A model generated the notes under the pieces. That model had not been told where the DNA came from and made no database searches. It saw only the letters and a list, made by a program, of their open reading frames with translations. The position numbers were made by a program, and so were the translations under genes. From Ferruginibacter sp. (GTDB taxonomy: Bacteria; Bacteroidota; Bacteroidia; Chitinophagales; Chitinophagaceae): a stretch of 64,000 bases of DNA. Shown one piece after another: positions 1 to 64,000 of the stretch; the stretch's first letter is position 1, and each line of letters starts with the position of its first letter. The stretch lies in the NCBI GenBank assembly GCA_014379625.1, contig JACMLJ010000051.1:1-64000 (forward strand), in the 5' to 3' direction.

Positions 1-788
1 AAAACATTACCGTTACAGGTGATACGAGATTTGACCGTGTTATTGAGATTGCTGAGCAATTTGAGCCGATCCCTTTAATCGAAAAATTTTGTGGCGATCA
101 CAAAATATTAGTTGCAGGCAGCACCTGGGAGGATGATGAAGCTGAACTCATCCATTACGCAAGAGCGAACCCCCGGCTAAAATTTATTATCGCACCGCAT
201 GAAATTGATAAAGAAAATTTAAAGGACGTAAAGAAAGAGTTTGGCAATGCTATATTTTATTCGGAATTATTAATGGCCAGTGGGCAAGAAGAAGCGGGCG
301 GGATGGAACGGGGAAACCAACAACGAACAACCACCAACGAACATCCAACAACGAACAACGACCAACGACCAACGACCAACGAACAACCAACAACCACCAA
401 CGAACCCCCAATAGCTCCCAACGTACTTATTATTGACAATGTAGGGATGCTCTCCCGGCTTTACCATTATGCATATATAACCTATGTGGGTGGCGGGTTT
501 GGCGCCGACGGCGTACACAATGTACTGGAAGCCGCGGTGTATGGTAAACCCGTAATTTACGGACCCGTATTTGAAAAATACCCGGAAGCAATCGGGTTAT
601 TAGACTGCGGCGGAGGGATCACTATTCAAAATGCGCTTGAACTGGAATCCATTTTAAAGGAATTATGGGAAGATGAAAACCTGTTAACTCACCGCGGGGA
701 AGCTGCCAAAAATTATGTGTATTCCAATGCGGGTGCAAGCAATAAAATAGTTCGGTTTATTCAGGAGAAACGCCTTTTAACCAACTGA
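1..788 (+). CDS. waaA: 3-deoxy-D-manno-octulosonic acid (Kdo) transferase, 3' part
   Basis: This is the C-terminal 261 codons of WaaA, which adds Kdo from CMP-Kdo to lipid A precursor at the inner membrane. The reading frame is open from base 3, so the 5' part lies outside the window. Family motifs seen are TGDTRFDRV near the visible N-terminus, a GSTWEDDE-like segment (here AGSTWEDDE), and YVGGGFGADGVHNVLEAAVYG followed by PVIYGP in the donor-binding half (GT-B fold, GT30). The oddity is a low-complexity Thr/Asn/Gln/Pro stretch encoded at about 315-412, between YSELLMASG and APNVLIID, where homologues have a short loop. That DNA is a 7-bp-period repeat inserted without breaking the frame. 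The gene ends in a 28-bp convergent overlap with the next gene. The family call is secure; whether the insert is tolerated functionally is inference. Confidence 0.93.
   Translation, partial: NITVTGDTRFDRVIEIAEQFEPIPLIEKFCGDHKILVAGSTWEDDEAELIHYARANPRLKFIIAPHEIDKENLKDVKKEFGNAIFYSELLMASGQEEAGGMERGNQQRTTTNEHPTTNNDQRPTTNEQPTTTNEPPIAPNVLIIDNVGMLSRLYHYAYITYVGGGFGADGVHNVLEAAVYGKPVIYGPVFEKYPEAIGLLDCGGGITIQNALELESILKELWEDENLLTHRGEAAKNYVYSNAGASNKIVRFIQEKRLLTN
315..412. repeat. 7-bp-period tandem repeat inside waaA
   Basis: The DNA reads as consecutive degenerate heptamers of the types AACGAAC, AACGACC and AACAACC. It codes for a Thr/Asn/Gln/Pro-rich linker in the waaA frame. The composition is unlike the flanking coding sequence: almost no T on the plus strand. 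Its period equals that of the intergenic heptad repeats elsewhere in the window, but the unit differs. Confidence 0.85.
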
Positions 789-1498
789 TCAAATTGTTTT
801 ACGGTTTCGTTGTCATCCGTCCATCCCAATTTTGTTTTCAGCTCCCGTCTTATCCAATATTCTGCTTCGGGCCAGATCGAAAAACTGTTGATTGTTTTGA
901 TGCTGCGTTCATACATTACCTCATCGCCCCTGAACAAATCATTGATATATAAAAAACGATCGTTGATGCCAATTGCTTTCTTCAAATCTTTTACCGGTAA
1001 ACCCGTTAAGGTCTCGCTGACTTCAATTTTCTTTTCTTTTAAACTGTCATTTACGGATGCCGCTTCTTCTGCCACGGTTTCATTGATCTCTTTGCCCCTG
1101 CCTGTTTCCTGGTGATTTAGGGTGGGAATATCATCTTCTTCGGGCTCAAACAATAAATGCTGTTTGTTATGGCCGCTCAATTGCTGCATTACTGCCGCAT
1201 GGCGTTTTATTTCTTCCAGTTCCGCTGCTACTTCTTCCTCATCAATTTGCAGTACTTCTATTATTTTTTCTTCCGGCTCCGCTTTCTTTTCAATAACAGG
1301 GGTAACTTGCAACTGAGATTCGATTGATTGCAAGGGCATGGAAACAACCACAGATTCCTTTGCCGAAACAGGCTGTTTCGCTTTCATAAAAGTTAACTCA
1401 TGCTGTAACATTTGTACGGTCAGTAAAAGCTGTTCCGCGGAAGCGCCGTTATTAAATTGTTGTTGCAGTTTTTGCAAAAGTGTTTCCACCCTTTCCAT
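761..1498 (-). CDS. Conserved hypothetical protein, Bacteroidota type (245 aa)
   Basis: I do not recognise a named family. Residues 1-45 look like a helical or coiled-coil segment (MERVETLLQKLQQQF...). The middle of about 120 residues is acidic, Glu/Lys-rich and probably disordered. The last 75 residues look folded, with the segment KAIGINDRFLYINDLFRGDE followed by a Trp-rich helix. From memory, similar C-terminal segments occur in uncharacterised Bacteroidota proteins. No signal peptide or membrane segment is seen, so it is probably cytoplasmic. It converges on waaA with a 28-bp overlap and diverges from tdk. No function is assigned. Confidence 0.8.
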   Translation of the reverse strand: MERVETLLQKLQQQFNNGASAEQLLLTVQMLQHELTFMKAKQPVSAKESVVVSMPLQSIESQLQVTPVIEKKAEPEEKIIEVLQIDEEEVAAELEEIKRHAAVMQQLSGHNKQHLLFEPEEDDIPTLNHQETGRGKEINETVAEEAASVNDSLKEKKIEVSETLTGLPVKDLKKAIGINDRFLYINDLFRGDEVMYERSIKTINSFSIWPEAEYWIRRELKTKLGWTDDNETVKQFDQLVKRRFS

Positions 1499-1624
1499 AA
1501 AAACACGATTAAATGTATGATTTGCAATTAAGAAAGAAATTTAGTTTTGACCAATGGCCCAAAACCTTAATCTTTGCATTTATCGCATTAAAGTTACTAA
1601 CTGAAATTTAAATAAAATATATAA

Positions 1625-2224
1625 ATGTTTATTGAACCAGGTATATGGGGTGAAAGGCGCGGGTGGATTGAAGTGATTTGCGGAAGTATGTTCAGCGGAA
1701 AAACAGAAGAGCTGATACGCAGGTTAAAAAGGGTAAAGATCGCCCATTTGAAAGCAGAGATATTTAAACCCGCTTTTGATACAAGATATGCTGAATTGCA
1801 AATTATTAGTCACGATACTAATTTTATACAAAGTACCCCGGTGGATAGTTCGCAGAATATACTTTTACTTGCGCAGGCTGCGGACGTGGTGGGTATTGAT
1901 GAAGCCCAGTTTTTTGATACGGAAATCGCCAATGTTTGCGAGCAACTTGCATTGCGTGGAAAAAGGGTAATTGTTGCCGGCCTGGATATGGACTACACCG
2001 GAAAGCCATTTGGCCAGATGCCCAATCTGCTGGCAATTGCGGATTACATTACCAAATTACATGCTATTTGTGTAAAGTGCGGTAATATCGCCAATTTCAG
2101 TTACAGAAAATCAGCCGAAGGCGCAGGGGCAACCGTGAATAGTGCATCGGGGCAGATAGTATTGGGAGAAAAGGAACTGTATGAGCCAAGGTGCCGACAT
2201 TGTAATAGTATTAAAGAAAACTAA
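1625..2224 (+). CDS. tdk: Thymidine kinase (class II)
   Basis: It phosphorylates thymidine with ATP to dTMP in the salvage pathway. The 199-aa protein has the Walker A motif [11 protein letters not shown] near residue 25, the Walker B segment [10 protein letters not shown], and a C-terminal zinc site formed by CVKCG and CRHC. Length and layout match the TK1-like bacterial enzymes. The start at MFIEPG fits the N-terminus I recall for Bacteroidota homologues. It lies 128 bp upstream of ccmB on the same strand, but there is no functional link to haem export. It complements thyA at 14 kb, the de novo dTMP source. Confidence 0.96.
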
Positions 2225-2352
2225 TACATAAATGATTTTTTGGTGCATGATATTCCTGGTTTATGAATTATACCTGTGATAATTAAAGCAAAACCTTATC
2301 CGCACCTTAAAAAACCAGTTCTCAAAAAATCCCATATCATATAAACATAGAA

Positions 2353-3009
2353 ATGACTAAAACAGTTTTTGCCTTATTAAAAAAAGACCTCTTGCTTGAA
2401 CTAAGGCAACAGCATAGTTTTTATGGCATTCTGTTGTATATGGCTTCCACCATCTTTGTACTAAAACTATCCATCAATAATCCCGAAGGGGAGATATGGA
2501 ATGGCTTATTCTGGATCATTCAATTATTTGTATGTGTAAATGCAGTAGCTAAAAGTTTTTTGCAGGAAAGTCGCGGACGTATGTTGTATTTTTATTCAAT
2601 TGCGGATGCCCGGGAGTTTATTATCGCCAAATTAATTTACAATATAATACTGATGTTGGTAATGAGCCTTTTAAGTTTGGCTTTGTTTTTTGTTTTATTG
2701 AAAAACCCATTGTCAAATACCTTACGATTTACCGGCATTGTTTGCCTTGGCGGGGTAAGCCTCAGCTTAGTATTTACCTTACTTTCAGCAATTGCCGCCA
2801 GGGCGCAGCAAAATGCGGCCTTAATGGCGATCCTCGGGTTCCCGCTGATCATTCCACAATTATTATTGCTTATCCGGCTTTCGCGGTCAGCTTTTGGAGA
2901 AGTGTTCAGGGAAGGTGCGCTGCTCCAGTTATCGTTGCTGATTGTTGGATTGGATATCATGGTGGTAGCGCTTTCCATTATCCTGTTTCCTTTTTTGTGG
3001 AAGGACTGA
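2353..3009 (+). CDS. ccmB: Haem exporter membrane protein CcmB
   Basis: This is the membrane subunit of the CcmABCD complex, which delivers haem for periplasmic cytochrome c maturation (System I). The 218-aa protein begins with FALLKKDLLLELRQQ, the usual cytoplasmic N-terminus, followed by about six hydrophobic segments. Conserved stretches include LFWIIQLFVCVNAVAKSF and NPLSNTLRFTG. The length is typical. No ccmA is in the window. ccmC follows 204 bp downstream with its own promoter-like sequence. I infer a membrane complex with the next two genes. Confidence 0.93.
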   Translation: MTKTVFALLKKDLLLELRQQHSFYGILLYMASTIFVLKLSINNPEGEIWNGLFWIIQLFVCVNAVAKSFLQESRGRMLYFYSIADAREFIIAKLIYNIILMLVMSLLSLALFFVLLKNPLSNTLRFTGIVCLGGVSLSLVFTLLSAIAARAQQNAALMAILGFPLIIPQLLLLIRLSRSAFGEVFREGALLQLSLLIVGLDIMVVALSIILFPFLWKD

Positions 3010-3164
3010 TGCTGAATTACCCTTGATTAACTCCACCCATTCACTTCAAATGCCAACTGGTTTTTACCCGCCATACAATAATTTATTACCGGGTTTTGCA
3101 TTGATGAATTTACCGTTAATTTTAAGTTAGGTTGCATCCCGCCTGCGTAAAATAAATTTACAAT

Positions 3165-3194
3165 TTGCATGAAACTTTCTTTCACCTAAATTTG
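3165..3194 (+). promoter_or_regulatory. Putative ccmC promoter
   Basis: A TTTG at 3165-3168 and TAAATTTG at 3187-3194 match the Bacteroidota -33 and TAnnTTTG -7 elements with an 18-bp spacer. The ccmC ATG lies 19 bp further on. This is a sequence match only. Confidence 0.5.
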
Positions 3195-3213
3195 CATCCA
3201 CATTATTGATTAA

Positions 3214-3891
3214 ATGAGAAAAAGCTGGTGGAAAATATTGGCGGTGGTGTTACTGATCTATACATTTACCGCGGGGTTTTTAATTAAAGTTCCGGACATC
3301 GGCAACCTGAAGGAAACCATCCGTAACCTTTTCTTTCATGTACCGATGTGGTTTGGTCAAATCATACTGTTAACTACTTCCCTTGTTTATTCCATTTTAT
3401 ATCTTCGTAAGCCCGACCTGAAGCAGGATATTTATGCCGCTTCTTTTGCTAAAACCGGTATTTTGATGGGCGTTCTTGGTTTGTTAACCGGCGCCATTTG
3501 GGCAACCTATACCTGGGGCGAACCCTGGAGCAACGACCCCAAACAAATTGGCGTGGCGATTGCTTTGCTGATTTATTTTGCCTACTTAGTTTTGCGCAAC
3601 GCGGTGCCTGATATTGATAAGCGCGCCAAAGTAAGCGCTGTGTATAATATATTCGCCTATTTTATTTACCTGCCACTCATTATGATTTTACCCAGGCTGG
3701 TGGAATCGTTGCATCCCGGAGGTAAGGGCGTTGAGGGTAACCCCGGCCTGAACGGTGCGGATCTTGACCCGGCAATGAGGATGGTTTTCTGGCCGGCGGT
3801 TATTGGGTGGACTTTACTGGGCACCTGGATCACCACTTTGAATATCAGGTTATATTTAATCAGGGATAAAAATTTAATCAATGCGAAATAG
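3214..3891 (+). CDS. ccmC: Cytochrome c maturation protein CcmC
   Basis: CcmC binds haem through its tryptophan-rich periplasmic loop and loads it onto CcmE. The 225-aa protein has about six membrane segments. The haem-handling loop here reads WATYTWGEPWSNDPKQIG, not the WGTWWVWDARLTS form of enterobacteria. As far as I recall, this variant is usual for Bacteroidota. FHVPMWFG near residue 45 carries one expected His and HPGGKG near residue 168 probably the other. The stop overlaps the start of the next gene by 11 bp, which indicates translational coupling. Confidence 0.94.
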   Translation: MRKSWWKILAVVLLIYTFTAGFLIKVPDIGNLKETIRNLFFHVPMWFGQIILLTTSLVYSILYLRKPDLKQDIYAASFAKTGILMGVLGLLTGAIWATYTWGEPWSNDPKQIGVAIALLIYFAYLVLRNAVPDIDKRAKVSAVYNIFAYFIYLPLIMILPRLVESLHPGGKGVEGNPGLNGADLDPAMRMVFWPAVIGWTLLGTWITTLNIRLYLIRDKNLINAK

Positions 3892-4096
3892 CGTTTACTG
3901 TTTACTGTTATTAGTTTGTGGCTTCTGCAGCAGTGCCGGGCTGTATGCCCAGGGCAACGAAGCTGTTGAAGGCACCATGCGCAGTAATGGCAAAATATAT
4001 GTAGTACTGGCGATTTGTATTACTATCCTGGCGGGTCTTTTTGTATACCTAGTAAGCATCGACAGAAAAATAGCGAAGATTGAAGACAAACAATAA
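3881..4096 (+). CDS. ccmD: CcmD-like small membrane protein
   Basis: The 71-aa protein has an N-terminal hydrophobic signal-like segment ending in GLYAQG, then a single membrane helix (IYVVLAICITILAGLFVYLV) and a charged cytoplasmic tail IDRKIAKIEDKQ. CcmD normally stabilises CcmC and promotes release of holo-CcmE. Size, topology and the 11-bp overlap with ccmC support the call; sequence similarity in this family is weak. The additional N-terminal signal-like stretch is longer than in enterobacterial CcmD. Heptad repeats begin 6 bp after the stop. Confidence 0.72.
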   Translation: MRNSVYCLLLLVCGFCSSAGLYAQGNEAVEGTMRSNGKIYVVLAICITILAGLFVYLVSIDRKIAKIEDKQ

Positions 4097-4101
4097 ATGT
4101 C

Positions 4102-4129
4102 AATGCGCAATGGTGAATGGTGAAAAGTG
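4102..4129. repeat. Heptad repeat cluster (AATGGTG type)
   Basis: Successive units AATGCGC, AATGGTG, AATGGTG and AAAAGTG form a 7-bp-period array just after ccmD. Confidence 0.75.
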
Positions 4130-4291
4130 GGGTCAGCTTTATCTTTGCTAAGACCTCACATCAGGTTGTATTATTTGAAGGGAGTTAACAGCCAGCGTGC
4201 GGACGAACAAGGATACTTTATTCAATACTAAGTTTAAATAAGTAGATTTTTTTTAACCAGGATATTTTTGAATGAGCAAATTGATTCATTT

Positions 4292-4355
4292 TTCACTGTT
4301 GACCATTCACCTTTGCCTATGACCAATTGCCCATTGACCATTCACGACCATTCAC
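4292..4355. repeat. Heptad repeat cluster (TTGACCA/TTCACCA type)
   Basis: The array consists of units such as ACCATTC, ACCTTTG, CCAATTG, CCCATTG and ACCATTC. It is the reverse-complement orientation of the cluster at 4102-4129. It lies 58 bp before the dehydrogenase start. Confidence 0.78.
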
Positions 4356-4412
4356 AGCTTCTTGCCAGTTGCTGAGTTTTTTAAATACGATTGCTTAACT
4401 TAAAACAAATTT

Positions 4413-5834
4413 ATGTCAGTAGAAAAACCGTACAGTTTTTTTGAAAGTGTTGAAAAGAGTTTTGACAAGGCCGCCCGGTTTACAAAATGGGATATCGGCG
4501 TTTTAGAACAAATTAAAGCCTGCAACAGTGTTTACAGGATGCGTTTCCCTATCAAAAGAGATGATGGCACCATTGAAGTAATGGAAGCTTACCGGGTTCA
4601 GCACAGTCAGCACAAATCGCCCTGCAAAGGCGGTATCCGTTTTAGTGAAGAAGTTAACCAGGATGAGGTAATGGCATTGGCGGCGCTGATGACTTACAAA
4701 TGCGCCATTGTAAATGTTCCTTTCGGAGGCGCAAAAGGCGGTATCAAAATCAATCCCCGCAAATATTCGGCTTATGAACTGGAAAAAATTACCCGCCGGT
4801 ACACCTCCGAGCTGGTAAAGAAAAATTTTATTGGACCGGGTATTGATGTACCTGCGCCTGACTATGGTACCGGCGAAAGAGAAATGGCCTGGATCGTAGA
4901 TACCTACCAGTCACTGAAGCCCGGAGAAATCGATGGAGCCGGTTGTGTAACCGGCAAACCAATTACCCAGGGTGGCGTTCGTGGCCGTAAAGAGGCTACC
5001 GGCCTGGGTGTTTTTTTTGGAATAAGGGAGGTATGCAATATGCAGGAAGTAATGGATAAACTTGGATTAACCCCTGGAGTAGAAGGGAAAACTGTGGTAG
5101 TGCAGGGTTTAGGTAATGTGGGATACCATACGGCAAAATTTTTCAGGGAACATGGCGCCATCGTTATTGGCCTGGCCGAATATGAGGGGGCTATCTATAA
5201 CCCAGCCGGACTACATGAGGAAGAGGTTTTTCAGCACAGAAATACAACGGGTTCGATTTTGAATTTCCCCGGCGCAGCCAACCTTGCCATCAACACCGAT
5301 GCGCTCGAACTGGAATGTGATATCCTGATCCCCGCCGCGTTGGAAAATGTGATCAACGGAGACAATGCCCAGCGGGTAAAAGCAAAAATTATTGGTGAAG
5401 CGGCAAATGGCCCGTGCACTCCTGAAGCAGATGAAATATTTATTCAGCGGGGTATTTTATGCGTACCCGATATGTACCTGAACGCAGGTGGTGTTACGGT
5501 AAGTTATTTTGAGTGGTTGAAAAACCTTAGCCATGTGCGTTACGGTCGTATGGAAAAGCGCTTCTCAGAAAATATGAATGCTCGAATTTTAGCACAGATG
5601 GAAGAATTGAGCGGAAACACAGTTGCTGAAAAAGAAAGGCTGCTGATCATGCACGGCGCCGAAGAAGTAGACCTGGTACATAGCGGTTTGGAAGAAACCA
5701 TGATTAATGCAACCCGTGAAATCATGCATATCTGGCTAAGCAGTCCCGAAATACCCGACATGCGCACAGCCGCTTACGTGAGTGCCATTAATAAAGTAGC
5801 TACCAGCTATGCGGAATTGGGTATATTCCCATAA
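4413..5834 (+). CDS. Glu/Leu/Phe/Val dehydrogenase, probably glutamate dehydrogenase
   Basis: It catalyses reversible oxidative deamination of an amino acid, most likely glutamate to 2-oxoglutarate. The 473-aa protein carries the substrate/catalytic segment NVPFGGAKGGIKINP with the catalytic Lys, the loop GPGIDVPAPDYGTGEREM, and a Rossmann site VVQGLGNVGYHTAKFF. The C-terminal AGGVTVSYFEWLKN is typical. It is longer than the common ~420-aa bacterial type. It stands alone, with a terminator at 5881-5918. Placement next to TCA and transhydrogenase genes fits a nitrogen/carbon junction, but exact substrate and cofactor cannot be read with certainty. Confidence 0.93.
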   Translation: MSVEKPYSFFESVEKSFDKAARFTKWDIGVLEQIKACNSVYRMRFPIKRDDGTIEVMEAYRVQHSQHKSPCKGGIRFSEEVNQDEVMALAALMTYKCAIVNVPFGGAKGGIKINPRKYSAYELEKITRRYTSELVKKNFIGPGIDVPAPDYGTGEREMAWIVDTYQSLKPGEIDGAGCVTGKPITQGGVRGRKEATGLGVFFGIREVCNMQEVMDKLGLTPGVEGKTVVVQGLGNVGYHTAKFFREHGAIVIGLAEYEGAIYNPAGLHEEEVFQHRNTTGSILNFPGAANLAINTDALELECDILIPAALENVINGDNAQRVKAKIIGEAANGPCTPEADEIFIQRGILCVPDMYLNAGGVTVSYFEWLKNLSHVRYGRMEKRFSENMNARILAQMEELSGNTVAEKERLLIMHGAEEVDLVHSGLEETMINATREIMHIWLSSPEIPDMRTAAYVSAINKVATSYAELGIFP

Positions 5835-5880
5835 TCATCCTCTTCCGTAAAGAAGAGTTATGCAACGATACTCCCACTAC

Positions 5881-5918
5881 TACCCCGGTCCCTTTAGGCG
5901 ATCCGGGTATTTTTTTGG
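5881..5918 (+). terminator. Rho-independent terminator after the Glu dehydrogenase gene
   Basis: The arms TACCCCGG and CCGGGTA, with one bulged C, are followed by an eight-T run. It lies 47 bp after the stop codon. Confidence 0.75.
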
Positions 5919-5984
5919 CTGTCACCGTTCATATCTCCAATTGATTATACCCTTTAAATAGTTCCCGTTTAGGGGCTGGTCGTA

Positions 5985-7022
5985 TCATTTTGAATAACTC
6001 AGCGTACAATCAAATTTTGCGTCGCCGGCACCCAATTCTTCGGCTGCAGCATTACTAATGCGTACCAGTAAACCAGAATTTTGTTTTATATCGGGTATTA
6101 TATCCAACACTTTCGCATAAATGCTTTTTCCCGAAGAATTATTGGTGACTTTTACAATCGTACCGGGCGATGAGGTATTGTGCAGGCAATAATATTTTCC
6201 GTCTTCCCAACCACTGGTACTTTTAAAAACTGCTGCTTCCCCTTTTTCACCCGCTACATCCTTATTGCTGGTTTGTTTATCATAGTCTGATTTAAAAACA
6301 CCACCGTTAAAATTCTTTCCCCTTACATAAGTTACCGGTTTGGTGACTGGTGTAATTTCTTTCAAAACCGGTTCGGCAACAGGTTCTTTTTTTATTTTAT
6401 CAGCGACAATGGGGGTTTCTTTTGCAAGTTTTTTAGCCGGTGGTATTATCTCATTGGATGCCTCCGGCTTAACCCGTTCTTTTGCTATAACGGTCTTATC
6501 CGGATTTTCTATCACTTTTGCAGGATTATCGGCCGGCTTATCCGTCGCCATATTTGCTAAAGGAGATAGCTCTTTTTTTACTTTAAGATACCCTACAACC
6601 AGTTTGGTGTTATTGCCAACCGCATCACCTGCCAGTTTATTCCATTGCCGGAGGGTTTCTACCGGCAATTTGTTATAATTCATACTGATGCGGTATAAAC
6701 CCTCTTTGCCGGAAACGATATGATAAAGGGGAATCAATACTTCATCCCCTGCGGCATTACCTGTTTGCAGAAAGTTGGTGGCTGATAAAGGGATTTTCAG
6801 GGTCTTCCCCAAACTCAATCCGCTATCCAAAATCAAATTATTGTAGGGGGCAACTTCTTTCGGACTGACATTATAAATACGTCCAACACTGTAATAATTT
6901 TCTTTTGGCGCTACGGTATGGTTAATGTATAAATTGGGAGAAACACCTTCTATCACCAGTGGTTTATTTTGTGCCGACGCAAAAAATGGAATGGAAAATA
7001 ATACAATCAATAAACGCTTCAT
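5985..7022 (-). CDS. Secreted LysM-domain protein with RlpA-like C-terminus (345 aa)
   Basis: A signal peptide (MKRLLIVLFSIPFFASAQ) exports it. Residues 30-85 resemble a LysM peptidoglycan-binding repeat (HTVAPKENYYSVGRIYNVSPKEVAPYN), and a second weaker LysM-like segment (YHIVSGKEGLYRISMNYN) follows at about residue 100. A Lys/Pro/Glu-rich linker of about 100 residues leads to a C-terminal domain with GTIVKVTNNSSGKSIYAKVLD and RISNAAAEELGAG, the pattern of the double-psi beta-barrel in RlpA-type proteins. It probably acts on or binds cell wall in the periplasm. Whether it cleaves glycan is unknown. Confidence 0.82.
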   Translation of the reverse strand: MKRLLIVLFSIPFFASAQNKPLVIEGVSPNLYINHTVAPKENYYSVGRIYNVSPKEVAPYNNLILDSGLSLGKTLKIPLSATNFLQTGNAAGDEVLIPLYHIVSGKEGLYRISMNYNKLPVETLRQWNKLAGDAVGNNTKLVVGYLKVKKELSPLANMATDKPADNPAKVIENPDKTVIAKERVKPEASNEIIPPAKKLAKETPIVADKIKKEPVAEPVLKEITPVTKPVTYVRGKNFNGGVFKSDYDKQTSNKDVAGEKGEAAVFKSTSGWEDGKYYCLHNTSSPGTIVKVTNNSSGKSIYAKVLDIIPDIKQNSGLLVRISNAAAEELGAGDAKFDCTLSYSK

Positions 7023-7280
7023 ACAGGGATAATTTTTTCATCGCAAAGATGGGAAATTTTGTTGGTTAGTAGGAATTTTATAACAATGGCTTCGTTTAGT
7101 TTAACTTAATATTTTTAATCGCGCTATTGCCGTTCCTTACTGGCAAAGGATTACATACAAATGTGAATGGCAATGGACAGGCAATGCAGTCTATTAAAGA
7201 TTTTTTTGCTTGTCCCGCTTCACCATAATCCCCCCGGGCGAGTGGAAAAGTATTTACCGAACGATAGTGCATAGCTAATA

Positions 7281-7300
7281 TTTCACCATTCACCATTCAA
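7281..7300. repeat. Short heptad repeat (TTCACCA type)
   Basis: Three units, TTCACCA, TTCACCA and TTCAATG, are in phase. Confidence 0.7.
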
Positions 7301-7327
7301 TGTTGTTTAGTTAAGTCCTGCAATTTA

Positions 7328-7459
7328 ATTGCCCCGTCCTTAAGGGCGGGGGCAGAGAATTACCATATTCCATTTTGGCTTTAGCCAAACAATGTTTCGG
7401 CTAAAGCCGCATTTTTTTTGCCAATTTTTATCCCCGTCCGCCACGGCGGACGGGGCAAT
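7328..7459. repeat. 132-bp palindromic element with 12-bp terminal inverted repeats
   Basis: The element begins with ATTGCCCCGTCC (7328-7339) and ends with its exact reverse complement (7448-7459). Inside are nested hairpins: CCCCGTCC/GGGCGGGG around TTAAG at the left, TTGGCT-TT-AGCCAA and CGGCT-AA-AGCCG in the centre (also pairing with each other as GGCTTTAGCC/GGCTAAAGCC), and CCCCGTCCGCC/GGCGGACGGGG at the right. No coding capacity is seen. The structure suggests a REP- or MITE-like non-autonomous repeat. No clear target duplication is visible. Confidence 0.75.
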
Positions 7460-7485
7460 CAAAAACCCTTAACTAACGACATTGT

Positions 7486-7511
7486 TTGACCATTCACGAA
7501 ATTGTCCATTC
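7486..7511. repeat. Heptad repeat cluster
   Basis: Units TTGACCA, TTCACGA and a degenerate third unit lie just before the 3' end of the minus-strand methyltransferase gene. Confidence 0.65.
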
Positions 7512-7531
7512 TTTTTATTATTAAACAACCA

Positions 7532-8926
7532 TTACCTGTTAAGGATACGCCACTCTTTCGGGTAATAATTGTTAAAGCGGTTTGGTAAGGCTTTTATCCA
7601 GCCAAGGGGTATTTGCTGGAAAGTTATTAGCAACCAACCCGTACTTGCGGGATCTATTTTTATCTCCTGTCTTCGCAGATACTGCAGGGCGGTTTCTTTA
7701 TCGGCCTCTACACAGGGAATGTCCCGGCTGATGATTGTACTGATTGCTAAATCATGTGCGGGAATTAATTCGTTGCGTATGATGGCCCCCAACTTTACGC
7801 CGGCTTTTTTTATATAAAGTGCCGAACGGATTAACGCTAATTCCTTTTCCATAGGGATGGATAGTGCAATCACTTCTTCGTGTTGCCGGACGTAGAAAAA
7901 ATCATCCCCGTTTTTTAACCAGGGCTTTACTACTTCCATTTCTTTTGAGGATAATCTTTCCCATTTCTCCTTTGCTTTACCTTCCGGCCCGGGCGCATTG
8001 CCTGTTTGCCCTTTCCTAAAAGAAGCGATAAAAAAACCTTCACCTTTCAGTTTATCAGGATAAAAGCGATAGCCGTAAGCGCTGGTTTCCGGGGAGGTGG
8101 TTTCGATAATGTTCCATTCGCTTTTTAACTGATAACGGATAGCCGATAATTGATGCGTTTTTGTAAGCCAGTCACAAATATCTTCATCTTCTTCTACTGA
8201 AAAAGAGCAGGTAGAATAAATCAGAATGCCGCCTTCTTTTAGCGCCGGTAAAACATCCTGCAATATCCTTTGCTGCCGGCCGCTGCATAGCGCTACATTT
8301 TTTTCACTCCATTCATCTATTGCTTTTGGATCTTTTCTGAATAAGCCGCTTCCGCTGCAGGGAGCATCCACCACAATGATATCAAAAAAGTTGGGGAGGC
8401 GTTGAAAGTCTTTTGGGTCATTGTTGGTAACGACCACATTGGGTGCCCCCCACTTGGTTATATTTTCCATTAAAACCGCTACCCGGGTTTTAATGACTTC
8501 ATTGCTTACCAATAAACTTTTACCCGAAATCACCGATTGAATTAAAGTGGATTTTCCGCCCGGCGCTGCGCAGAGGTCCAGTATTTTTATATCCTTCGTA
8601 CCATCCGTTGATTGCTTCATTACTTCTTCCAAAAACATACTGCTTGCTTCCTGAACGTAGTAAGCGCCTGCATGAAAGAGCGGATCAGCAGTAAAGGATG
8701 GCCGGGCTGAAAGATAGTACCCGTTTGTACTCCAGGGAACCGGAGAAATTCCGGCCCCTTCAAAACCTTCGCCGCAAACGGAGGCCTGCAGGGCGGCAGG
8801 TATTTTACCGGTGTTAAATCTTATAGATGTGTTCTGTTCACCGGACTGGTGCACTTTTTCAAAAGCTTCGTTGTCAAAGCCCTTTAAATTAAGGAGTGAG
8901 TTTAAAAGTGCAGATGGAATTTTCAA
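7532..8926 (-). CDS. RsmF/NOL1-type rRNA cytosine-C5 methyltransferase
   Basis: This enzyme class uses SAM to methylate C5 of cytosine in 16S rRNA. Motifs are the SAM loop LDLCAAPGGKSTL, the acidic strand VTNNDPKDF, the proline-cysteine motif VVDAPCSGSGLFRKDP and the catalytic-cysteine motif YSTCSFSVEEDE. A C-terminal RNA-binding-like extension ends the protein. No in-frame ATG exists near the 5' end. I chose the TTG at 8926, which gives MKIPSALLNSLL, because homologues as I recall them begin just before a (A/I)LLxSL segment. A TTG at 8986 would add 20 residues. A second NOL1-type gene is at 28.7 kb. Confidence 0.9.
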   Translation of the reverse strand: MKIPSALLNSLLNLKGFDNEAFEKVHQSGEQNTSIRFNTGKIPAALQASVCGEGFEGAGISPVPWSTNGYYLSARPSFTADPLFHAGAYYVQEASSMFLEEVMKQSTDGTKDIKILDLCAAPGGKSTLIQSVISGKSLLVSNEVIKTRVAVLMENITKWGAPNVVVTNNDPKDFQRLPNFFDIIVVDAPCSGSGLFRKDPKAIDEWSEKNVALCSGRQQRILQDVLPALKEGGILIYSTCSFSVEEDEDICDWLTKTHQLSAIRYQLKSEWNIIETTSPETSAYGYRFYPDKLKGEGFFIASFRKGQTGNAPGPEGKAKEKWERLSSKEMEVVKPWLKNGDDFFYVRQHEEVIALSIPMEKELALIRSALYIKKAGVKLGAIIRNELIPAHDLAISTIISRDIPCVEADKETALQYLRRQEIKIDPASTGWLLITFQQIPLGWIKALPNRFNNYYPKEWRILNR

Positions 8927-9119
8927 TACATGATTTATTGGGAGTGTCTCATTTTTTAAAAATTTTACAGCTATAAAAAGAAGCAAACTTTTTAAAAAAC
9001 AAAGTGGGAAAAGTTACACAATGGTTTGCTGATGAACCGGGCGTGGCAACGATGATGCCATGAATACTTCGGCTCCGCTCTGTACAAATGCCCGTAACGA
9101 AAACAGTTAAAAATAAATC

Positions 9120-10640
9120 CTAAACTGTCTTAATCTCCGCACATAAATCCTGCAAAACTTTTTTCGCATCCCCAAACAACATACTGGTTTTGGGCTGGTA
9201 GAAAAGATCATTTTCGATGCCCGCATAACCGGGTTTCATGCTTCGCTTATTTACAATAACGGTTTTAGCCTGCTCCACTTCCAGGATGGGCATGCCATAA
9301 ATAGGGGATGCAGGATCATTTTTTGCAGCGGGGTTTACCACATCATTGGCCCCCAAAATCAACACTACATCACAGGTTTTAAACTCATCATTGGCCTGTT
9401 CCATTTCCAATAATTTTTCATAATTCACGTCTGCTTCTGCAAGCAATACATTCATATGACCCGGCATACGGCCTGCCACCGGGTGAATGGCATATTTTAC
9501 CTCCACGCCTTTTTCTTCCAGTATCTTTTCCAGTTCATGACAAATATGCTGCGCCTGTGCAACTGCCAATCCATACCCCGGCACGATCATTACTTTATTG
9601 GCAAAGTTCATTACCATGGCCGCATCACTTAAACTAATTTCTTTGTAAGCGCCATGATCTGTTGATGCTGCACCCACTGCCGCCGCTGCACCTCCCCATG
9701 AACCTATGATCACGTTCAGCAAACTACGATTCATCGCTTTACACATCAGTATGGTAAGCAGTGTACCGGCTGCACCTACCAATATACCACCCGTAAGCAT
9801 TGCCTGGTTATCATACATAAATCCGGCACAGGCAGCAGCTACACCGGTAAAGGAATTGAGCAGCGAAATTACCACCGGCATATCGGCGCCGCCAATGGGC
9901 AGTACAAATAAAACACCGTACAATAAAGACAAAGCCAGTATGCCATAAAATAAATAAATATGAAAGGAAGTTATTCCCCAGGCAGATCCTGAACCATCGG
10001 CAAATGGTAACGAGTATCCGCCCAGTCCACTTCCGGTAAAAGGGGTTTTGACAATAAATAATGCCACGGCACACACTAAAACCAGCAAGAAAAACATATT
10101 CAGGTTACGCTGGCCTTTAAAGCTCGTGTCTTTTATTATACCTCTTAATTTTCCCCAGGCAATGATACTGCCTGCAAAAGAAATACTACCAATCACCAAA
10201 CCGGCAACAATGGCAATAACGGAAACAGTGGTCAGTTCTTCGGTTAAAAATATAATGTCACCTACTGGGAGCGTCGCTGTATGCAGGTAATGATTAAACT
10301 CAATCAACGAAATTAACATTGCGCAGGCGCCACCCATACCATTGAACAGGCTAACCATTTCGGGCATCGCCGTCATTTGTATTTTTTTGGCGGAAATAAA
10401 ACCAAGTATTGCCCCGATGGCTAATGCAACAAAAATCAATGTGATATTACTTAAGTGTTCTTTGCTGCCGTCAACCTCGTGTTCAAATAAAAAAATGGTC
10501 CCGAAAATACCAATGGCCATTCCAGCGGCAGCAAGGAGGTTACCCCGTCTTGCAGTTTCAGGATGAGATAACATTTTAAGCCCAAGAATAAAGGTAACGG
10601 ATGCAATAAGATAACAGATTGTAAGTATGTGTATTCCCAT
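9120..10640 (-). CDS. pntB: NAD(P) transhydrogenase subunit beta
   Basis: PntB forms the NADP(H)-binding domain III and most of the proton channel of the membrane transhydrogenase, which uses the proton gradient to drive NADH + NADP+ to NAD+ + NADPH. The 506-aa protein has about nine hydrophobic segments in its first 310 residues and a soluble domain with the motif VPGYGLAVAQAQH. The segments HPVAGRMPGHMNVLLAEA and LGANDVVNPAA are classic for the NADP site. It is the last gene of pntA1-pntA2-pntB. A hairpin lies between pntA2 and pntB. Confidence 0.96.
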   Translation of the reverse strand: MGIHILTICYLIASVTFILGLKMLSHPETARRGNLLAAAGMAIGIFGTIFLFEHEVDGSKEHLSNITLIFVALAIGAILGFISAKKIQMTAMPEMVSLFNGMGGACAMLISLIEFNHYLHTATLPVGDIIFLTEELTTVSVIAIVAGLVIGSISFAGSIIAWGKLRGIIKDTSFKGQRNLNMFFLLVLVCAVALFIVKTPFTGSGLGGYSLPFADGSGSAWGITSFHIYLFYGILALSLLYGVLFVLPIGGADMPVVISLLNSFTGVAAACAGFMYDNQAMLTGGILVGAAGTLLTILMCKAMNRSLLNVIIGSWGGAAAAVGAASTDHGAYKEISLSDAAMVMNFANKVMIVPGYGLAVAQAQHICHELEKILEEKGVEVKYAIHPVAGRMPGHMNVLLAEADVNYEKLLEMEQANDEFKTCDVVLILGANDVVNPAAKNDPASPIYGMPILEVEQAKTVIVNKRSMKPGYAGIENDLFYQPKTSMLFGDAKKVLQDLCAEIKTV

Positions 10641-10660
10641 TTTTTAAAATTTTAGCCCAA

Positions 10661-10685
10661 CCCCGCTATCTGCGGGGCTTTTTGA
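10661..10685. promoter_or_regulatory. GC-rich hairpin between pntA2 and pntB
   Basis: CCCCGC-TATCT-GCGGGG is followed by a five-T run on the plus strand only. The pnt genes are on the minus strand, where no T tract follows, so it is not an ordinary terminator for them. It could be an mRNA processing or stability element, or stop antisense transcription. Confidence 0.5.
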
Positions 10686-10744
10686 CCATTATAGTTTAAT
10701 CTTTATTTTGATAGAAAAGTTACCCCTTCATTGAGTTCCTGCCC

Positions 10745-11080
10745 CTACAACCCGCCTGGGCGAACCGGGGGTTGTTTCTTTTTCTTAAACATTTCCAGCA
10801 TCCGGTCAGTAACCACAAAGCCGCCTACCACATTCAGGGTACCCAGTACTACGGCAAAAAAACCAAGTACAAGGGCAGTATAATTATCTGCCTGCGACTG
10901 GCCCATAACAATGATGGCCCCAATAACTACCACTCCATGGATGGCATTGGCGCCGCTCATTAAAGGCGTATGTAACACACTTGGTACCCGGCCAATTACT
11001 TCTATCCCCAAAAAAACGGACAGGATAACGATGTATATAATTTCAATATGATTGCTGAAAAAATCTAAAACAGATTGCAT
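10745..11080 (-). CDS. pntA2: NAD(P) transhydrogenase subunit alpha, membrane part (alpha-2)
   Basis: The 111-aa protein carries the three to four membrane helices that in E. coli form the C-terminus of PntA. Recognisable segments are FLGIEVIGRVPSVLHTPLMSGANAIHGVVVIGA and, after a helix, LNVVGGFVVTDRMLEMFKKKK. The split alpha subunit is known from Rhodospirillum and other bacteria. It lies between pntA1 and pntB on the same strand. The pntA1-pntA2 gap of 152 bp holds heptad repeats, so the operon may be partly uncoupled. Confidence 0.95.
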   Translation of the reverse strand: MQSVLDFFSNHIEIIYIVILSVFLGIEVIGRVPSVLHTPLMSGANAIHGVVVIGAIIVMGQSQADNYTALVLGFFAVVLGTLNVVGGFVVTDRMLEMFKKKKQPPVRPGGL

Positions 11081-11173
11081 AAGTTGTTTTATTTGGTTCA
11101 GACCTATTGGCCTGTAGTTGGCTATAATTATGTTAAGAGAACTATTATAAATCTATTAGTAATGAGGCGGTTT

Positions 11174-11201
11174 AATCGTGAATGGTCAATGTTCAATGGT
11201 G
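11174..11201. repeat. Heptad repeat cluster in the pntA1-pntA2 gap
   Basis: Units AATCGTG, AATGGTC, AATGTTC and AATGGTG occur in register. A matching cluster in opposite orientation follows at 11226-11250. Confidence 0.78.
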
Positions 11202-11225
11202 AAACAGTAACGGATAGCTATTGAC

Positions 11226-11250
11226 TCTTTGCCTATTGCCCATTGACCAC
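11226..11250. repeat. Heptad repeat overlapping the pntA1 stop codon
   Basis: Units CTTTGCC, TATTGCC and CATTGAC run through the last codons of pntA1 (VVNGQ, stop TAG at 11233-11235 on the minus strand). The repeat therefore supplies the protein's extreme C-terminus. Confidence 0.65.
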
Positions 11251-12360
11251 CGCCAGCACCCTTTCATTCGTGATCTTTCCCTCATGAACAATGCAGGTGC
11301 CTTTCACCAGGTCATCCGCGAAATTGAGGTTCAGTTCCCCATTTTTACTGATGAGCAGTTGTAAAAAATTCAGGATATTCTTTCCATATAATTTGCTTGC
11401 ATCACTAGGCATACCGCCCGGTAACCTTGAGTTGCCAACAATGCTCACCCCTTTATGAATAATGGTTTCATCATTTTGGGTAAGTGCTGTGTTACCACCT
11501 GTAGCAGCGGCGAGGTCAATAATTACAGAGCCGTTCTTCATGGCTTCCATCATTGCAGTAGTAATTAATATGGGTGCTTTTTTGCCCGGGATCTGCGCTG
11601 TAGTAATGATGATATCCGCTTTAGCCACACTTTCGGCGATTTTGGCTTTCTGACGATGCATAAAATCTTCGCTTTGTTCTACCGCATATCCACCTGCCTT
11701 ACTCGCATCGGCAGCACCCTCTACTTCTATGAATTTACCGCCCAGGCTCATTACTTCTTCTTTTACTGCCGGTCTGGTATCAAATACTTCTACTACGGCG
11801 CCCAGTCTTCTGCCTGTGGCAATGGCCTGCAACCCGGCAACACCGGCGCCCAGTATCAACATTTTTGCAGGCGGGATACTACCGGCTGCCGTCATAAACA
11901 TCGGGAAATACTTAGGGAACAAATTTGCCGCAATCAAAACTGCCTTGTAACCTGCAATATTGGCCTGGCTGCTTAATACATCCATTGTTTGGGCCCGGGT
12001 GGTTCGTGGAAGCATGTCCATACTAAATACCGTTACACCTCCTGCAGCGCATTCTTTCATTAAACTATTATTAAACAATGGCTGATAAACCCCCAGTATT
12101 ATTTTAGCTGGCAGGAGAGCGATCTCAGCCTGTGACGGTTCGTTAATGGAAAGGATAAGCGCTGAACCCTTCAGCACTGCGCTTCTATCAGCTATTACCG
12201 CACCCGCTTCAATATATTTTTCATTATTGGCAAATGCCGTCATCCCGGCCTTATCTTCAACAATTACATCAACATTCCATTTTTTAAGGATCGCTATATG
12301 TTCAGGTAAAATGGATACCCGGGTTTCGGGAGATGGTTCTTTTAAAACGCCAATAGTCAT
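11233..12360 (-). CDS. pntA1: NAD(P) transhydrogenase subunit alpha, soluble part (alpha-1)
   Basis: This is the NAD(H)-binding domain I of transhydrogenase, homologous to alanine dehydrogenase. The 375-aa protein starts MTIGVLKEPSPETRVSILPEH, has the RAQTMDVLSSQANIAGYKAV segment and a Rossmann motif LILGAGVAGLQAIATGRRLGA near residue 170, then FDTRPAVKEEVMSLGGKF. It ends without a membrane part, consistent with a three-gene transhydrogenase. The final residues VVNGQ are encoded by heptad-repeat DNA. It lies 32 bp downstream of a methyltransferase gene. Together the pnt genes are a main NADPH source alongside the isocitrate dehydrogenases at 17-20 kb. Confidence 0.95.
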   Translation of the reverse strand: MTIGVLKEPSPETRVSILPEHIAILKKWNVDVIVEDKAGMTAFANNEKYIEAGAVIADRSAVLKGSALILSINEPSQAEIALLPAKIILGVYQPLFNNSLMKECAAGGVTVFSMDMLPRTTRAQTMDVLSSQANIAGYKAVLIAANLFPKYFPMFMTAAGSIPPAKMLILGAGVAGLQAIATGRRLGAVVEVFDTRPAVKEEVMSLGGKFIEVEGAADASKAGGYAVEQSEDFMHRQKAKIAESVAKADIIITTAQIPGKKAPILITTAMMEAMKNGSVIIDLAAATGGNTALTQNDETIIHKGVSIVGNSRLPGGMPSDASKLYGKNILNFLQLLISKNGELNLNFADDLVKGTCIVHEGKITNERVLAVVNGQ

Positions 12361-12392
12361 AATGGAAATAATTGGCGCGAAGTTAACTAAAT

Positions 12393-13190
12393 TTAAAATC
12401 GTATGGTAAAATGTTGCTTAACTTTAAAATCGGGATTGATAAAAACCAGGCCTATAAAAAAAAGATCAACCGTAAGGGTAACAGCAGGGTGTTGCTGAAT
12501 GACTGACCAGGCTGCTTCCATTTCGGCGCTCCAGTGTATGTCGTCAAATACCAAAATGGTGGAAGTTGTTGAATGATTCAATAACTGTTGAAAATATTGC
12601 AGGGTGGGCCCTTTGCGATGGTTGCCGTCTATAAAAACAAAATCCGGTGCTTTTATTTTTTGTAATAGCGGAGGCAGTGTTTTTGCGAAATCGCCTCTTA
12701 TCATTTCAATATTTTTTATTTGCAATGAACGGAAGGTTTCCTGCGCAATGGCAGCGATACTATTGGCCCCTTCGCAGGTAAACAATTGTGCATTTGTATT
12801 TCCAAAAGAAAGATAGGCGCTGGTAATACCAAAAGACGTCCCTAATTCTATGATGGTGGCAGGTTTGTAATACTGAACCATCCTGAATAATAACTGGGCG
12901 TACTTTTTTGGTTTCAATGATGAGTTGGCGATATGCTTTACCATTCGCCTGTTTGTCTTAATTAGTGTAGATCCTGCTCCAAAGTCTGCTACCTCAATCA
13001 ACGATTTATTCAAAGTCAGCTTTTCTCTTTGCAATTCAATTTCAGTATAACAGCCATATTTTTTTTTATCCCTTAATACATTTTTAATGAGATCGAATAC
13101 AAAGGGGGAATGTACACCATGCCCCTTTCCGCTGGAGGCGGAAAGATAATAGCGCAGGTATTTTTTTGCTAATTGAAAATGAGTGTACAA
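12393..13190 (-). CDS. Class I SAM-dependent methyltransferase (O-methyltransferase-like)
   Basis: The core is a Rossmann methyltransferase: IIELGTSFGITSAYLSFGN is the SAM loop, ANSIAAIAQETF the acidic strand region, and DFVFIDGNHRKGPTLQYF the post-IV segment, similar to catechol-type O-methyltransferases. The N-terminal GKGHGVHSPFVFDLI is, as I recall, typical of Bacteroidota members. I chose the TTG at 13190 (MYTHFQLAKKY) because upstream ATGs would overlap folA by 35 to 68 bp and add a sequence unlike the family. The start region itself resembles heptad-repeat DNA. Substrate unknown. Same strand as folA and pntA1. Confidence 0.82.
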   Translation of the reverse strand: MYTHFQLAKKYLRYYLSASSGKGHGVHSPFVFDLIKNVLRDKKKYGCYTEIELQREKLTLNKSLIEVADFGAGSTLIKTNRRMVKHIANSSLKPKKYAQLLFRMVQYYKPATIIELGTSFGITSAYLSFGNTNAQLFTCEGANSIAAIAQETFRSLQIKNIEMIRGDFAKTLPPLLQKIKAPDFVFIDGNHRKGPTLQYFQQLLNHSTTSTILVFDDIHWSAEMEAAWSVIQQHPAVTLTVDLFFIGLVFINPDFKVKQHFTIRF

Positions 13191-13236
13191 ATGAGTAATG
13201 AATAGTGAAAAATAAGATAATGGTATACCGGCGCGC

Positions 13237-13788
13237 TTATTTTTTCTTCCACACCTGGAATGAGTAAGCATATGCATGTTTCTCATCCGTGGGGAAATCT
13301 TCATTGGATATTAATTCCCAAATATTTTCATCGATCACCGGGAAAAAAGTATCCCCATCTACCACAGCGTGTACCCTTGTTAAATAAATAAGATCCGCGA
13401 TGGGCATGGATTGCTTGTAAATTTCACCGCCACCTATTATGAATATTTGTTTAGCATTTGTTTCCGCGGCTTTATGAATTGCATCTTCCAGGTCCGGGGC
13501 CGCTATAGCACCTTCCGCCTTCCAATCCGCCTTGCGGGTGATCACAATATTTATTCTTCCCGGTAAGGGCTTATTCACTTCCGCAAAAGTTTTTCTTCCC
13601 ATAATCACAGGGAAACCCCAGGTAGTATTCTTAAAAAATTTAAGGTCGTTGGGTAAATTCCATACCAGGTGGTTGTTTTTTCCGATGACGTTATTGGTGG
13701 AGGCGGCAACTACAAGACCGATCACCCTGCCATCATCCTGACCCTGACGGGAAGATTTTGTAACTTTTAAATTTGTAGTTTCATTCAT
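13237..13788 (-). CDS. folA: Dihydrofolate reductase
   Basis: It reduces dihydrofolate to tetrahydrofolate with NADPH. Motifs are VVAASTNNVIGKNNHLVWNLPNDLK with the substrate-binding Asp, the cofactor segment VIMGRKTF, and IIGGGEIYKQSM. From the ATG at 13788 it is 183 aa; about 20 residues precede the conserved core, longer than E. coli FolA. An upstream in-frame ATG at 13878 would add 30 residues without family character. It lies 118 bp after thyA, the enzyme that produces its substrate, a common pairing. Confidence 0.94.
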   Translation of the reverse strand: MNETTNLKVTKSSRQGQDDGRVIGLVVAASTNNVIGKNNHLVWNLPNDLKFFKNTTWGFPVIMGRKTFAEVNKPLPGRINIVITRKADWKAEGAIAAPDLEDAIHKAAETNAKQIFIIGGGEIYKQSMPIADLIYLTRVHAVVDGDTFFPVIDENIWELISNEDFPTDEKHAYAYSFQVWKKK

Positions 13789-13906
13789 AATCGTATGAGC
13801 TATGTCTTTTATTTTGTAAAAAGAATTTGGTAATAACCCGATGTATAGTAAGATACTGCTCAATGTCGCATACACCAAACTTCCTCCTGGATTGAGGGAC
13901 TGTTTT

Positions 13907-14737
13907 TTAAACCGCTACCGGCGCCTTGATCGACGGGTGAGACTGGTAATTCAACAACTCAAAATCCTCGTATTTAAAATCGAAAATGTTTTTAACTGCA
14001 GGGTTGATCTTCATTTGTGGCAGGGGAAAGGGTGTTCTGCTTAGTTGCAGGCCTGCCTGTTCAAAATGATTGTTGTACAAATGAACATCGCCGAATGAAT
14101 GAATAAATTCGCCCGGTTCCATATCGCAAACCTGGGCGATCATCATGGTAAGTAAAGCATAGGATGCAATGTTGAAAGGCACTCCAAGGAATACATCTGC
14201 CGAACGCTGGTATAACTGGCAGGAGAGCCTGCGCCTTTGCTCCCCCTTCATGGGGTTAGGGGGTGTTGTATAAAACTGGAACAAACAGTGACAGGGCATG
14301 AGCTTCATCTTTGGAAGATCGGCTACATTCCACGCGCTGATGATCATCCGCCTGCTATCGGGATTATTTTTTATTTGATGGATAAGGTCCTTAACCTGGT
14401 CCACTTCTACGCCGTCTGCTCCCTCCCAGCTACGCCACTGTTTGCCGTAAACCGGTCCCAGGTCGCCATTTTCATCGGCCCATTCATCCCATATTTTTAC
14501 CTGGTGTTCTTTTAAAAAAGCAATATTGGTTTCGCCGCTTAAAAACCAGAGTAGTTCGTAAATAATACTTTTCATGTGACATTTTTTGGTAGTCACCAAT
14601 GGAAAGCCTTTACTAAGGTCGAAACGCAACTGGTGCCCAAAAACACTCCGGGTACCGGTACCCGTCCGGTCACTTTTATCATTACCGGTTTCAATGATAT
14701 GTTTTAGAAGCTGAAGGTATTGCTGCATGGGCTGCAA
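13907..14737 (-). CDS. thyA: Thymidylate synthase with an in-frame insert
   Basis: ThyA methylates dUMP to dTMP using methylene-tetrahydrofolate. The 276-aa protein has the expected segments: [20 protein letters not shown], the catalytic cysteine in [10 protein letters not shown] near residue 149, [20 protein letters not shown], and a final KAPVAV. E. coli ThyA has 264 residues. The excess lies at residues 157-170 ([14 protein letters not shown]), where homologues have about five residues of a surface turn (VADGK in E. coli as I recall). The DNA of that insert (14228-14269) contains the arms CCCCCT/AGGGGG. The catalytic core is intact. folA follows on the same strand. Confidence 0.96.
14228..14269. 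repeat. Palindrome-bearing in-frame insert in thyA
   Basis: Arms CCCCCT (14242-14247) and AGGGGG (14258-14263) flank a 10-bp loop. It codes for an extra loop in ThyA. The same pattern of CCCC-rich palindromes is seen inside uvrA. Confidence 0.65.
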
Positions 14738-14851
14738 GTTAACCTAAGTTCTAAAGCAGGCAAAATCATTGCTGTTTTTAAAACAAAATAGCAGGAGAAT
14801 GTGAATGGATTATGCGAATTTTACATAATAACAATATTGACTTTAACCATC

Positions 14852-15307
14852 ATGAACATAACCATCAGAGAAGCTGAAATAAAAGATTGCCATCGTATAA
14901 TGGAACTCGTGCAGGAACTTGCTGAATACGAAAAAGCGCCCGGCGAAATATCTGTAAGCTTTGATCATTTTGTAGATAGTGGTTTTGGGGAAAAGCCTGT
15001 TTGGTGGGCTTTTGTAGCGGAAATCGATAAAAAGGTAGAGGGCTTTGCGCTTTATTATATACGATACAGTACCTGGAAAGGGCAAAGAATGTACCTCGAA
15101 GACCTTGTGGTAACGGAAAAACTAAGGGGAATGGGCGTGGGCCAATTGCTATTTGACAAACTCATTGAAGCAGCAAAAGAAAAACATTTCAGCGGAATGG
15201 CCTGGCAGGTGCTTGAGTGGAATGAACCTGCGATTAATTTTTATAAAAAATTTAGTACTGTAAGGTTTGATGGGGAATGGGTGAACTGCAGTATGGAGCT
15301 GATATAA
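14852..15307 (+). CDS. GNAT N-acetyltransferase, SSAT-like
   Basis: The 151-aa protein has the acetyl-CoA fold: ITIREAEIKDCHRIMELVQELAEYEKAP at the N-terminus, YLEDLVVTEKLRGMGVGQLLFDKL as motif A with the pyrophosphate loop RGMGVG, and WQVLEWNEPAINFYKKF as motif B. The EYEKAP and EDL segments are characteristic of spermidine/spermine (diamine) N1-acetyltransferase-like enzymes. I chose the ATG at 14852 (MNITIREAE) over one 51 bp upstream because it matches the family start. The substrate, a polyamine or thialysine, is inference. Confidence 0.88.
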   Translation: MNITIREAEIKDCHRIMELVQELAEYEKAPGEISVSFDHFVDSGFGEKPVWWAFVAEIDKKVEGFALYYIRYSTWKGQRMYLEDLVVTEKLRGMGVGQLLFDKLIEAAKEKHFSGMAWQVLEWNEPAINFYKKFSTVRFDGEWVNCSMELI

Positions 15308-15384
15308 ATTTTTCCCGTTGAATAGCATACCATATCTTTATAACATTAATCTGTTTTACCCTCATTATCCCTAAACATGCAACT

Positions 15385-17190
15385 ATGCTTTTAACCCTGA
15401 CAAAAAAAAAGGCTGTTATTTTTATTTCAGCGATTATTGTTTTATTCGCTATATCATTTATTTCCTGCCAAAAAGAATTAACCGGCAACGCAGATGATTT
15501 TATCGCGGCGCCCCCTGATCTTACAGTGAAAGTAAGCGCTTCGGTTGCAGGATTTGTGACGGATGAGAATGACATTGCCGTAAACGGGGCAGTGGTAACT
15601 GTTGGCGGCACCACCATCCTGACTGATAAATATGGATATTTTGAGATAAAAAACGTGCAGGTGGTAAAGGAAGCCGCGGTAGTGACCGTGGCCCGGCCCG
15701 GTTATTTTAAGGGCATCAAGACCTGGCTTGCTACGGCAGGCAAAAGCGCTTTTTTCCGGGTAAAACTAATTCCTAAAACCATTGCCGGTACTCTTGACGC
15801 CGCAACCGGGGGAAACGTTACACTGGCAAATGGGCTGATCATTAGCCTCCCTGCCGCGGCGATAGTAAATGCCGCTACCAATGCTGCTTATACAGGCCCG
15901 GTAAATGTTTCCGCAAAATGGATAGACCCAACTGGTAATGATCTGAACCGGACCATGCCAGGCGATTTGAGAGGATTAGATACTGCGGGTATAATAAAAT
16001 TGCTGACCACTTATGGCATGACCGCAGTAGAATTAACCGGATCTGGCGGAGAGCTGTTGCAGGTAGCAGGCGGCAAAAAAGCGACCCTCACAATACCGTT
16101 GCCGGCGAGTTTGGCGGCAGGCGCCCCGGCTACTATCCCGCTTTGGTATTTTGATGAAACAGTTGGCTTATGGAAGGAAGAGGGCAAAGCGGTAAAATCA
16201 GGCAATACCTATATTGGCGATGTAAGCCATTTTTCTTACTGGAACTATGATGTGCCATCCAATTACATAAAGTTTAACTGCACTATTGTTGATGCCAAAG
16301 GGGTACCTGTACAAAACGTGCTGGTAAAAGTATCGGTAGTTAACAATCCTCAAAGTTCAGGATATGGTTATACCGATTCTGCCGGTTATACAGGCGGTGC
16401 AGTGCCCAATAACGCGCAATTATTGTTACAGGTATTTAGTGAGTACAATTGTTCAACTCCTTTACATTCGCAAACGTTTACAACAACCAATACAAATGTG
16501 GCATTAGGCAATATCAAAGTGACCGCTGCGAGTATTGCCGGTGTTACCGGGAACATAGTCAATTGCAGCAATGGCGCGGTAACCAATGGTTTTGTAATCA
16601 TGTTGAAGAATGGAGTGAGTTACCGTTACAAGGTTGATGCCACCGGCGCATTTAATTTCGCCACCCCGCTTTGTTCCGGCAATGCTGTTGTTACGCTGAT
16701 CGCTGAAGATATCAGCGCATTACAGAGTGGAGCCGCCACTTCTGCCACACTGGTAACCGGCGCCAATCTTATTGGTTCATTAACCGCCTGCGGAACAAGT
16801 ATCCAGCAATTTATTAATTACACCATTAATGGCACCAGCTATTCTATGACCGCTCCGGGAGACAGCCTGCTTTCATATGTTAATACACAAACCCCTCCCC
16901 CCACTATTTATATCTATGGTCTTAAGAGTGGTACTAACGGTAATTCAGCAAGCCTGAAATTTACACAACTGGGTATAGCTGTTAACAGCGCCCAGCCTTT
17001 AGCTTCATTTTCTGCATTCCAATTACCCGATTCTTCAAGTATGCCGACGCCGATCAATGTGACTATTACAGAATACGGACCGGTTGGCCAGTTTATGGCA
17101 GGCAATTTTACCGGTACGTTCACCGGGCCACCCCCTGCTAACACTCCTTACAATGTAACCTGTGGTTTCAGGGTCAGGAGAACACAATAA
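15385..17190 (+). CDS. Lipoprotein with carboxypeptidase-regulatory-like domains (601 aa)
   Basis: The N-terminus has a lipobox ending FISC at about residue 28, so it is probably a lipid-anchored, surface or periplasmic protein. Residues 50-130 form a beta-sandwich of the CarboxypepD_reg type (SVAGFVTDENDIAVNGAVV...DKYGYFEIKNV). A second such domain with DAKGVPVQNVLVKV is at about residue 300 and a third candidate with TGNIVNCSNGAV at about residue 390. A segment near residue 290, DVSHFSYWNYD, is found, as I recall, in other Bacteroidota lipoproteins. No enzyme motif is seen. It is followed by a strong terminator. Confidence 0.8.
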   Translation: MLLTLTKKKAVIFISAIIVLFAISFISCQKELTGNADDFIAAPPDLTVKVSASVAGFVTDENDIAVNGAVVTVGGTTILTDKYGYFEIKNVQVVKEAAVVTVARPGYFKGIKTWLATAGKSAFFRVKLIPKTIAGTLDAATGGNVTLANGLIISLPAAAIVNAATNAAYTGPVNVSAKWIDPTGNDLNRTMPGDLRGLDTAGIIKLLTTYGMTAVELTGSGGELLQVAGGKKATLTIPLPASLAAGAPATIPLWYFDETVGLWKEEGKAVKSGNTYIGDVSHFSYWNYDVPSNYIKFNCTIVDAKGVPVQNVLVKVSVVNNPQSSGYGYTDSAGYTGGAVPNNAQLLLQVFSEYNCSTPLHSQTFTTTNTNVALGNIKVTAASIAGVTGNIVNCSNGAVTNGFVIMLKNGVSYRYKVDATGAFNFATPLCSGNAVVTLIAEDISALQSGAATSATLVTGANLIGSLTACGTSIQQFINYTINGTSYSMTAPGDSLLSYVNTQTPPPTIYIYGLKSGTNGNSASLKFTQLGIAVNSAQPLASFSAFQLPDSSSMPTPINVTITEYGPVGQFMAGNFTGTFTGPPPANTPYNVTCGFRVRRTQ

Positions 17191-17210
17191 ACTATTCCAA
17201 TTTTTTTATA

Positions 17211-17249
17211 ATGGCTTCCGCAATCAAGGGGAAGCCATTTTTATTTTTA
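17211..17249 (+). terminator. Rho-independent terminator
   Basis: ATGGCTTCC (17211-17219) pairs exactly with GGAAGCCAT (17230-17238), followed by TTTTATTTTT. It closes the lipoprotein gene. Confidence 0.88.
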
Positions 17250-17292
17250 CTAAAGCAAACCGCAAAAGTATTTTTTCAAACCTCACTTCACT

Positions 17293-17300
17293 TATTTTTG
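17293..17300 (+). promoter_or_regulatory. Putative -7 element of the class I IDH gene
   Basis: TATTTTTG fits TAnnTTTG and lies 34 bp before the ATG. No convincing -33 element was found. Confidence 0.4.
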
Positions 17301-17334
17301 TAACTCAATCCTTCAACCGCATAAATCATTACTT

Positions 17335-18600
17335 ATGGCAGAAAAAATCACAATGGGTACAGATGGAAAACTGGTAGTTCCCAATAAACCAACGATCCCT
17401 TTTATCGAAGGGGATGGCATTGGCCCCGACATTTGGTCTGCAGCAGTCCGGGTTTTTGATGCGGCGGTAGAAAAAGCATACAAAGGAGAAAAAAAGATTG
17501 TATGGGAAGAAGTTTTAGCGGGCGAAAAAGCCTTTAATGAAACCGGTAGCTGGATGCCCGAAGCGACCATGAATGCTTTTAAAGAATATCTATTAAGTAT
17601 CAAAGGCCCGTTAACCACGCCTACCGGGGGTGGCATCAGAAGCCTGAACGTGGCGCTGCGGCAGGAACTGGACCTTTTTGTTTGCCTTCGCCCGGTAAAA
17701 TACTTTGAAGGTGTTCCTTCGCCGATGTGGCAACCCGAAAAAGTGAATATGGTGATCTTTCGAGAAAATACGGAAGATATTTATGCAGGCATTGAATATA
17801 TGACGGGTACCGCGGAGGCAAAAAAACTACTTGATTTTTTGATCAGTGAAATGGGCGTGAAAAATATCCGTTTTCCCGAAACTACTTCGCTGGGTATAAA
17901 ACCGGTAAGTAAAGAAGGCAGCGAACGGCTAATCCGTTGTGCGATACAACATGCCATTGATCATAAACTCCCTTCGGTAACGATCGTGCATAAAGGAAAT
18001 ATCATGAAATTCACGGAAGGCGCTTTTAAAAACTGGGGCTACGAGTTAGCTGAAAGGGAATTTGCAGGCGAAGTATATACCTGGAACCAATGGGAACGCA
18101 CCAGAAAAGAAAGCGGTGAAGCTGTGGCCAATGAAGAGATGAAAATATGCTCCGTGGGCGGTAAGGTAATTGTTAAAGATGCTATTGCCGATAATTTTTT
18201 GCAACAGGCACTACTGGCGCCACAGGATTACTCGGTGATTGCCACGCTTAATTTAAACGGCGACTATATCAGTGATGCCCTGGCCGCGCAGGTAGGCGGC
18301 ATCGGCATTGCCCCCGGGGCCAATATCAATTACCTTACCGGCCATGCGGTTTTTGAAGCAACCCATGGCACGGCGCCCAGGTTTGCCAATACCAACGCCA
18401 TGAACCCATCCTCCATTATTTTAAGCGGCGTAATGATGCTGGAATACATGGGCTGGAGGGATGCTGCTGAACTAATCACCAATTCGGTTGGCAAAACTAT
18501 TCGCAATAAAACTGTAACGATCGATTTTTATAATTTGATGAAAGAAGGTACTTTACTGAAAACGAGTGAGTTTGCGGATGAACTGATAAAGAATTTATAA
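17335..18600 (+). CDS. icd: Isocitrate dehydrogenase, class I (E. coli type), cofactor uncertain
   Basis: It converts isocitrate to 2-oxoglutarate. The 421-aa protein matches the E. coli homodimeric type: [28 protein letters not shown] with the substrate Ser, [25 protein letters not shown] and [13 protein letters not shown]. Against E. coli Icd, the five residues that set NADP preference (Lys344, Tyr345, Val351, Tyr391, Arg395) align here with Arg349, Phe350, Met356, Ile396 and Asn400. That is neither the NADP set nor the Asp/Ile set of NAD enzymes, so cofactor use cannot be assumed. A Uma2-type gene and a second, class II IDH follow downstream. Confidence 0.93.
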
Positions 18601-18618
18601 GCCTTGCAACCGTTTTTG

Positions 18619-18626
18619 TAGATTTG
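18619..18626 (+). promoter_or_regulatory. Putative -7 element for the Uma2-idh pair
   Basis: TAGATTTG matches TAnnTTTG 23 bp before the Uma2 ATG, within the 49-bp gap after icd. No clear -33 box. Confidence 0.4.
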
Positions 18627-18649
18627 CCTGGTATTAAATTGTATAACCG

Positions 18650-19303
18650 ATGATAGACATCTTAACCCCGCTATTACAATCTCCCAAATTACAGGAGCAT
18701 TTTAGTAAGCTTAAAGATTATATTAAGGAAGAGCAGCAGAAAAGAAAGGATTTTTATGACTTCGTAACTGAGGACATGAAAGCTGAATTCATTAATGGTG
18801 AGGTTATTATTCATTCCCCGATTACTGATGAACATGAAAGCGCTTCATTCGATCTTGCTTCTTTAATGCATATTTATACAGTTGCCAAAAAATTGGGAAG
18901 GGTTACCCATGAAAAATTAATGATCGCCCTTACCCGGAATAATTATGAACCTGACATTTGTTTCTTTAGCGCTGCCAAAGCAAGGAAGTTTAAAGAGGGC
19001 CAGAAATTATTTCCGTCACCGGATTTTATCGCGGAAATAATTAGCAGGAGTACAGAAAAAATTGACAGGGGCGTAAAATTTGAAGACTACGCTTTGCATG
19101 GCGTAAAAGAATACTGGATCATCGACCCCAGGCATAAAACAATTGAGAAATATCTACTGGTCAATAAAAAATATGAACTGGAAGAAAAATTAGTTCATGG
19201 GGATATCAGCAGTAAAGTAGTGAAAGGGTTTACCATACCGGTAAAAGCGATTTTCGATAAAACGCAGTTTGCAAAAACAATGGCAACAATTTCTAATAAA
19301 TAA
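18650..19303 (+). CDS. Uma2 family (DUF820) putative endonuclease
   Basis: The 217-aa protein has the PD-(D/E)XK-like core of Uma2 proteins: [12 protein letters not shown] supplies an Asp, [24 protein letters not shown] supplies the Glu and the helix, and [18 protein letters not shown] supplies the YW.ID..... pattern. An N-terminal segment with [18 protein letters not shown] is the family start. Uma2 proteins are common in cyanobacteria and Bacteroidota and their targets are unknown. It sits only 11 bp upstream of the class II IDH gene, suggesting cotranscription. There are no transposase motifs nearby. Confidence 0.88.
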
Positions 19304-19314
19304 ATAAACATTTA

Positions 19315-20547
19315 ATGGCTAAAATTAAAGTAGCAAATCCCGTAGTAGAATTAGACGGCGACGAGATGACAAGGATCATCTGGAAATTTATAAAAGACAA
19401 ACTGATCGTTCCGTACCTGGAACTCGACATTAAATATTACGACCTTGGCATGGAGTATCGGGATGAAACCAACGACCAGGTTACCGTTGATGCGGCCAAT
19501 GCGATCAAAGAATTTGGTGTGGGCATCAAATGCGCCACCATTACACCCGATGAAGCAAGGGTGAAAGAATTTAACCTGAAACAAATGTGGAAGAGCCCTA
19601 ATGGCACCATCCGTAATATCCTGGATGGCACTGTTTTTCGTGAGCCCATTGTAATGCAGAATGTACCCCGACTGGTAACTAACTGGACCGCACCCATCAT
19701 TGTAGGCCGCCATGCATTTGGCGACCAGTACCGTGCAACCGATGCCGTTATCAAGGGCAAAGGAAAATTAACCATGACCTTTACACCCGATGGCGGTGGT
19801 GAGCCGCAAATATTTGAAGTGTACAATTTTAAGGGTGACGGTGTTGCCCTGAGCATGTACAATACCGATGAAAGTATTATGGGTTTTGCCCGGAGTTGTT
19901 TTAATATGGCGCTTAGTAAAAAATGGCCCCTTTATCTTTCAACCAAAAACACCATTCTTAAAAAATACGACGGACGTTTTAAAGATATTTTTGAAGATAT
20001 TTTCCAGGCAGAATTTAAGGCGGCTTACGAAACTGCAGGCATTACTTATGAGCATCGCCTGATTGATGACATGGTAGCAAGCGCGTTAAAATGGAATGGC
20101 AATTTTGTGTGGGCTTGTAAAAATTACGATGGCGATGTGCAAAGTGATACAGTGGCACAGGGTTTTGGGAGCCTGGGCTTAATGACTTCCGTATTAATTA
20201 CACCGGATGGCGGCACTATGGAAGCGGAGGCGGCACATGGTACGGTAACCCGCCACTACAGGGACCACCAGGCAGGTAAACCAACTTCTACCAATCCGAT
20301 CGCCTCCGTTTTTGCATGGACAAGGGGCCTGGCATTCAGGGGTAAACTGGATGGCAACCAGCCTTTGATAGATTTTTGCCTGGCGCTGGAAGCGGTTTGT
20401 ATTGAAACAGTGGAAAGTGGAAAAATGACCAAGGATCTTGCCGTATGTATTCATGGTAATAAAGTAAGTCATGGTGAACATTACCTGTACACCGAAGAAT
20501 TCTTAGATGCCATTGATGAGAACCTGAAAAAGAAAATGGTTAACTAA
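19315..20547 (+). CDS. NADP-dependent isocitrate dehydrogenase, class II (eukaryote-like)
   Basis: The 410-aa protein matches the homodimeric IDH1/IDH2-like subfamily: [81 protein letters not shown] and [24 protein letters not shown]. The HGTVTRH segment binds the NADP adenine ribose phosphate in this subfamily. It catalyses the same reaction as the 17.3-kb gene but is only distantly related to it. Having both so close suggests different cofactors or conditions. A strong terminator follows. Confidence 0.95.
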
Positions 20548-20585
20548 ACCATGCATTGGCTTCACCAGGAATAGTAAATTTTTTT

Positions 20586-20612
20586 GGGGCAACAAATGTT
20601 GCCCCTTTTTAT
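20586..20612 (+). terminator. Rho-independent terminator after class II IDH
   Basis: GGGGCAACA and TGTTGCCCC form a perfect 9-bp stem with an AA loop, followed by TTTTTATT. Confidence 0.9.
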
Positions 20613-20646
20613 TAGCAGCCAGCTGTCAATCCTCAGCATAGTTTTC

Positions 20647-21123
20647 TTACATCGCCTTTACGAAGAAAACAGGTTGATGCTGAATGGGGAAATTACAGGA
20701 ATTGGCAATATAGCAAAGTTCGTTTGCTGCATGGTGTAGTTCTGCTGCTTTAGCGAGCATAGTTTCATGGGTTACCGTTACCACGGGATGTAATATTACT
20801 GCAGTAAATTGTCCTCCTCCATTAGAAGTCTCGGTCATAGTTCCGGTTGCATTGTCAATATAATCGGTTACAATAATTCCAGCTTCCGAACAAAGGTGTA
20901 AATACCATAGCATATGGCAGGTAGAAAGAGATGCAACAAAAAGTTCTTCGGGATTGTACCTGGTTGTATCGCCACGGAAAGCCGGATCAGAAGACCCCGC
21001 TATGGTTGCTTTATTATCAGCCAGGATAAGGTGGCTACGGTCATATGATTTGTAGTCCTTCGTTCCCTGCCCTGTGTTGCCGGTCCATTTTACTGATAAA
21101 TTATAATGATGTGTTTTATCCAT
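20647..21123 (-). CDS. OsmC family protein
   Basis: The 158-aa protein resembles OsmC/Ohr peroxidases, which reduce organic hydroperoxides with a Cys pair. Seen are the N-terminal strand region VKWTGNTGQGTKDYKSYDRSH, the central PEELFVASLSTCHMLWYLHLC with the first Cys, and HHAANELCYIANSCNFP with the second. The TGNxGxGTxxYxxYxRxH pattern defines a YhfA/OsmC-like subgroup that I recall from other bacteria. No signal peptide. It may be the first gene transcribed away from the IDH genes; downstream on the same strand is a methyltransferase. Confidence 0.88.
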   Translation of the reverse strand: MDKTHHYNLSVKWTGNTGQGTKDYKSYDRSHLILADNKATIAGSSDPAFRGDTTRYNPEELFVASLSTCHMLWYLHLCSEAGIIVTDYIDNATGTMTETSNGGGQFTAVILHPVVTVTHETMLAKAAELHHAANELCYIANSCNFPIQHQPVFFVKAM

Positions 21124-21175
21124 TTTAGTTTTTATTATACTCCGCTATACCAATTTTGAAAATCTTTACATAATT

Positions 21176-21943
21176 CTATAATTTTTGTATACTTGATTTA
21201 TCTACCCTTGCAACCCTTAGCAGGATCGGGAACTCAACTGTTTTTGTTGTTCCCGGTGCCCATATTTTTTGAAGTTGAGTTTTAATTTGTTCAACCGGGT
21301 TGTGATTATGGGATTTTATATAATATTGCACGGCAGACCATGTTTCAAGATAACCCAGCAATTCTTCCATTGTCCATTCAAGTGTATGGCGCAATACAGG
21401 TACCTGGATTTCTTTAAATGGGAATGGAATAGTTTGATAATTTTCTTCTACATATTTTCTTTCTTTATCCCAAAAAGATCCAATGATATTATAATAAAAA
21501 TGATCGATTATTTTATCCGTATCCTCATCAGCCCGCATAAGCCCGTAACCCATTATTGCCAGTATGCCATTGGGGCGAAGGGTCCTGATTACTTCTTTAT
21601 AAAAATCATCAAACTTAAACCAATGTATGGCCTGGGCTACGGTTATTAAATCAAAACTGCTATCCTCAAATAAACTGTGTTCAGCCCTTTCAACACTATA
21701 AAATATATTTGCTTTTTTAACAGCATTCTCTATTTGTTGTTCGCTGATATCAGTAGCATACACTTTTTCAAAATATTTTGACAGCGCCATGGCCACCTGA
21801 CCGTTGCCGGTTCCGCAATCCCAGGCTGCTTGTTTTTTTTCAACAACTGAATTCAGAAAGGAACACAGCGCCGCGGGGTAAGTAGGCCTGTACCTGGCGT
21901 ATAAGCTTGCCTGATTGCTGAAGTTGTCTTTGGGTATCTCCAT
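21176..21943 (-). CDS. Class I SAM-dependent methyltransferase
   Basis: The 255-aa protein has methyltransferase motif I AWDCGTGNGQVAMALSKYF, motif II YATDISEQQIENA, and the segment FDLITVAQAIHWFKFDDFYKEV with the post-motif HWF signature of the methyltransferase-11 group. It starts with NFSNQASLYARYRPTYP, a phrase shared with the yeast Crg1/trans-aconitate methyltransferase-like clade. The substrate is unknown. It lies between OsmC and DinB genes on the minus strand with short spacers. Confidence 0.88.
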   Translation of the reverse strand: MEIPKDNFSNQASLYARYRPTYPAALCSFLNSVVEKKQAAWDCGTGNGQVAMALSKYFEKVYATDISEQQIENAVKKANIFYSVERAEHSLFEDSSFDLITVAQAIHWFKFDDFYKEVIRTLRPNGILAIMGYGLMRADEDTDKIIDHFYYNIIGSFWDKERKYVEENYQTIPFPFKEIQVPVLRHTLEWTMEELLGYLETWSAVQYYIKSHNHNPVEQIKTQLQKIWAPGTTKTVEFPILLRVARVDKSSIQKL

Positions 21944-21964
21944 AAAAATATGAATAACCTGCTT

Positions 21965-22438
21965 TCAAAAATTTGTGATCATCCTGCGGTGATAATTGAT
22001 TTGCCCCAGGTGATAACTCAAATGCGCCAGGAGATGCAATAAAAACTGCAACGTAGTCATCGGCAATTCCGCCGCTCCTTGCGGATAATTCTCCTGTAAC
22101 TGCTCCTCCGTTAATTTTTCAAGCGTTGCTTTAATTACGATGATCACTTTATCAATATCTTCCCGCATTAAAGCTTTCGGAACATGCTTTAATGAAAACT
22201 CCAGGTCCCTGTTTCGGATATAACCCGTGTGGCCAAGTATTGCCCCAATATAAGTATTCAAATTTCCGATAAGGTGCAAACAAAGATTACCCGCCGAATT
22301 ATTGGTACCCTTTATAATTTCCCACATCATACCCTCATCACTGTAGGCAGCTATTTCCTGCTGAAGTTTTAATAAATCTTTCGTAAAAAGCTGTTCAATT
22401 GCTTTAATCATGGCCATTTTTTTAACAACTTTATGCAT
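21965..22438 (-). CDS. DinB-like family protein
   Basis: The 157-aa protein is an all-helical, DinB/DUF1572-like fold candidate: AGNLCLHLIGNLNTYIGAIL carries the first metal-ligand His, and LLHLLAHLSYHLGQINYHRRM the C-terminal His pair with the HLxYHxGQIxxxRR signature. Such proteins bind divalent metal and are thought to act as thiol-dependent transferases or hydrolases. In-frame ATGs at 22438, 22417 and 22411 are all possible starts; the last gives MIKAIEQLF, the most family-like. Confidence 0.88.
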   Translation of the reverse strand: MHKVVKKMAMIKAIEQLFTKDLLKLQQEIAAYSDEGMMWEIIKGTNNSAGNLCLHLIGNLNTYIGAILGHTGYIRNRDLEFSLKHVPKALMREDIDKVIIVIKATLEKLTEEQLQENYPQGAAELPMTTLQFLLHLLAHLSYHLGQINYHRRMITNF

Positions 22439-22499
22439 TAAATATTGAACTGTTAACCACCGCTACATTTTAAAATATTATCCTGTTTACCAGAGTGGG

Positions 22500-23081
22500 T
22501 CACAAAAGCCTGTTTAGCTTTGCATATTGAAGCAACAGGATGGTTTTTGCGTCCCTGATCCCACCTGAGTCAACCAATTGCATTGCGTGGTCAAACTTCA
22601 TTTCGAGCACTTCAATATCCTCCTGTTCCTGCCCAATACCGCCACCGTCATTTACTTTCATGGATTGGGTATATTCTGCAACGAAAAAGTGCAAGAGCTC
22701 TGTCACCGAACCAGGCGACATATACGCTTCAAATATTTTATGGACAGCAGAAATTTTAAAACCGGTTTCTTCTTCTGTTTCCCGTTTGATACAGTCTTCG
22801 GGGTTATCATTGTCCAGCAGGCCTGCGCAGGCTTCAATCAGCATCCCCGATGAATTACCGTTTATAAAAGTTGGGAGCCGGAATTGATTGGTCAGGATCA
22901 CTGTTTTATTTTCCGGGTTATACAGCAAAATAGTTGCACCGTTCCCCCTGTCATAAGCTTCCCGGGTTTGCACCTGCATGGTACCATCTTTTTTCAGGTA
23001 TTCGTACCTGATTTTTTTTAAGGTGTACCAGTTATTGGAAAGAATTTCTGTTTCGAGGATTTTTACTTTTTCGCGGATCAT
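22500..23081 (-). CDS. nudK: NUDIX hydrolase, GDP-mannose pyrophosphatase type
   Basis: The 193-aa protein closely follows NudK, which hydrolyses GDP-mannose to GMP and mannose-1-phosphate. It has NWYTLKKIRYEYLKKDG at the N-terminus, TREAYDRGNGATILLYNPENKTVIL, and a NUDIX box AGLLDNDNPEDCIKRETEEE (followed by TG) that matches the E. coli NudK AGLLDNDEPE form. The MSPGSVTELLHFFVAEY segment is also characteristic. The length equals that of E. coli NudK (191 aa). It may limit GDP-mannose for surface polysaccharide. Confidence 0.92.
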   Translation of the reverse strand: MIREKVKILETEILSNNWYTLKKIRYEYLKKDGTMQVQTREAYDRGNGATILLYNPENKTVILTNQFRLPTFINGNSSGMLIEACAGLLDNDNPEDCIKRETEEETGFKISAVHKIFEAYMSPGSVTELLHFFVAEYTQSMKVNDGGGIGQEQEDIEVLEMKFDHAMQLVDSGGIRDAKTILLLQYAKLNRLL

Positions 23082-23281
23082 TCAGCGTATTTAATTCAGT
23101 TAAGAAATTTACCGGGAGTGCCTGTATTTGCTAAACTTTTAAACCGGCTCATAAGAAGATGCGCACCGGATGGAATGCTACAATTGGTCACTCATTCCCT
23201 GCGGTTAACCAAAACTGCATCTTTATACTTCTGCTTATTAGTCCGGTTAGATTAATTCCATTACAATTTTAATAAACATAT

Positions 23282-23295
23282 TTGCAATATTGCAA
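23282..23295. promoter_or_regulatory. 14-bp perfect palindrome upstream of the VF530 gene
   Basis: TTGCAATATTGCAA is a perfect palindrome 90 bp before the VF530-type ATG, followed by a T-rich tract. It could be an operator for a dimeric regulator. No -7 element is obvious next to it. Confidence 0.4.
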
Positions 23296-23384
23296 TTTTT
23301 TTTTGGAGCGCTTTGTATAATTCAACTATACTTTTAGCCTTTTATTTTACCTTACAATATATTAAGAAAAAAGCAGGTAGTACA

Positions 23385-23621
23385 ATGAATGACATCGCAT
23401 CCGCTCAAAAAAACAATCCCCTGCATGGGAAAACATTGGAACATATTATGCATTACCTGGTGGAAAAATATGGGTGGCAACAATTAGGCAATATGATACG
23501 GATCAATTGCTTTACGGATAACCCCAGTATCCGGTCGAGTTTAAAATTTTTACGCAAAACTGAATGGGCCCGAAAAAAAGTGGAAGATTTGTACCTGGAT
23601 TCCCAACCTAAAAAAAATTAG
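23385..23621 (+). CDS. VF530 family DNA-binding protein
   Basis: The 78-aa protein has the whole VF530 (DUF2132) core: [23 protein letters not shown], a middle [28 protein letters not shown] and a basic C-terminus. VF530 from Vibrio fischeri is a small helical protein with weak DNA binding; its role is unclear. I chose the ATG at 23385 (MNDIASAQ); an upstream in-frame ATG-like start at 23313 lies in A/T-rich leader DNA that looks non-coding. Confidence 0.9.
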
Positions 23622-23642
23622 TTCCGCTTCCTGCCTATTTAT

Positions 23643-23676
23643 AAAAAAATCCGGGGATGAAGTTCATCCCCGGATT
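23643..23676 (-). terminator. Rho-independent terminator of the TonB-domain gene
   Basis: AATCCGGGGATGAA and TTCATCCCCGGATT form a near-perfect stem, and the minus strand continues with a T run. It lies just after the minus-strand stop at 23717. It may also serve the plus-strand VF530 gene less well. Confidence 0.85.
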
Positions 23677-23716
23677 CAAATCAATAATTTTATCGCCTAA
23701 AATAAATTTTTCATTT

Positions 23717-24376
23717 TCAATAAAGCTGGAAATTTATCGGCAAAGTATACCTCGTTTTTACATTCTTTCCTTTGATTTTCCCCGGTGTCCATTTGGGCAT
23801 TTTATTAAATACCCTTATTGCTTCTTCTTCTATACCATACCCTACTTTATCACCCACTGTCAGTGGTTGGTATATTTTACCGTTTTCATCTACAGAAAAT
23901 ATCAATTTTACTATGCCCTGTGCATCATTTTCGGTGGCTTGTTCAGGGTACTCAATATTTTTTTCAAAAAAACGTTCCAATTCTTTTTGCCCCCCGGGAA
24001 AAGCGGGCAACACTTCCGTATTTTTATAGAATCCTTCCTTGTCCATTTCCATCGAAGTATTTTTGCTTGTTGCCATTTCAGCCTTAACAATACTCACTTT
24101 CCCTTTTTTGGATATTTTATTAGTGTTCGGATTTGCCATCGGAACTTTGGCGGCACTATCACCGATAATTGCAGCGGTATCCCCCGTCATTACCATATTG
24201 CCACTATTCATTGAAGTGTCACTATTTACTGCGAGCGTATCGGTTCCGGATAGATTACTAGTGTCACCCTCTTTACTGTAATCCTTACTATCGCTACATC
24301 CGGCAATTAAAATACACGACAAAACTGCTATGGGTAAGAGGCCATTACCTACAAAAGCGCTTACTATTTTTTTCAT
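23717..24376 (-). CDS. TonB C-terminal domain lipoprotein
   Basis: The 219-aa protein has a lipobox (IAGC at about residue 28), a Ser/Thr/Asp-rich linker to about residue 115, and a TonB C-terminal fold with EVLPAFPGGQKELERFFEKNIEYPEQA, GIVKLIFSVDENGKI and KWTPGKIKGKNVKTRYTLPINF. Standard TonB has an N-terminal membrane helix; a lipoprotein form with only the C-terminal domain is a Bacteroidota variation that could hardly transmit force from ExbBD. It may instead bind TonB boxes or peptidoglycan. That is inference. Confidence 0.85.
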   Translation of the reverse strand: MKKIVSAFVGNGLLPIAVLSCILIAGCSDSKDYSKEGDTSNLSGTDTLAVNSDTSMNSGNMVMTGDTAAIIGDSAAKVPMANPNTNKISKKGKVSIVKAEMATSKNTSMEMDKEGFYKNTEVLPAFPGGQKELERFFEKNIEYPEQATENDAQGIVKLIFSVDENGKIYQPLTVGDKVGYGIEEEAIRVFNKMPKWTPGKIKGKNVKTRYTLPINFQLY

Positions 24377-24623
24377 AAAAATTATGTTGGTTATTCATTA
24401 TAAGTTTCAAATAAAGTGCCATGCCTGCTTTTTATTGCTTAGCGAGGAGTTCAAACATTAATATTGCAGTGCCTGCCGCTTTACGGAGTGATAAAGTACC
24501 CATGTTGAGGAAGATTATCAACGGGGGTGTTATATAGATCTGCCATAACCCCGCCACAAATAATGGTGCCTGGTGATTAAGCATTCTTTCGATGAAACAT
24601 CCGGTTTTTAAAGGTTGAAATTG

Positions 24624-24631
24624 TATCTTTG
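24624..24631 (+). promoter_or_regulatory. mnmA promoter -7 element
   Basis: TATCTTTG matches the Bacteroidota -7 consensus exactly and lies 17 bp before the ATG. Confidence 0.55.
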
Positions 24632-24648
24632 CATCGAAGAATTTCGAT

Positions 24649-25764
24649 ATGGGTAAAAAAGGCAAGGTTTTAATGGCAATGAGTGGCGGTATAGACAGTA
24701 CCGTAGCCGCCCTTATGTTGCATAAAGAAGGGTATGATGTAATTGGCATTACCATGAAAACCTGGGATTACGCCACCAGTGTGGGCACAACTGGTAAAAA
24801 AGAAACCGGCTGCTGTAACCTCGATAGTTTTAATGATGCCAGGCAGGCGGCTGTTCAGCATGGGTTTCCGCATTTCATACTAGATATCCGCGAAGAATTT
24901 GGCGATTTCGTGATCGATAATTTTGTAGAGGAATATATGGCCGGCCGCACACCTAACCCCTGCGTGATGTGCAATACGCACATAAAATGGCGCGCCTTAT
25001 TAAAAAGAGCTGACGCGCTTGGTTGCGATTTTATTGCGACGGGCCACTATGCACAAATTCATCAGCATACCAATGGCAGGTATTTTATCCGCAAGGGTAT
25101 CGACGACACCAAGGACCAGAGTTATGTACTATGGGGACTTCAGCAAGACCTGTTGAGCCGCACCTTACTTCCATTGGGCACTTATCACAAAACGCAAATA
25201 CGCCGTATGGCCCATGATTTTGGCTATCCTGAATTAGCAAAAAAGGCGGAGAGTTATGAAATATGTTTTGTTCCTGACAATGACTATCGCGGATTTTTAA
25301 AAAGGAACGTTAACGGGCTTGAAGAAAGGGTGAACGGTGGAAATTTTGTAGATAAAACGGGTAAAATCCTTGGTAAGCATAAGGGCTATCCTTTTTACAC
25401 CATCGGCCAGAGAAAGGGGCTCGACATTGCATTGGGTAAACCCGCCTTTGTAACCGCTATAGACCCTGGAACCAATACAATTGTGCTTGGCGAAGAAGAA
25501 GACCTGAAAGGCAGCGAAATGAACGTGGCCCGAATAAACTGGATCAAATATGAAGGCATTACAGAAGGAATGGAAATGCTAACAAAAATAAGATACAAAG
25601 ATAAAGGTGCGATCAGTAACCTGTACACATACGAAAACGGCATAAAAGTTCGTTTTTATGAGCAGGTAAAGGGTATCGCCCCCGGGCAAAGCGCCGTTTT
25701 TTACGATGGGGATGATGTGGTGGGCGGAGGAATAATTCAACGTGCCCCGGCCTACCCTCTATAG
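24649..25764 (+). CDS. mnmA: tRNA-specific 2-thiouridylase MnmA
   Basis: MnmA adds sulfur to U34 of tRNA Lys, Glu and Gln. The 371-aa protein has the PP-loop MAMSGGIDSTVAALML, the first catalytic cysteine in GRTPNPCVMCNTHIKW, FIATGHYAQI, the DQSYVLW segment, and the second cysteine in SYEICFVPDNDY. The C-terminal beta-barrel YTIGQRKGLDIA...GGGIIQRA is complete. It has its own promoter. Lipoprotein and protease genes follow on the same strand but need not be co-regulated. Confidence 0.97.
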   Translation: MGKKGKVLMAMSGGIDSTVAALMLHKEGYDVIGITMKTWDYATSVGTTGKKETGCCNLDSFNDARQAAVQHGFPHFILDIREEFGDFVIDNFVEEYMAGRTPNPCVMCNTHIKWRALLKRADALGCDFIATGHYAQIHQHTNGRYFIRKGIDDTKDQSYVLWGLQQDLLSRTLLPLGTYHKTQIRRMAHDFGYPELAKKAESYEICFVPDNDYRGFLKRNVNGLEERVNGGNFVDKTGKILGKHKGYPFYTIGQRKGLDIALGKPAFVTAIDPGTNTIVLGEEEDLKGSEMNVARINWIKYEGITEGMEMLTKIRYKDKGAISNLYTYENGIKVRFYEQVKGIAPGQSAVFYDGDDVVGGGIIQRAPAYPL

Positions 25765-25828
25765 CCGGGCTACTTAAGGAAGCAGCCTTTTCTTTCATTT
25801 GCTGGTCTGGTTAAGTAACTTTCTTATT

Positions 25829-26572
25829 ATGAAAAGAATTGTTTTATATTCAGGTGTTCTTACTGTACTGGCGCTAAGTGCGTGTAAAAAACAAACGGAA
25901 GAATTTTTAACCGCATCAATTGAAGAGTACTCCCCGCTTGTAGTTGGTAAATTTATTACCTACCAGTTAGATACCTTTAAATATTTAAAATTCGGTGTAA
26001 AAGACACTATTGTTACTTACCAGGTAAAACATGTAATCGATGCACTCATCAATGATAACCTGGGAAGGCCCGCTTACAGGATTATCCGGTATATACGCAA
26101 AACACCACAGCAGCCCTGGTTGCCCGATAACAGTTTTACAACGGTGAATACCGGCACTTCTTTAGAATTTATCGAAAACAACCAGCGGTTTTTAAAATTG
26201 AAACTACCGGTAAGGGATGGATATTCATGGAAAGGCAATACGTATATTGATACCTATTCTTTGAATTCGACCGTAAGATATCTAGATGACTGGGATTATA
26301 TGTATGAAGGGATAAACGAGCCACTTAATCTGGGAAACATCCATCTCGACAGCACTCTAACAGTAAACCAGCGGGATGAAGTAATAGGTATACCTTCCAA
26401 TCCAACTTCGTATAGCGAAAGAAATGTCGGTCTTGAAGTTTATGCAAAGGGAATCGGCCTGGTATACCGCAAATTTCTTCATACTATATTCCAGCCGGCC
26501 ACACCGGGTGTAGGCGCCGCTTATACCGATGACTCGTACGGAGTAACTTTCACTATGATCGACCATAATTAA
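25829..26572 (+). CDS. Hypothetical lipoprotein (247 aa)
   Basis: From the ATG at 25829 the protein has a short signal with lipobox LSAC (residues 14-17) followed by KKQTEEF. The rest is a mostly beta protein with no domain I recognise. It contains SPLVVGKFITYQLDTFKYLKFG near the N-terminus, a phrase I recall in other Bacteroidota lipoproteins. It probably faces the periplasm or surface. An earlier in-frame start at 25799 would precede the signal by ten residues. The S8 protease follows by 67 bp, so the two may be cotranscribed. Confidence 0.78.
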   Translation: MKRIVLYSGVLTVLALSACKKQTEEFLTASIEEYSPLVVGKFITYQLDTFKYLKFGVKDTIVTYQVKHVIDALINDNLGRPAYRIIRYIRKTPQQPWLPDNSFTTVNTGTSLEFIENNQRFLKLKLPVRDGYSWKGNTYIDTYSLNSTVRYLDDWDYMYEGINEPLNLGNIHLDSTLTVNQRDEVIGIPSNPTSYSERNVGLEVYAKGIGLVYRKFLHTIFQPATPGVGAAYTDDSYGVTFTMIDHN

Positions 26573-26639
26573 ACAGTCGGCCAATGGTGCATCTTTTCGG
26601 AGGATTTGATTGACTTCATGAATGGTTATCAATTACACT

Positions 26640-28595
26640 ATGAAGAAATTATTGCTTTTTATTTTAATTTTTACGATTCATCCTGCAAGTTTTGCTCAAT
26701 ATTCACGCTATATTATACAATTGAAGGATAAGGCCGGCACCCCGTTTTCCATAAGTAACCCTTCGCAATTTTTATCCCAACGCGCTATCAACAGGAGGGT
26801 TCGTTATAATATCCCTTTGGATCAAAGCGACCTTCCCGTTACGCCGCGCTATATCGACAGTATTCGTTTATCCGGTAAGGTTACCATTTTAACTGTGAGT
26901 AAATGGCTTAACCAGGTGTGCATTGTTACCACCGATGCCGCCGCCTTATCCAAAATAAATAACTTTTCTTTTGTTTCGGCATCGGCGCCAATCGCTGCAA
27001 GGCTTCAGTCAATTCCTGTTCCTGTGGATAAGCAATTGGATCCACCGGATGACGCGGCCCCTGTTCTACCAGCTAAACCGCAAGATCCCACAGATACTTA
27101 TAATTACGGTATTGCCTACCCGCAGATAGATTTACACAACGCCCGGTTTTTACACAACCTGGGTTTCAGCGGCGGGGGTATGCAAATTGCATTGATGGAT
27201 GCCGGGTTTTATCATTATAAAACCTTGCCCACTTTTGACAGCGTTCGAAATAACAACCAGGTTCTGGGTACATGGGACTTTGTGGCCAACGAGGAAAGTG
27301 TGAATGAAGATCACGTGCATGGAATGAATTGTTTTAGTACTATAGCAGCTAACCTGCCAGGATCCTTTGTAGGTACTTCCCCCAAAAGCTCCTTTTATTT
27401 ATTCCGCACAGAAGATATATCGAGTGAATACCCCGTTGAAGAGCAAAACTGGGTAGCGGCCGCAGAAAAAGCCGATAGTCTCGGTGTGGATATTTTTTCC
27501 GTATCGCTCGGTTATAACCTTTTTGACAACAGCAGTTTTAATTATTCCTACGCTCAAATGGATGGAAATACTACCATTATTTCAAGAGGCTGCGATTTGG
27601 CTGCTAAAAAAGGTATTCTGGTTGTGGTTGCTGCAGGTAACGCCGGTAACAGTAACTGGAAATATATTACCACTCCCGCGGATGCCGATAGCGTATTAGC
27701 GGTAGGCGCAGTAAACGTTGCCAGGCAAACTGCAGGCTTTAGCAGTTATGGCCCTTCGGCCGACGGACAAGTAAAGCCGGATGTTGCAGCTATCGGGCTT
27801 AACGCAGTGATTGCTGATCAAAATACCGGAGGACCTGTTTATAATAACGGCACTTCTTATGCATGTCCCATTATGGCCGGGATTGTAACCTGCCTCTGGC
27901 AGGCATTTCCCGAAGTAAATAATATGGGCATCATTGATATAATGCGTAAATCATCCGACAAAACAAATACACCGGATGACCGCACAGGTTATGGCATACC
28001 GGACGCAAAAAAAGCTTTCGTTTCTCTCCTTAAAAAATCATATACCGGGCAAATCACAATTGATAGTGACTGTAAAACCCGGATTGCCTTTACGGTAAAA
28101 AAAAGCAGCAATATGAATATCGTTGTTGAAAGAAAATTACCAACTGATATAAATTATGTGGCTTTAACTACAATTGGTTTTACCGGTAGTTTTTTATCCG
28201 GTGACGTTAATTATACGGATGATCTTACCGGATTGGCGGCAGGGATCACTATTAAGTATCGTTTAAAAATGACTATTGCTGCCGATACCAGTTTTTACTT
28301 AGATTCCGTTACGGTAAATTATGGGCAGTCATGCAATACCGTCACTGAAAACATCACCATTGGACCTAATCCGGTAACCGATAATCTCATCGTACTGGTA
28401 GCAAGAAATACCCCCGTGAAAGCCACTGTTATCATTCATTCTATACCCGGACAAATAGTTTACAGTACAACACAGCAGGTAAGCGGCGCCCAAAACATCA
28501 TCATCCCCATGAAACAAATGAGCAGGGGTATTTACTTTGTAACGGTATTTTTAAATGATAAAAAGGAACTGGTAAAAAAGATCGTAAGGAATTAG
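26640..28595 (+). CDS. Secreted S8 (subtilisin-like) protease with T9SS sorting domain
   Basis: A signal peptide (MKKLLLFILIFTIHPASFAQ) is followed by a propeptide-like region to about residue 140. The catalytic domain has the Asp in IALMDAGFY, the His in EDHVHGMNCF and the Ser in NNGTSYACPIMAG. The C-terminal 80 residues form a type A T9SS sorting domain with IGPNPVTDNL, VIIHSIPGQIVYS and SRGIYFVTVFLNDKKELVKKIVRN. It is therefore exported across the outer membrane and probably surface-attached. The propeptide contains the ERAINRR-like stretch QRAINRRVRYNIPLDQSDLPV that I recall from Bacteroidota S8 relatives. Target unknown. Confidence 0.92.
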   Translation: MKKLLLFILIFTIHPASFAQYSRYIIQLKDKAGTPFSISNPSQFLSQRAINRRVRYNIPLDQSDLPVTPRYIDSIRLSGKVTILTVSKWLNQVCIVTTDAAALSKINNFSFVSASAPIAARLQSIPVPVDKQLDPPDDAAPVLPAKPQDPTDTYNYGIAYPQIDLHNARFLHNLGFSGGGMQIALMDAGFYHYKTLPTFDSVRNNNQVLGTWDFVANEESVNEDHVHGMNCFSTIAANLPGSFVGTSPKSSFYLFRTEDISSEYPVEEQNWVAAAEKADSLGVDIFSVSLGYNLFDNSSFNYSYAQMDGNTTIISRGCDLAAKKGILVVVAAGNAGNSNWKYITTPADADSVLAVGAVNVARQTAGFSSYGPSADGQVKPDVAAIGLNAVIADQNTGGPVYNNGTSYACPIMAGIVTCLWQAFPEVNNMGIIDIMRKSSDKTNTPDDRTGYGIPDAKKAFVSLLKKSYTGQITIDSDCKTRIAFTVKKSSNMNIVVERKLPTDINYVALTTIGFTGSFLSGDVNYTDDLTGLAAGITIKYRLKMTIAADTSFYLDSVTVNYGQSCNTVTENITIGPNPVTDNLIVLVARNTPVKATVIIHSIPGQIVYSTTQQVSGAQNIIIPMKQMSRGIYFVTVFLNDKKELVKKIVRN

Positions 28596-28669
28596 GGATA
28601 AAAGTTAATGGGTAATGCTTTCAAACGGGTTAACAGCAGTGTTTATTAAAAGCTGGTGCAGTATCCACC

Positions 28670-29863
28670 CTATAATTTTCTGAAAACAGCAACAAACATA
28701 CTGTCTGCTTTCTTATCATACCCCTTCAGCATTTGCTGCTGCAATAATTGACAATTAAAATTTTCAGCAATAAATTCCGATATGGCTTCATTCTCATTTT
28801 TAAAAACAGAACAGGTAATATAGATGAACATGCCGCCTGTTTGCAGGTGTGGCATCACGCTGGAAATAATTTTTTTTTGCAGGTCGCTGTACTCTTTAAT
28901 AGCTGGTTGTTTAAAAAAATACATTTGCTCCGGCGTTCGGCTCCAGGTGCCGCTACCACTGCATGGAACATCACAAATAATCAGATCAAAACAGGGTCCT
29001 CCCGGGGTAAAATCGGCACTGGTAATATCTGCAATAAAATATTTATATTCTTTTATACCGGCTTTTTTAAACCTCCGGTGAAGGTTTAAAATAATATTTG
29101 CCCTGATATCTGAAACGGTAAGATTGATCTTCCTGTTTACGATATCATTTAATAAAATTGATTTCCCGCCACTTGCCGCACAACAATCCCATACTGACAA
29201 ATCTGGTTTCGATTTAGTTTGCGGGGCATCGGTATCTACATCACCATTCCTTAAATAATCCAGCACTTTTTGTGAATGGTAATCCTGCACTACCACTTCT
29301 TTGTCGATAATAAAAAAATCGTCTACTTTTTCCGAAACCCTCATTCGTACACAATCATCGCCCGCCCATTGCCAGGATAATTTTAATTTCTCCAATTTCT
29401 TTAATACCGAAGTTTTGGTTTGTGGACGAATGCGCAGGAATAGATCCGGCTGCACGAGGAAAGATTTACAGAACTCACCAGTTTCAATTCCATCACTCAG
29501 CTCATTACTGAAAGGAAAAATATCCGCGATAAGAAATCCGGGATCGAGCGTAGCTAATTTCTCATTGATGGGAAGGGTCATTTTTTTATTCCATTCGGGA
29601 TTCAGTTTTTCCATTAATTCCGATGGCTCCGATTCGCATAAAAAAGTAGCCTCCAGCATTTTTTGATCCGATGAAATCCCCTTACCGGCAAATCCCAGCC
29701 TGAAAAAATTGTAACAAAGAGTGGAGATAAGGCGCCTGTCTTTAGCGCCATACTTTTTATTGGCAGCAAAAAACTGTTTTATAAAAATGGCAAAAGGCTT
29801 TTCTCCTTTATATTTTTCAACTATAGTTTTGGCGGAATTGATATAGGAGTGGAAACGGCTCAT
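28670..29863 (-). CDS. RsmB-type rRNA cytosine-C5 methyltransferase
   Basis: The 397-aa protein from the ATG at 29863 (MSRFHSYINSAK) has an N-terminal NusB-like helical region with FFAANKKYGAKDRRLISTLCYNFFR, then a methyltransferase domain with WDCCAASGGKSILL, ICDVPCSGSGTWSRTPEQ and ITCSVFKNENE. The motif IV cysteine is in DVPCSGSG; the motif VI cysteine is in the TCS of ITCSVF. A longer form from 29914 would add 17 residues lacking family character. It is a paralogue of the 7.5-kb gene, which has no NusB-like part. Confidence 0.9.
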   Translation of the reverse strand: MSRFHSYINSAKTIVEKYKGEKPFAIFIKQFFAANKKYGAKDRRLISTLCYNFFRLGFAGKGISSDQKMLEATFLCESEPSELMEKLNPEWNKKMTLPINEKLATLDPGFLIADIFPFSNELSDGIETGEFCKSFLVQPDLFLRIRPQTKTSVLKKLEKLKLSWQWAGDDCVRMRVSEKVDDFFIIDKEVVVQDYHSQKVLDYLRNGDVDTDAPQTKSKPDLSVWDCCAASGGKSILLNDIVNRKINLTVSDIRANIILNLHRRFKKAGIKEYKYFIADITSADFTPGGPCFDLIICDVPCSGSGTWSRTPEQMYFFKQPAIKEYSDLQKKIISSVMPHLQTGGMFIYITCSVFKNENEAISEFIAENFNCQLLQQQMLKGYDKKADSMFVAVFRKL

Positions 29864-29922
29864 CCAGTAAAAATATATAGAGCTTGAATATAAATCAACT
29901 CTGCAAAATAGCATTCAGATAT

Positions 29923-31173
29923 TTACAATTCTAATAAGGCTTTAACCGGGTCTTTACCAAATAAAAGCAATGAGGGATTTTCGAGCAATTCCTTCACCCT
30001 TACCAAAAAACTTACGGATTCCCTGCCATCAATAACACGGTGGTCGTAACTTAGCGCCAGGTACATCATTTGTTTAATTACTATTTGTCCTCCGACAGCC
30101 ATGGGCCGTTCCTGGATTTTATGCATACCCAGTATGGCGCTTTGCGGAATATTAATGATTGGTGTACTCATTAAAGAACCAAAAACCCCGCCATTGGTAA
30201 TAGTAAAAGTTCCGCCGCTCATCTCTTCTATCGTCAATTTATTTTCTTTAGCTTTTGTTGCCAGTTCCACTACTTTTTTCTCAATTTCAGCCATACTTAA
30301 ACTTTCGGCATTACGGATTACTGGCACAACCAGGCCCTTAGGCGCAGATACAGCTATTGATATATCGCAAAAATCGTGGTAAACTATATTTTCACCATCG
30401 ATCATGGCATTTACGGCGGGCCATTCCTGCAATGCAAAGCAACAGGCTTTGGTAAAGAAACTCATAAATCCAAGATTGACAGCATGGGTTTCTTTAAATT
30501 TTTCTTTATTTTTCGTTCTGATTTCCATGATAGCGCCCATATCTACTTCATTAAAAGTAGTGAGCATGGCCGTGGTATTTTTGGCTTCAACCAGGCGACG
30601 GCTAATGGTTTTACGGAGGTTACTCATTTTTTCGGAACGCTCATTACGCCCAAATAACTCTACCCCGGGTTTTCGTCCGGGATTATTGATTGCTTCCAGT
30701 ACATCCTGCTTCACAATCTTACCATTACTGCCGCTCGGAATCACTGATTTTAGATCTACTTTTTTATCGGCGATAATAGCCGCTGCCACAGGAGTGGTCT
30801 TTTTTTCCTGTTTACTGGTTGCGGGTTGCGGGGTTGTGGATGCCGCAGCCGTGGTTTCCTTTGAATCCGGGGATGCAGCAACCGGTTCGCTTTTTATTTC
30901 CGTTGGTGCAGCTTCGGCATCTCCCCCGGGCTTTGTTGCATTGGTATCTATACTACAGGCAATATCACCTATTTTCAAGGTATCGCCTTCAGCAGCAACA
31001 ATTTTTAAAATACCGGCCTGTTCCGCGTTGATTTCAAAAGTGGCCTTTTCACTTTCCAATTCCGCAATTACTTCGTCCCTTTCTACCCAATCACCGTCTT
31101 TTTTAATCCATTTTACGAGAGTAACCTCAGTGATACTCTCGCCAACAGACGGTACTTTTATTTCAATTGCCAT
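29923..31173 (-). CDS. sucB: Dihydrolipoyllysine succinyltransferase (2-oxoglutarate dehydrogenase E2)
   Basis: E2 transfers the succinyl group from E1 to CoA. The 416-aa protein has a lipoyl domain with the lipoyl Lys at residue 43 in [11 protein letters not shown], an Ala/Pro-rich linker, a peripheral subunit-binding domain with [19 protein letters not shown], and the acyltransferase domain ending in [19 protein letters not shown], which carries the catalytic His. It lies on the minus strand 3.5 kb downstream of sucA, with two opposite-strand genes between. In many related genomes, as I recall, sucA and sucB are adjacent. Confidence 0.95.
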
Positions 31174-31443
31174 TATTATTTTTTATTTCCGCGAATTTCG
31201 GATAATTTAAAGTATTAATAAAATCGTTTTCAAAAATAAACAGAGGATCCAATAAAATGCCTGAACTACCCTTTTGGGTGTATTGCATTTTTAAAACTCA
31301 TTATTTATCTTTATATTCGGTGATTAAGTACCAATTAATAATTTGCAGTACCCGTTTACTAAATAATATATTACCACTTAAAAATAAACCTATAATTTTA
31401 ACAAGCCTTTACATCACTTTAATTATTTATAAATTTTTGCTCC

Positions 31444-33066
31444 ATGAAGCTCAAAAAAATACACACAACGTTTTTGGTGATAGCCATTGCAGCAGCTAAC
31501 GTTGCATCGGCACAGTTATTCATTGACAACGCTACATTTCTGATTGAAACTGGTGCTACCGTAACCGTACAGGGAGATATTACCAGTAATGTAAGCATAC
31601 AGGGAGCCGGCAAGGTATTGCTGAAAGGTACCAGTTTGCAGAATGTTAATATGAATAACGGGGGTGCCGCCACCAACGCTTATACCATTCCTAACCTGGA
31701 AATAGACAATACAGCCAATGTGGTTTTAACAGGCAATTGTAAGGTAGGGACTTCCCTCCTGTTTACAAACGGTAAAGTACAACTGGGGAATTTTAATTTC
31801 CTGCTTGATGCGGCCACCACGGTAGCAGGTGCGGCTGATAATAAATTTTTAGAAACCAACGGAACGGGCTTCGCTCAGCGAAATATTGGCAATGCTGCTG
31901 CTGCCAACCAGGTTTTACCTGTGGGCGCCGGAACAAGATACACCCCCATTTCACTTACCCATGCAGGCGGAACCTATGCATCTGCTTTATTAGGCGCCCA
32001 GGCTAAAACTGGTAAAAGCCCCAACAGCCATCCGCGTGTGGAATCTTATGCTAATGTTTACTGGCCGGTTGCAACAACCGGGGTTACAGGTGGAACATTT
32101 AGTGGTACCGGTACCTACCCTCCCGATGCAGCCCCCGGATTCACCGGAACAGAGGCAGATATCAGGGCAATGGGTTATAATGGAACAAACTGGAGCCTTA
32201 CAGGAGAAACGCACGACTTTACCGCAAATACATTGACTGCCCAGGTAGGGGCCAATGCCGGGCAGATTTTCGGAATGAACAGGTTTCTCCTGATGAATTC
32301 GAAAGTATTGCTGCAGGGGGCAAATCCGGTTGGCGGGGTTATGAGCGATGGATTACGTGCTGCGCCATCCGTTATTCCAACCACTGAACCATACAGGGGT
32401 GCACCATTCAATTTTACCAGTTTAAACGGTGGTGTGCAGGAAGTTGTTCCCGCTTCTGTATTTAATGATTTGGGTACAAACAACAATATAGTTGATTGGG
32501 TTTACCTCGAATTGAGGAATAATGTTACTACCGGCAGTGTGCTGCTACAAACCCGTTCAGCATTTGTACAAAAGGATGGTGATATTGTTGATGTTGATGG
32601 CACAAGCCCGTTATATTTTAAGAACCTGGATGCAGGCGACTACACTGTAACGGTCCGTCATAGAAATCATATGGCCATTTCAACGAATAATACAGTCGGG
32701 TTTTACAAAAACCTGACGCTTTCTTCTTCCACACCTGTGCTGGATTTTGCGTCTCCGGCAACGAATGTATTGGGTGTGGCGAATACTAACTACGTGCAAA
32801 CCGGAGGGTTCAATATGATGTATGCCGGAAATGCGAATTTTAATACTATCGTTAATTACAGCGCATTGGGCAACGACAGGTTATATCTTTTAAACACTAT
32901 TTTGAGTGGAACTTCTACGGGTTCGGTACCAGGATATAGCGTGGGGGATTTGAACATGAATAAAATTGCCAATTATTCTGCCTTGGGTAACGACAGGTTA
33001 TATCTTCTGAACACTGTATTAGCCGGTTCGTCTGTAAGTTCTAAAAACCAGGTACTGCCAAATTAA
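31444..33066 (+). CDS. Secreted protein with C-terminal dockerin-like repeats (540 aa)
   Basis: A signal peptide (MKLKKIHTTFLVIAIAAANVASAQ) precedes a mainly beta region rich in Thr, Asn and Gly. Residues 300-440 resemble a carbohydrate- or adhesion-type beta domain with VYLELRNNV. The last 90 residues contain two 40-residue repeats, each with N-x-x-NYSALGNDRLYLLNT, an Asp/Asn-rich loop resembling the calcium loop of dockerins. No standard T9SS sorting domain follows. It is close upstream of a T9SS gene and both lie between sucB and sucA. Likely secreted; function unknown. Confidence 0.82.
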   Translation: MKLKKIHTTFLVIAIAAANVASAQLFIDNATFLIETGATVTVQGDITSNVSIQGAGKVLLKGTSLQNVNMNNGGAATNAYTIPNLEIDNTANVVLTGNCKVGTSLLFTNGKVQLGNFNFLLDAATTVAGAADNKFLETNGTGFAQRNIGNAAAANQVLPVGAGTRYTPISLTHAGGTYASALLGAQAKTGKSPNSHPRVESYANVYWPVATTGVTGGTFSGTGTYPPDAAPGFTGTEADIRAMGYNGTNWSLTGETHDFTANTLTAQVGANAGQIFGMNRFLLMNSKVLLQGANPVGGVMSDGLRAAPSVIPTTEPYRGAPFNFTSLNGGVQEVVPASVFNDLGTNNNIVDWVYLELRNNVTTGSVLLQTRSAFVQKDGDIVDVDGTSPLYFKNLDAGDYTVTVRHRNHMAISTNNTVGFYKNLTLSSSTPVLDFASPATNVLGVANTNYVQTGGFNMMYAGNANFNTIVNYSALGNDRLYLLNTILSGTSTGSVPGYSVGDLNMNKIANYSALGNDRLYLLNTVLAGSSVSSKNQVLPN

Positions 33067-33103
33067 ATTAACTCATTCAAATAATTGATCTAAAAATACC
33101 ACC

Positions 33104-34288
33104 ATGAAGAAAGTAATTTTATTATTGATAACAATTGCCGGAATGCTTTCGATAAGCAACGCACAGCGCGTTCGGGGTACTTTAAGAAATGCCACCGGCC
33201 TGCCAAATTCAAACGAAGTAATTGTATCAATTAAGCCTACTGCTGCATTTAACGCACTAATCTCCAATTTGATAGTGTCTGTACAAATACCAACTTCAGT
33301 TGGCGCCCGCCCGGTAGTGAATTTTACCAACCTTCAACCCTCCTTGTTTGCTACATGGACTCAATTGGATGCGGACCAGGGTGACGGCTTTTATACCTGG
33401 GGATTCAATTGCGTAGCTCCCGGAGCCAGTAACACTGATGCAACAGCCTGGTCGACAGCAGAACTGGATGTGCTAAAAATCAGTTTTGTCGGTAATACTG
33501 CTACTCCATTTACAGCCAGGTTATGTCATTATTTAGATGGGGGGACCGGGTCATTTGCTCTTTTTTATGTTGAAACCAATCTAGCTGCTGTTAACGGCGG
33601 CGTACTATCAGACTGGGGCAGCCTGTTTTATGGTACCGGCGCTACAAACGGTATTCAGGCAGCAGGAAGTATCGGTGTACCAAATGCGCAGTATTCCTTT
33701 GCGCCCGTTCCAAACATAGTCCTTCCGGTTAAATTCCTCGGCTTTACCGCCACCAGAAGGGATAACAGTGCGATACTTAACTGGCAGATTGAAAATGAAA
33801 GTGACATTACTGACCGTTATGAAATTGAAAGAACCTTAAATGGAGCGGACTTCAGGAAAGTGTATACCGTACCAGCAAAAAACAACGGCAATTCAAGTAA
33901 TGCCTATGTTTTAACTGACCTTAATTTATCAGCTATACGTTCTTCAGGAATTTTCTATTACCGCATAAAGCAGGTTGACAAGGATGGCCGGTTCGTTTAT
34001 TCCGAAATAAGAAGCGTTCGGTTGAACAGCCGGGGAATAGCAATTGGTGTTTTTCCTAATCCAATCAGGGAATTTGCAAACCTAACCATTGATCTTGAAC
34101 AGGATGCCAGTGCAACCATTTCTATTAATGATGCATCCGGTAAACAAATGAAAAATATTCAAATGCAGCTTTTTAAAGGTGCAAATATCAAGAAAATTAA
34201 TATGGCCAGTCTTGCCGCAGGAAGTTATATGTTAAAAATACAGACATCAGAAGAAATTAAAACTATCCAGGTAGTTAAAACAAATTAA
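33104..34288 (+). CDS. Secreted protein with T9SS type A sorting domain (394 aa)
   Basis: It has a signal peptide (MKKVILLLITIAGMLSISNAQ), an N-terminal beta domain of about 190 residues reading like a cohesin-like or adhesive sandwich, then the segment LPVKFLGFTATRRDNSAILNW, a fibronectin-like module common before sorting domains, and a C-terminal sorting domain FPNPIREFANLTIDLE...AAGSYMLKIQTSEEIKTIQVVKTN. The dockerin-like gene lies 37 bp upstream. A cohesin-like partner for that gene is an attractive but unproven idea. A terminator follows. Confidence 0.85.
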   Translation: MKKVILLLITIAGMLSISNAQRVRGTLRNATGLPNSNEVIVSIKPTAAFNALISNLIVSVQIPTSVGARPVVNFTNLQPSLFATWTQLDADQGDGFYTWGFNCVAPGASNTDATAWSTAELDVLKISFVGNTATPFTARLCHYLDGGTGSFALFYVETNLAAVNGGVLSDWGSLFYGTGATNGIQAAGSIGVPNAQYSFAPVPNIVLPVKFLGFTATRRDNSAILNWQIENESDITDRYEIERTLNGADFRKVYTVPAKNNGNSSNAYVLTDLNLSAIRSSGIFYYRIKQVDKDGRFVYSEIRSVRLNSRGIAIGVFPNPIREFANLTIDLEQDASATISINDASGKQMKNIQMQLFKGANIKKINMASLAAGSYMLKIQTSEEIKTIQVVKTN

Positions 34289-34315
34289 ATAGCTCACTAC
34301 ATATTTATACTAAAA

Positions 34316-34341
34316 GCCTGCCCATTGTGGCGGGTTTTTTT
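34316..34341 (+). terminator. Rho-independent terminator after the T9SS protein gene
   Basis: CCTGCC (34317-34322) pairs with GGCGGG (34329-34334), followed by seven T. Confidence 0.75.
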
Positions 34342-34344
34342 GTA

Positions 34345-34594
34345 TCTGCAACTTATTACCGACAACCAGTTAATGTTTGCCATCAGGGAGCCATTTGCAA
34401 GTAAGAGAACGCAAACTGGCATTGTTGCCGGCATTTTAACCGGGTCATCTAAACTTATAATTGAATCCTTTATGCCAAACTATGGTTTAATATTTTATGA
34501 TGGTATAGAAGCAGATTTTATCAAATTTAATGCAGGCTGTATTGCAACCATCGGAATAGCAAAAGAAAAGGTGAAACTCGTTTTGCCCGGGTGA
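34345..34594 (+). pseudogene. Probable 3' remnant of an NAD-kinase-like gene
   Basis: The translation in the frame ending at 34594 contains MFAIREPFASKRTQTGIVAG, SFMPNYGLIFYDGIEADFI and FNAGCIATIGIAKEKVKLVLPG. The DGIEADF...FNAG.IATIG.A...LV pattern reminds me of the C-terminus of an NAD(+)/NADH-kinase-like family. The region begins abruptly just after the terminator of the T9SS gene, with no start codon of its own that fits, so the 5' part is missing. This rests on memory of the family and is moderately uncertain; it may also be a short unrelated gene. Confidence 0.4.
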
Positions 34595-34663
34595 GTAAAA
34601 ATACGGCAGGAGACCTCCAATTCAGCTTTACAGTGTTGCTGGTGGATGCTAACACCTTAAAAT

Positions 34664-34692
34664 AAAAAAAAGCCGGCCATTAACCGGCCGGC
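34664..34692 (-). terminator. Rho-independent terminator of sucA
   Basis: GCCGGCC (34672-34678) pairs with GGCCGGC (34686-34692); on the minus strand the stem is followed by an eight-T run. It is just after the sucA stop. Confidence 0.88.
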
Positions 34693-34716
34693 ACTATCGT
34701 TTTAAAATATTATTGC

Positions 34717-37464
34717 TTAAATTGAAAAGGCCTTATCCACGATTTCCGCCTGCTCCTTAGCGTGAATCTTTGAATAACCCGTAGCAGTAGACGCACTTGG
34801 AGGGCGGCTGATGATGAAGAAATTGATATGCTTCAGGTTCATGCGTAAAAATGTGGCTGCACCCATATTTAATGGTTCTTCCTGCACCCAGTACCAGATA
34901 GCTTTACTGTATTTTTTGTACAGTTCGTCTAATTTGGTTTGTGGCAAAGGGTAGATTTGTTCTATACGGACGAGCCCTGTATCCGACCTGTTATCTTTTA
35001 CCTGTTTTTCGGCAAGATCAAAATACATTTTTCCACTGCACATTATTACTTTTTTTACCGCGGAGGGATCTTTCACAAAAGTATCATCTATTATTTCCTT
35101 AAACCCACCAGAAGTAAATTCACCCGCCAAACTATAAGTTCCGGGGTGGCGGAGATTTGCTTTTGGAGAAAAAACGATCAGCGGCTTTCTAAAAGGCCAT
35201 GCCAACTGCCTGCGCAGGAGGTGGAAAAAATTCGCTGCTGTGGTAACGTTTGCAATCACCATATTTAGTTCGGCACACATTTGTAAAAAACGCTCCATCC
35301 TGGCGCTGCTATGTTCAGGCCCCTGCCCTTCGTACCCATGGGGCAATAGCATCACCACGCCATTCATGCGTTGCCATTTGGTTTCGGCTGCGGCTATAAA
35401 CTGGTCAATCGTAGTTTGAGCCCCGTTGCAAAAATCGCCGAATTGAGCTTCCCAGATCACCAGGGCATTTGGGTTGGCCATAGAATATCCATATTCAAAT
35501 CCCAAAACTGCGTATTCACTTAACAATGAATTATAAATGCGGAAGGGCGCCTGCATTTCAGTAAAATGATTCAGGCGATTATATTCTGTATTGTTGTTCT
35601 CGTCGTAAATAACAGAATGGCGATGACTGAAAGTTCCTCTTTTTACATCCTGCCCGCTCATGCGCACGTCTTTGCCCTCTATTAATAAACTTCCATAGGC
35701 CATCAGTTCACCGGTTGCCCAGTCTACTTTTTGCTCATCGGTATACAGCTTTACTTTGTCCTGCAGTAGTTTTTCCACCTTTCGGAGCGGTTTAAAATCA
35801 GTTGGCCATTTCATTAATCCATTAAACAATACAGTAAAATTTTGCTCACTGATAGCCGTAACGGGGGAAGCTTCAAAGTCATCGTTTACAGCCCTTCTTA
35901 AACTTTTCCACCAAAGCTCGGGCTTTTGAAAGTTATAGGGTAAAGGGTTTTGCTTTACTTCGTCTAATCTTTCCTGTAAGTCGGCTAAAAATTGTTTTTC
36001 CATTTCCTTTGCCAATGCCTTGGCCTCGGGCTCGCCATTCTCTATCAGGTATTGCGTGTACACTTCTCTTGGATTAGGATGCCTGTCAATTAAGGCATAC
36101 AACTGCGGCTGCGTAAATTTAGGCTCATCCCCTTCATTGTGACCATGTTTACGGTAACATACCATATCGATGAAAATATCACTGTTGAATTCCTGGCGAT
36201 AATGGGTAGCTATTTCCACTGCCTTTACCACTGCTTCCGGATCGTCGCCGTTTACGTGCAAAACAGGCGCTTTTACCATCGCCGCTACCGAGGTACAATA
36301 GTCTGCACTACGGGCATCATCAAAATCTGTGGTAAATCCTATTTGGTTATTGATAACAAAATGTATGGTTCCCCCGGTATAATACCCTTTTAAGTTAGAC
36401 ATTTGCAATACTTCGTAAACAACTCCCTGCCCTGCCACCGAGGCATCCCCATGGATCAATATAGGCAATATCTTATCAAAATCGCTGTTATACAGTACAT
36501 CAGCCTTACAACGTGAAAATCCTACCACTACCGGGTCTACGGCTTCAAGATGGGATGGGTTGGGGCAAAGTTTCAGATTGATCTTATTGCCGGATGCAGT
36601 TACAATATCACTGCTAAAACCCAAATGATATTTTACATCGCCGCTTCCCATGGTAGTGTCGGGTGTAGCGGTTCCTTCAAATTCGCTGAATATCTGTTCG
36701 TAAGTTTTACCCAAAATATTGGCGAGTATATTCAGTCTTCCCCTGTGTGCCATACCTATTACTACTTCCTGCACATTATTTAACGAGGCGGTATTAATGA
36801 TGGCGTCAAGCGCGGCGATGGTAGTTTCGCCACCCTCCAGGGAGAACCTTTTTTGTCCTATATATTTGGTATGAAGGAATTTTTCAAACATAACCCCTTC
36901 ATTGAGCTTTTGGAGAATTCTTTTCCGTTGTTCCAATGGGACCGGCTTAAGCATGGTTTGTTCAACAGCCTGTATCATCCAATCTAATTTGCGGGTGCTG
37001 TTATCCGCCCGAAACTCTACTCCCAGGTTATGGGTATAGCATTTTTGTAAATGATTGATGATGTTTTGGAGTGTTGTTTTTCCTAAGCCAACAAATTTGC
37101 CGGTTTCGAATGCAATGGGTAAATCGGCTGCCGTTAACCCAAAGTTTTCAAGACTTAGATTCGCCTTCCGGTCTTTACGTTCACGAATAGGATTTGTTTT
37201 TGCCACAAGATGGCCCTTCCTTCTATAAGCCTGAATTAACTGGTAAACGCTTAGTTCCTTTTCAAGTTGAACTTTATCTATTGCATTGCCGGAGGTTGTA
37301 TTGGCGCCGTTAACTGGTTTAACGCCATTGCTGACTGCGAAATCAAATCCTTCAAAAAATTTACGCATATCCCCATCGATACTGGCGGGGTCTTTTAAAA
37401 AATCGTTATACAGGTTCTCAATGTATGCCGGATGAGAATTAGTGATGTATTGAAAATCCTTCAT
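34717..37464 (-). CDS. sucA: 2-Oxoglutarate dehydrogenase E1 component
   Basis: E1 decarboxylates 2-oxoglutarate using thiamine diphosphate and passes the succinyl group to E2 lipoate. The 915-aa protein has FEKFLHTKYIGQKRFSLEGGE, GMAHRGRLNILANIL, HGDASVAGQGVVYEVLQMS with the diphosphate-binding region, and VYRKHGHNEGDEP-like text (CYRKHGHNEGDEP). The pyrimidine-domain segment EAQFGDFCNGAQTTIDQFI and the C-terminal region are complete. It has a terminator at once downstream, so it is not cotranscribed with sucB. Confidence 0.97.
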   Translation of the reverse strand: MKDFQYITNSHPAYIENLYNDFLKDPASIDGDMRKFFEGFDFAVSNGVKPVNGANTTSGNAIDKVQLEKELSVYQLIQAYRRKGHLVAKTNPIRERKDRKANLSLENFGLTAADLPIAFETGKFVGLGKTTLQNIINHLQKCYTHNLGVEFRADNSTRKLDWMIQAVEQTMLKPVPLEQRKRILQKLNEGVMFEKFLHTKYIGQKRFSLEGGETTIAALDAIINTASLNNVQEVVIGMAHRGRLNILANILGKTYEQIFSEFEGTATPDTTMGSGDVKYHLGFSSDIVTASGNKINLKLCPNPSHLEAVDPVVVGFSRCKADVLYNSDFDKILPILIHGDASVAGQGVVYEVLQMSNLKGYYTGGTIHFVINNQIGFTTDFDDARSADYCTSVAAMVKAPVLHVNGDDPEAVVKAVEIATHYRQEFNSDIFIDMVCYRKHGHNEGDEPKFTQPQLYALIDRHPNPREVYTQYLIENGEPEAKALAKEMEKQFLADLQERLDEVKQNPLPYNFQKPELWWKSLRRAVNDDFEASPVTAISEQNFTVLFNGLMKWPTDFKPLRKVEKLLQDKVKLYTDEQKVDWATGELMAYGSLLIEGKDVRMSGQDVKRGTFSHRHSVIYDENNNTEYNRLNHFTEMQAPFRIYNSLLSEYAVLGFEYGYSMANPNALVIWEAQFGDFCNGAQTTIDQFIAAAETKWQRMNGVVMLLPHGYEGQGPEHSSARMERFLQMCAELNMVIANVTTAANFFHLLRRQLAWPFRKPLIVFSPKANLRHPGTYSLAGEFTSGGFKEIIDDTFVKDPSAVKKVIMCSGKMYFDLAEKQVKDNRSDTGLVRIEQIYPLPQTKLDELYKKYSKAIWYWVQEEPLNMGAATFLRMNLKHINFFIISRPPSASTATGYSKIHAKEQAEIVDKAFSI

Positions 37465-37524
37465 TTGAAATATAAAATTTATTGGTTATTATGGCAATAT
37501 TTCAGGAATGCAAATATCGTTGAT

Positions 37525-38019
37525 TTATACATTAGATAAAAGAGGGATTTTAGGCTTAATACTTAAAAAATTGATAATTACCGAGCTCCATAAAACGTAT
37601 GCGGTAAAAAAATAAAATCCGGGTTCAAGGGTTGCGCTGGTGTTGCTCATTGCCCTTGCTCCGAGGAAGGCGATCAATATGCTAACTGCAAAAACATCTG
37701 CCATCGCCCATTTGCTGATCGCAGCTACCAATTTCTGCCATTTTCCGGAAATATCTTTTGATAACAGGATATAGAAAACGATCCCTGATTTAACCAATGG
37801 AACAATTAGTCCAAATGAAAAAATCAGCAGAAAGGGAAAATAATTGCCGCCTTCCCATAACGATTGCAAGGTACCCAACACACTTCTTGTTTCATTGAAA
37901 AGATGGATATCAACGAAAAAATTGGCCGAAATGTCAATCTTCAGCAAATCCAGCACCAGGCCAAAACCTAAAACTACTAAAGAAAGTACGTGCATCAATA
38001 ACAACATCAAACGGTTCAT
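37525..38019 (-). CDS. PqiA-like membrane protein
   Basis: The 164-aa protein has about four hydrophobic segments. The segments GNYFPFLLIFSFGLIVPLVKSG and ISKWAMADVFAVSILIAFLG match the core of paraquat-inducible protein A (PqiA/YebS) domains. The usual cysteine-rich cytoplasmic motif is absent, so this is a single-domain, short version. PqiA proteins act in lipid transport between envelope membranes in E. coli; the role here is inferred. It lies 60 bp upstream of sucA on the same strand and diverges from rpsT. Confidence 0.82.
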   Translation of the reverse strand: MNRLMLLLMHVLSLVVLGFGLVLDLLKIDISANFFVDIHLFNETRSVLGTLQSLWEGGNYFPFLLIFSFGLIVPLVKSGIVFYILLSKDISGKWQKLVAAISKWAMADVFAVSILIAFLGARAMSNTSATLEPGFYFFTAYVLWSSVIINFLSIKPKIPLLSNV

Positions 38020-38365
38020 ATGCTAAATTTATAGTTGGAAAAAGCTATAATTGACTTAGAACTTGTTTACAATCGATGGCTAACAGATAAATTTTGATTC
38101 AAAATTGTTACGGTTAATGAAACCACAACCGGGAAGAAGGCTGCGACAGAAATTTAAAAAGCTTTTAAGAACTTTTATAAAAACAAACCAGGTTGGCAGG
38201 AATAACCGTTGTTTCAGGCAAAAAATCCGATGGAATTTGTACTTTATCCCCTTAACTAAAAAGGGTAAACAGCGCCTTAACAAAATGATTTTTGAAATTC
38301 CTTTTTTAATATTGCTTATTTCTTATTTCAAATCCCTATCTTTGCAGCCCAAAAATAAGATTTAA
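38020..38365. other. Divergent intergenic region before rpsT
   Basis: This 346-bp gap contains the rpsT promoter at its right end. A basic 86-codon plus-strand frame (38105-38365) runs through the promoter to the base before the rpsT ATG, and I do not consider it coding. No other feature is seen. Confidence 0.6.
38312..38344 (+). promoter_or_regulatory. rpsT promoter
   Basis: TTG at 38312-38314 and TATCTTTG at 38337-38344 (22-bp spacer) match Bacteroidota -33/-7 elements. The ATG is 22 bp after the -7 box. Confidence 0.6.
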
Positions 38366-38623
38366 ATGGCAAACCATTCAGCAACTAAGAAAGATGTGCG
38401 TCAGAGCAACAAACGTAATGAACGTAACCGTTATTATGGCAAAACAACCCGTAATGCGATACGTGATATTAAAGCGATTGAAGACAAACCAGGCGCTGTT
38501 GAAAAACAACCCCTTGTGGCTTCTATGATTGATAAATTGGCGAAGCGTGGTACCATCCATAAAAACAAGGCCGCCAATTTAAAAAGAAAACTGGCTTACA
38601 GAATTAACGCAATTGCGAATTAG
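38366..38623 (+). CDS. rpsT: 30S ribosomal protein S20
   Basis: The 85-aa basic helical protein begins MANHSATKKDVRQSNKRNERNR and contains KTTRNAIRDIKAIE and a C-terminal GTIHKNKAANLKRKLAYRINAI, the S20 signature that contacts 16S rRNA helices. A consensus promoter lies upstream and a perfect terminator downstream, so it is monocistronic. Confidence 0.97.
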   Translation: MANHSATKKDVRQSNKRNERNRYYGKTTRNAIRDIKAIEDKPGAVEKQPLVASMIDKLAKRGTIHKNKAANLKRKLAYRINAIAN

Positions 38624-38649
38624 TTTTTGCTTTTTGTTTATATCATTAC

Positions 38650-38680
38650 AACCCGACAGGTAGTACCTGTCGGGTTTTTT
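38650..38680 (+). terminator. Rho-independent terminator of rpsT
   Basis: AACCCGACAGG and CCTGTCGGGTT form a perfect 11-bp stem with a five-base loop, ending in a T run. Confidence 0.93.
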
Positions 38681-38716
38681 ATTAATAAAATAATACCGCC
38701 CAATGCAATGGAATTG

Positions 38717-38724
38717 TACATTTG
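38717..38724 (+). promoter_or_regulatory. -7 element of the endonuclease I gene
   Basis: TACATTTG matches TAnnTTTG 27 bp before the ATG. Confidence 0.45.
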
Positions 38725-38751
38725 TGATTCTTTAAAAATAAACCAAAAGCT

Positions 38752-41262
38752 ATGCAAAAGCTTATACCCCTTATTTTTGCGCTTACTTTTTCTATTATCA
38801 GTCTTCAAATTGCCGCACAGGGAACAGAAACATTTACCAACATCCCTGCTACATCAAGCTCATATGCAACCCGCTCCTGGACAGGCGACAACCCTGCCTT
38901 AACCTGGGGGGCAACCGATGCCCGCACAGACCAGGCAATGAATGGTAAAGCGATTGTTATACGCAACGGCTCGGTTACCTGCAATAATATCCCCAATGGC
39001 ATTGGAAGTATTTCTTTTAACCACCAGCAATTTTTTACAGGGGCTAATTCTGTTTTACAGGTATATATCAATAATATACTGGCAGGTACTGCTAACCCCA
39101 GTTTAACTTTAGCCACCACTGTTATCAATAATATAAATATAACAGGCGCTTTTAGCCTGGAGATTCGCCAGGTAACTGCCGGGTTAAGAATTGGTATTGA
39201 TGATATTAGCTGGACATCCAATAGCGCTGCCGTTTGTACCGAACCTGCGGCGCAGCCAGGTGCTTTAGTGCTGACAGCCACACCGACAACTGTCTCCGGC
39301 AGTTTCACGGCCCCGGTACCACCTGCTGATGAATACCTGGTGGTCAGGCATAGTTCCGCTACCCTGTTAGCTTCCCCTTCAGATGGCACCAGCTATTCGC
39401 CGGGCAGTTCATTGGGAGGTGGAACGGTGATCAGTGTTGGATCCACCACAACATTTACCACGGCCGGTCTTAACCCCGCGACCACTTATTATTTCTTTGT
39501 ATTTGCCATCAGCAGTGAAGACTGTTCAGGTGGTCCCAATTATTTAACTACTACCCCATTAGCAAGCAACACCTCCACCTTGCCTTTACCAGCCTGTTCT
39601 ACCCCACCGGCAATGCCCACTTCATTGGTATTAACACCAACCAATAGTTCGGTTTCAGGAAGTTTTACCGCTGTGGCGGGCGCTAACAGGTATTTGGTGG
39701 TAAGCAGTACCGTATCCACTCTTTCCACTACACCTTTAACCGGAACCACTTATAGCCCGGGACAGGCATTGGGAGGGGGTACCATTGTGTCCTACAGTAC
39801 ATCTTCCGGATTTTCTTCATTTGGATTAACGGCAGGTACGCAATATTACTTTTTTGTTTTTGCCGCTAATGGCGATTGCAGCGGCGAACCATTTTATACC
39901 GCCACTTCATTAACCGGCAATACCACCACTTTATCAGGCAATGGCATTCCTCCCAATTATTACGATGCTACTTCCGGACTTACCTGCGCTCCTTTAAAAA
40001 CAGCCCTCTATTCGATCATTTCTGCCAATTCAATTGAACTGACCTATACCCCCGGCGTCTGGAACGCCTATCAAACTACCGACCTGCATAGAAATGATGC
40101 CAATACCGCCACCATCATCTGGGATATGTATTCGGACAACCCAACAGGTGCGGAATCTTACACTTATACTTTGGGCACTAATCAGTGTGGAAATTATAAC
40201 AGTGAGGGAGATTGTTACAACAGGGAACACTCCTTCCCAAAATCATGGTTTAATGATCAAACCCCGATGTATTCTGATTTGCACCATCTTTTTCCTACAG
40301 ATGGATACGTGAATAACAAACGGGGGAATTTCCCTTACGGTGAAGTAAGCTCGCCTACCTGGACTTCGACCAATGGCAGCAAACTGGGGCCTAATAGTTT
40401 CCCGGGATTTGCCGGAACTGTTTTTGAACCCATCAATGAATATAAAGGCGATTTTGCAAGGGCCCAGCTATACATGGTTACCCGCTACGAAAACTTAGTG
40501 GCAGGTTGGATCACCAATGGTAATGCAAATGATTTACTAAGCGGTAATCAGTACCCGGCTTTGGATAACTGGGATATCCAGTTGATGTATAAATGGCATT
40601 TGCAGGATCCGGTAAGCCAGAAAGAAAGGGACAGAAACAATGCGGTTTATGCTTTACAACACAACAGGAACCCCTTTGTTGACCACCCCGAATATGTGGC
40701 AATGGTTTGGCAGTGCACGGGAGTATTACCGGTAACACTGATAGATTTTAAAGCGGTAAAAATCAATACGGGCATCCGGATAACCTGGGTTACCGCAAAA
40801 GAGACCCATTTCAAAAATTATGAAATTGAAAGGAGTGCGGATGGCACCCTGTTTAACAAAATAGCTGTGATTGCAGGAAAAAACCAGCCAAACTATTCAT
40901 TTACAGATCGTAATTTACCCAATAGCAAATGGGTATTCTATCGTTTAAAGATGATTGACCTTGACGGTAAATTCAGTTACAGTAAAATCGTTTCTGTAAG
41001 ACTGAGCAATAACTTATCGAATGCCCTTGTTTATCCAAACCCCACTGCGGATTCATTTACCATTCAATTGAAAAATCCACTGGCAGCAAAAAGCAGTTTG
41101 CTGATTACAGATTTGGCCGGCAGAACCCTGTCAACTCAACACCTGCCGGCAGCACAAAATAGTATCCCTGTAAATGTGCGTCAATTACCCGCGGGCAGGT
41201 ATTTTCTTACCATCACCAATGATCATGAATTTATAAAGGAATCATTTGTGATCACCCTGTAA
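38752..41262 (+). CDS. Secreted endonuclease I family protein with T9SS sorting domain
   Basis: The 836-aa protein has a signal peptide (ending AAQG), an N-terminal beta domain, two fibronectin-III-like repeats each ending in YYFFVFA (about residues 165-280 and 285-400), a nuclease domain near 415-660, and a C-terminal sorting domain from VYPNPTADSF to ESFVITL. The nuclease part has NREHSFPKSWF, the catalytic Arg-Glu-His of the EndA/Vvn family, and SDLHHLFPTDGYVNNKRGNFPYG. It probably degrades extracellular DNA for nutrient or biofilm turnover at the cell surface. The nuclease core is complete. Confidence 0.93.
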   Translation: MQKLIPLIFALTFSIISLQIAAQGTETFTNIPATSSSYATRSWTGDNPALTWGATDARTDQAMNGKAIVIRNGSVTCNNIPNGIGSISFNHQQFFTGANSVLQVYINNILAGTANPSLTLATTVINNINITGAFSLEIRQVTAGLRIGIDDISWTSNSAAVCTEPAAQPGALVLTATPTTVSGSFTAPVPPADEYLVVRHSSATLLASPSDGTSYSPGSSLGGGTVISVGSTTTFTTAGLNPATTYYFFVFAISSEDCSGGPNYLTTTPLASNTSTLPLPACSTPPAMPTSLVLTPTNSSVSGSFTAVAGANRYLVVSSTVSTLSTTPLTGTTYSPGQALGGGTIVSYSTSSGFSSFGLTAGTQYYFFVFAANGDCSGEPFYTATSLTGNTTTLSGNGIPPNYYDATSGLTCAPLKTALYSIISANSIELTYTPGVWNAYQTTDLHRNDANTATIIWDMYSDNPTGAESYTYTLGTNQCGNYNSEGDCYNREHSFPKSWFNDQTPMYSDLHHLFPTDGYVNNKRGNFPYGEVSSPTWTSTNGSKLGPNSFPGFAGTVFEPINEYKGDFARAQLYMVTRYENLVAGWITNGNANDLLSGNQYPALDNWDIQLMYKWHLQDPVSQKERDRNNAVYALQHNRNPFVDHPEYVAMVWQCTGVLPVTLIDFKAVKINTGIRITWVTAKETHFKNYEIERSADGTLFNKIAVIAGKNQPNYSFTDRNLPNSKWVFYRLKMIDLDGKFSYSKIVSVRLSNNLSNALVYPNPTADSFTIQLKNPLAAKSSLLITDLAGRTLSTQHLPAAQNSIPVNVRQLPAGRYFLTITNDHEFIKESFVITL

Positions 41263-41393
41263 AATATCCGGGCCGTGTAAAAAAGAGTTATCAGACCAAC
41301 AATCAAGAAACCTGCAAACTAACCACCCGGCTGTACGGGGGTCTCTGAGCTATGTGGAATATATTGTAGCTTGTGAAAAATTTTCTTTCTGTT

Positions 41394-43127
41394 ATGAAGG
41401 TTACAGTTATTATTTTCTCCACTTTATTTTTATCGTTTTCCTTTATCATTTCCAATGCACAGCAATGCCGGTTTGAAAAAACCAATGGTAAGGAATCGGC
41501 TACTTATTTTGAAGCCATCGACTGGTTTAAACAATTAGATAAAATATCCCCGTTGGTTGTGGTAAAGCAAATGGGCGGCACCGATGCAGGGTACCCGTTG
41601 CACCTTGTATTAGTAAGCAGTGACGCGAAATTTGATGTAGCAGGATGGCACCGGGAAAAGAAAGTGGTAATACTAATCAATAACGGCATTCACCCGGGCG
41701 AACCGGATGGCATTGATGCAAGCATGATGCTGGTAAGGGATATTGCCGCTAAAAAAATTAAATTACCCGGCAATGTTGCGCTGGCGTTTATCCCGGTGTA
41801 CAATATTGGCGGGACTTTAAACCGGGGTTCTTCATCCAGGGTAAATCAAAACGGGCCATTGGAATACGGGTTCAGGGGTAACTCACAAAACCTTGACCTG
41901 AACAGGGATTTTACAAAATGCGACAGTAAGGAAGCAAGATCTTTCACGGAAATTTTTCACTTTCTTGATCCGGATATTTTAATGGATAACCATGTAAGCG
42001 ATGGCGCCGATTATCAGCATACCATGACCCTGCTTACTACCCAGTATGACAAATTAGGCCATGGATTAGGCGATTGGTTAAAGCAAATTTTTGAACCTCA
42101 ATTGTACAGCAGCATGAGCAAAAAAGGCTGGGATATGATACCTTACGCAAATTTTGAAACCGCCCGCCCGGATGTTGGTATGGAAATGTTTTATGATCCG
42201 CCCCGGTATTCTTCCGGCTATGCAGCCCTGTTCCAGACGATCTCCTTTATACCGGAAACGCATATGCTAAAACCCTATAAAGACAGGGTGCTTTCTACCT
42301 ATGCACTGATGCAGACGATGATAGAAAAAACCTCCGCTAATGCCGGCGAATTATTAACAAAACGGGCTAATGCCAAGGCAGAGGTTATAAAAGAAAATTC
42401 ATTTCCCTTAAGCTGGCAGGTTGATTCAACAAAAAACTCCATGGTGCGGTTGATGGGCTATGAACCTGCTTTTAAAACAAGCGATGTGACCGGTTTACAA
42501 AGCATGTATTATGATCACGATAAACCATTTACAAAAGCCGTAAGGTATTTTGATGTGTTTACCCCCACCCAGGAAATAAAAAAACCAACCGCTTATATTA
42601 TTCCGCAGGGGTGGCATGCAGTCATTGACCTCTTAAAATTAAATGGTGTTAAACTTCATCCATTCCTCCGCGATACCTTATTAACAGTAGAAGCCTATCA
42701 TATTGACGATTACAAATCTATTCCCCGCCCTTATGAAAAGCACCATAAAAACAACGGTGTAAAAGTTTCCGTAATCAACCAACCGATACAGTTCCTGAAA
42801 GGTGATGTATATATTGCGATGGATCAAAGGGCCAACCGTTATATCATTGAAATGCTGGAACCGACCGGGGATGACAGTTTTTTTGCCTGGAATTTTTTTG
42901 ACGCTATCCTTCAGCAAAAGGAGGGCTACAGCGATTACCGCTGGGAAGAACTGGCCTCCCGGGTTTTGAAAGATGATCCTGCACTGCAAAAAAAATTCCA
43001 GGCCAAAAGGTCAGGAGATGCCGAATTTACTTCCAACGCATCCGCTCAATTGGATTTTATTTACAAAAACTCACCTTACTATGAGCCGGTGCATTTGCGT
43101 TATCCGGTATTTCGCTTTATAAAATGA
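41394..43127 (+). CDS. Secreted M14 zinc carboxypeptidase-like protein
   Basis: From the ATG at 41394 the 577-aa protein has a signal peptide ending SNAQ. An earlier GTG at 41373 would add seven residues before the signal. The M14 zinc and catalytic residues are visible: His and Glu in NNGIHPGEPDG, the Arg pair segment NLDLNRDFTK, the third ligand His in LMDNHVSDGADYQHTMTLL and the catalytic Glu in SFIPETHMLK. About 230 more residues follow as a beta-rich C-terminal domain without a sorting signal. A periplasmic peptidase is likely; the peptide or peptidoglycan substrate is unknown. Confidence 0.9.
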   Translation: MKVTVIIFSTLFLSFSFIISNAQQCRFEKTNGKESATYFEAIDWFKQLDKISPLVVVKQMGGTDAGYPLHLVLVSSDAKFDVAGWHREKKVVILINNGIHPGEPDGIDASMMLVRDIAAKKIKLPGNVALAFIPVYNIGGTLNRGSSSRVNQNGPLEYGFRGNSQNLDLNRDFTKCDSKEARSFTEIFHFLDPDILMDNHVSDGADYQHTMTLLTTQYDKLGHGLGDWLKQIFEPQLYSSMSKKGWDMIPYANFETARPDVGMEMFYDPPRYSSGYAALFQTISFIPETHMLKPYKDRVLSTYALMQTMIEKTSANAGELLTKRANAKAEVIKENSFPLSWQVDSTKNSMVRLMGYEPAFKTSDVTGLQSMYYDHDKPFTKAVRYFDVFTPTQEIKKPTAYIIPQGWHAVIDLLKLNGVKLHPFLRDTLLTVEAYHIDDYKSIPRPYEKHHKNNGVKVSVINQPIQFLKGDVYIAMDQRANRYIIEMLEPTGDDSFFAWNFFDAILQQKEGYSDYRWEELASRVLKDDPALQKKFQAKRSGDAEFTSNASAQLDFIYKNSPYYEPVHLRYPVFRFIK

Positions 43128-43140
43128 TGAGGGGGTAATG

Positions 43141-43168
43141 AATCGGCAATTGTGAATGTTTAATGGGG
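43141..43168. repeat. Heptad repeat cluster after the M14 gene
   Basis: Units AATCGGC, AATTGTG, AATGTTT and AATGGGG are in phase, 13 bp after the stop. Confidence 0.7.
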
Positions 43169-43298
43169 AAAGTGCCGCATTTAAGCGCTGGCGCAGGCTT
43201 TCCACGAATTGAATGGCGATAGCGTCATCTCGAATCAGGTCAGCTAATAACAACTTTGACGTACTTGCGTTCCCGTTACCAATAATAAAATAATGGCA

Positions 43299-43306
43299 TA
43301 TATTTG
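43299..43306 (+). promoter_or_regulatory. -7 element of the 131-aa membrane protein gene
   Basis: TATATTTG fits TAnnTTTG 20 bp before the ATG. Confidence 0.45.
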
Positions 43307-43326
43307 ATTCACTAAAATTAACCCGC

Positions 43327-43722
43327 ATGAGTAAGGAAGTTTATGCGATTCCGCTCCGGTATCGTAAAATGGAGAATTTGCATATTGTATTCTGGTTGTT
43401 TAAAGATATAAGCTGGTGTATGATCTGGCGGCCATTGGGCATCGCAATGATTTTCCCTACCCTTATTATTGCCATTATTATTACGCTGCGCACCAGGCAA
43501 TACATGAGCGAAGTATGTCATAATATCGCCATTGTAGTATGGATCACCGCAAACTCTTACTGGATGATCAGCGAGTTTTTACATTTTGATACCGATGTTT
43601 TATGGGGCGAATACACTTACAAGCATCTGTCCATTGTACCCTTCGTAATGGGCATACTGGTGCTTGGCTATTATTATTTGTGGTGGAGGCCATGGCATAA
43701 GGATGCGGTGGAAACGATGTAA
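43327..43722 (+). CDS. Conserved hypothetical membrane protein (131 aa)
   Basis: It has about four hydrophobic segments and a Trp-rich core (LHIVFWLFKDISWCMIWRPLG, then HNIAIVVWITANSYWMISEF). I recall similar proteins in other Bacteroidota, without a known function. It converges on the response regulator gene with a one-base gap. No enzyme motif is seen. Confidence 0.8.
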   Translation: MSKEVYAIPLRYRKMENLHIVFWLFKDISWCMIWRPLGIAMIFPTLIIAIIITLRTRQYMSEVCHNIAIVVWITANSYWMISEFLHFDTDVLWGEYTYKHLSIVPFVMGILVLGYYYLWWRPWHKDAVETM

Positions 43723-43723
43723 G

Positions 43724-44395
43724 CTATAGTTGAACCAGCCCGTGTTTAAGCGCATACAAAACCAACCCCACCCGGCTTTTTACAGTAAATTTTTCAAACA
43801 GTGCGTTTCGGTATCCGTCAACGGTTTTAGGACTAACAAACATTTTACCGGCAATTTCATAGTAGGTAAGTTCGCTGCAGGCCAGTTTCAAAAAATCTTT
43901 TTCCCGGTCATTCATTGATCGTATGGCGTCTGTTTTTGTTTTATCCGGATCTTTATCGTTTTGCAGGGCGTGCACCAGTTTACCGGTGATAAAATCGGTA
44001 TAATAAAAACCCTTGTTCATAATCGCGTTGAGGGCTTCGCCCAAAACCGGGGGTTCCACATCTTTACTGAGGTACCCTTTTACCCCCAGCTTAAGCATGA
44101 GCAGGATGCTCTCTTCTTTTTCAACCATGCTTACTACCAATATTTTTATAAGGGGGAAATTCTCGTTCAGCCATTGTACAGCCGCGAAGCCATCCATCTT
44201 CGGCATATTGATATCCATAATCAGGATATCCGGTTCATTGCTTTTGGTTAATTTTTGCTGAAGATCCAGGCCATTATCGGCTTCAAAAAGTATAACGCAA
44301 TCGCTGCAAACCAGTTCAATCAGGCTGATCAGTCCTTTGCGAAAAAGCGTATGGTCATCTACTAATGCTAAGCGCATTATTGGTTTACCTGGCAT
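43724..44395 (-). CDS. LuxR/NarL family response regulator
   Basis: The 223-aa protein has a receiver domain with the acidic pair VDDH, phospho-acceptor Asp61 in LIMDINMPKMDG and the Lys in GYLSKDV, then a LuxR-type helix-turn-helix MNDREKDFLKLACSELTYYE...PKTVDGYRNALFEKF. It is the partner of the histidine kinase gene 14 bp upstream. MRLALVDDH at 44377 is an alternative start. It controls unknown targets; the adjacent divergent genes are candidates. Confidence 0.94.
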   Translation of the reverse strand: MPGKPIMRLALVDDHTLFRKGLISLIELVCSDCVILFEADNGLDLQQKLTKSNEPDILIMDINMPKMDGFAAVQWLNENFPLIKILVVSMVEKEESILLMLKLGVKGYLSKDVEPPVLGEALNAIMNKGFYYTDFITGKLVHALQNDKDPDKTKTDAIRSMNDREKDFLKLACSELTYYEIAGKMFVSPKTVDGYRNALFEKFTVKSRVGLVLYALKHGLVQL

Positions 44396-44409
44396 AAGGG
44401 TTTTTTAAT

Positions 44410-45192
44410 TTACACAGGCAGTGCGATAGTGACCGAACTGCCGTTTCCAGGTAAGCTTTCAATATGTAATTGTGCATTAATAAGGACGGCCCGGCTTTTA
44501 AGGTTATGAAGCCCTGCGCCTGAAGCATTCATTTTTTCTTCCGCATTAAAACCAATTCCATCGTCGTTGAATGCTAAAATAAATATATTTTCGTTAACAT
44601 GCAGTAAAATATTGATATGTCTGGCCCTGCTGTGCTTTATTATATTGTTAAGCACTTCCTGCGCCATGCGGTAAAGGATCAGGGATTTGTCGTTGTCAAT
44701 CACAGGCGCCGTTCCGCGCAGTTCATAACTGGCGCTGAACTGACCGGTCTTATTAAGGCGTTCCACTTCAATTTCAATGGCTTTCACGAGTCCCACCTGT
44801 GCAATGCGATCGCTGCCCAGGCTTACCGAAAGTGATTTAATATCGGCAATTAACTGGCGGGTAAGATCCTTGGTATCTTCAATTTTTTCAATGGCTTTTT
44901 CGGGGTTGGAGAACTGCAGCGTACTTAAATTTATTTTGATCAGGCTGGCAACCTGGCCGAGGTTATCATGAAGTTCGCGGGAGACCTGCTGGAGGGTTTG
45001 TTCCTGGATTTCTATTTGGGTTTGGAGGAGTTCATGATTAAACATTGTTTGTAATTCTTCTTTCTCCTTAATAAATTTTTTTTGGTTAAAATGGTATCTA
45101 ATGACTGATAAAATTATTACTACAATTAATAGTAAAAACAATAAGCTGCCTAATAAAATGGTTATTAAAACTTCCTGATTGGTTTTGAACAT
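44410..45192 (-). CDS. Sensor histidine kinase, NarL-partner type
   Basis: The 260-aa protein has a single N-terminal membrane helix (LITILLGSLLFLLLIVVIILSVI), a helical linker, a HisKA_3 dimerisation helix with the phospho-His in SRELHDNLGQVASLIKINL, and an HATPase domain with NNIIKHSRARHINI, LAFNDDGIGFNAEEK and GAGLHNLKSRA. It lacks a sensing domain of its own. The preceding gene encodes a six-helix membrane protein and overlaps it by 28 bp, so that protein may be the sensor. It autophosphorylates and passes phosphate to the regulator gene downstream. Confidence 0.94.
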   Translation of the reverse strand: MFKTNQEVLITILLGSLLFLLLIVVIILSVIRYHFNQKKFIKEKEELQTMFNHELLQTQIEIQEQTLQQVSRELHDNLGQVASLIKINLSTLQFSNPEKAIEKIEDTKDLTRQLIADIKSLSVSLGSDRIAQVGLVKAIEIEVERLNKTGQFSASYELRGTAPVIDNDKSLILYRMAQEVLNNIIKHSRARHINILLHVNENIFILAFNDDGIGFNAEEKMNASGAGLHNLKSRAVLINAQLHIESLPGNGSSVTIALPV

Positions 45193-45818
45193 ATGAATCC
45201 AATTATAAAAAAGATATATAAAACTACATTTAAGGTAGTATTAAACATGCTCCAAAGTTGTGTAGCAAAATCGGGGTCTCTTTGTTTCAGATAATTGTAA
45301 GTACCCATTAAAAGAAAATTACCTGAATAAAAAAATAAAATACCAATATTGATCCAGAATAAATAATTTTTATAGATGGATGATGCCATGTCTTCTTTGA
45401 TATGAAAAAGGCTTGTCAACGCAAAAACCACCAGCAAAATCCCTGCTATATTAAATTGTAAAGTGGGGTGAGGATAAATGAATGGCTGAATGGTTCTGTA
45501 AGATATGGTAATACAAAGGATGAAGAAAAGTGGAATAGTGAAAAGGATGAATTGCTTCATCCTTTTTGAATTTAAATTCTGCAGGTAAAAATAAGACAAG
45601 AGCATATATTCTATCGGGATATACACGTGATAAACAATGGGATAATACGGTTTGCTTTTTAAAAGTAAAACTATTAACTCAACTATATTTCCTATAAAAA
45701 GCAACAATGGAAAAACCAACAAAGAACGATTTTTATTTTTTATAACTGTAAAGCTAAAAAGAAACGCGATAAAAAACACCAGCCGGTATATAACTTCTCC
45801 ATAATTCATAGTGTCCAT
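45165..45818 (-). CDS. Membrane protein of unknown function upstream of the histidine kinase
   Basis: The 217-aa protein has about six membrane helices (for example FSFTVIKN following LVFFIAFLF, LLLFIGNIVELIVLLL, ILFTIPLFFILCITI, AGILLVVFALTSLF and a C-terminal LYIFFIIGFI). I recognise no named family. A 28-bp overlap with the kinase gene implies coupled translation. I infer that it senses a signal for the kinase, which has only one helix. The DNA is AT-rich, unlike the neighbouring core genes. Confidence 0.8.
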   Translation of the reverse strand: MDTMNYGEVIYRLVFFIAFLFSFTVIKNKNRSLLVFPLLLFIGNIVELIVLLLKSKPYYPIVYHVYIPIEYMLLSYFYLQNLNSKRMKQFILFTIPLFFILCITISYRTIQPFIYPHPTLQFNIAGILLVVFALTSLFHIKEDMASSIYKNYLFWINIGILFFYSGNFLLMGTYNYLKQRDPDFATQLWSMFNTTLNVVLYIFFIIGFICSKPIRKF

Positions 45819-45842
45819 TGTTATTGTATTTACTTAATTTTA

Positions 45843-46343
45843 CTACCTTGTTTCTCTGATATCCCTGCATACCATTCTATCCCTCAGATCGCTATCGTTT
45901 GCAATATCAAAATTTGTTTTTCCCACCCCCACTTCTACACCTAATTCCTCTATTTCTGCCGTTTCATCAAGGGCGACCAGTTCGCGCCCGTGTTCATCAA
46001 TAGGCACCAGTATGAGTGACAATACCGGTTTGTCATCTTTAACTTTTATCCCAAAATAAAAGCGGATGCCTGTACACAGGTCGATCTCTAGTATTTTGGA
46101 AAGTTCAATTTCGCCATAATCTATACTGATGATATCGTCATCATTTGTATGCGTATCATCATATCTTTTCCTCATCTCCCTTACTGCCCTTTTCGTAATA
46201 CGGGATCCGATTTTACTTGTCGGAAAAGCATCTTCACATTTACTTCCCTCCCTGAAAAAAAACAACTCCCGCGATGGGTCATAGTCGTACAGGCATTCGG
46301 CATATTCGCCAGGTATAAAGTTTTTCTGTTTTGTAATTAACAT
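45843..46343 (-). CDS. Hypothetical protein (166 aa)
   Basis: A soluble acidic protein with no signal peptide or recognised domain. Visible parts are FIPGEYAECLYDYDPSRELFFF at the N-terminus, a basic TKRAVREMRKRYDD, and a long acidic C-terminus with IDEHGRELVALDETAEIEELG. It lies just upstream of the sensor genes on the same strand (24-bp gap), so it may be cotranscribed. I cannot assign a role. Confidence 0.75.
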   Translation of the reverse strand: MLITKQKNFIPGEYAECLYDYDPSRELFFFREGSKCEDAFPTSKIGSRITKRAVREMRKRYDDTHTNDDDIISIDYGEIELSKILEIDLCTGIRFYFGIKVKDDKPVLSLILVPIDEHGRELVALDETAEIEELGVEVGVGKTNFDIANDSDLRDRMVCRDIRETR

Positions 46344-46842
46344 AAAATAAATTTTAAAAGGTTTAAAAATGATTTTTCTTAAAAGTAATACACTGCTTTA
46401 TCATTTTCAATAGCGGATACTTTAAACCGTGATTTTTTTGGCAAATACAGGAAAAACCCTGTATGAATTAGGGTTGATCTCCTGTTGCATATGGATTTGA
46501 ATTTTCAAATATTTGCAGTAACAATTTGAAAATAAGAAAGAGGAATTTTAATCAGATAGAAAGCTTCGTTCCTTTCTTATAAATGTTTAAAAACAGGAGG
46601 TAATTACACTACCATGTTTGGAAGTTGTTTTTCCCAGTTTCGCATTTTTAGTATGGGTTATGACGTCCGGTGGCTTTCACAGCATGTTTCCTGGTGCGGG
46701 AATATTTTAAAAAAAAATTTGGGATCAATGCTATTGTTAGTCTATACGCCTGGAATCCCTTTTGTTTATAAAAGCTAACAAATATGCAAAACAGGTATGC
46801 ATAAAAACGTACACAAAGAACAGGTAAATAAAAAATTATTAT
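46344..46842. other. Divergent AT-rich region
   Basis: The 499-bp gap separates divergent transcripts. AGGAGG at 46595-46600 precedes an ATG at 46614 that opens a 54-codon frame (to 46778), which I do not trust. The segment GAAAG-CTTCGTT-CCTTTC is a short imperfect hairpin. No clear promoter pair was found for either side. Confidence 0.55.
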
Positions 46843-47100
46843 ATGGAAAATAAAAAAACCAAAATGGAAATTTTATCCTACACATATAAAAAAGACGGCG
46901 CATTCCATACTGCAACTGCAATGAAATCTGGTTCCGCAAAGCAAAATTCAAACACCAGGTCGGGTGGCTTTAACGATGATGAAGCAGATAATATTTGTAA
47001 TTGCGGGGCAACAAAATGTGTTAATGGAAATATATTGAAATGTATGCCCATTGATGATGAAGGAAACTGTATCTGGTTCATTACAAGTGAGCCATGCTAA
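46843..47100 (+). CDS. Small Cys-rich hypothetical protein (85 aa)
   Basis: The N-terminal half is basic and lacks a signal peptide (MENKKTKMEILSYTYKKDG). The C-terminal 36 residues hold six cysteines, CNCGATKCVNGNILKC, then GNCIWF and a final SEPC. This could be a metal-binding or disulfide-linked domain, or a leader-plus-core peptide. There are no processing or maturation genes nearby to support a peptide natural product. The barrel-like gene starts 28 bp downstream on the same strand. Codon pattern and two-gene layout favour a true gene. Function unknown. Confidence 0.65.
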   Translation: MENKKTKMEILSYTYKKDGAFHTATAMKSGSAKQNSNTRSGGFNDDEADNICNCGATKCVNGNILKCMPIDDEGNCIWFITSEPC

Positions 47101-47128
47101 ATATTATTAACTTTTAAAGCGTATTAAA

Positions 47129-48754
47129 ATGAAAAGAATAATCATGTGGTCTATTTTGGCACTTGCTACCGAAAAAACACTTTCACAAACACATACAGAA
47201 ACATTTACTGCCTGTGGCAAAAGTTATACCGTTGTTTGTAGTCGCGAAATAGATAATTCTATAAAAGTAGGTATCCGAAAAGCCTCTTTTGATACTATTA
47301 AACATGAATACCCAATTGTAACAGATGATTTGGACTTGTTTGCCCAAACATTTAAAGAGAACTTTTTGACTTTCTTAGGAAATGATTCATCAACCTGTTC
47401 CGATAATGAAAAAAGGAATTTTTTTTTATCTTACGGACGTAAATTATTTCTGAACTATGTAGCCGCCAATACACTGGATTCTATAAGCCCTTTAGCTGGC
47501 ACGTTAAGAATAAAAAAAGATATAAATATTTATCTTAAAGAAGATGCCCAAACAGAATACACCACATCGTATGAAAAATATAAAATCCAAAAAGTACAAA
47601 TTGAAATTAAAGAGGGATTTATAGAGAACATAAAAGCATACATTTTAATTAATGGGAAAACATATTATTTTAGCAATAACTATGCAATTGGCTTTTCTTC
47701 TATTACAAATTATGAAAACTTCAATAGAGTCAGGTTGTATGAAATGTTTTCCAATCCATTTTCAAAACCCGGAAATGCCCTGATTTATTATTATATAAAA
47801 CTTAATAACCTCATTGAGTATGATTACAATCTTGAAGTTGACAGAAGGGATTACAGCCCTAAAAATATTAAAATAGTACTAAACGGGGGCGAGGCAGTAA
47901 CCTTGCATAAAGAGACAACCAAAAAATTATTTGAAGCAAAAATCTTTACTGATTTTGTGGGCCTGAAAGAAGATAAGCCCAATGGATTAGTACAAATAGA
48001 AGTGAATAAACGGATTAATATAAATACTGTTCAGCACCAGTCACGTAAATCTTTTTATTGGATTTTCAAAAGTTATGGCGCACTGCAATATATTGCTCCG
48101 TCCATTAGCATTTCAAAGCTTGAAGAGCATAACCGGCAACTGTCGCTTGGGGATCTTGACTCCGTGCGGTTTAACCCGGGATTAACCGATACCTCCAGAT
48201 TTAAAAAATCAATTCACCGTTACTCCACACCATTGGACTTATATAAATATCAAAGTTTTTCAGCAGGATTAGATTGCAATATTCTTTTTTTCAGCAACCG
48301 GAATCTTAAATTCAACTTCTATGTCAATGCCGGTGCAAGACTGGGTATTTCTCCTGTATCAGATTCATTAACCACTATTGGAAATCAAAATGCCATTAAA
48401 AAAACCGGTTTTACCCGTAATTATTCCATCAATACCCTTCAATTTTACCCGGAAGTTATTTTGACTTTTTTACCGGAAGAGCGATTCAACTTCTCCATAT
48501 CCAATAAGTTCCTTTACCTAAAACCATACGCTAATGATATGCAAGTGGTATCTTATGCCCCAAAAGACAACTCAATATTATTTGCAAAAAAAGGGAGCTG
48601 GCTAAATATTTTTGAAATGCTAATGGCCTTGCAGGTAAATCCTGATAGTAAATTATTTGGCCGGGTGCGTTTTAACTCGGACTGGAATAATTTTAATATC
48701 AATTTTGCCCAGATACAGGTGGGGTATTCGACTTTTATATTAGGTAAAAAGTAA
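47129..48754 (+). CDS. Secreted hypothetical protein, probable outer-membrane beta-barrel C-terminus (541 aa)
   Basis: It has a signal-like N-terminus (MKRIIMWSILALATEKTLSQ) and a soluble part of about 330 residues with few recognisable features. The last 170 residues alternate aromatic and polar strands (YQSFSAGLDCNILFF, LKFNFYVNAGARLGISPV, FNFSISNKFLYL, NINFAQIQVGYSTFIL) as in outer-membrane barrels. The sequence is AT-rich compared with neighbouring core genes. It probably pairs with the preceding small Cys-rich gene. No family assigned. A terminator follows. Confidence 0.75.
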   Translation: MKRIIMWSILALATEKTLSQTHTETFTACGKSYTVVCSREIDNSIKVGIRKASFDTIKHEYPIVTDDLDLFAQTFKENFLTFLGNDSSTCSDNEKRNFFLSYGRKLFLNYVAANTLDSISPLAGTLRIKKDINIYLKEDAQTEYTTSYEKYKIQKVQIEIKEGFIENIKAYILINGKTYYFSNNYAIGFSSITNYENFNRVRLYEMFSNPFSKPGNALIYYYIKLNNLIEYDYNLEVDRRDYSPKNIKIVLNGGEAVTLHKETTKKLFEAKIFTDFVGLKEDKPNGLVQIEVNKRININTVQHQSRKSFYWIFKSYGALQYIAPSISISKLEEHNRQLSLGDLDSVRFNPGLTDTSRFKKSIHRYSTPLDLYKYQSFSAGLDCNILFFSNRNLKFNFYVNAGARLGISPVSDSLTTIGNQNAIKKTGFTRNYSINTLQFYPEVILTFLPEERFNFSISNKFLYLKPYANDMQVVSYAPKDNSILFAKKGSWLNIFEMLMALQVNPDSKLFGRVRFNSDWNNFNINFAQIQVGYSTFILGKK

Positions 48755-48772
48755 AATATCTGTATAAAAAGC

Positions 48773-48808
48773 GATGCGGCTTTTGGCTTACTAAAGCCGG
48801 CATCTTTT
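48773..48808 (+). terminator. Rho-independent terminator after the 541-aa protein gene
   Basis: GATGCGGCTTT pairs with AAAGCCGGCATC (one bulged G), followed by TTTT. It is 18 bp after the stop. Confidence 0.7.
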
Positions 48809-49356
48809 AAAAAGATACCAGCTTTATTTACAAGTGATTCGAATTCTCCTACATCTGCCACCTTCCTTTCCGCCGCACTCAACGATGTAGCGCATCAACC
48901 TTTTCACTTACTATATCATTTGTAAAAGCATTGCGTTATGCTAACAGCAGCGCTTGCCCGGGCAGGATGTTGCCTTGTTTTGGGTGTTACCGTTGCAGCA
49001 AGGTTTCTACATACTTAACCATTTAGTTGTAAAATGATTTACCCATTTTATTTTGCCCCTCAATTTTTTTGAAAGGGATATCCATAAAGAAAACATGACT
49101 CAGGTCAAACAAATCGTCACTAAGCGACGGAAGATTGCCCGGAAGAGCTTAATGATAAAGACATTAACGCCTCCCGCTGGCTTAGTTGTAAGTGTTTGCA
49201 GCCGCTAAATAGTAGCTCTATATTCATGTCTGCACACATGTCATAAACTGCACCTAATAAAGCCGGCAGGGCCCATGGCATGCAAGTGTATATTGAAAGG
49301 AGGAGTTTTTTGCCAGTAAGCCATCGCATTCCCGGCTACCTTACACTTTCTATTTG

Positions 49357-49364
49357 TATATTTG
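49357..49364 (+). promoter_or_regulatory. Putative aspS -7 element
   Basis: TATATTTG matches TAnnTTTG but lies 116 bp before the ATG, which would give a sizeable 5' leader. Confidence 0.35.
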
Positions 49365-49480
49365 CCACCGCATTAATAAAAGCCAGATAGCAGCACCCTG
49401 TTGAATGGAGCGTCGCCAATGAAGCTCCATCAAGGCTCAACTGCTGGTAACAAAAAACTATCAACCATAAACACATTTCA

Positions 49481-51307
49481 ATGTACCGTTCTCATACCTG
49501 TGGCGAATTAAGACTGGCCGATTTAAAAAAAGAAGTTACCCTCAGCGGGTGGGTGCAAACCGTTCGTAAATTTGGCAGCATCACATTTGTGGATATCCGC
49601 GACCGTTATGGCATCACGCAATTATTATTTTCCGAAGCGTTGAATGCCGACCTGGATGCCAACCCCCTGGGAAGGGAATTTGTATTGCAGGTAAAAGGTA
49701 TCGTAAACGAACGCAGTAATAAAAACCCTAATCTTCCAACGGGTGCAATTGAGATCGCTGTTGCACAATTTACGATCCTCAATAAATCCGCCGTGCCTCC
49801 ATTTTCTATACAGGATGATACGGATGGCGGTGATGAACTGCGGATGAAATACCGGTTTTTGGATCTGCGCAGAAATATCGTAAAAAAGAATTTAGAACTG
49901 CGTTATGCGGTGGGCCGCAGTACCAGGAATTATTTGCACGAAAATAATTTCATGGATATTGAAACCCCCTTCCTGATCAAATCAACCCCGGAAGGCGCCA
50001 GGGATTTTGTGGTACCCAGCAGGATGAATGCGGGACAGTTTTATGCCTTGCCCCAATCGCCCCAAACATTTAAACAGTTGCTGATGGTGAGTGGTTTTGA
50101 CCGTTACTACCAGATCGTTAAATGTTTTAGGGACGAAGACCTGCGTGCCGACCGCCAACCCGAGTTTACCCAAATAGATTGTGAAATGAGTTTTGTAGAG
50201 CAGGAAGATATCCTGAATATGTTTGAAGGCCTGGTGAAGCGAATTTTTAAGGACGTAAAAAATATCGACTATACCGATGTGTTGGAACGCATGACCTGGG
50301 AAGACGCCATGTGGACCTATGGCAACGACAAACCCGATACCAGGTTTGAAATAAAAATAGCTAACCTGAAATTTCCCCGGCATACATTTCCTACGCAATC
50401 TTCGCTTGCAACATTAATTGAGGGCGCGGCTTTTGGGGTATTTGATGATGCCGAAACAGTACTGGCTATAGCAGTACCGGGATGCAGTGATTACACCCGC
50501 AAGCAAACGGATGAACTAACGGATTGGGTGAAACGCCCTCAAATAGGCATGAAGGGACTGGTATTTATTAAATGCAATGAGGATGGCACTTACAAGAGCA
50601 GTGTAGACAAATTTTACAGTCCCGAAAAGTTAAAAAGGATTGCGGATGCAGCCAGTGCCAAAGCGGGTGACCTGGTATTGATATTAGCCGGGGCGGAAGA
50701 AAAAACACGTAAAGCTACCAGCGATCTGCGGATGTACATGGCTGAGCGATTGGGGTTGCGCAGGGCGGATGATTTTAAATTATTATGGGTGCTGGATTTT
50801 CCTTTGTTTGAATATGCGGAAGAAGACAACCGCTGGGTGGCAAGGCACCATCCGTTTACTTCACCCAAACCGGATCATATTGATATCATGATCAATAATA
50901 ACCCGGTGATAGCGAATGCCGCTGATTACCTTGCCCATCCTTATGCCGGCATTAAAGCCAATGCTTATGATATGGTGCTGAATGGCAATGAAATTGGCGG
51001 TGGCTCTATCCGTATTTTTCAACGGGCGCTACAGGAAAAAATGTTTGCAGCCCTGGGAATGGATGAGGAAGAGCAGCAACATAAATTCGGTTTCTTATTG
51101 GGCGCATTTGAATATGGCGCACCACCGCATGGCGGGTTGGCTTTTGGTTTTGACCGGTTATGTGCTATAATTGGCGGCAGCGAAAGTATACGTGATTTTA
51201 TCGCTTTCCCAAAAAACAACAGCGGGCGGGATGTGATGCTGGATGCGCCTTCCACCATTGATAATAAACAGTTTGAAGAGCTGCAGATAAAGCTGGATTT
51301 GAAATAA
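49481..51307 (+). CDS. aspS: Aspartyl-tRNA synthetase
   Basis: It charges tRNA-Asp. The 608-aa protein shows the N-terminal OB-fold ([24 protein letters not shown]), motif 2 in [18 protein letters not shown], a bacterial GAD insertion domain near residues 280-420, and motif 3 in [17 protein letters not shown]. The QxxQ-type aspartate site [13 protein letters not shown] is present. Length matches the bacterial type. It is followed 33 bp on by a small toxin-antitoxin locus. Whether it is Asp- or Asx-specific cannot be read here. Confidence 0.97.
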
Positions 51308-51340
51308 TTTTTTTTACCTTTAATTTCTAAATAGTATTCA

Positions 51341-51502
51341 ATGGTAATTGATGTCCCAAAAAATACGCCGGAGAAAAAAATACTTAAAGGAATTCAAGGT
51401 AAAAAATTGTTCCCCAAATCTATAAATTCTTTTTTTGGAAAATTACCCAATATTGAAGATGGCCTGATTTATCAAAAAAAGGTTCGCAATGAGTGGAAAT
51501 AA
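51341..51502 (+). CDS. Putative antitoxin of a PIN-type pair (53 aa)
   Basis: The short gene runs from ATG 51341 to TAA 51502 and codes for 53 residues: a basic stretch KKILKGIQGKKLFPKSINSF followed by an acidic segment and a final VRNEWK. It overlaps the toxin start by 14 bp, the usual coupling in VapBC-like operons. From memory, Bacteroidota PIN toxins are often preceded by small proteins of this kind, but I cannot name a family. With the toxin broken it may be unselected. Confidence 0.6.
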   Translation: MVIDVPKNTPEKKILKGIQGKKLFPKSINSFFGKLPNIEDGLIYQKKVRNEWK

Positions 51503-51856
51503 TTTACTGTTAGATACCAACATAATAATCTATGCGCTTAAAGGCTGGCCAACGTCAGGCCTTATTTTGATATAGCGCCATTTATATCTGTAATTACTGA
51601 AATTGAAATTTTGGGTATAAAGGATTTAGCTGATGCCGAAATAAAAATCAGGGAAACCGCCATCGAATATTGTAGTGTTTTGCCTTTGACCAACAAGATA
51701 AAGCAAAGCGCTATTTATATTAAGAGAAAAATTAAAATACCCATGCCGGATGCTATTTTTGCTGCTACGGCGATTGAAAGTGGATTTACGTTAGTTACCG
51801 CGGACAGGGGCTTTAAACGGATTAAAGACTTATCGCTCTTACTTATAGATGTGTGA
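51489..51856 (+). pseudogene. vapC: VapC-like PIN-domain toxin, frameshifted
   Basis: The first frame reads MSGNNLLLDTNIIIYALKG from ATG 51489 and then runs into a stop at about 51576. The remainder of the PIN domain is in the frame ending at 51856: LANVRPYFDIAPFISVITE, PMPDAIFAATA and TADRGFKRI. Together these supply the four expected acidic residues (Asp, Glu, Asp, Asp). One missing base near 51545, probably a lost C in a GGCC run, would restore a 122-aa protein. A sequencing error is possible. The toxin would cleave RNA. Confidence 0.8.
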
Positions 51857-51933
51857 TTACAACTTTTAAGCAAGAATTATAATTTCAATGCCCTAACCCT
51901 GCTTTCCTTCCGCAATTATTCCTAACTTGATAT

Positions 51934-53199
51934 ATGACCATAAGCCAAATACCGCTGGCAGAACGTTTGCGTCCAACCACCCTCAACGATCTGGTTGGTC
52001 AGCAACACCTTACCGGTAAGGGAAGTATTTTACGTACCGCCATTGAAAATGGAAAAGTACCCAGCATGATTTTATGGGGTCCGCCGGGAGTAGGCAAAAC
52101 AACCATTGCGAATATCATCGCCCAAACTTTAGAGGTTCCCTTTTACACCCTGAGCGCCATCAGCAGCGGGGTAAAAGAAGTACGCGAAATAATTGAAGCC
52201 GCCAAAAGCCAGGAAAACGTGATCTTATTTATAGATGAGATCCATCGCTTTAACAAAGGCCAGCAGGATGCTTTCCTGGGTGCGGTGGAAAAGGGAACCA
52301 TTACCCTGATCGGCGCCACCACAGAGAACCCATCCTTTGAGGTAAACAGTGCTTTGCTAAGCCGTTGCCAGGTATATGTATTGAAACCCCTGGAAGAAGC
52401 GGAACTGGCGGAACTGCTAAAACATGCCATTGAAACGGATGAAATTTTAAGTACAAAAAAAATAGAATTAAAAGAAACCGCCGCAATCATACATATATCC
52501 GGCGGAGATGCACGAAAACTGCTGAACCTTTTGGAGCTGGTAACCGAAACAATGGGCGATAATGCTGTTATAACGGATGAGGTAGTGATGGAAATAGCGC
52601 AACAGCGTATAGCCATGTACGATAAAGGCGGCGAACAGCATTATGATATCATTTCTGCCTTTATAAAATCTATCCGCGGCAGTGATCCTAACGCAGCCGT
52701 GTACTGGCTCGCAAGAATGATAGCAGGCGGTGAGGATGTAAAATTTATCGCCCGTCGTTTATTGATACTTGCCAGCGAAGATATCGGCAACGCCAATCCA
52801 AATGCCCTGCTGCTGGCCAATGCCACATTTGATGCCGTGAATAAAATTGGCTACCCCGAATCGGGTATCATTTTATCGCAGTGCGTAACCTACCTCGCAA
52901 GTTCAGCCAAAAGCAATGCGGCTGTGGTGGCCATCAGCGAAGCCATGGCAGCAGTACAGCAACATGGCGACCTGCCGGTACCCCTGCATATACGCAACGC
53001 ACCCACCAAATTAATGAAGCATTTGAATTACGGTAAGGACTACGCTTATTCACATAATTATGAAAATAATTTTACCCCGCAGGAGTACCTTCCAAATAAA
53101 TTAACCGGAACTTCGTTTTACAAACCAGGCAATAATGCGCGGGAACAGGAACTTCAAAAATATTTAAAAAATTTATGGAAAGGAAAATACGGGTATTGA
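51934..53199 (+). CDS. rarA: Replication-associated recombination protein A (AAA ATPase)
   Basis: RarA (MgsA) acts at stalled replication forks with SSB. The 421-aa protein starts PLAERLRPTTLNDLVGQQHLTGKG and has Walker A WGPPGVGKTTIANIIA, Walker B ILFIDEIHRFNKGQQDAFL, sensor 1 IGATTENPSFEVNSALLSRC and the C-terminal tetramer domain with SAFIKSIRGSDPNAAVYWLARM and ILASEDIGNANPNALLLA. Length is normal. It stands alone between the toxin locus and an esterase gene. A heptad repeat follows. Confidence 0.96.
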   Translation: MTISQIPLAERLRPTTLNDLVGQQHLTGKGSILRTAIENGKVPSMILWGPPGVGKTTIANIIAQTLEVPFYTLSAISSGVKEVREIIEAAKSQENVILFIDEIHRFNKGQQDAFLGAVEKGTITLIGATTENPSFEVNSALLSRCQVYVLKPLEEAELAELLKHAIETDEILSTKKIELKETAAIIHISGGDARKLLNLLELVTETMGDNAVITDEVVMEIAQQRIAMYDKGGEQHYDIISAFIKSIRGSDPNAAVYWLARMIAGGEDVKFIARRLLILASEDIGNANPNALLLANATFDAVNKIGYPESGIILSQCVTYLASSAKSNAAVVAISEAMAAVQQHGDLPVPLHIRNAPTKLMKHLNYGKDYAYSHNYENNFTPQEYLPNKLTGTSFYKPGNNAREQELQKYLKNLWKGKYGY

Positions 53200-53208
53200 G
53201 GGGGGCGC

Positions 53209-53247
53209 AATGGTGAATCGTGAATGGGCAATGGAGAATGAGTAACC
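53209..53247. repeat. Heptad repeat cluster after rarA
   Basis: Units AATGGTG, AATCGTG, AATGGGC, AATGGAG and AATGAGT are perfectly spaced, starting about 10 bp after the rarA stop. It is the clearest array of the family in the window. Confidence 0.82.
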
Positions 53248-53366
53248 ATAATGACGGGAACACCCATTCGTTAATAATCTTTTGGCTGTAATGTACTCAC
53301 CACGCATTATTCGCACACAAAACTGATTTTATAATTATTTATTACCATAAAAATTTAAAAAATTGT

Positions 53367-54236
53367 ATGAAAACCCGCCAACTCCTTTCGTTAATTATAT
53401 TTTCAGTGCTATTATTCTCCTGCCAAAAGGAAAACACTTCCGGCAATAAAACGGTTGCCGCCGCCAATTATCTGAATATCGCCTATGCCAGTGATCCCTT
53501 GCAGAAAATGGATATTTATTTACCGGCAGGAAGAACCAGTTCGGCTACCAAAGTAATAGTAATGATACACGGAGGAGCATGGTCGGGAGGAGATAAAACA
53601 GAACTCAGTCCCTTTGTTGATACCCTAAAAAGAAGGTTGCCCGGTTATGCAATATTTAATATCAATTACCGCTTATCGGCAGCCCCCAATAACCTTTTTC
53701 CCACGCAGGAAAATGATGTAAAGGCCGCCATGGAATTTATTTATAGCAAAGCAGCGGAATATTCCATCTCTGATAAATATGCGTTGATTGGCGCCAGCGC
53801 AGGCGGCCATTTAGCCATGTTACAGGGATATAAAAATTCAGGAACTAAAAAGCCCAAAGCAGTTGTTTCATTTTCAGGGCCGTCAGACATGGTTGATATG
53901 TATAATAACCCTGCAGGGGGAAACCCTTTATTGTCCCTCTTGCTGGCCTCGGTAGTAGGCGCCACACCTGGCCAGAACCTTTTATTGTACACCAATTCAA
54001 GTCCGGCTAATTTTATTACCAGCAATGCGGCCCCCACGCTGTTATTGTATGGTGATACAGATCCGATAGTGAAGTACTCACAGGGCGAACTGGTAAAAAA
54101 CAAACTACAAACTGCCGGTGTAGTTAACCAGTATGTACTGTATCCCGGCACAGCGCATGTTGACACCTGGAACAGCCTTATTTTTTTTGATTCATTTAAT
54201 AAAATAGAGGCTTTTTTAACAGCCCATGTTTTATGA
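53367..54236 (+). CDS. Alpha/beta hydrolase lipoprotein (esterase-like)
   Basis: The 289-aa protein has a lipobox (LLFSC at about residue 19). The hydrolase core shows the oxyanion segment VMIHGGAWSGGDK, the nucleophile elbow GASAGG, the acid in YGDTDPIVKYSQ and the His in GTAHVDTW, as in BD-FAE/carboxylesterase-type enzymes. The substrate may be a feruloyl or acetyl ester of polysaccharides. It is a periplasmic or outer-membrane-anchored enzyme. Confidence 0.88.
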   Translation: MKTRQLLSLIIFSVLLFSCQKENTSGNKTVAAANYLNIAYASDPLQKMDIYLPAGRTSSATKVIVMIHGGAWSGGDKTELSPFVDTLKRRLPGYAIFNINYRLSAAPNNLFPTQENDVKAAMEFIYSKAAEYSISDKYALIGASAGGHLAMLQGYKNSGTKKPKAVVSFSGPSDMVDMYNNPAGGNPLLSLLLASVVGATPGQNLLLYTNSSPANFITSNAAPTLLLYGDTDPIVKYSQGELVKNKLQTAGVVNQYVLYPGTAHVDTWNSLIFFDSFNKIEAFLTAHVL

Positions 54237-54460
54237 TTTTTTTTGAGATAAAAGATATATTGCGTTGGTGTATTTGTTTAATGAATTAAGAGAACGGCTT
54301 CCTTCTTTGCATCCGGAGCGTTTTCACTTACCAGCAAAAAAATAAAAGGTAAATTGCGAAGCTTCTGTAATATTATCCCTTCGGGGTTTTTAAAGCATGA
54401 AAGGCTGCTGATTAAATTTTAATCTGCCTACCCCCGGGAGAAAAATAAAGCCGTATTGCT

Positions 54461-54468
54461 TACTTTTG
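54461..54468 (+). promoter_or_regulatory. -7 element immediately before the 54.5-kb operon
   Basis: TACTTTTG matches TAnnTTTG and ends 5 bp before the ATG at 54474. If it is a promoter, transcription would begin at or near the start codon. Confidence 0.5.
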
Positions 54469-54473
54469 TGTTA

Positions 54474-55757
54474 ATGCTAAAAATAATTCCCCTTGCCACT
54501 TCACTGTTCCTGTTTTTTTCATTTATTGCATTTTCTCAAACGGAAAATCCTGTTTATTATAATGGGGCTACCAGGGAAAAAAGAAACAGCCTGTACAGGA
54601 ATATTGTACAAAACACCATCACTAAAAATTTATCGTTCCCTTTAAACGCAGATACAGAAGACAAATGGACGAATGCTTTTTGGGGAATGGAATTACTTCA
54701 ATACAAATCACCCTGGACAGACGGGAGAATTCATCTTGCCTTTGATTCAATTGAAAAAAGAAGCACGGGCTTTCAGCGGGCATTATTGGAACTGGGATAT
54801 ACCAGCTATACCGAAAGCTTTATAAAACAGGTAACATCCCTCCTGAATCATACCAGGGATGCCAAGGTATTCGCAATGAGCGCCGAATACCTACTGGTAA
54901 ATAACAGGAACTTTTTTGCTGGTATCAACCTGGAAGATAAAAAAAACCGGCTCATCAGGAATGAAAAAGACGAAGCCATCACCAGCCAGTTATTTTACAA
55001 TATACAGCACCCGCCGCATCAAAAGAACTGCAATCCTGTTGAGGGCCTGCTTAGCCGGGATTTTTTAAAACACCATACCATACTTTATAGTTTTCAGCGA
55101 AGGAACCGAAATTACCCGGGGCTTGCGATGGTCAGGGATACATTGGGTAATTTTATAACGGATGAAACAGGCGCCGTTTTTTCCGTACCGCAACTGGCAA
55201 GAAGTATCAATAACCTGCCCGGCTATTTAACCAATGGTAATACACCCCAGGGAATTTTCAGGATGTATGGATTTGATACCAGCAAAACTACTTTTATTGG
55301 TCCAACTACCAATATACAGCTAACCATGCCTTTTGAAACCAGCCTTCAACATTTTTTTAATGATTCCACCATTACCGATTCGCTCTGGACCGAAGAATGG
55401 TATAAAAAGCTATTGCCGCCGGACATTAACAACTGCAGGCCGGTATATGGATCCTTTTACGCCGGTAAAGCCGGTAGAACCGAAATTATTGCACATGGCA
55501 CCACTGTAGATCCTGCCTATTATGCGGGCGAAATATATTATCCGCAAACCCCTACAATGGGCTGTTTATGCACAAAAGAAACCTGGAGCGATGTTGATGG
55601 CAAAAGACTGGAAAGTGACCAGCAAAAATTAACAAATGCTGTCCAAAAAGCCGGTGGCGCCAATGGATATTGCGTGGTAATAGAAATAGATGATATGCAA
55701 AAACCCGTCACCATCCATGAAATTTTATCTTTGCTAAAACCGGGAACCTCCAAATGA
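54474..55757 (+). CDS. Secreted hypothetical protein with L,D-transpeptidase-like motif (427 aa)
   Basis: It has a signal peptide (MLKIIPLATSLFLFFSFIAFSQ) from the ATG at 54474. Most of the protein is not recognised. Near residue 345-375 the order REIIAHG-like (RTEIIAHGTTVD), YYPQTPTMGCLCTKE resembles the His-Gly...Gly-Cys of YkuD L,D-transpeptidases, which form 3-3 cross-links in the wall. This is an inference from motif order alone. The next gene overlaps by 4 bp (ATGA). Confidence 0.72.
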   Translation: MLKIIPLATSLFLFFSFIAFSQTENPVYYNGATREKRNSLYRNIVQNTITKNLSFPLNADTEDKWTNAFWGMELLQYKSPWTDGRIHLAFDSIEKRSTGFQRALLELGYTSYTESFIKQVTSLLNHTRDAKVFAMSAEYLLVNNRNFFAGINLEDKKNRLIRNEKDEAITSQLFYNIQHPPHQKNCNPVEGLLSRDFLKHHTILYSFQRRNRNYPGLAMVRDTLGNFITDETGAVFSVPQLARSINNLPGYLTNGNTPQGIFRMYGFDTSKTTFIGPTTNIQLTMPFETSLQHFFNDSTITDSLWTEEWYKKLLPPDINNCRPVYGSFYAGKAGRTEIIAHGTTVDPAYYAGEIYYPQTPTMGCLCTKETWSDVDGKRLESDQQKLTNAVQKAGGANGYCVVIEIDDMQKPVTIHEILSLLKPGTSK

Positions 55758-56149
55758 AACCAGCTATCAGCACCAGGGATGATATAGAAAAACTAATCCT
55801 TCATTTTTATGAAAAAGTAAAACCCGACCCTTCAATTGGTTTTATATTTACCGATCTGGTTCATATAGATTGGGAACACCATATTCCGGTGATCATAGAT
55901 TTTTGGGAAACCATATTACTCGATAACCCGGTTTATAAAAAAAATGCCATGGAAATACATTATGAACTGAATAAAAAAATTCCGTTAAACAGCAAGCACT
56001 TTGAAACCTGGCTTTCCTTATTTACCTTATCTGTAGATGAATTATATGAAGGCAAAACGGCTACCCTCGCCAAAACCCGTGCAAAATCAATTGCAGGTGT
56101 GATGCAATTTAAGCTGGAAGGACTCAATAATAATAAATCCCTGATCTGA
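55754..56149 (+). CDS. Group III truncated haemoglobin
   Basis: The 131-aa protein fits the trHb3 family: DIEKLILHFYEKVKPDPSIGFIF, HHIPVIIDFWETILLDN around the distal pocket, and KKIPLNSKHFETWLSLFTLSVDELYEG in which the proximal His is probably HF of SKHFETW. trHb3 proteins bind O2 or NO, but their role is not settled. It overlaps the upstream gene by 4 bp and the downstream acetyltransferase by one base, so the three are translationally coupled. Confidence 0.92.
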   Translation: MKPAISTRDDIEKLILHFYEKVKPDPSIGFIFTDLVHIDWEHHIPVIIDFWETILLDNPVYKKNAMEIHYELNKKIPLNSKHFETWLSLFTLSVDELYEGKTATLAKTRAKSIAGVMQFKLEGLNNNKSLI

Positions 56150-56598
56150 TGGAACCGGACTGGAAATTCAATTCTTTTGATCAGCTATCGGCTTTCGAAG
56201 TATACACTATACTGCGATTGCGGAACGAAGTTTTTGTAGTTGAACAAAATTGTGTGTACCAGGATGCGGACAATAAAGATTCGCTAAGTTATCACCTAAG
56301 CGGATGGGATGATACTACTCTTGTTGCCTATTGCCGCCTGTTACCACCTGGTATTTCTTTCCCTGAAGCCAGCATCGGGCGGGTAGTTATTTCACCTGGG
56401 TACAGGCATCTCGGCTATGGCCGGAAATTAATGGAACTGGCTGTCGGACTTACTTTAAAGCAGTTTACATGTAAACAAATTACCATAGGAGCGCAACTGT
56501 ACCTCGAAACATTCTATCAATCCCTTGGCTTTGTTCGCATAGGTGAAACTTACCTCGAAGATAATATCTCCCATATTGAAATGCAATTCACCATTTAA
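56149..56598 (+). CDS. GNAT acetyltransferase, ElaA type
   Basis: The 149-aa protein follows ElaA: FDQLSAFEVYTILRLRNEVFVVEQNCVYQDADNKD, LVAYCRLLPPGISFPEASIGRVV, GYRHLGYGRKLMELAV with the acetyl-CoA loop, and AQLYLETFYQSLGFVRIGE. It acetylates an unknown substrate. The ATGA/TGATG overlap with the haemoglobin gene indicates cotranscription. The next gene, an outer-membrane protein, starts 130 bp downstream. Confidence 0.92.
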   Translation: MEPDWKFNSFDQLSAFEVYTILRLRNEVFVVEQNCVYQDADNKDSLSYHLSGWDDTTLVAYCRLLPPGISFPEASIGRVVISPGYRHLGYGRKLMELAVGLTLKQFTCKQITIGAQLYLETFYQSLGFVRIGETYLEDNISHIEMQFTI

Positions 56599-56728
56599 TT
56601 TTGGTCTTTTTGGCAATATTTAACCAGACTGCACGTTCTTCTTCAGAAGATACCAGATTTGTTAGTTAGCCCTGCATTTGACTAATAAACTGTATACCTT
56701 ATTCCAATAGTCCTAAACCCGGTGATAC

Positions 56729-57730
56729 ATGAAAAAACTTTTACGCTGCTTAATCCGTATAGGATTTCTCACGCTGTTGTTCATACTCTATCTTTTTTCA
56801 CCAGCTAACGCACAGCATTTTATTTTAGGAAATGAAAAAGTAAAAATAGAAGCCGGATTAAATTTCGGGCCTACATTTTTTTTAGGTGACCTGGGCGGCC
56901 ACCGTGGTAAAGGAACCACATTCATTAAAGATGTAAACATACAGCTTACCAAGGTAATGAAGGGTGCATTCATCAGCTTTTATCCCACCGACTGGTTTGG
57001 TTTCAGGATAGCGGCACAATATACCTATGTGGAAGGAAGGGATGAACTGATTAATACAAAGGGCGAAGATGAGTTGTACCGCAAACAAAGAAACCTTGAT
57101 TTTAAAAGCAATATGTTTGAAGCTTATGCGGCGGCCGAAATCTTTCCTTTGATGCTGTTTAATATTAATAAGGAAGATTACGATCCAAGGTACCGGCCCT
57201 ATTTTTTTATAGGCGCGGGAATGTTTAAATATAATCCAAAAGGAACGATCACTGACCAGAATGGTAATGTTACCTGGTTTGACCTGAAGCCTTTACGCAC
57301 CGAAGGCCAGGGCTTTGCAGAATACCCTAAAAGAAAACCCTATTCCTTAACCCAGTTGAATATCCCGCTGGGAGGCGGCATAAAATACCTGGCTTCGGAA
57401 AGGGTTAATATTGCTTTTGAACTATTGTACAGGAAAACTTTCACGGATTATATTGATGATTTAAGTACGGATTATGTTGATCCGGATTTATTTGATAAAT
57501 ACCTGGATCCTGCGGACGCAATCATTGCAAGGCAAATTAACGACAAAGCATTTACCAGTTATATTCCGGGTTCTCCACGCTTTGTACCAGGCTATCAACG
57601 TGGCAATCCTAAAAATATGGATGCGTACTTTTCTTTTGTATTAAAATTTGGTGTAAGGCTGGGGGATATTTATAACAGTACTAAAGACAGAAATGTAGCA
57701 AACCAGGCGAGGTGCCCTGCAAGATTTTAA
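56729..57730 (+). CDS. Outer-membrane beta-barrel protein, DUF6089/PorG-like
   Basis: The 333-aa protein has a signal peptide (ending ANAQ) and a barrel with KVKIEAGLNFGPTFFLGDLGG, SFYPTDWFGFRIAAQYTYVEG, RPYFFIGAGMFKYNPKG, PYSLTQLNIPLGGGIKYLA and NIAFELLYRKTFTDYIDDLSTDYVD. These segments match what I recall of DUF6089/PorG, a T9SS accessory barrel. A role in type IX secretion is therefore inferred; it could also be a paralogue of other function. A small sorting-domain-like gene follows 23 bp downstream. Confidence 0.82.
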   Translation: MKKLLRCLIRIGFLTLLFILYLFSPANAQHFILGNEKVKIEAGLNFGPTFFLGDLGGHRGKGTTFIKDVNIQLTKVMKGAFISFYPTDWFGFRIAAQYTYVEGRDELINTKGEDELYRKQRNLDFKSNMFEAYAAAEIFPLMLFNINKEDYDPRYRPYFFIGAGMFKYNPKGTITDQNGNVTWFDLKPLRTEGQGFAEYPKRKPYSLTQLNIPLGGGIKYLASERVNIAFELLYRKTFTDYIDDLSTDYVDPDLFDKYLDPADAIIARQINDKAFTSYIPGSPRFVPGYQRGNPKNMDAYFSFVLKFGVRLGDIYNSTKDRNVANQARCPARF

Positions 57731-57753
57731 TAATTAATTTTCAATCATAACCA

Positions 57754-58122
57754 ATGAAAAACAATTTACAGACCAACCCCCTGTTGTTTAAAATGATTGT
57801 ATTGATTACCTGCTCTATGCTGGTAATGCTGTATAACAAATCATTGGCCGCAGAAGCCCCGCCGATCTCGTATACCACCACAAGGGTAGCTGTCAATTTT
57901 ACTCATAATACAGAAAAAAATGAATTGATCATCAGGGTGAAATCCGGCAGGGAAGCCATTATGCAATTATTTATTTTTTCAGCCGATGGAATACTGATAA
58001 GGGAAGTGGCGGTAAATACTCGCAAAATGACTACCATTAAAGGTTTAAAGAAGGGCTTTTATTTATATGAGTGTTTTGATCATGACGAAAGAATGAAAAG
58101 CGGCAGTTTACTAATAAAATAG
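57754..58122 (+). CDS. Small secreted protein resembling a lone T9SS sorting domain (122 aa)
   Basis: After a hydrophobic signal segment (to about residue 32, ALAAEA-like), the remaining 90 residues follow the sorting-domain pattern: NELIIRVKSGREAIMQLFIFSADGILIREV, then TIKGLKKGFYLYECFDHDERMKSGSLLIK. In normal cargo this domain follows a catalytic part; here there is none. The usual P-N-P opening is absent, so it is a degenerate or lone version. It is paired with the PorG-like gene. Confidence 0.7.
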   Translation: MKNNLQTNPLLFKMIVLITCSMLVMLYNKSLAAEAPPISYTTTRVAVNFTHNTEKNELIIRVKSGREAIMQLFIFSADGILIREVAVNTRKMTTIKGLKKGFYLYECFDHDERMKSGSLLIK

Positions 58123-58429
58123 TCTAGTGTTTTTTGATGCTTACAATAAATGGTCGGCGAGATAAAGGAGTTAACCCCGGGAAAACCACGTACATCGCTG
58201 TACGGTGCACACCCCTGAAACCACAACTTTACAACTTCGATATCATCCCTGCCATTTTTAAAAAGGCCCGTACCAACAGTATGGGCCTTTCTTTATTTGT
58301 AATTCCATCTCGGGTATAACCACAGGCTTAATTCTTCAATGATTGTTCCCTTAATTTGGAAGCAACAAAAGGCAATGCTTGCAACCATCCTCCGATTACA
58401 CCAAACATCATTCAATCCCGCATCCGCCT
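58123..58429. other. Intergenic region with terminator
   Basis: The 307-bp gap between convergent genes holds a terminator (58262-58296). Two short frames (58134-58319 and 58356-58571) look spurious. Confidence 0.6.
58262..58296 (+). terminator. Rho-independent terminator
   Basis: AAAGGCCC (58262-58269) pairs with GGGCCTTT (58283-58290), followed by CTTTATTT. Confidence 0.75.
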
Positions 58430-58987
58430 TTATTCATCTTCCGGATCAAAATTTTCCATGAATCCTTTCGCATCAAAAGGTTCTTCATCATCCGGAAATT
58501 CAGCCGGATCATTAAACAGCCGCCATTCGTCCGGCAGGTCCTTTTTTTTATCAAATGAACTTACCCACTGAATAAAAATCATTCTAAACGCTTCGATCTC
58601 CTCCTTCAGTACATCCAAATATTTTTCTTCTATACTATGAATAGTTTTGCAGGCCCATAACTGCGTCTTCAACTGGCAGATGTTAATTTTAATAATCACC
58701 GCAGTTTCCATCATGATGGAATACACTTCATGGACTACTAAGGCCCCTCGTATTTTACCGGGCACAATCATGGCATTGTCCAGCATCAGGCGCTTAGTCA
58801 TTTCGCCATCATCATCACCAGGCAACAGATCGCAAATAGTTTGGGTGATATTTAGAATATCAATGGCTTTTTTAAACAGTGCGTTGCCATGAACCTTAAC
58901 CGGTTTCCGGTTTTCACTATCACTTTGATCCCCCTTATCCTTAAAGTTTTCGGCCCTGAAAAAATTGCCTAAATTATCATCACTCAT
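58430..58987 (-). CDS. Conserved hypothetical protein (185 aa)
   Basis: A soluble acidic protein without signal or membrane segments. It has a helical core NALFKKAIDILNITQTICDLLP, GEMTKRLMLDNAMIVPGKIRGA and a long helix QLKTQLWACKTIHSIEEKYLDVLKEEIEAF, then an Asp/Glu-rich tail. I recall similar proteins in other Bacteroidota, often near uvrA, but no function. It starts 12 bp after the uvrA stop on the same strand. Confidence 0.8.
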   Translation of the reverse strand: MSDDNLGNFFRAENFKDKGDQSDSENRKPVKVHGNALFKKAIDILNITQTICDLLPGDDDGEMTKRLMLDNAMIVPGKIRGALVVHEVYSIMMETAVIIKINICQLKTQLWACKTIHSIEEKYLDVLKEEIEAFRMIFIQWVSSFDKKKDLPDEWRLFNDPAEFPDDEEPFDAKGFMENFDPEDE

Positions 58988-58998
58988 ACATGAAATTT

Positions 58999-61900
58999 TT
59001 ATTTTAACTCCGCCTTTAAGTATTGTCCCGTAAAGCTATCGCTTACCTTTACAAGGTCTTCGGGCAATCCCTCAAATAAAATCAGTCCGCCGCCTTCACC
59101 GCCTTCGGGTCCGATATCAATAATATGATCCGCCACTTTTATCACATCCATATTATGTTCTATCACCAATACAGTATTTCCCCTTTCCACCAATTTATTC
59201 AATACCTCCAGCAAATGCTGAATATCCTGGAAATGGAGTCCTGTGGTTGGTTCATCTAAGATATAAAAAGTTTTGCCTGTGTCCTTTTTTCCAAGTTCGG
59301 TAGATAATTTTACACGTTGGGCCTCTCCTCCACTAAGCGTCACCGCACTTTGGCCAAGTGTAATATAGCCAAGTCCAACCTCCTTCAGCACTTTTATTTT
59401 GCGGTAAATAAAGGGCACCGCCTGGAAAAACTCCACGGCTTCATCCACCGTCATATCCAATACATCACTGATCGATTTACCTTTGTACCGGATCTCCAAT
59501 GTTTCCCGGTTGTACCTTTTGCCGTTGCACTTTTCACAATGCACATATACATCCGGCAAAAAATTCATTTCAATTACCCGCATCCCGCCGCCTTCGCAAA
59601 CATCGCACCTGCCGCTTTTTACATTAAACGAAAAACGGCCGGCATTGTAACCGCGGATCTTTGCTTCCGGTACCGCGGCAAACAAAGTACGGATATCCGT
59701 AAAAAATCCGCAATAGGTGGCAGGGTTGCTCCGGGGTGTTCTTCCGATGGGCGACTGGTCTATCTCAATCACTTTATCAATATGCTCCAATCCTTTGATG
59801 GACTTATATTCCAGCGGGTTCATCTTAGAATCATAACAGTGTTTGGCCAGTAAAGGATAAAGCGTTTCATTGATCAGCGTTGATTTTCCACTGCCACTCA
59901 CCCCGGTGATCAAAATCAGTTTGCCCAGGGGAAATTTTACCGCCAGGTTTTTTAAATTATTTCCGCTGGCGCCTTTTAATTCCAAAAAACTGCCATTTCC
60001 TTTTCGCCTTTCTTTTGGCACTTCAATGGATTTTTCACCGCTTAAATAGAGCGCTGTGTCCGATCCGGAAGCCAGCACCTGTTGTGGTGTGCCCATCGCC
60101 ACTATCTCACCACCATGCTTACCCGCTTTTGGACCAATATCCACCAGGTAGTCGGCTGCCAGCATAATATCTTTGTCATGCTCTACCACCAACACGCTGT
60201 TGCCAATATTTCTTAAATTTCGCAAAGCGCCGATTAACCGCTGGTTATCCCGTTGATGCAAACCAATACTGGGTTCATCCAGTATATAAGTAATCCCCTG
60301 CAGTTGTGACCCGATCTGGGTAGCCAGCCGGATGCGTTGTGATTCGCCACCACTCAGGCTTTTTGAAGAACGGTTGATGGTGAGATAGGTTAGTCCGACA
60401 TCCAGTAAAAATTGTAACCGCTCCCTGATTTCTTTTAATACATCTTTCGCAATGGCGTTTTGTTTAACGCTCAGTCTTGTTTCAACCTCCCCAAACCAGC
60501 GGGCCAGTTTATCTAAGTTGAGCGAACTAAGTTCTTCGATATTTTTTCCATCTACTTTAAACCAAAGGCTTTCTTTTCTTAAACGGCTGCCGTTGCAGGT
60601 GGGACATGGCTTCAGCTCCATAAACTTTTCTACCCAGTCACGCATTGCCTCCGTAGTACTACTGCCCGTAAACCAGCGTTTAAGCATGGGGATAATGCCC
60701 TCGAAACTTCCGTCGGCCGAGGGGGAGTAATTCGAATAGCCTGAGTCGCCCCCGGCCCCTGAAGGGGAGGTCTGCAAACCTTCCGCTGTATAGGTAGATT
60801 CATTGAGGTCGAAATCTTGGTCCTCATTTATGTTCGCGCCCTCGGGATTGCCGTGTAAAAGAATATTTAATGATTGGGGCGACAGGCTGCTGATGGGTTT
60901 ATCTAAACTGATCTTATTTTTTTTTGCTACTGCTTCCACATTTTTGTACATATAGGCTTCCCGTTCTTCGCCCAGCGGGGCGATGGCGCCTTCTTTGATG
61001 GATAAGTTTTGATCGGGTAAAACAGCTTCCATACTGATGGTGTACACATTTCCCAGGCCCTTACAGGTGGGACAGGCTCCATACGGGCTGTTAAAGGAGA
61101 AGGCATTTGGGGAGGGCTCTTCATAGCTAATTCCTGTATCAATACACATTAATTGCTTGCTATACATGGCCTCCCCGGGCCTTTCCAAATGGGTTTCAGA
61201 TACTGCTCTTTTTTTATCTCTTTTCGAAGTACCGCCGGGTTCCTCTTTAATCCCACCTTTGGTGGTTTGGGGGGTTGCTTGTGGTGCTACAAACATTAAA
61301 TCTTTTCCCAACTGCAAAGCTTTTTGTACGCTCTGGCTCAGCCGTACTTTCATTTCTTCATTCACGGGCAACCTGTCTACCACCAATTCTATATCATGAA
61401 TTTTATACCGGTCAACCTGCATTTTTGCTACGAGGTCCTTTATTTCCCCGTCAATCCTTACTTTCAAATATCCCTTTTTGCGAATATCTTCAAACAGTTC
61501 GCGGTAGTGCCCTTTCCGGCCACGTACCAATGGCGCCAGCAAGCTGATATTTTTATTGTTGAATTTTGAAAAGATGTTTAATACAATTTCCTCTTCGCTG
61601 AACTTCACCATCTTTTTGCCCGTATTGTAACTATACGCTTCTCCTGCTCTGGCATAAAGCAGGCGCAGGAAATCATATATCTCGGTAATAGTGCCTACGG
61701 TGCTGCGTGGATTTTTATTGGTGGTCTTTTGTTCAATGGAAATTACCGGTGAAAGCCCGGTGATCTTGTCAACATCCGGACGTTCCATATCTCCCATAAA
61801 CTGGCGGGCATAAGCGCTAAAACTTTCCATATAGCGCCGCTGGCCTTCATTGTAAATGGTATCAAAAGCAAGGGACGATTTACCGCTACCACTTACCCCG

Positions 61901-62031
61901 GTAAATACCACCAATTGATTTTTTGGAATTCTAATGTCAATGTTTTTCAGGTTGTGTTCCCTTGCCCCAAAAACTTCTATAAATTCTGTATGTATTACTT
62001 CTTTTCCGGGGGATTTTTTCTCTTTTACCAT
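58999..62031 (-). CDS. uvrA: Excinuclease ABC subunit A with two in-frame inserts
   Basis: UvrA is the damage-recognition ATPase of nucleotide excision repair. The 1010-aa protein has two ABC ATPases: Walker A GVSGSGKSSLAFDTIY near residue 51 and GVSGSGKSTLINETLYP later, signature motifs LSGGESQRIRLATQ and LSGGEAQRVKLSTEL, and zinc modules with CPTCKGLG, CPTCNG and CDVCEGGGMR...CEKCNG. E. coli UvrA has 940 residues. Two stretches explain most of the excess: residues 249-286 (Gln/Thr/Lys/Arg-rich) and 418-442 (Gly/Ser-rich). Both are encoded by GC-rich palindrome-bearing DNA. Core motifs are intact. Confidence 0.95.
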   Translation of the reverse strand: MVKEKKSPGKEVIHTEFIEVFGAREHNLKNIDIRIPKNQLVVFTGVSGSGKSSLAFDTIYNEGQRRYMESFSAYARQFMGDMERPDVDKITGLSPVISIEQKTTNKNPRSTVGTITEIYDFLRLLYARAGEAYSYNTGKKMVKFSEEEIVLNIFSKFNNKNISLLAPLVRGRKGHYRELFEDIRKKGYLKVRIDGEIKDLVAKMQVDRYKIHDIELVVDRLPVNEEMKVRLSQSVQKALQLGKDLMFVAPQATPQTTKGGIKEEPGGTSKRDKKRAVSETHLERPGEAMYSKQLMCIDTGISYEEPSPNAFSFNSPYGACPTCKGLGNVYTISMEAVLPDQNLSIKEGAIAPLGEEREAYMYKNVEAVAKKNKISLDKPISSLSPQSLNILLHGNPEGANINEDQDFDLNESTYTAEGLQTSPSGAGGDSGYSNYSPSADGSFEGIIPMLKRWFTGSSTTEAMRDWVEKFMELKPCPTCNGSRLRKESLWFKVDGKNIEELSSLNLDKLARWFGEVETRLSVKQNAIAKDVLKEIRERLQFLLDVGLTYLTINRSSKSLSGGESQRIRLATQIGSQLQGITYILDEPSIGLHQRDNQRLIGALRNLRNIGNSVLVVEHDKDIMLAADYLVDIGPKAGKHGGEIVAMGTPQQVLASGSDTALYLSGEKSIEVPKERRKGNGSFLELKGASGNNLKNLAVKFPLGKLILITGVSGSGKSTLINETLYPLLAKHCYDSKMNPLEYKSIKGLEHIDKVIEIDQSPIGRTPRSNPATYCGFFTDIRTLFAAVPEAKIRGYNAGRFSFNVKSGRCDVCEGGGMRVIEMNFLPDVYVHCEKCNGKRYNRETLEIRYKGKSISDVLDMTVDEAVEFFQAVPFIYRKIKVLKEVGLGYITLGQSAVTLSGGEAQRVKLSTELGKKDTGKTFYILDEPTTGLHFQDIQHLLEVLNKLVERGNTVLVIEHNMDVIKVADHIIDIGPEGGEGGGLILFEGLPEDLVKVSDSFTGQYLKAELK
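60706..60780. repeat. In-frame insert 2 in uvrA
   Basis: This stretch codes for residues 418-442. On the plus strand it has GGCCGAGGGGG at one end and CGCCCCCGGCC at the other, and an inner CCCCTGAAGGGG. The peptide is Gly/Ser-rich. Confidence 0.55.
61174..61287. repeat. In-frame insert 1 in uvrA
   Basis: This stretch codes for residues 249-286. The plus strand contains CCCACCTTTGGTGG near its right end. The peptide is charged and Pro/Thr-rich, unlike the flanking UvrA sequence. Confidence 0.5.
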
Positions 62032-62128
62032 GTATACTTACTTGCTTAGGGTAAAGGTACAAAACAAAATGTGTGGTATTTGGTTGGTGATCCCTTTGTT
62101 TATTAATTTGCACACTTAATGCAACCAC

Positions 62129-62680
62129 ATGTTATTTAATTTATTTGGCAAAAAGGAGGAAGAACCGGGGGATCGTATTTTTGCCGACAAGGTATATATT
62201 AGCTCCGAAGCCAAAATGAATGCCTGTTTGCAGCTGTCAAAAGATCAACCGGAAACGTTATTTATTGCCTGGTTTACAGATACTGCCCGCAAATACAAGG
62301 ATTTTTTTATACAAAATGGGTTGGGTGAATCCAGTATAACCGAAGCCCGTTTGATCCATACCGCGCTGCTTCAAAACCATATACCGGTCTTTTTAGAACA
62401 TTACCCGCTGCATTCCAAAGAAATAGCGTTAGTAGAAAACTGGCCGCAAAAAAAAATGCTTGTATACAGTGCGATGGACGACCCACTTTTCAAACATTTT
62501 GGGAGCGATAAAATGATCCCGTTCATTCAACTGCTCGGGATAAAAAAAAGTGAAGCGATCGAACATGCTTATGTAACACAATCCATCATTAAAGGACAAC
62601 AAAAAATTGCCGACAGGGTAAGCATAGAACAGTCGGCCAACTCACAGGCAGAGTGGATGGAAAGAAATTTAGGCATGTAG
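62129..62680 (+). CDS. Conserved hypothetical protein (183 aa)
   Basis: A soluble protein with no signal peptide (MLFNLFGKKEEEPGDRIFADK). It has AWFTDTARKYKDFF and a C-terminal helical region IIKGQQKIADRVSIEQSANSQAEWM. The central part (ITEARLIHTALLQNHIPVFLEHYPLHSKE) reads like an alpha/beta fold. I recall it as a Bacteroidota hypothetical sometimes beside recQ or uvrA, but cannot name a function. It diverges from uvrA with a 97-bp gap and converges on recQ. Confidence 0.78.
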   Translation: MLFNLFGKKEEEPGDRIFADKVYISSEAKMNACLQLSKDQPETLFIAWFTDTARKYKDFFIQNGLGESSITEARLIHTALLQNHIPVFLEHYPLHSKEIALVENWPQKKMLVYSAMDDPLFKHFGSDKMIPFIQLLGIKKSEAIEHAYVTQSIIKGQQKIADRVSIEQSANSQAEWMERNLGM

Positions 62681-62756
62681 TTTCACGTAGCGCGTGATGC
62701 ATAATCGACCTCGGCGGTTTAATACATTTCACCTTCTTTTTAGGCTCCCGGATTGG

Positions 62757-64000
62757 CTATCCTTCTCCCATCCTTCTCAAATAATTCATCACCGCCGTAA
62801 TTTCCCCATAAGAATAATCATCCCCCAATTTTTGTTTAACCGGTGAAATGGCCAGGCTGTTTTTATTCTCTTCGATAGCTTTTGTGATCGCCGCCAGTTT
62901 ATCTTTGCCCATTATTTCATCAATGCCTATTTCGCCGGAAAAAACAAAATGGCCCAGATGCTCTTCTATCGTACCACGCTTAAGTCCGCGCCGGGCCGCT
63001 ATTTCGTTGATATCCTTTCCATCCCGGAATAATTGCAGGCTCAGCAGTTTTGTATCAGTAGATTTACTGCCAACACTCACCATACGCTGGCGTTTGGGTG
63101 CTTTGGAATCCATCATGGTAACAAGCTGGTTAGCCCTGCAATAATCAATAATCGGATCTAAAAATAAAGACCCGTATTTAACCAGCTTCAAATTACCAAA
63201 CCCCGAAATATTCGCAAGATCAGTGGTAGTGAGCGGCAAATAGGTTGCCATTTCAACCAGGGTAGCATCCGAAAAAACCTGGAAGGCGGCAACGTTTTCG
63301 GATTTCGCCAGGTCGTAGCGGATGGCTTTTAACACATTAAACAAATCTGCATTAACCCTGTTGGTGACCTGTGTATTCAATGGCGATTCCTTACGCACCG
63401 TTACTGATTTTACCAGCCTGACCGTTAATTCGCCCTTTAAAATCTGCAGGCTCGTGTCATTCAATTGCAGCACCGGGTATTCGCCCTCCGTTTGCTGCAA
63501 ATATTGCAATCGCAAAAGTTCGCGGGTATATTGCTTCCATTGATCCCTAGTAATATCTTTGCCGATACCAAATGTTTTTAGTGATTGGTGTTCAGTTCTT
63601 GTTGTGCTGCTTCCCCTTAAAAAATCAACTACGTAGTTGATACCAAATCTTCCATCCAGGCGACTTACAGCGCTTAACAGTTTCTGTGCTTCAATGGTTG
63701 CATCGGCTTTTTCTTCATCGCTTAAACAAACATCACAACTACCACAAAAAGGAGGGGCGGCTTCATCAAAATAATTTAATAAATATTGCCGCCTGCACTG
63801 TCTTGTTGAACAAAGTGCCGCCATCTGGTCCAATTTTTTAAGCATGATTTTAGACTGGGCCGCATTGCCTTCAATGGTAGCAAAATTCTTTAACTTGAAT
63901 ACATCCGCAGCACTGTAAAATAATACCGCTTCGCTGGGTAATCCATCCCGACCGGCACGACCTGTTTCCTGGTAATACCCTTCGATATTTTTGGGCAGAT
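62757..64000 (-). CDS. recQ: ATP-dependent DNA helicase RecQ, 3' part
   Basis: RecQ unwinds DNA in recombination and fork repair. The frame continues to the window edge, with motif VI YYQETGRAGRDGLPSEAVLFYS visible before the zinc region. The RecQ zinc-binding CxxxQCRRxxLLxYFxE region reads STRQCRRQYLLNYFDEAAPPFCGSCDVC. A winged-helix RQC domain, an HRDC domain (FQVFSDATLVEMATYLPLTTTDLANISGFG) and a C-terminal helical extension with RGLKRGTIEEHLGHF complete the protein. An in-frame ATG at 63845 is internal, not the true start. The 5' part lies outside the window. Confidence 0.95.
   Translation of the reverse strand, partial: LPKNIEGYYQETGRAGRDGLPSEAVLFYSAADVFKLKNFATIEGNAAQSKIMLKKLDQMAALCSTRQCRRQYLLNYFDEAAPPFCGSCDVCLSDEEKADATIEAQKLLSAVSRLDGRFGINYVVDFLRGSSTTRTEHQSLKTFGIGKDITRDQWKQYTRELLRLQYLQQTEGEYPVLQLNDTSLQILKGELTVRLVKSVTVRKESPLNTQVTNRVNADLFNVLKAIRYDLAKSENVAAFQVFSDATLVEMATYLPLTTTDLANISGFGNLKLVKYGSLFLDPIIDYCRANQLVTMMDSKAPKRQRMVSVGSKSTDTKLLSLQLFRDGKDINEIAARRGLKRGTIEEHLGHFVFSGEIGIDEIMGKDKLAAITKAIEENKNSLAISPVKQKLGDDYSYGEITAVMNYLRRMGEG

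Follow-up and report, generated by a model that had tools for sequence, protein, structure and literature searches.

The core of the extra loop in the thymidylate synthase (ThyA) of this Ferruginibacter genome belongs to a family of palindromic repeats of Bacteroidota. The loop is probably a single translated copy of this REP-like family, i.e. a unit that would have spread as a small non-autonomous element and landed in the gene in frame. Units of the same make-up are found at the ends of cassettes that carry a DUF559 nuclease, and the autonomous form of the REPIN-like palindrome may be the one with DUF559. These cassettes lay outside the sight of the initial annotation of this DNA and are a more important part of the findings than the ThyA loop itself.

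The extra loop of ThyA

The window, i.e. the whole stretch of 64,000 nucleotides that was analysed, carries thyA on the minus strand at positions 13907-14728. Read from ATG the protein has 273 residues, and an alternative TTG start at 14737 gives 276. The profile PF00303 (9e-127) covers the protein at positions 1-266 of 266, which indicates a full-length enzyme, and the solved chains 6auj and 1qqq align with it end to end over their 264 residues. The sole gap in the alignment with 6auj, the best solved relative, is 9 residues as printed and falls at the loop. The AlphaFold model, based on a 7-row alignment, is poor (mean pLDDT of 56.3), and no conclusion is drawn from it here. A dihydrofolate-reductase-like frame, recognised by eye, lies downstream of thyA on the same strand (13237-13878).

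From the reading of the strand, the relatives and the 6auj alignment, the loop comprises 14 codons (42 nt, positions 14228-14269, minus strand) between the peptides FQFY and LSCQLYQRS; its short form in relatives is VADGK or VANGK. These positions are exactly the ones for which the initial annotation had described a palindrome-coded extra loop. Its figure of 12 extra residues has to be corrected to 9 in comparison with 6auj and 1qqq, because the TTG start had been included in the count. One unit of the repeat family, CCCCCTAACCCCATGAAGGGGGA, was located by family searches at 14241-14263 (minus strand). In the minus-strand reading its left arm is CCCCCT (14258-14263) and its right arm AGGGGG (14242-14247), and both are paired in the RNA fold. 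On the plus strand CCCCCT stands at 14242-14247 and AGGGGG at 14258-14263, so the arms named in the initial annotation form a perfect 6-nt pair.

When up to 3 mismatches are allowed, the window contains the pattern CCCCCTAACCCCATGAAGGGGGA a single time, and none of 100 shuffles contains it. Under the codon usage of the window, the probability of this exact synonymous coding of PPNPMKGE is 4.7e-5, and an inverted repeat as long as this one arose in 11 of 2000 synonymous recodings of the peptide. Shorter sub-patterns are not rare by chance (CCCCCTNNNNGGGG in 12 and TTAGGGGG in 95 of 100 shuffles). The extra loop with palindromic DNA at 14228-14269 is confirmed as a real feature.

A family of palindromic repeats in Bacteroidota

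A search of 98 related genomes with CCCCCTAACCCCATGAAGGGGGA at up to 3 mismatches gave 53 places, distributed over 15 of the genomes, compared to one place for the reversed-pattern control. The genome of the window has no exact copy besides that in ThyA, and the next best copies have 2 and 3 mismatches. Looser CCCCCT...AGGGGG palindromes gave 10 matches per strand in this genome, ThyA included, versus 1 per strand in the control. For a sister flavour, CCTCACCCCYRACYCCTCTCC (CCTC), there are 123 places when cassette ends are counted, spread over 29 of 59 genomes of the genus (control 2), and one exact copy of it sits in the thyA gene of genome G043, at the very position of the loop.

An exact scan with CCCCCTAACCCCATGAAGGGGGA over contigs from one genome per species returned at least 120 stretches. 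In the 80 exact-copy stretches listed, one name is 'uncultured bacterium' and the remainder are Bacteroidota, many of them Mucilaginibacter. The position of the unit was evaluated for the 112 exact copies, among the matches listed, that lie at least 300 nt from the locus end, and a copy was taken to be inside a long frame if the frame had at least 150 codons, with 40 codons on each side of the unit. Among these matches 9 of 112 copies are inside long frames, compared to 2358 of 3600 control positions, and the other 103 lie outside, which bears out the link that had been proposed between the loop DNA and intergenic Bacteroidota repeats. Six of the nine in-frame exact copies among the matches listed are the ThyA loop (5 Mucilaginibacter and 1 Chitinophagaceae record).

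The 120 loci contain 198 units at up to 2 substitutions. In a unit, a C-run (A) is followed by a pyrimidine arm (B), and a short loop joins the latter to the complementary purine arm (B'). The units are mostly intergenic, and there most of them stand in convergent doublets. Of 72 pairs of neighbours no more than 2.5 kb apart, 53 are convergent, and in 47 of these 53 the spacer is below 200 nt.

As a plain RNA hairpin, the exact Mucilaginibacter unit is unexceptional (z -0.61), and the CCTC-flavour unit folds well (z -3.16). The fold of the ThyA unit is likewise unexceptional (z -0.51), and an RNA hairpin function was rejected for it. Rfam at gathering level gave no match in the window or in the loci L286, L065 and L316.

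DUF559 cassettes and their ends

DUF559 (PF04480, Vsr-like) is present in 49 of the 98 relatives; 51 loci were examined out of 75 matches listed. The 27 host-joined copies match the profile and keep its conserved residues (D52 in 26 of 27; E63, D65 and H69 in 27 of 27). The genome of the window has one DUF559 match, joined before ArgB (L165) and bracketed by CCCCCAGCCCCT[G/A]AAGGGGAGGTCTTC. In L065 a related unit brackets the gene on both sides, its two copies being inverted, and in L272, a Chitinophagaceae record, the gene has a copy of the ThyA consensus unit on either side.

The hosts were assigned for 20 long DUF559 frames with NCBIfam. Around the insert, leucine tRNA ligase (LeuRS) was found 7 times, at two sites, methionine tRNA ligase and methionine synthase 3 times each, and also IcmF and acetate-CoA ligase; in further frames an amino-terminal insert is followed by acetylglutamate kinase (2 frames) or a MurU-like enzyme. 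Two more of the 20 may be other architectures, namely L144 (HsdR) and L138 (a weak match, PglX-like). Nine further frames were assigned to hosts via their junction peptides. Hint/intein domains are absent from the families listed for the 20 proteins (one of the lists giving 25 of 84 entries), as they are from the Pfam results for 10 of the 20. In those cassettes that were scanned, nothing was recognised as a transposase.

At the ends of the cassettes, an inverted flank pair scoring at least 18 occurs at 33 of 50 DUF559 loci, versus 0 of 100 shuffles and 2 of 120 control places; the other 17 of the 50 loci are without a strong pair. An inward-facing A-B-loop-B' unit is present at 28 of 51 loci on the left, at 31 on the right and at 26 on both sides, i.e. 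25 loci do not have it on both, and the values for 180 background places are 0, 2 and 0, respectively. An earlier arm search (arms of at least 7, a setting that misses the CCCCC flavour) found arms on both sides in 20 of 51 loci and in 24 of 1055 control windows, and was superseded by the search for the unit.

Three side observations concern the junctions. The IcmF locus L117 has a long readable linker, formed by a threefold repetition of the cassette ends at steps of 45 nt. In L144 units of the form TCCCCTCC..GGAGGGG follow each other in 42-nt steps on both sides of DUF559 in the HsdR-like frame (from about 74, 1336 and 2630). In some of the loci L148, L149, L150, L164 and L165 the cassette before ArgB or the MurU-like enzyme seems to replace the host start codon, which may lead to synthesis of the enzyme as a fusion protein.

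The cassettes also admit an explanation in which DUF559 is a homing endonuclease that invades existing palindromes spread by other means, with the ThyA loop as an unoccupied site. We consider this possible but less likely than not. Homing at alleles would be expected to group DUF559 by insertion site, and the tree, which has 100 columns and many unresolved forks, does so (LeuRS site 1, 99; MetH, 97; ArgB, 97; MurU, 95; all starred), the insertion site requiring 12 changes where the minimum is 11. Moreover, palindrome units are more numerous than DUF559 genes. A weak counterpoint is that the CCTC flavour is commoner in genus genomes with DUF559 (23 of 30 versus 6 of 29, Fisher 2.3e-5; 20 of 30 versus 6 of 29, 5.7e-4, if 3 genomes with matches only at cassette ends are counted as without), both values coming from hand tallies in which kinship is ignored.

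Empty, occupied and solo sites in conserved enzymes

LeuRS site 1, just ahead of the motif TMPGYAGSSWY, was readable in 49 genomes of the genus. There is no insert in 39 of them, a full cassette in 6 (G044, G036, G008, G004, G047 and G050) and, by eye, a palindrome alone in 3 (G000, which is the genome of the window, G054, and G041 with other arms); one, G040, is unclear. In G044 the left end of the cassette reads GACCTCACCCCCAACCCCTCTCCAAAGGAGAGGGG and has its inverted mate on the right, and in G000 the site reads GTCAACCTCATCCCTAACGCCTCTCCAAAGGAGAGGGGGACTGGAGAGGTC, i.e. the left end followed by a right-like tail. Judged from these sequences, the solo unit of G000 appears as a collapse between two cassette ends would leave it. 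G047, the neighbour of G000 on the ThyA tree (support 94, not starred), has the cassette at this site. At LeuRS site 2, 6 of 51 genus loci have a cassette and one (G011) a solo unit. A second, A+T-rich inverted-repeat family (GTGAATAGTCAATCG type) was seen by eye, in frame at site 2, in L286, L287, L288, L289 and L335.

A solo unit lies between the B12 and MeaB domains of IcmF in G000; in G037 this place is taken by a cassette with repeated units. Solo units are also found inside MnmH, an M20 deacylase, a histidine kinase, a copper ATPase and TrpE, as well as between two domains (L064) and ahead of a domain (L041). The unit is inside a long frame in 8 of 13 chosen loci and in 12 of 26 CCTC loci, these 12 consisting of 9 LeuRS cassette ends, the ThyA of G043 and 2 solo units. 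Other frames of the unit are read in other proteins (SPFRGLGG, APQPPEGG).

The ThyA loop among relatives

Of 51 ThyA loops read from the genus, 25 have the short form (VADGK type) and 26 a long one. The initial annotation had named, as evidence against its reading, a loop present in most Chitinophagaceae ThyA with no matching DNA repeats elsewhere. That case does not apply: a long loop is present in 26 of 51 ThyA of the genus, and matching repeats do exist elsewhere. Five of the 26 long loops are palindromic by eye, namely those of G000, G050 (imperfect arms), G037, G041 and G043, the last with a different flavour, ACCTCACCCCCAACTCCTCTCCAAATGGAGAGAGGAG. The other 21 are not palindromic, so the loop could predate the palindrome. 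Twenty loops of other families were chosen for their long spans. Among these, the loop of G374 is the exact consensus unit and that of G104 a further flavour. A DUF559 cassette in ThyA was found neither among the loops read (51 from the genus and 20 from other families) nor among the class-wide matches listed. The ThyA match is partial or in two pieces in 17 genomes; three that are broken near the loop were opened, and two have unread bases and one lies at a contig end. In L440 the thyA contig of G423, from another family, stops right at the loop, a possible assembly break caused by the repeat.

The long loops could also go back to one ancient insertion in ThyA that has decayed in most lineages, instead of several insertions at the same spot; we regard such a single origin as somewhat unlikely. 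Within one family, sister loops share their length, and the differences between them are substitutions (PPNPLKGELKGK versus PADASKGETRGK); to judge by these letters they point to decay by substitution. On the other hand, G043 with its CCTC flavour is sister (98, starred) to the short-loop G036, and G104 is placed among short-loop rows. On a quick, loop-free ThyA tree of 109 rows, the short and long states require 22 changes, at least 7 of them forced by starred branches, and the 10 palindromic rows require 10 changes, gain and loss being indistinguishable on this tree.

Proposed spread of the units

We infer that the units move, with DUF559 as a candidate mover. The palindrome units would be small non-autonomous elements whose spread may depend on cutting by DUF559 or on copying during repair at palindromes. 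A unit of this kind would have landed in frame at the tip of a ThyA hairpin. There it could be tolerated, since each strand of the unit has at least one frame free of stops, and the extra loop would decay or be lost in time. The nuclease would keep its cassette at a site and sometimes reach new sites, and the solo palindromes would be leftovers or small passengers of the cassette. A broader reading, which we hold to be nearly an even call, is that of a new class of mobile element, i.e. an in-frame, unspliced DUF559 cassette with peptide-coding palindromic ends that sheds solos like the ThyA loop, a protein-coding REPIN counterpart in which a Vsr-like nuclease takes the role of RAYT. In such an element the cassette ends would code for readable peptide and could therefore enter essential enzymes without inactivating them.

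It is improbable that the units are REP/REPIN elements of the ordinary kind, which RAYT tyrosine transposases would mobilise. The convergent doublets do resemble REPINs as described in PMC3116915, genes of the Y1-transposase family are present in 50 of 59 genus genomes, and some inverted flank pair occurs in 9 of 23 RAYT loci. Against this, none of the 23 loci has a unit on either side (10 of 33 loci were left out as too short), and within 10 nt of the 198 units GTAG was found 15 times and CGTC 2 times. RAYT was rejected as the mobiliser on the 0 of 23 genus loci and on the loci L112-L115 of the genome of the window, which are without a matching palindrome. That the loop was kept for protein function, the palindromic DNA being a by-product of Pro, Lys, Gly and Glu codons, is very improbable: PPNPxKGE-like loops do recur in several families, but the exact DNA identity with intergenic repeats, the low probability of the synonymous coding and the use of other frames of the unit in other proteins argue against it.

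With the ThyA loop as a translated repeat unit, repeat DNA adds peptide to essential enzymes in Bacteroidota, and the repeats of this phylum are tied to a candidate mobilising nuclease. DUF559, a Pfam family of unknown role, thereby gains a testable function. The several states of one LeuRS site in near relatives are a natural experiment on the entry of selfish DNA into essential genes without splicing. No paper among the matches listed from the open-licence literature links DUF559 with both palindromes and in-frame cassettes.

Comparison with known systems

REPINs are described as inverted doublets of short palindromes in intergenic DNA, with single copies proposed as remnants (PMC3116915). 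The Bacteroidota units are likewise short and palindromic and form inverted intergenic doublets. They differ in that most of them have no GTAG or CGTC tag, and in that DUF559 stands where RAYT would be expected. CGTC REPs have been reported from Bacteroidetes in a paper that, in its account of these repeats, saw no dedicated transposase for them (PMC3733652). The same source describes intragenic REPs, including REPs at about one common recB site in two Xanthomonas species, and Rickettsia palindromic elements (RPEs), i.e. palindromic repeats that are read in frame inside genes (PMC3733652), so both kinds of intragenic repeat were already known.

The parallel with RPEs that was drawn in the initial annotation holds as an analogy and not as membership. 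As in the RPEs of that description, the Bacteroidota unit is palindromic repeat DNA present in multiple copies (although the genome of the window has no second exact match to the ThyA copy) and is read in more than one frame, and it lies in frame in conserved genes, i.e. ThyA, LeuRS, IcmF and the five solo-unit hosts named above. It differs in being about 23-50 nt long, mostly intergenic and of a make-up common to the ends of nuclease cassettes, the RPE families being compared by description only.

In inteins and free-standing homing endonucleases, a nuclease domain lies in frame inside essential enzymes and groups by insertion site, and the same can be said of DUF559. The DUF559 cassettes differ from inteins in that they are bounded by palindromes and in that the families listed for the 20 proteins do not include Hint. 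MITEs and their autonomous parents occur as solo ends, as short doublets and as a cassette with equal inverted ends. The DUF559 cassette differs from these in having a Vsr-like nuclease, no transposase being recognised in those scanned; the forms are nevertheless alike, since the Bacteroidota units too are found as solo ends, as short doublets and as a DUF559 cassette with the same inverted ends.
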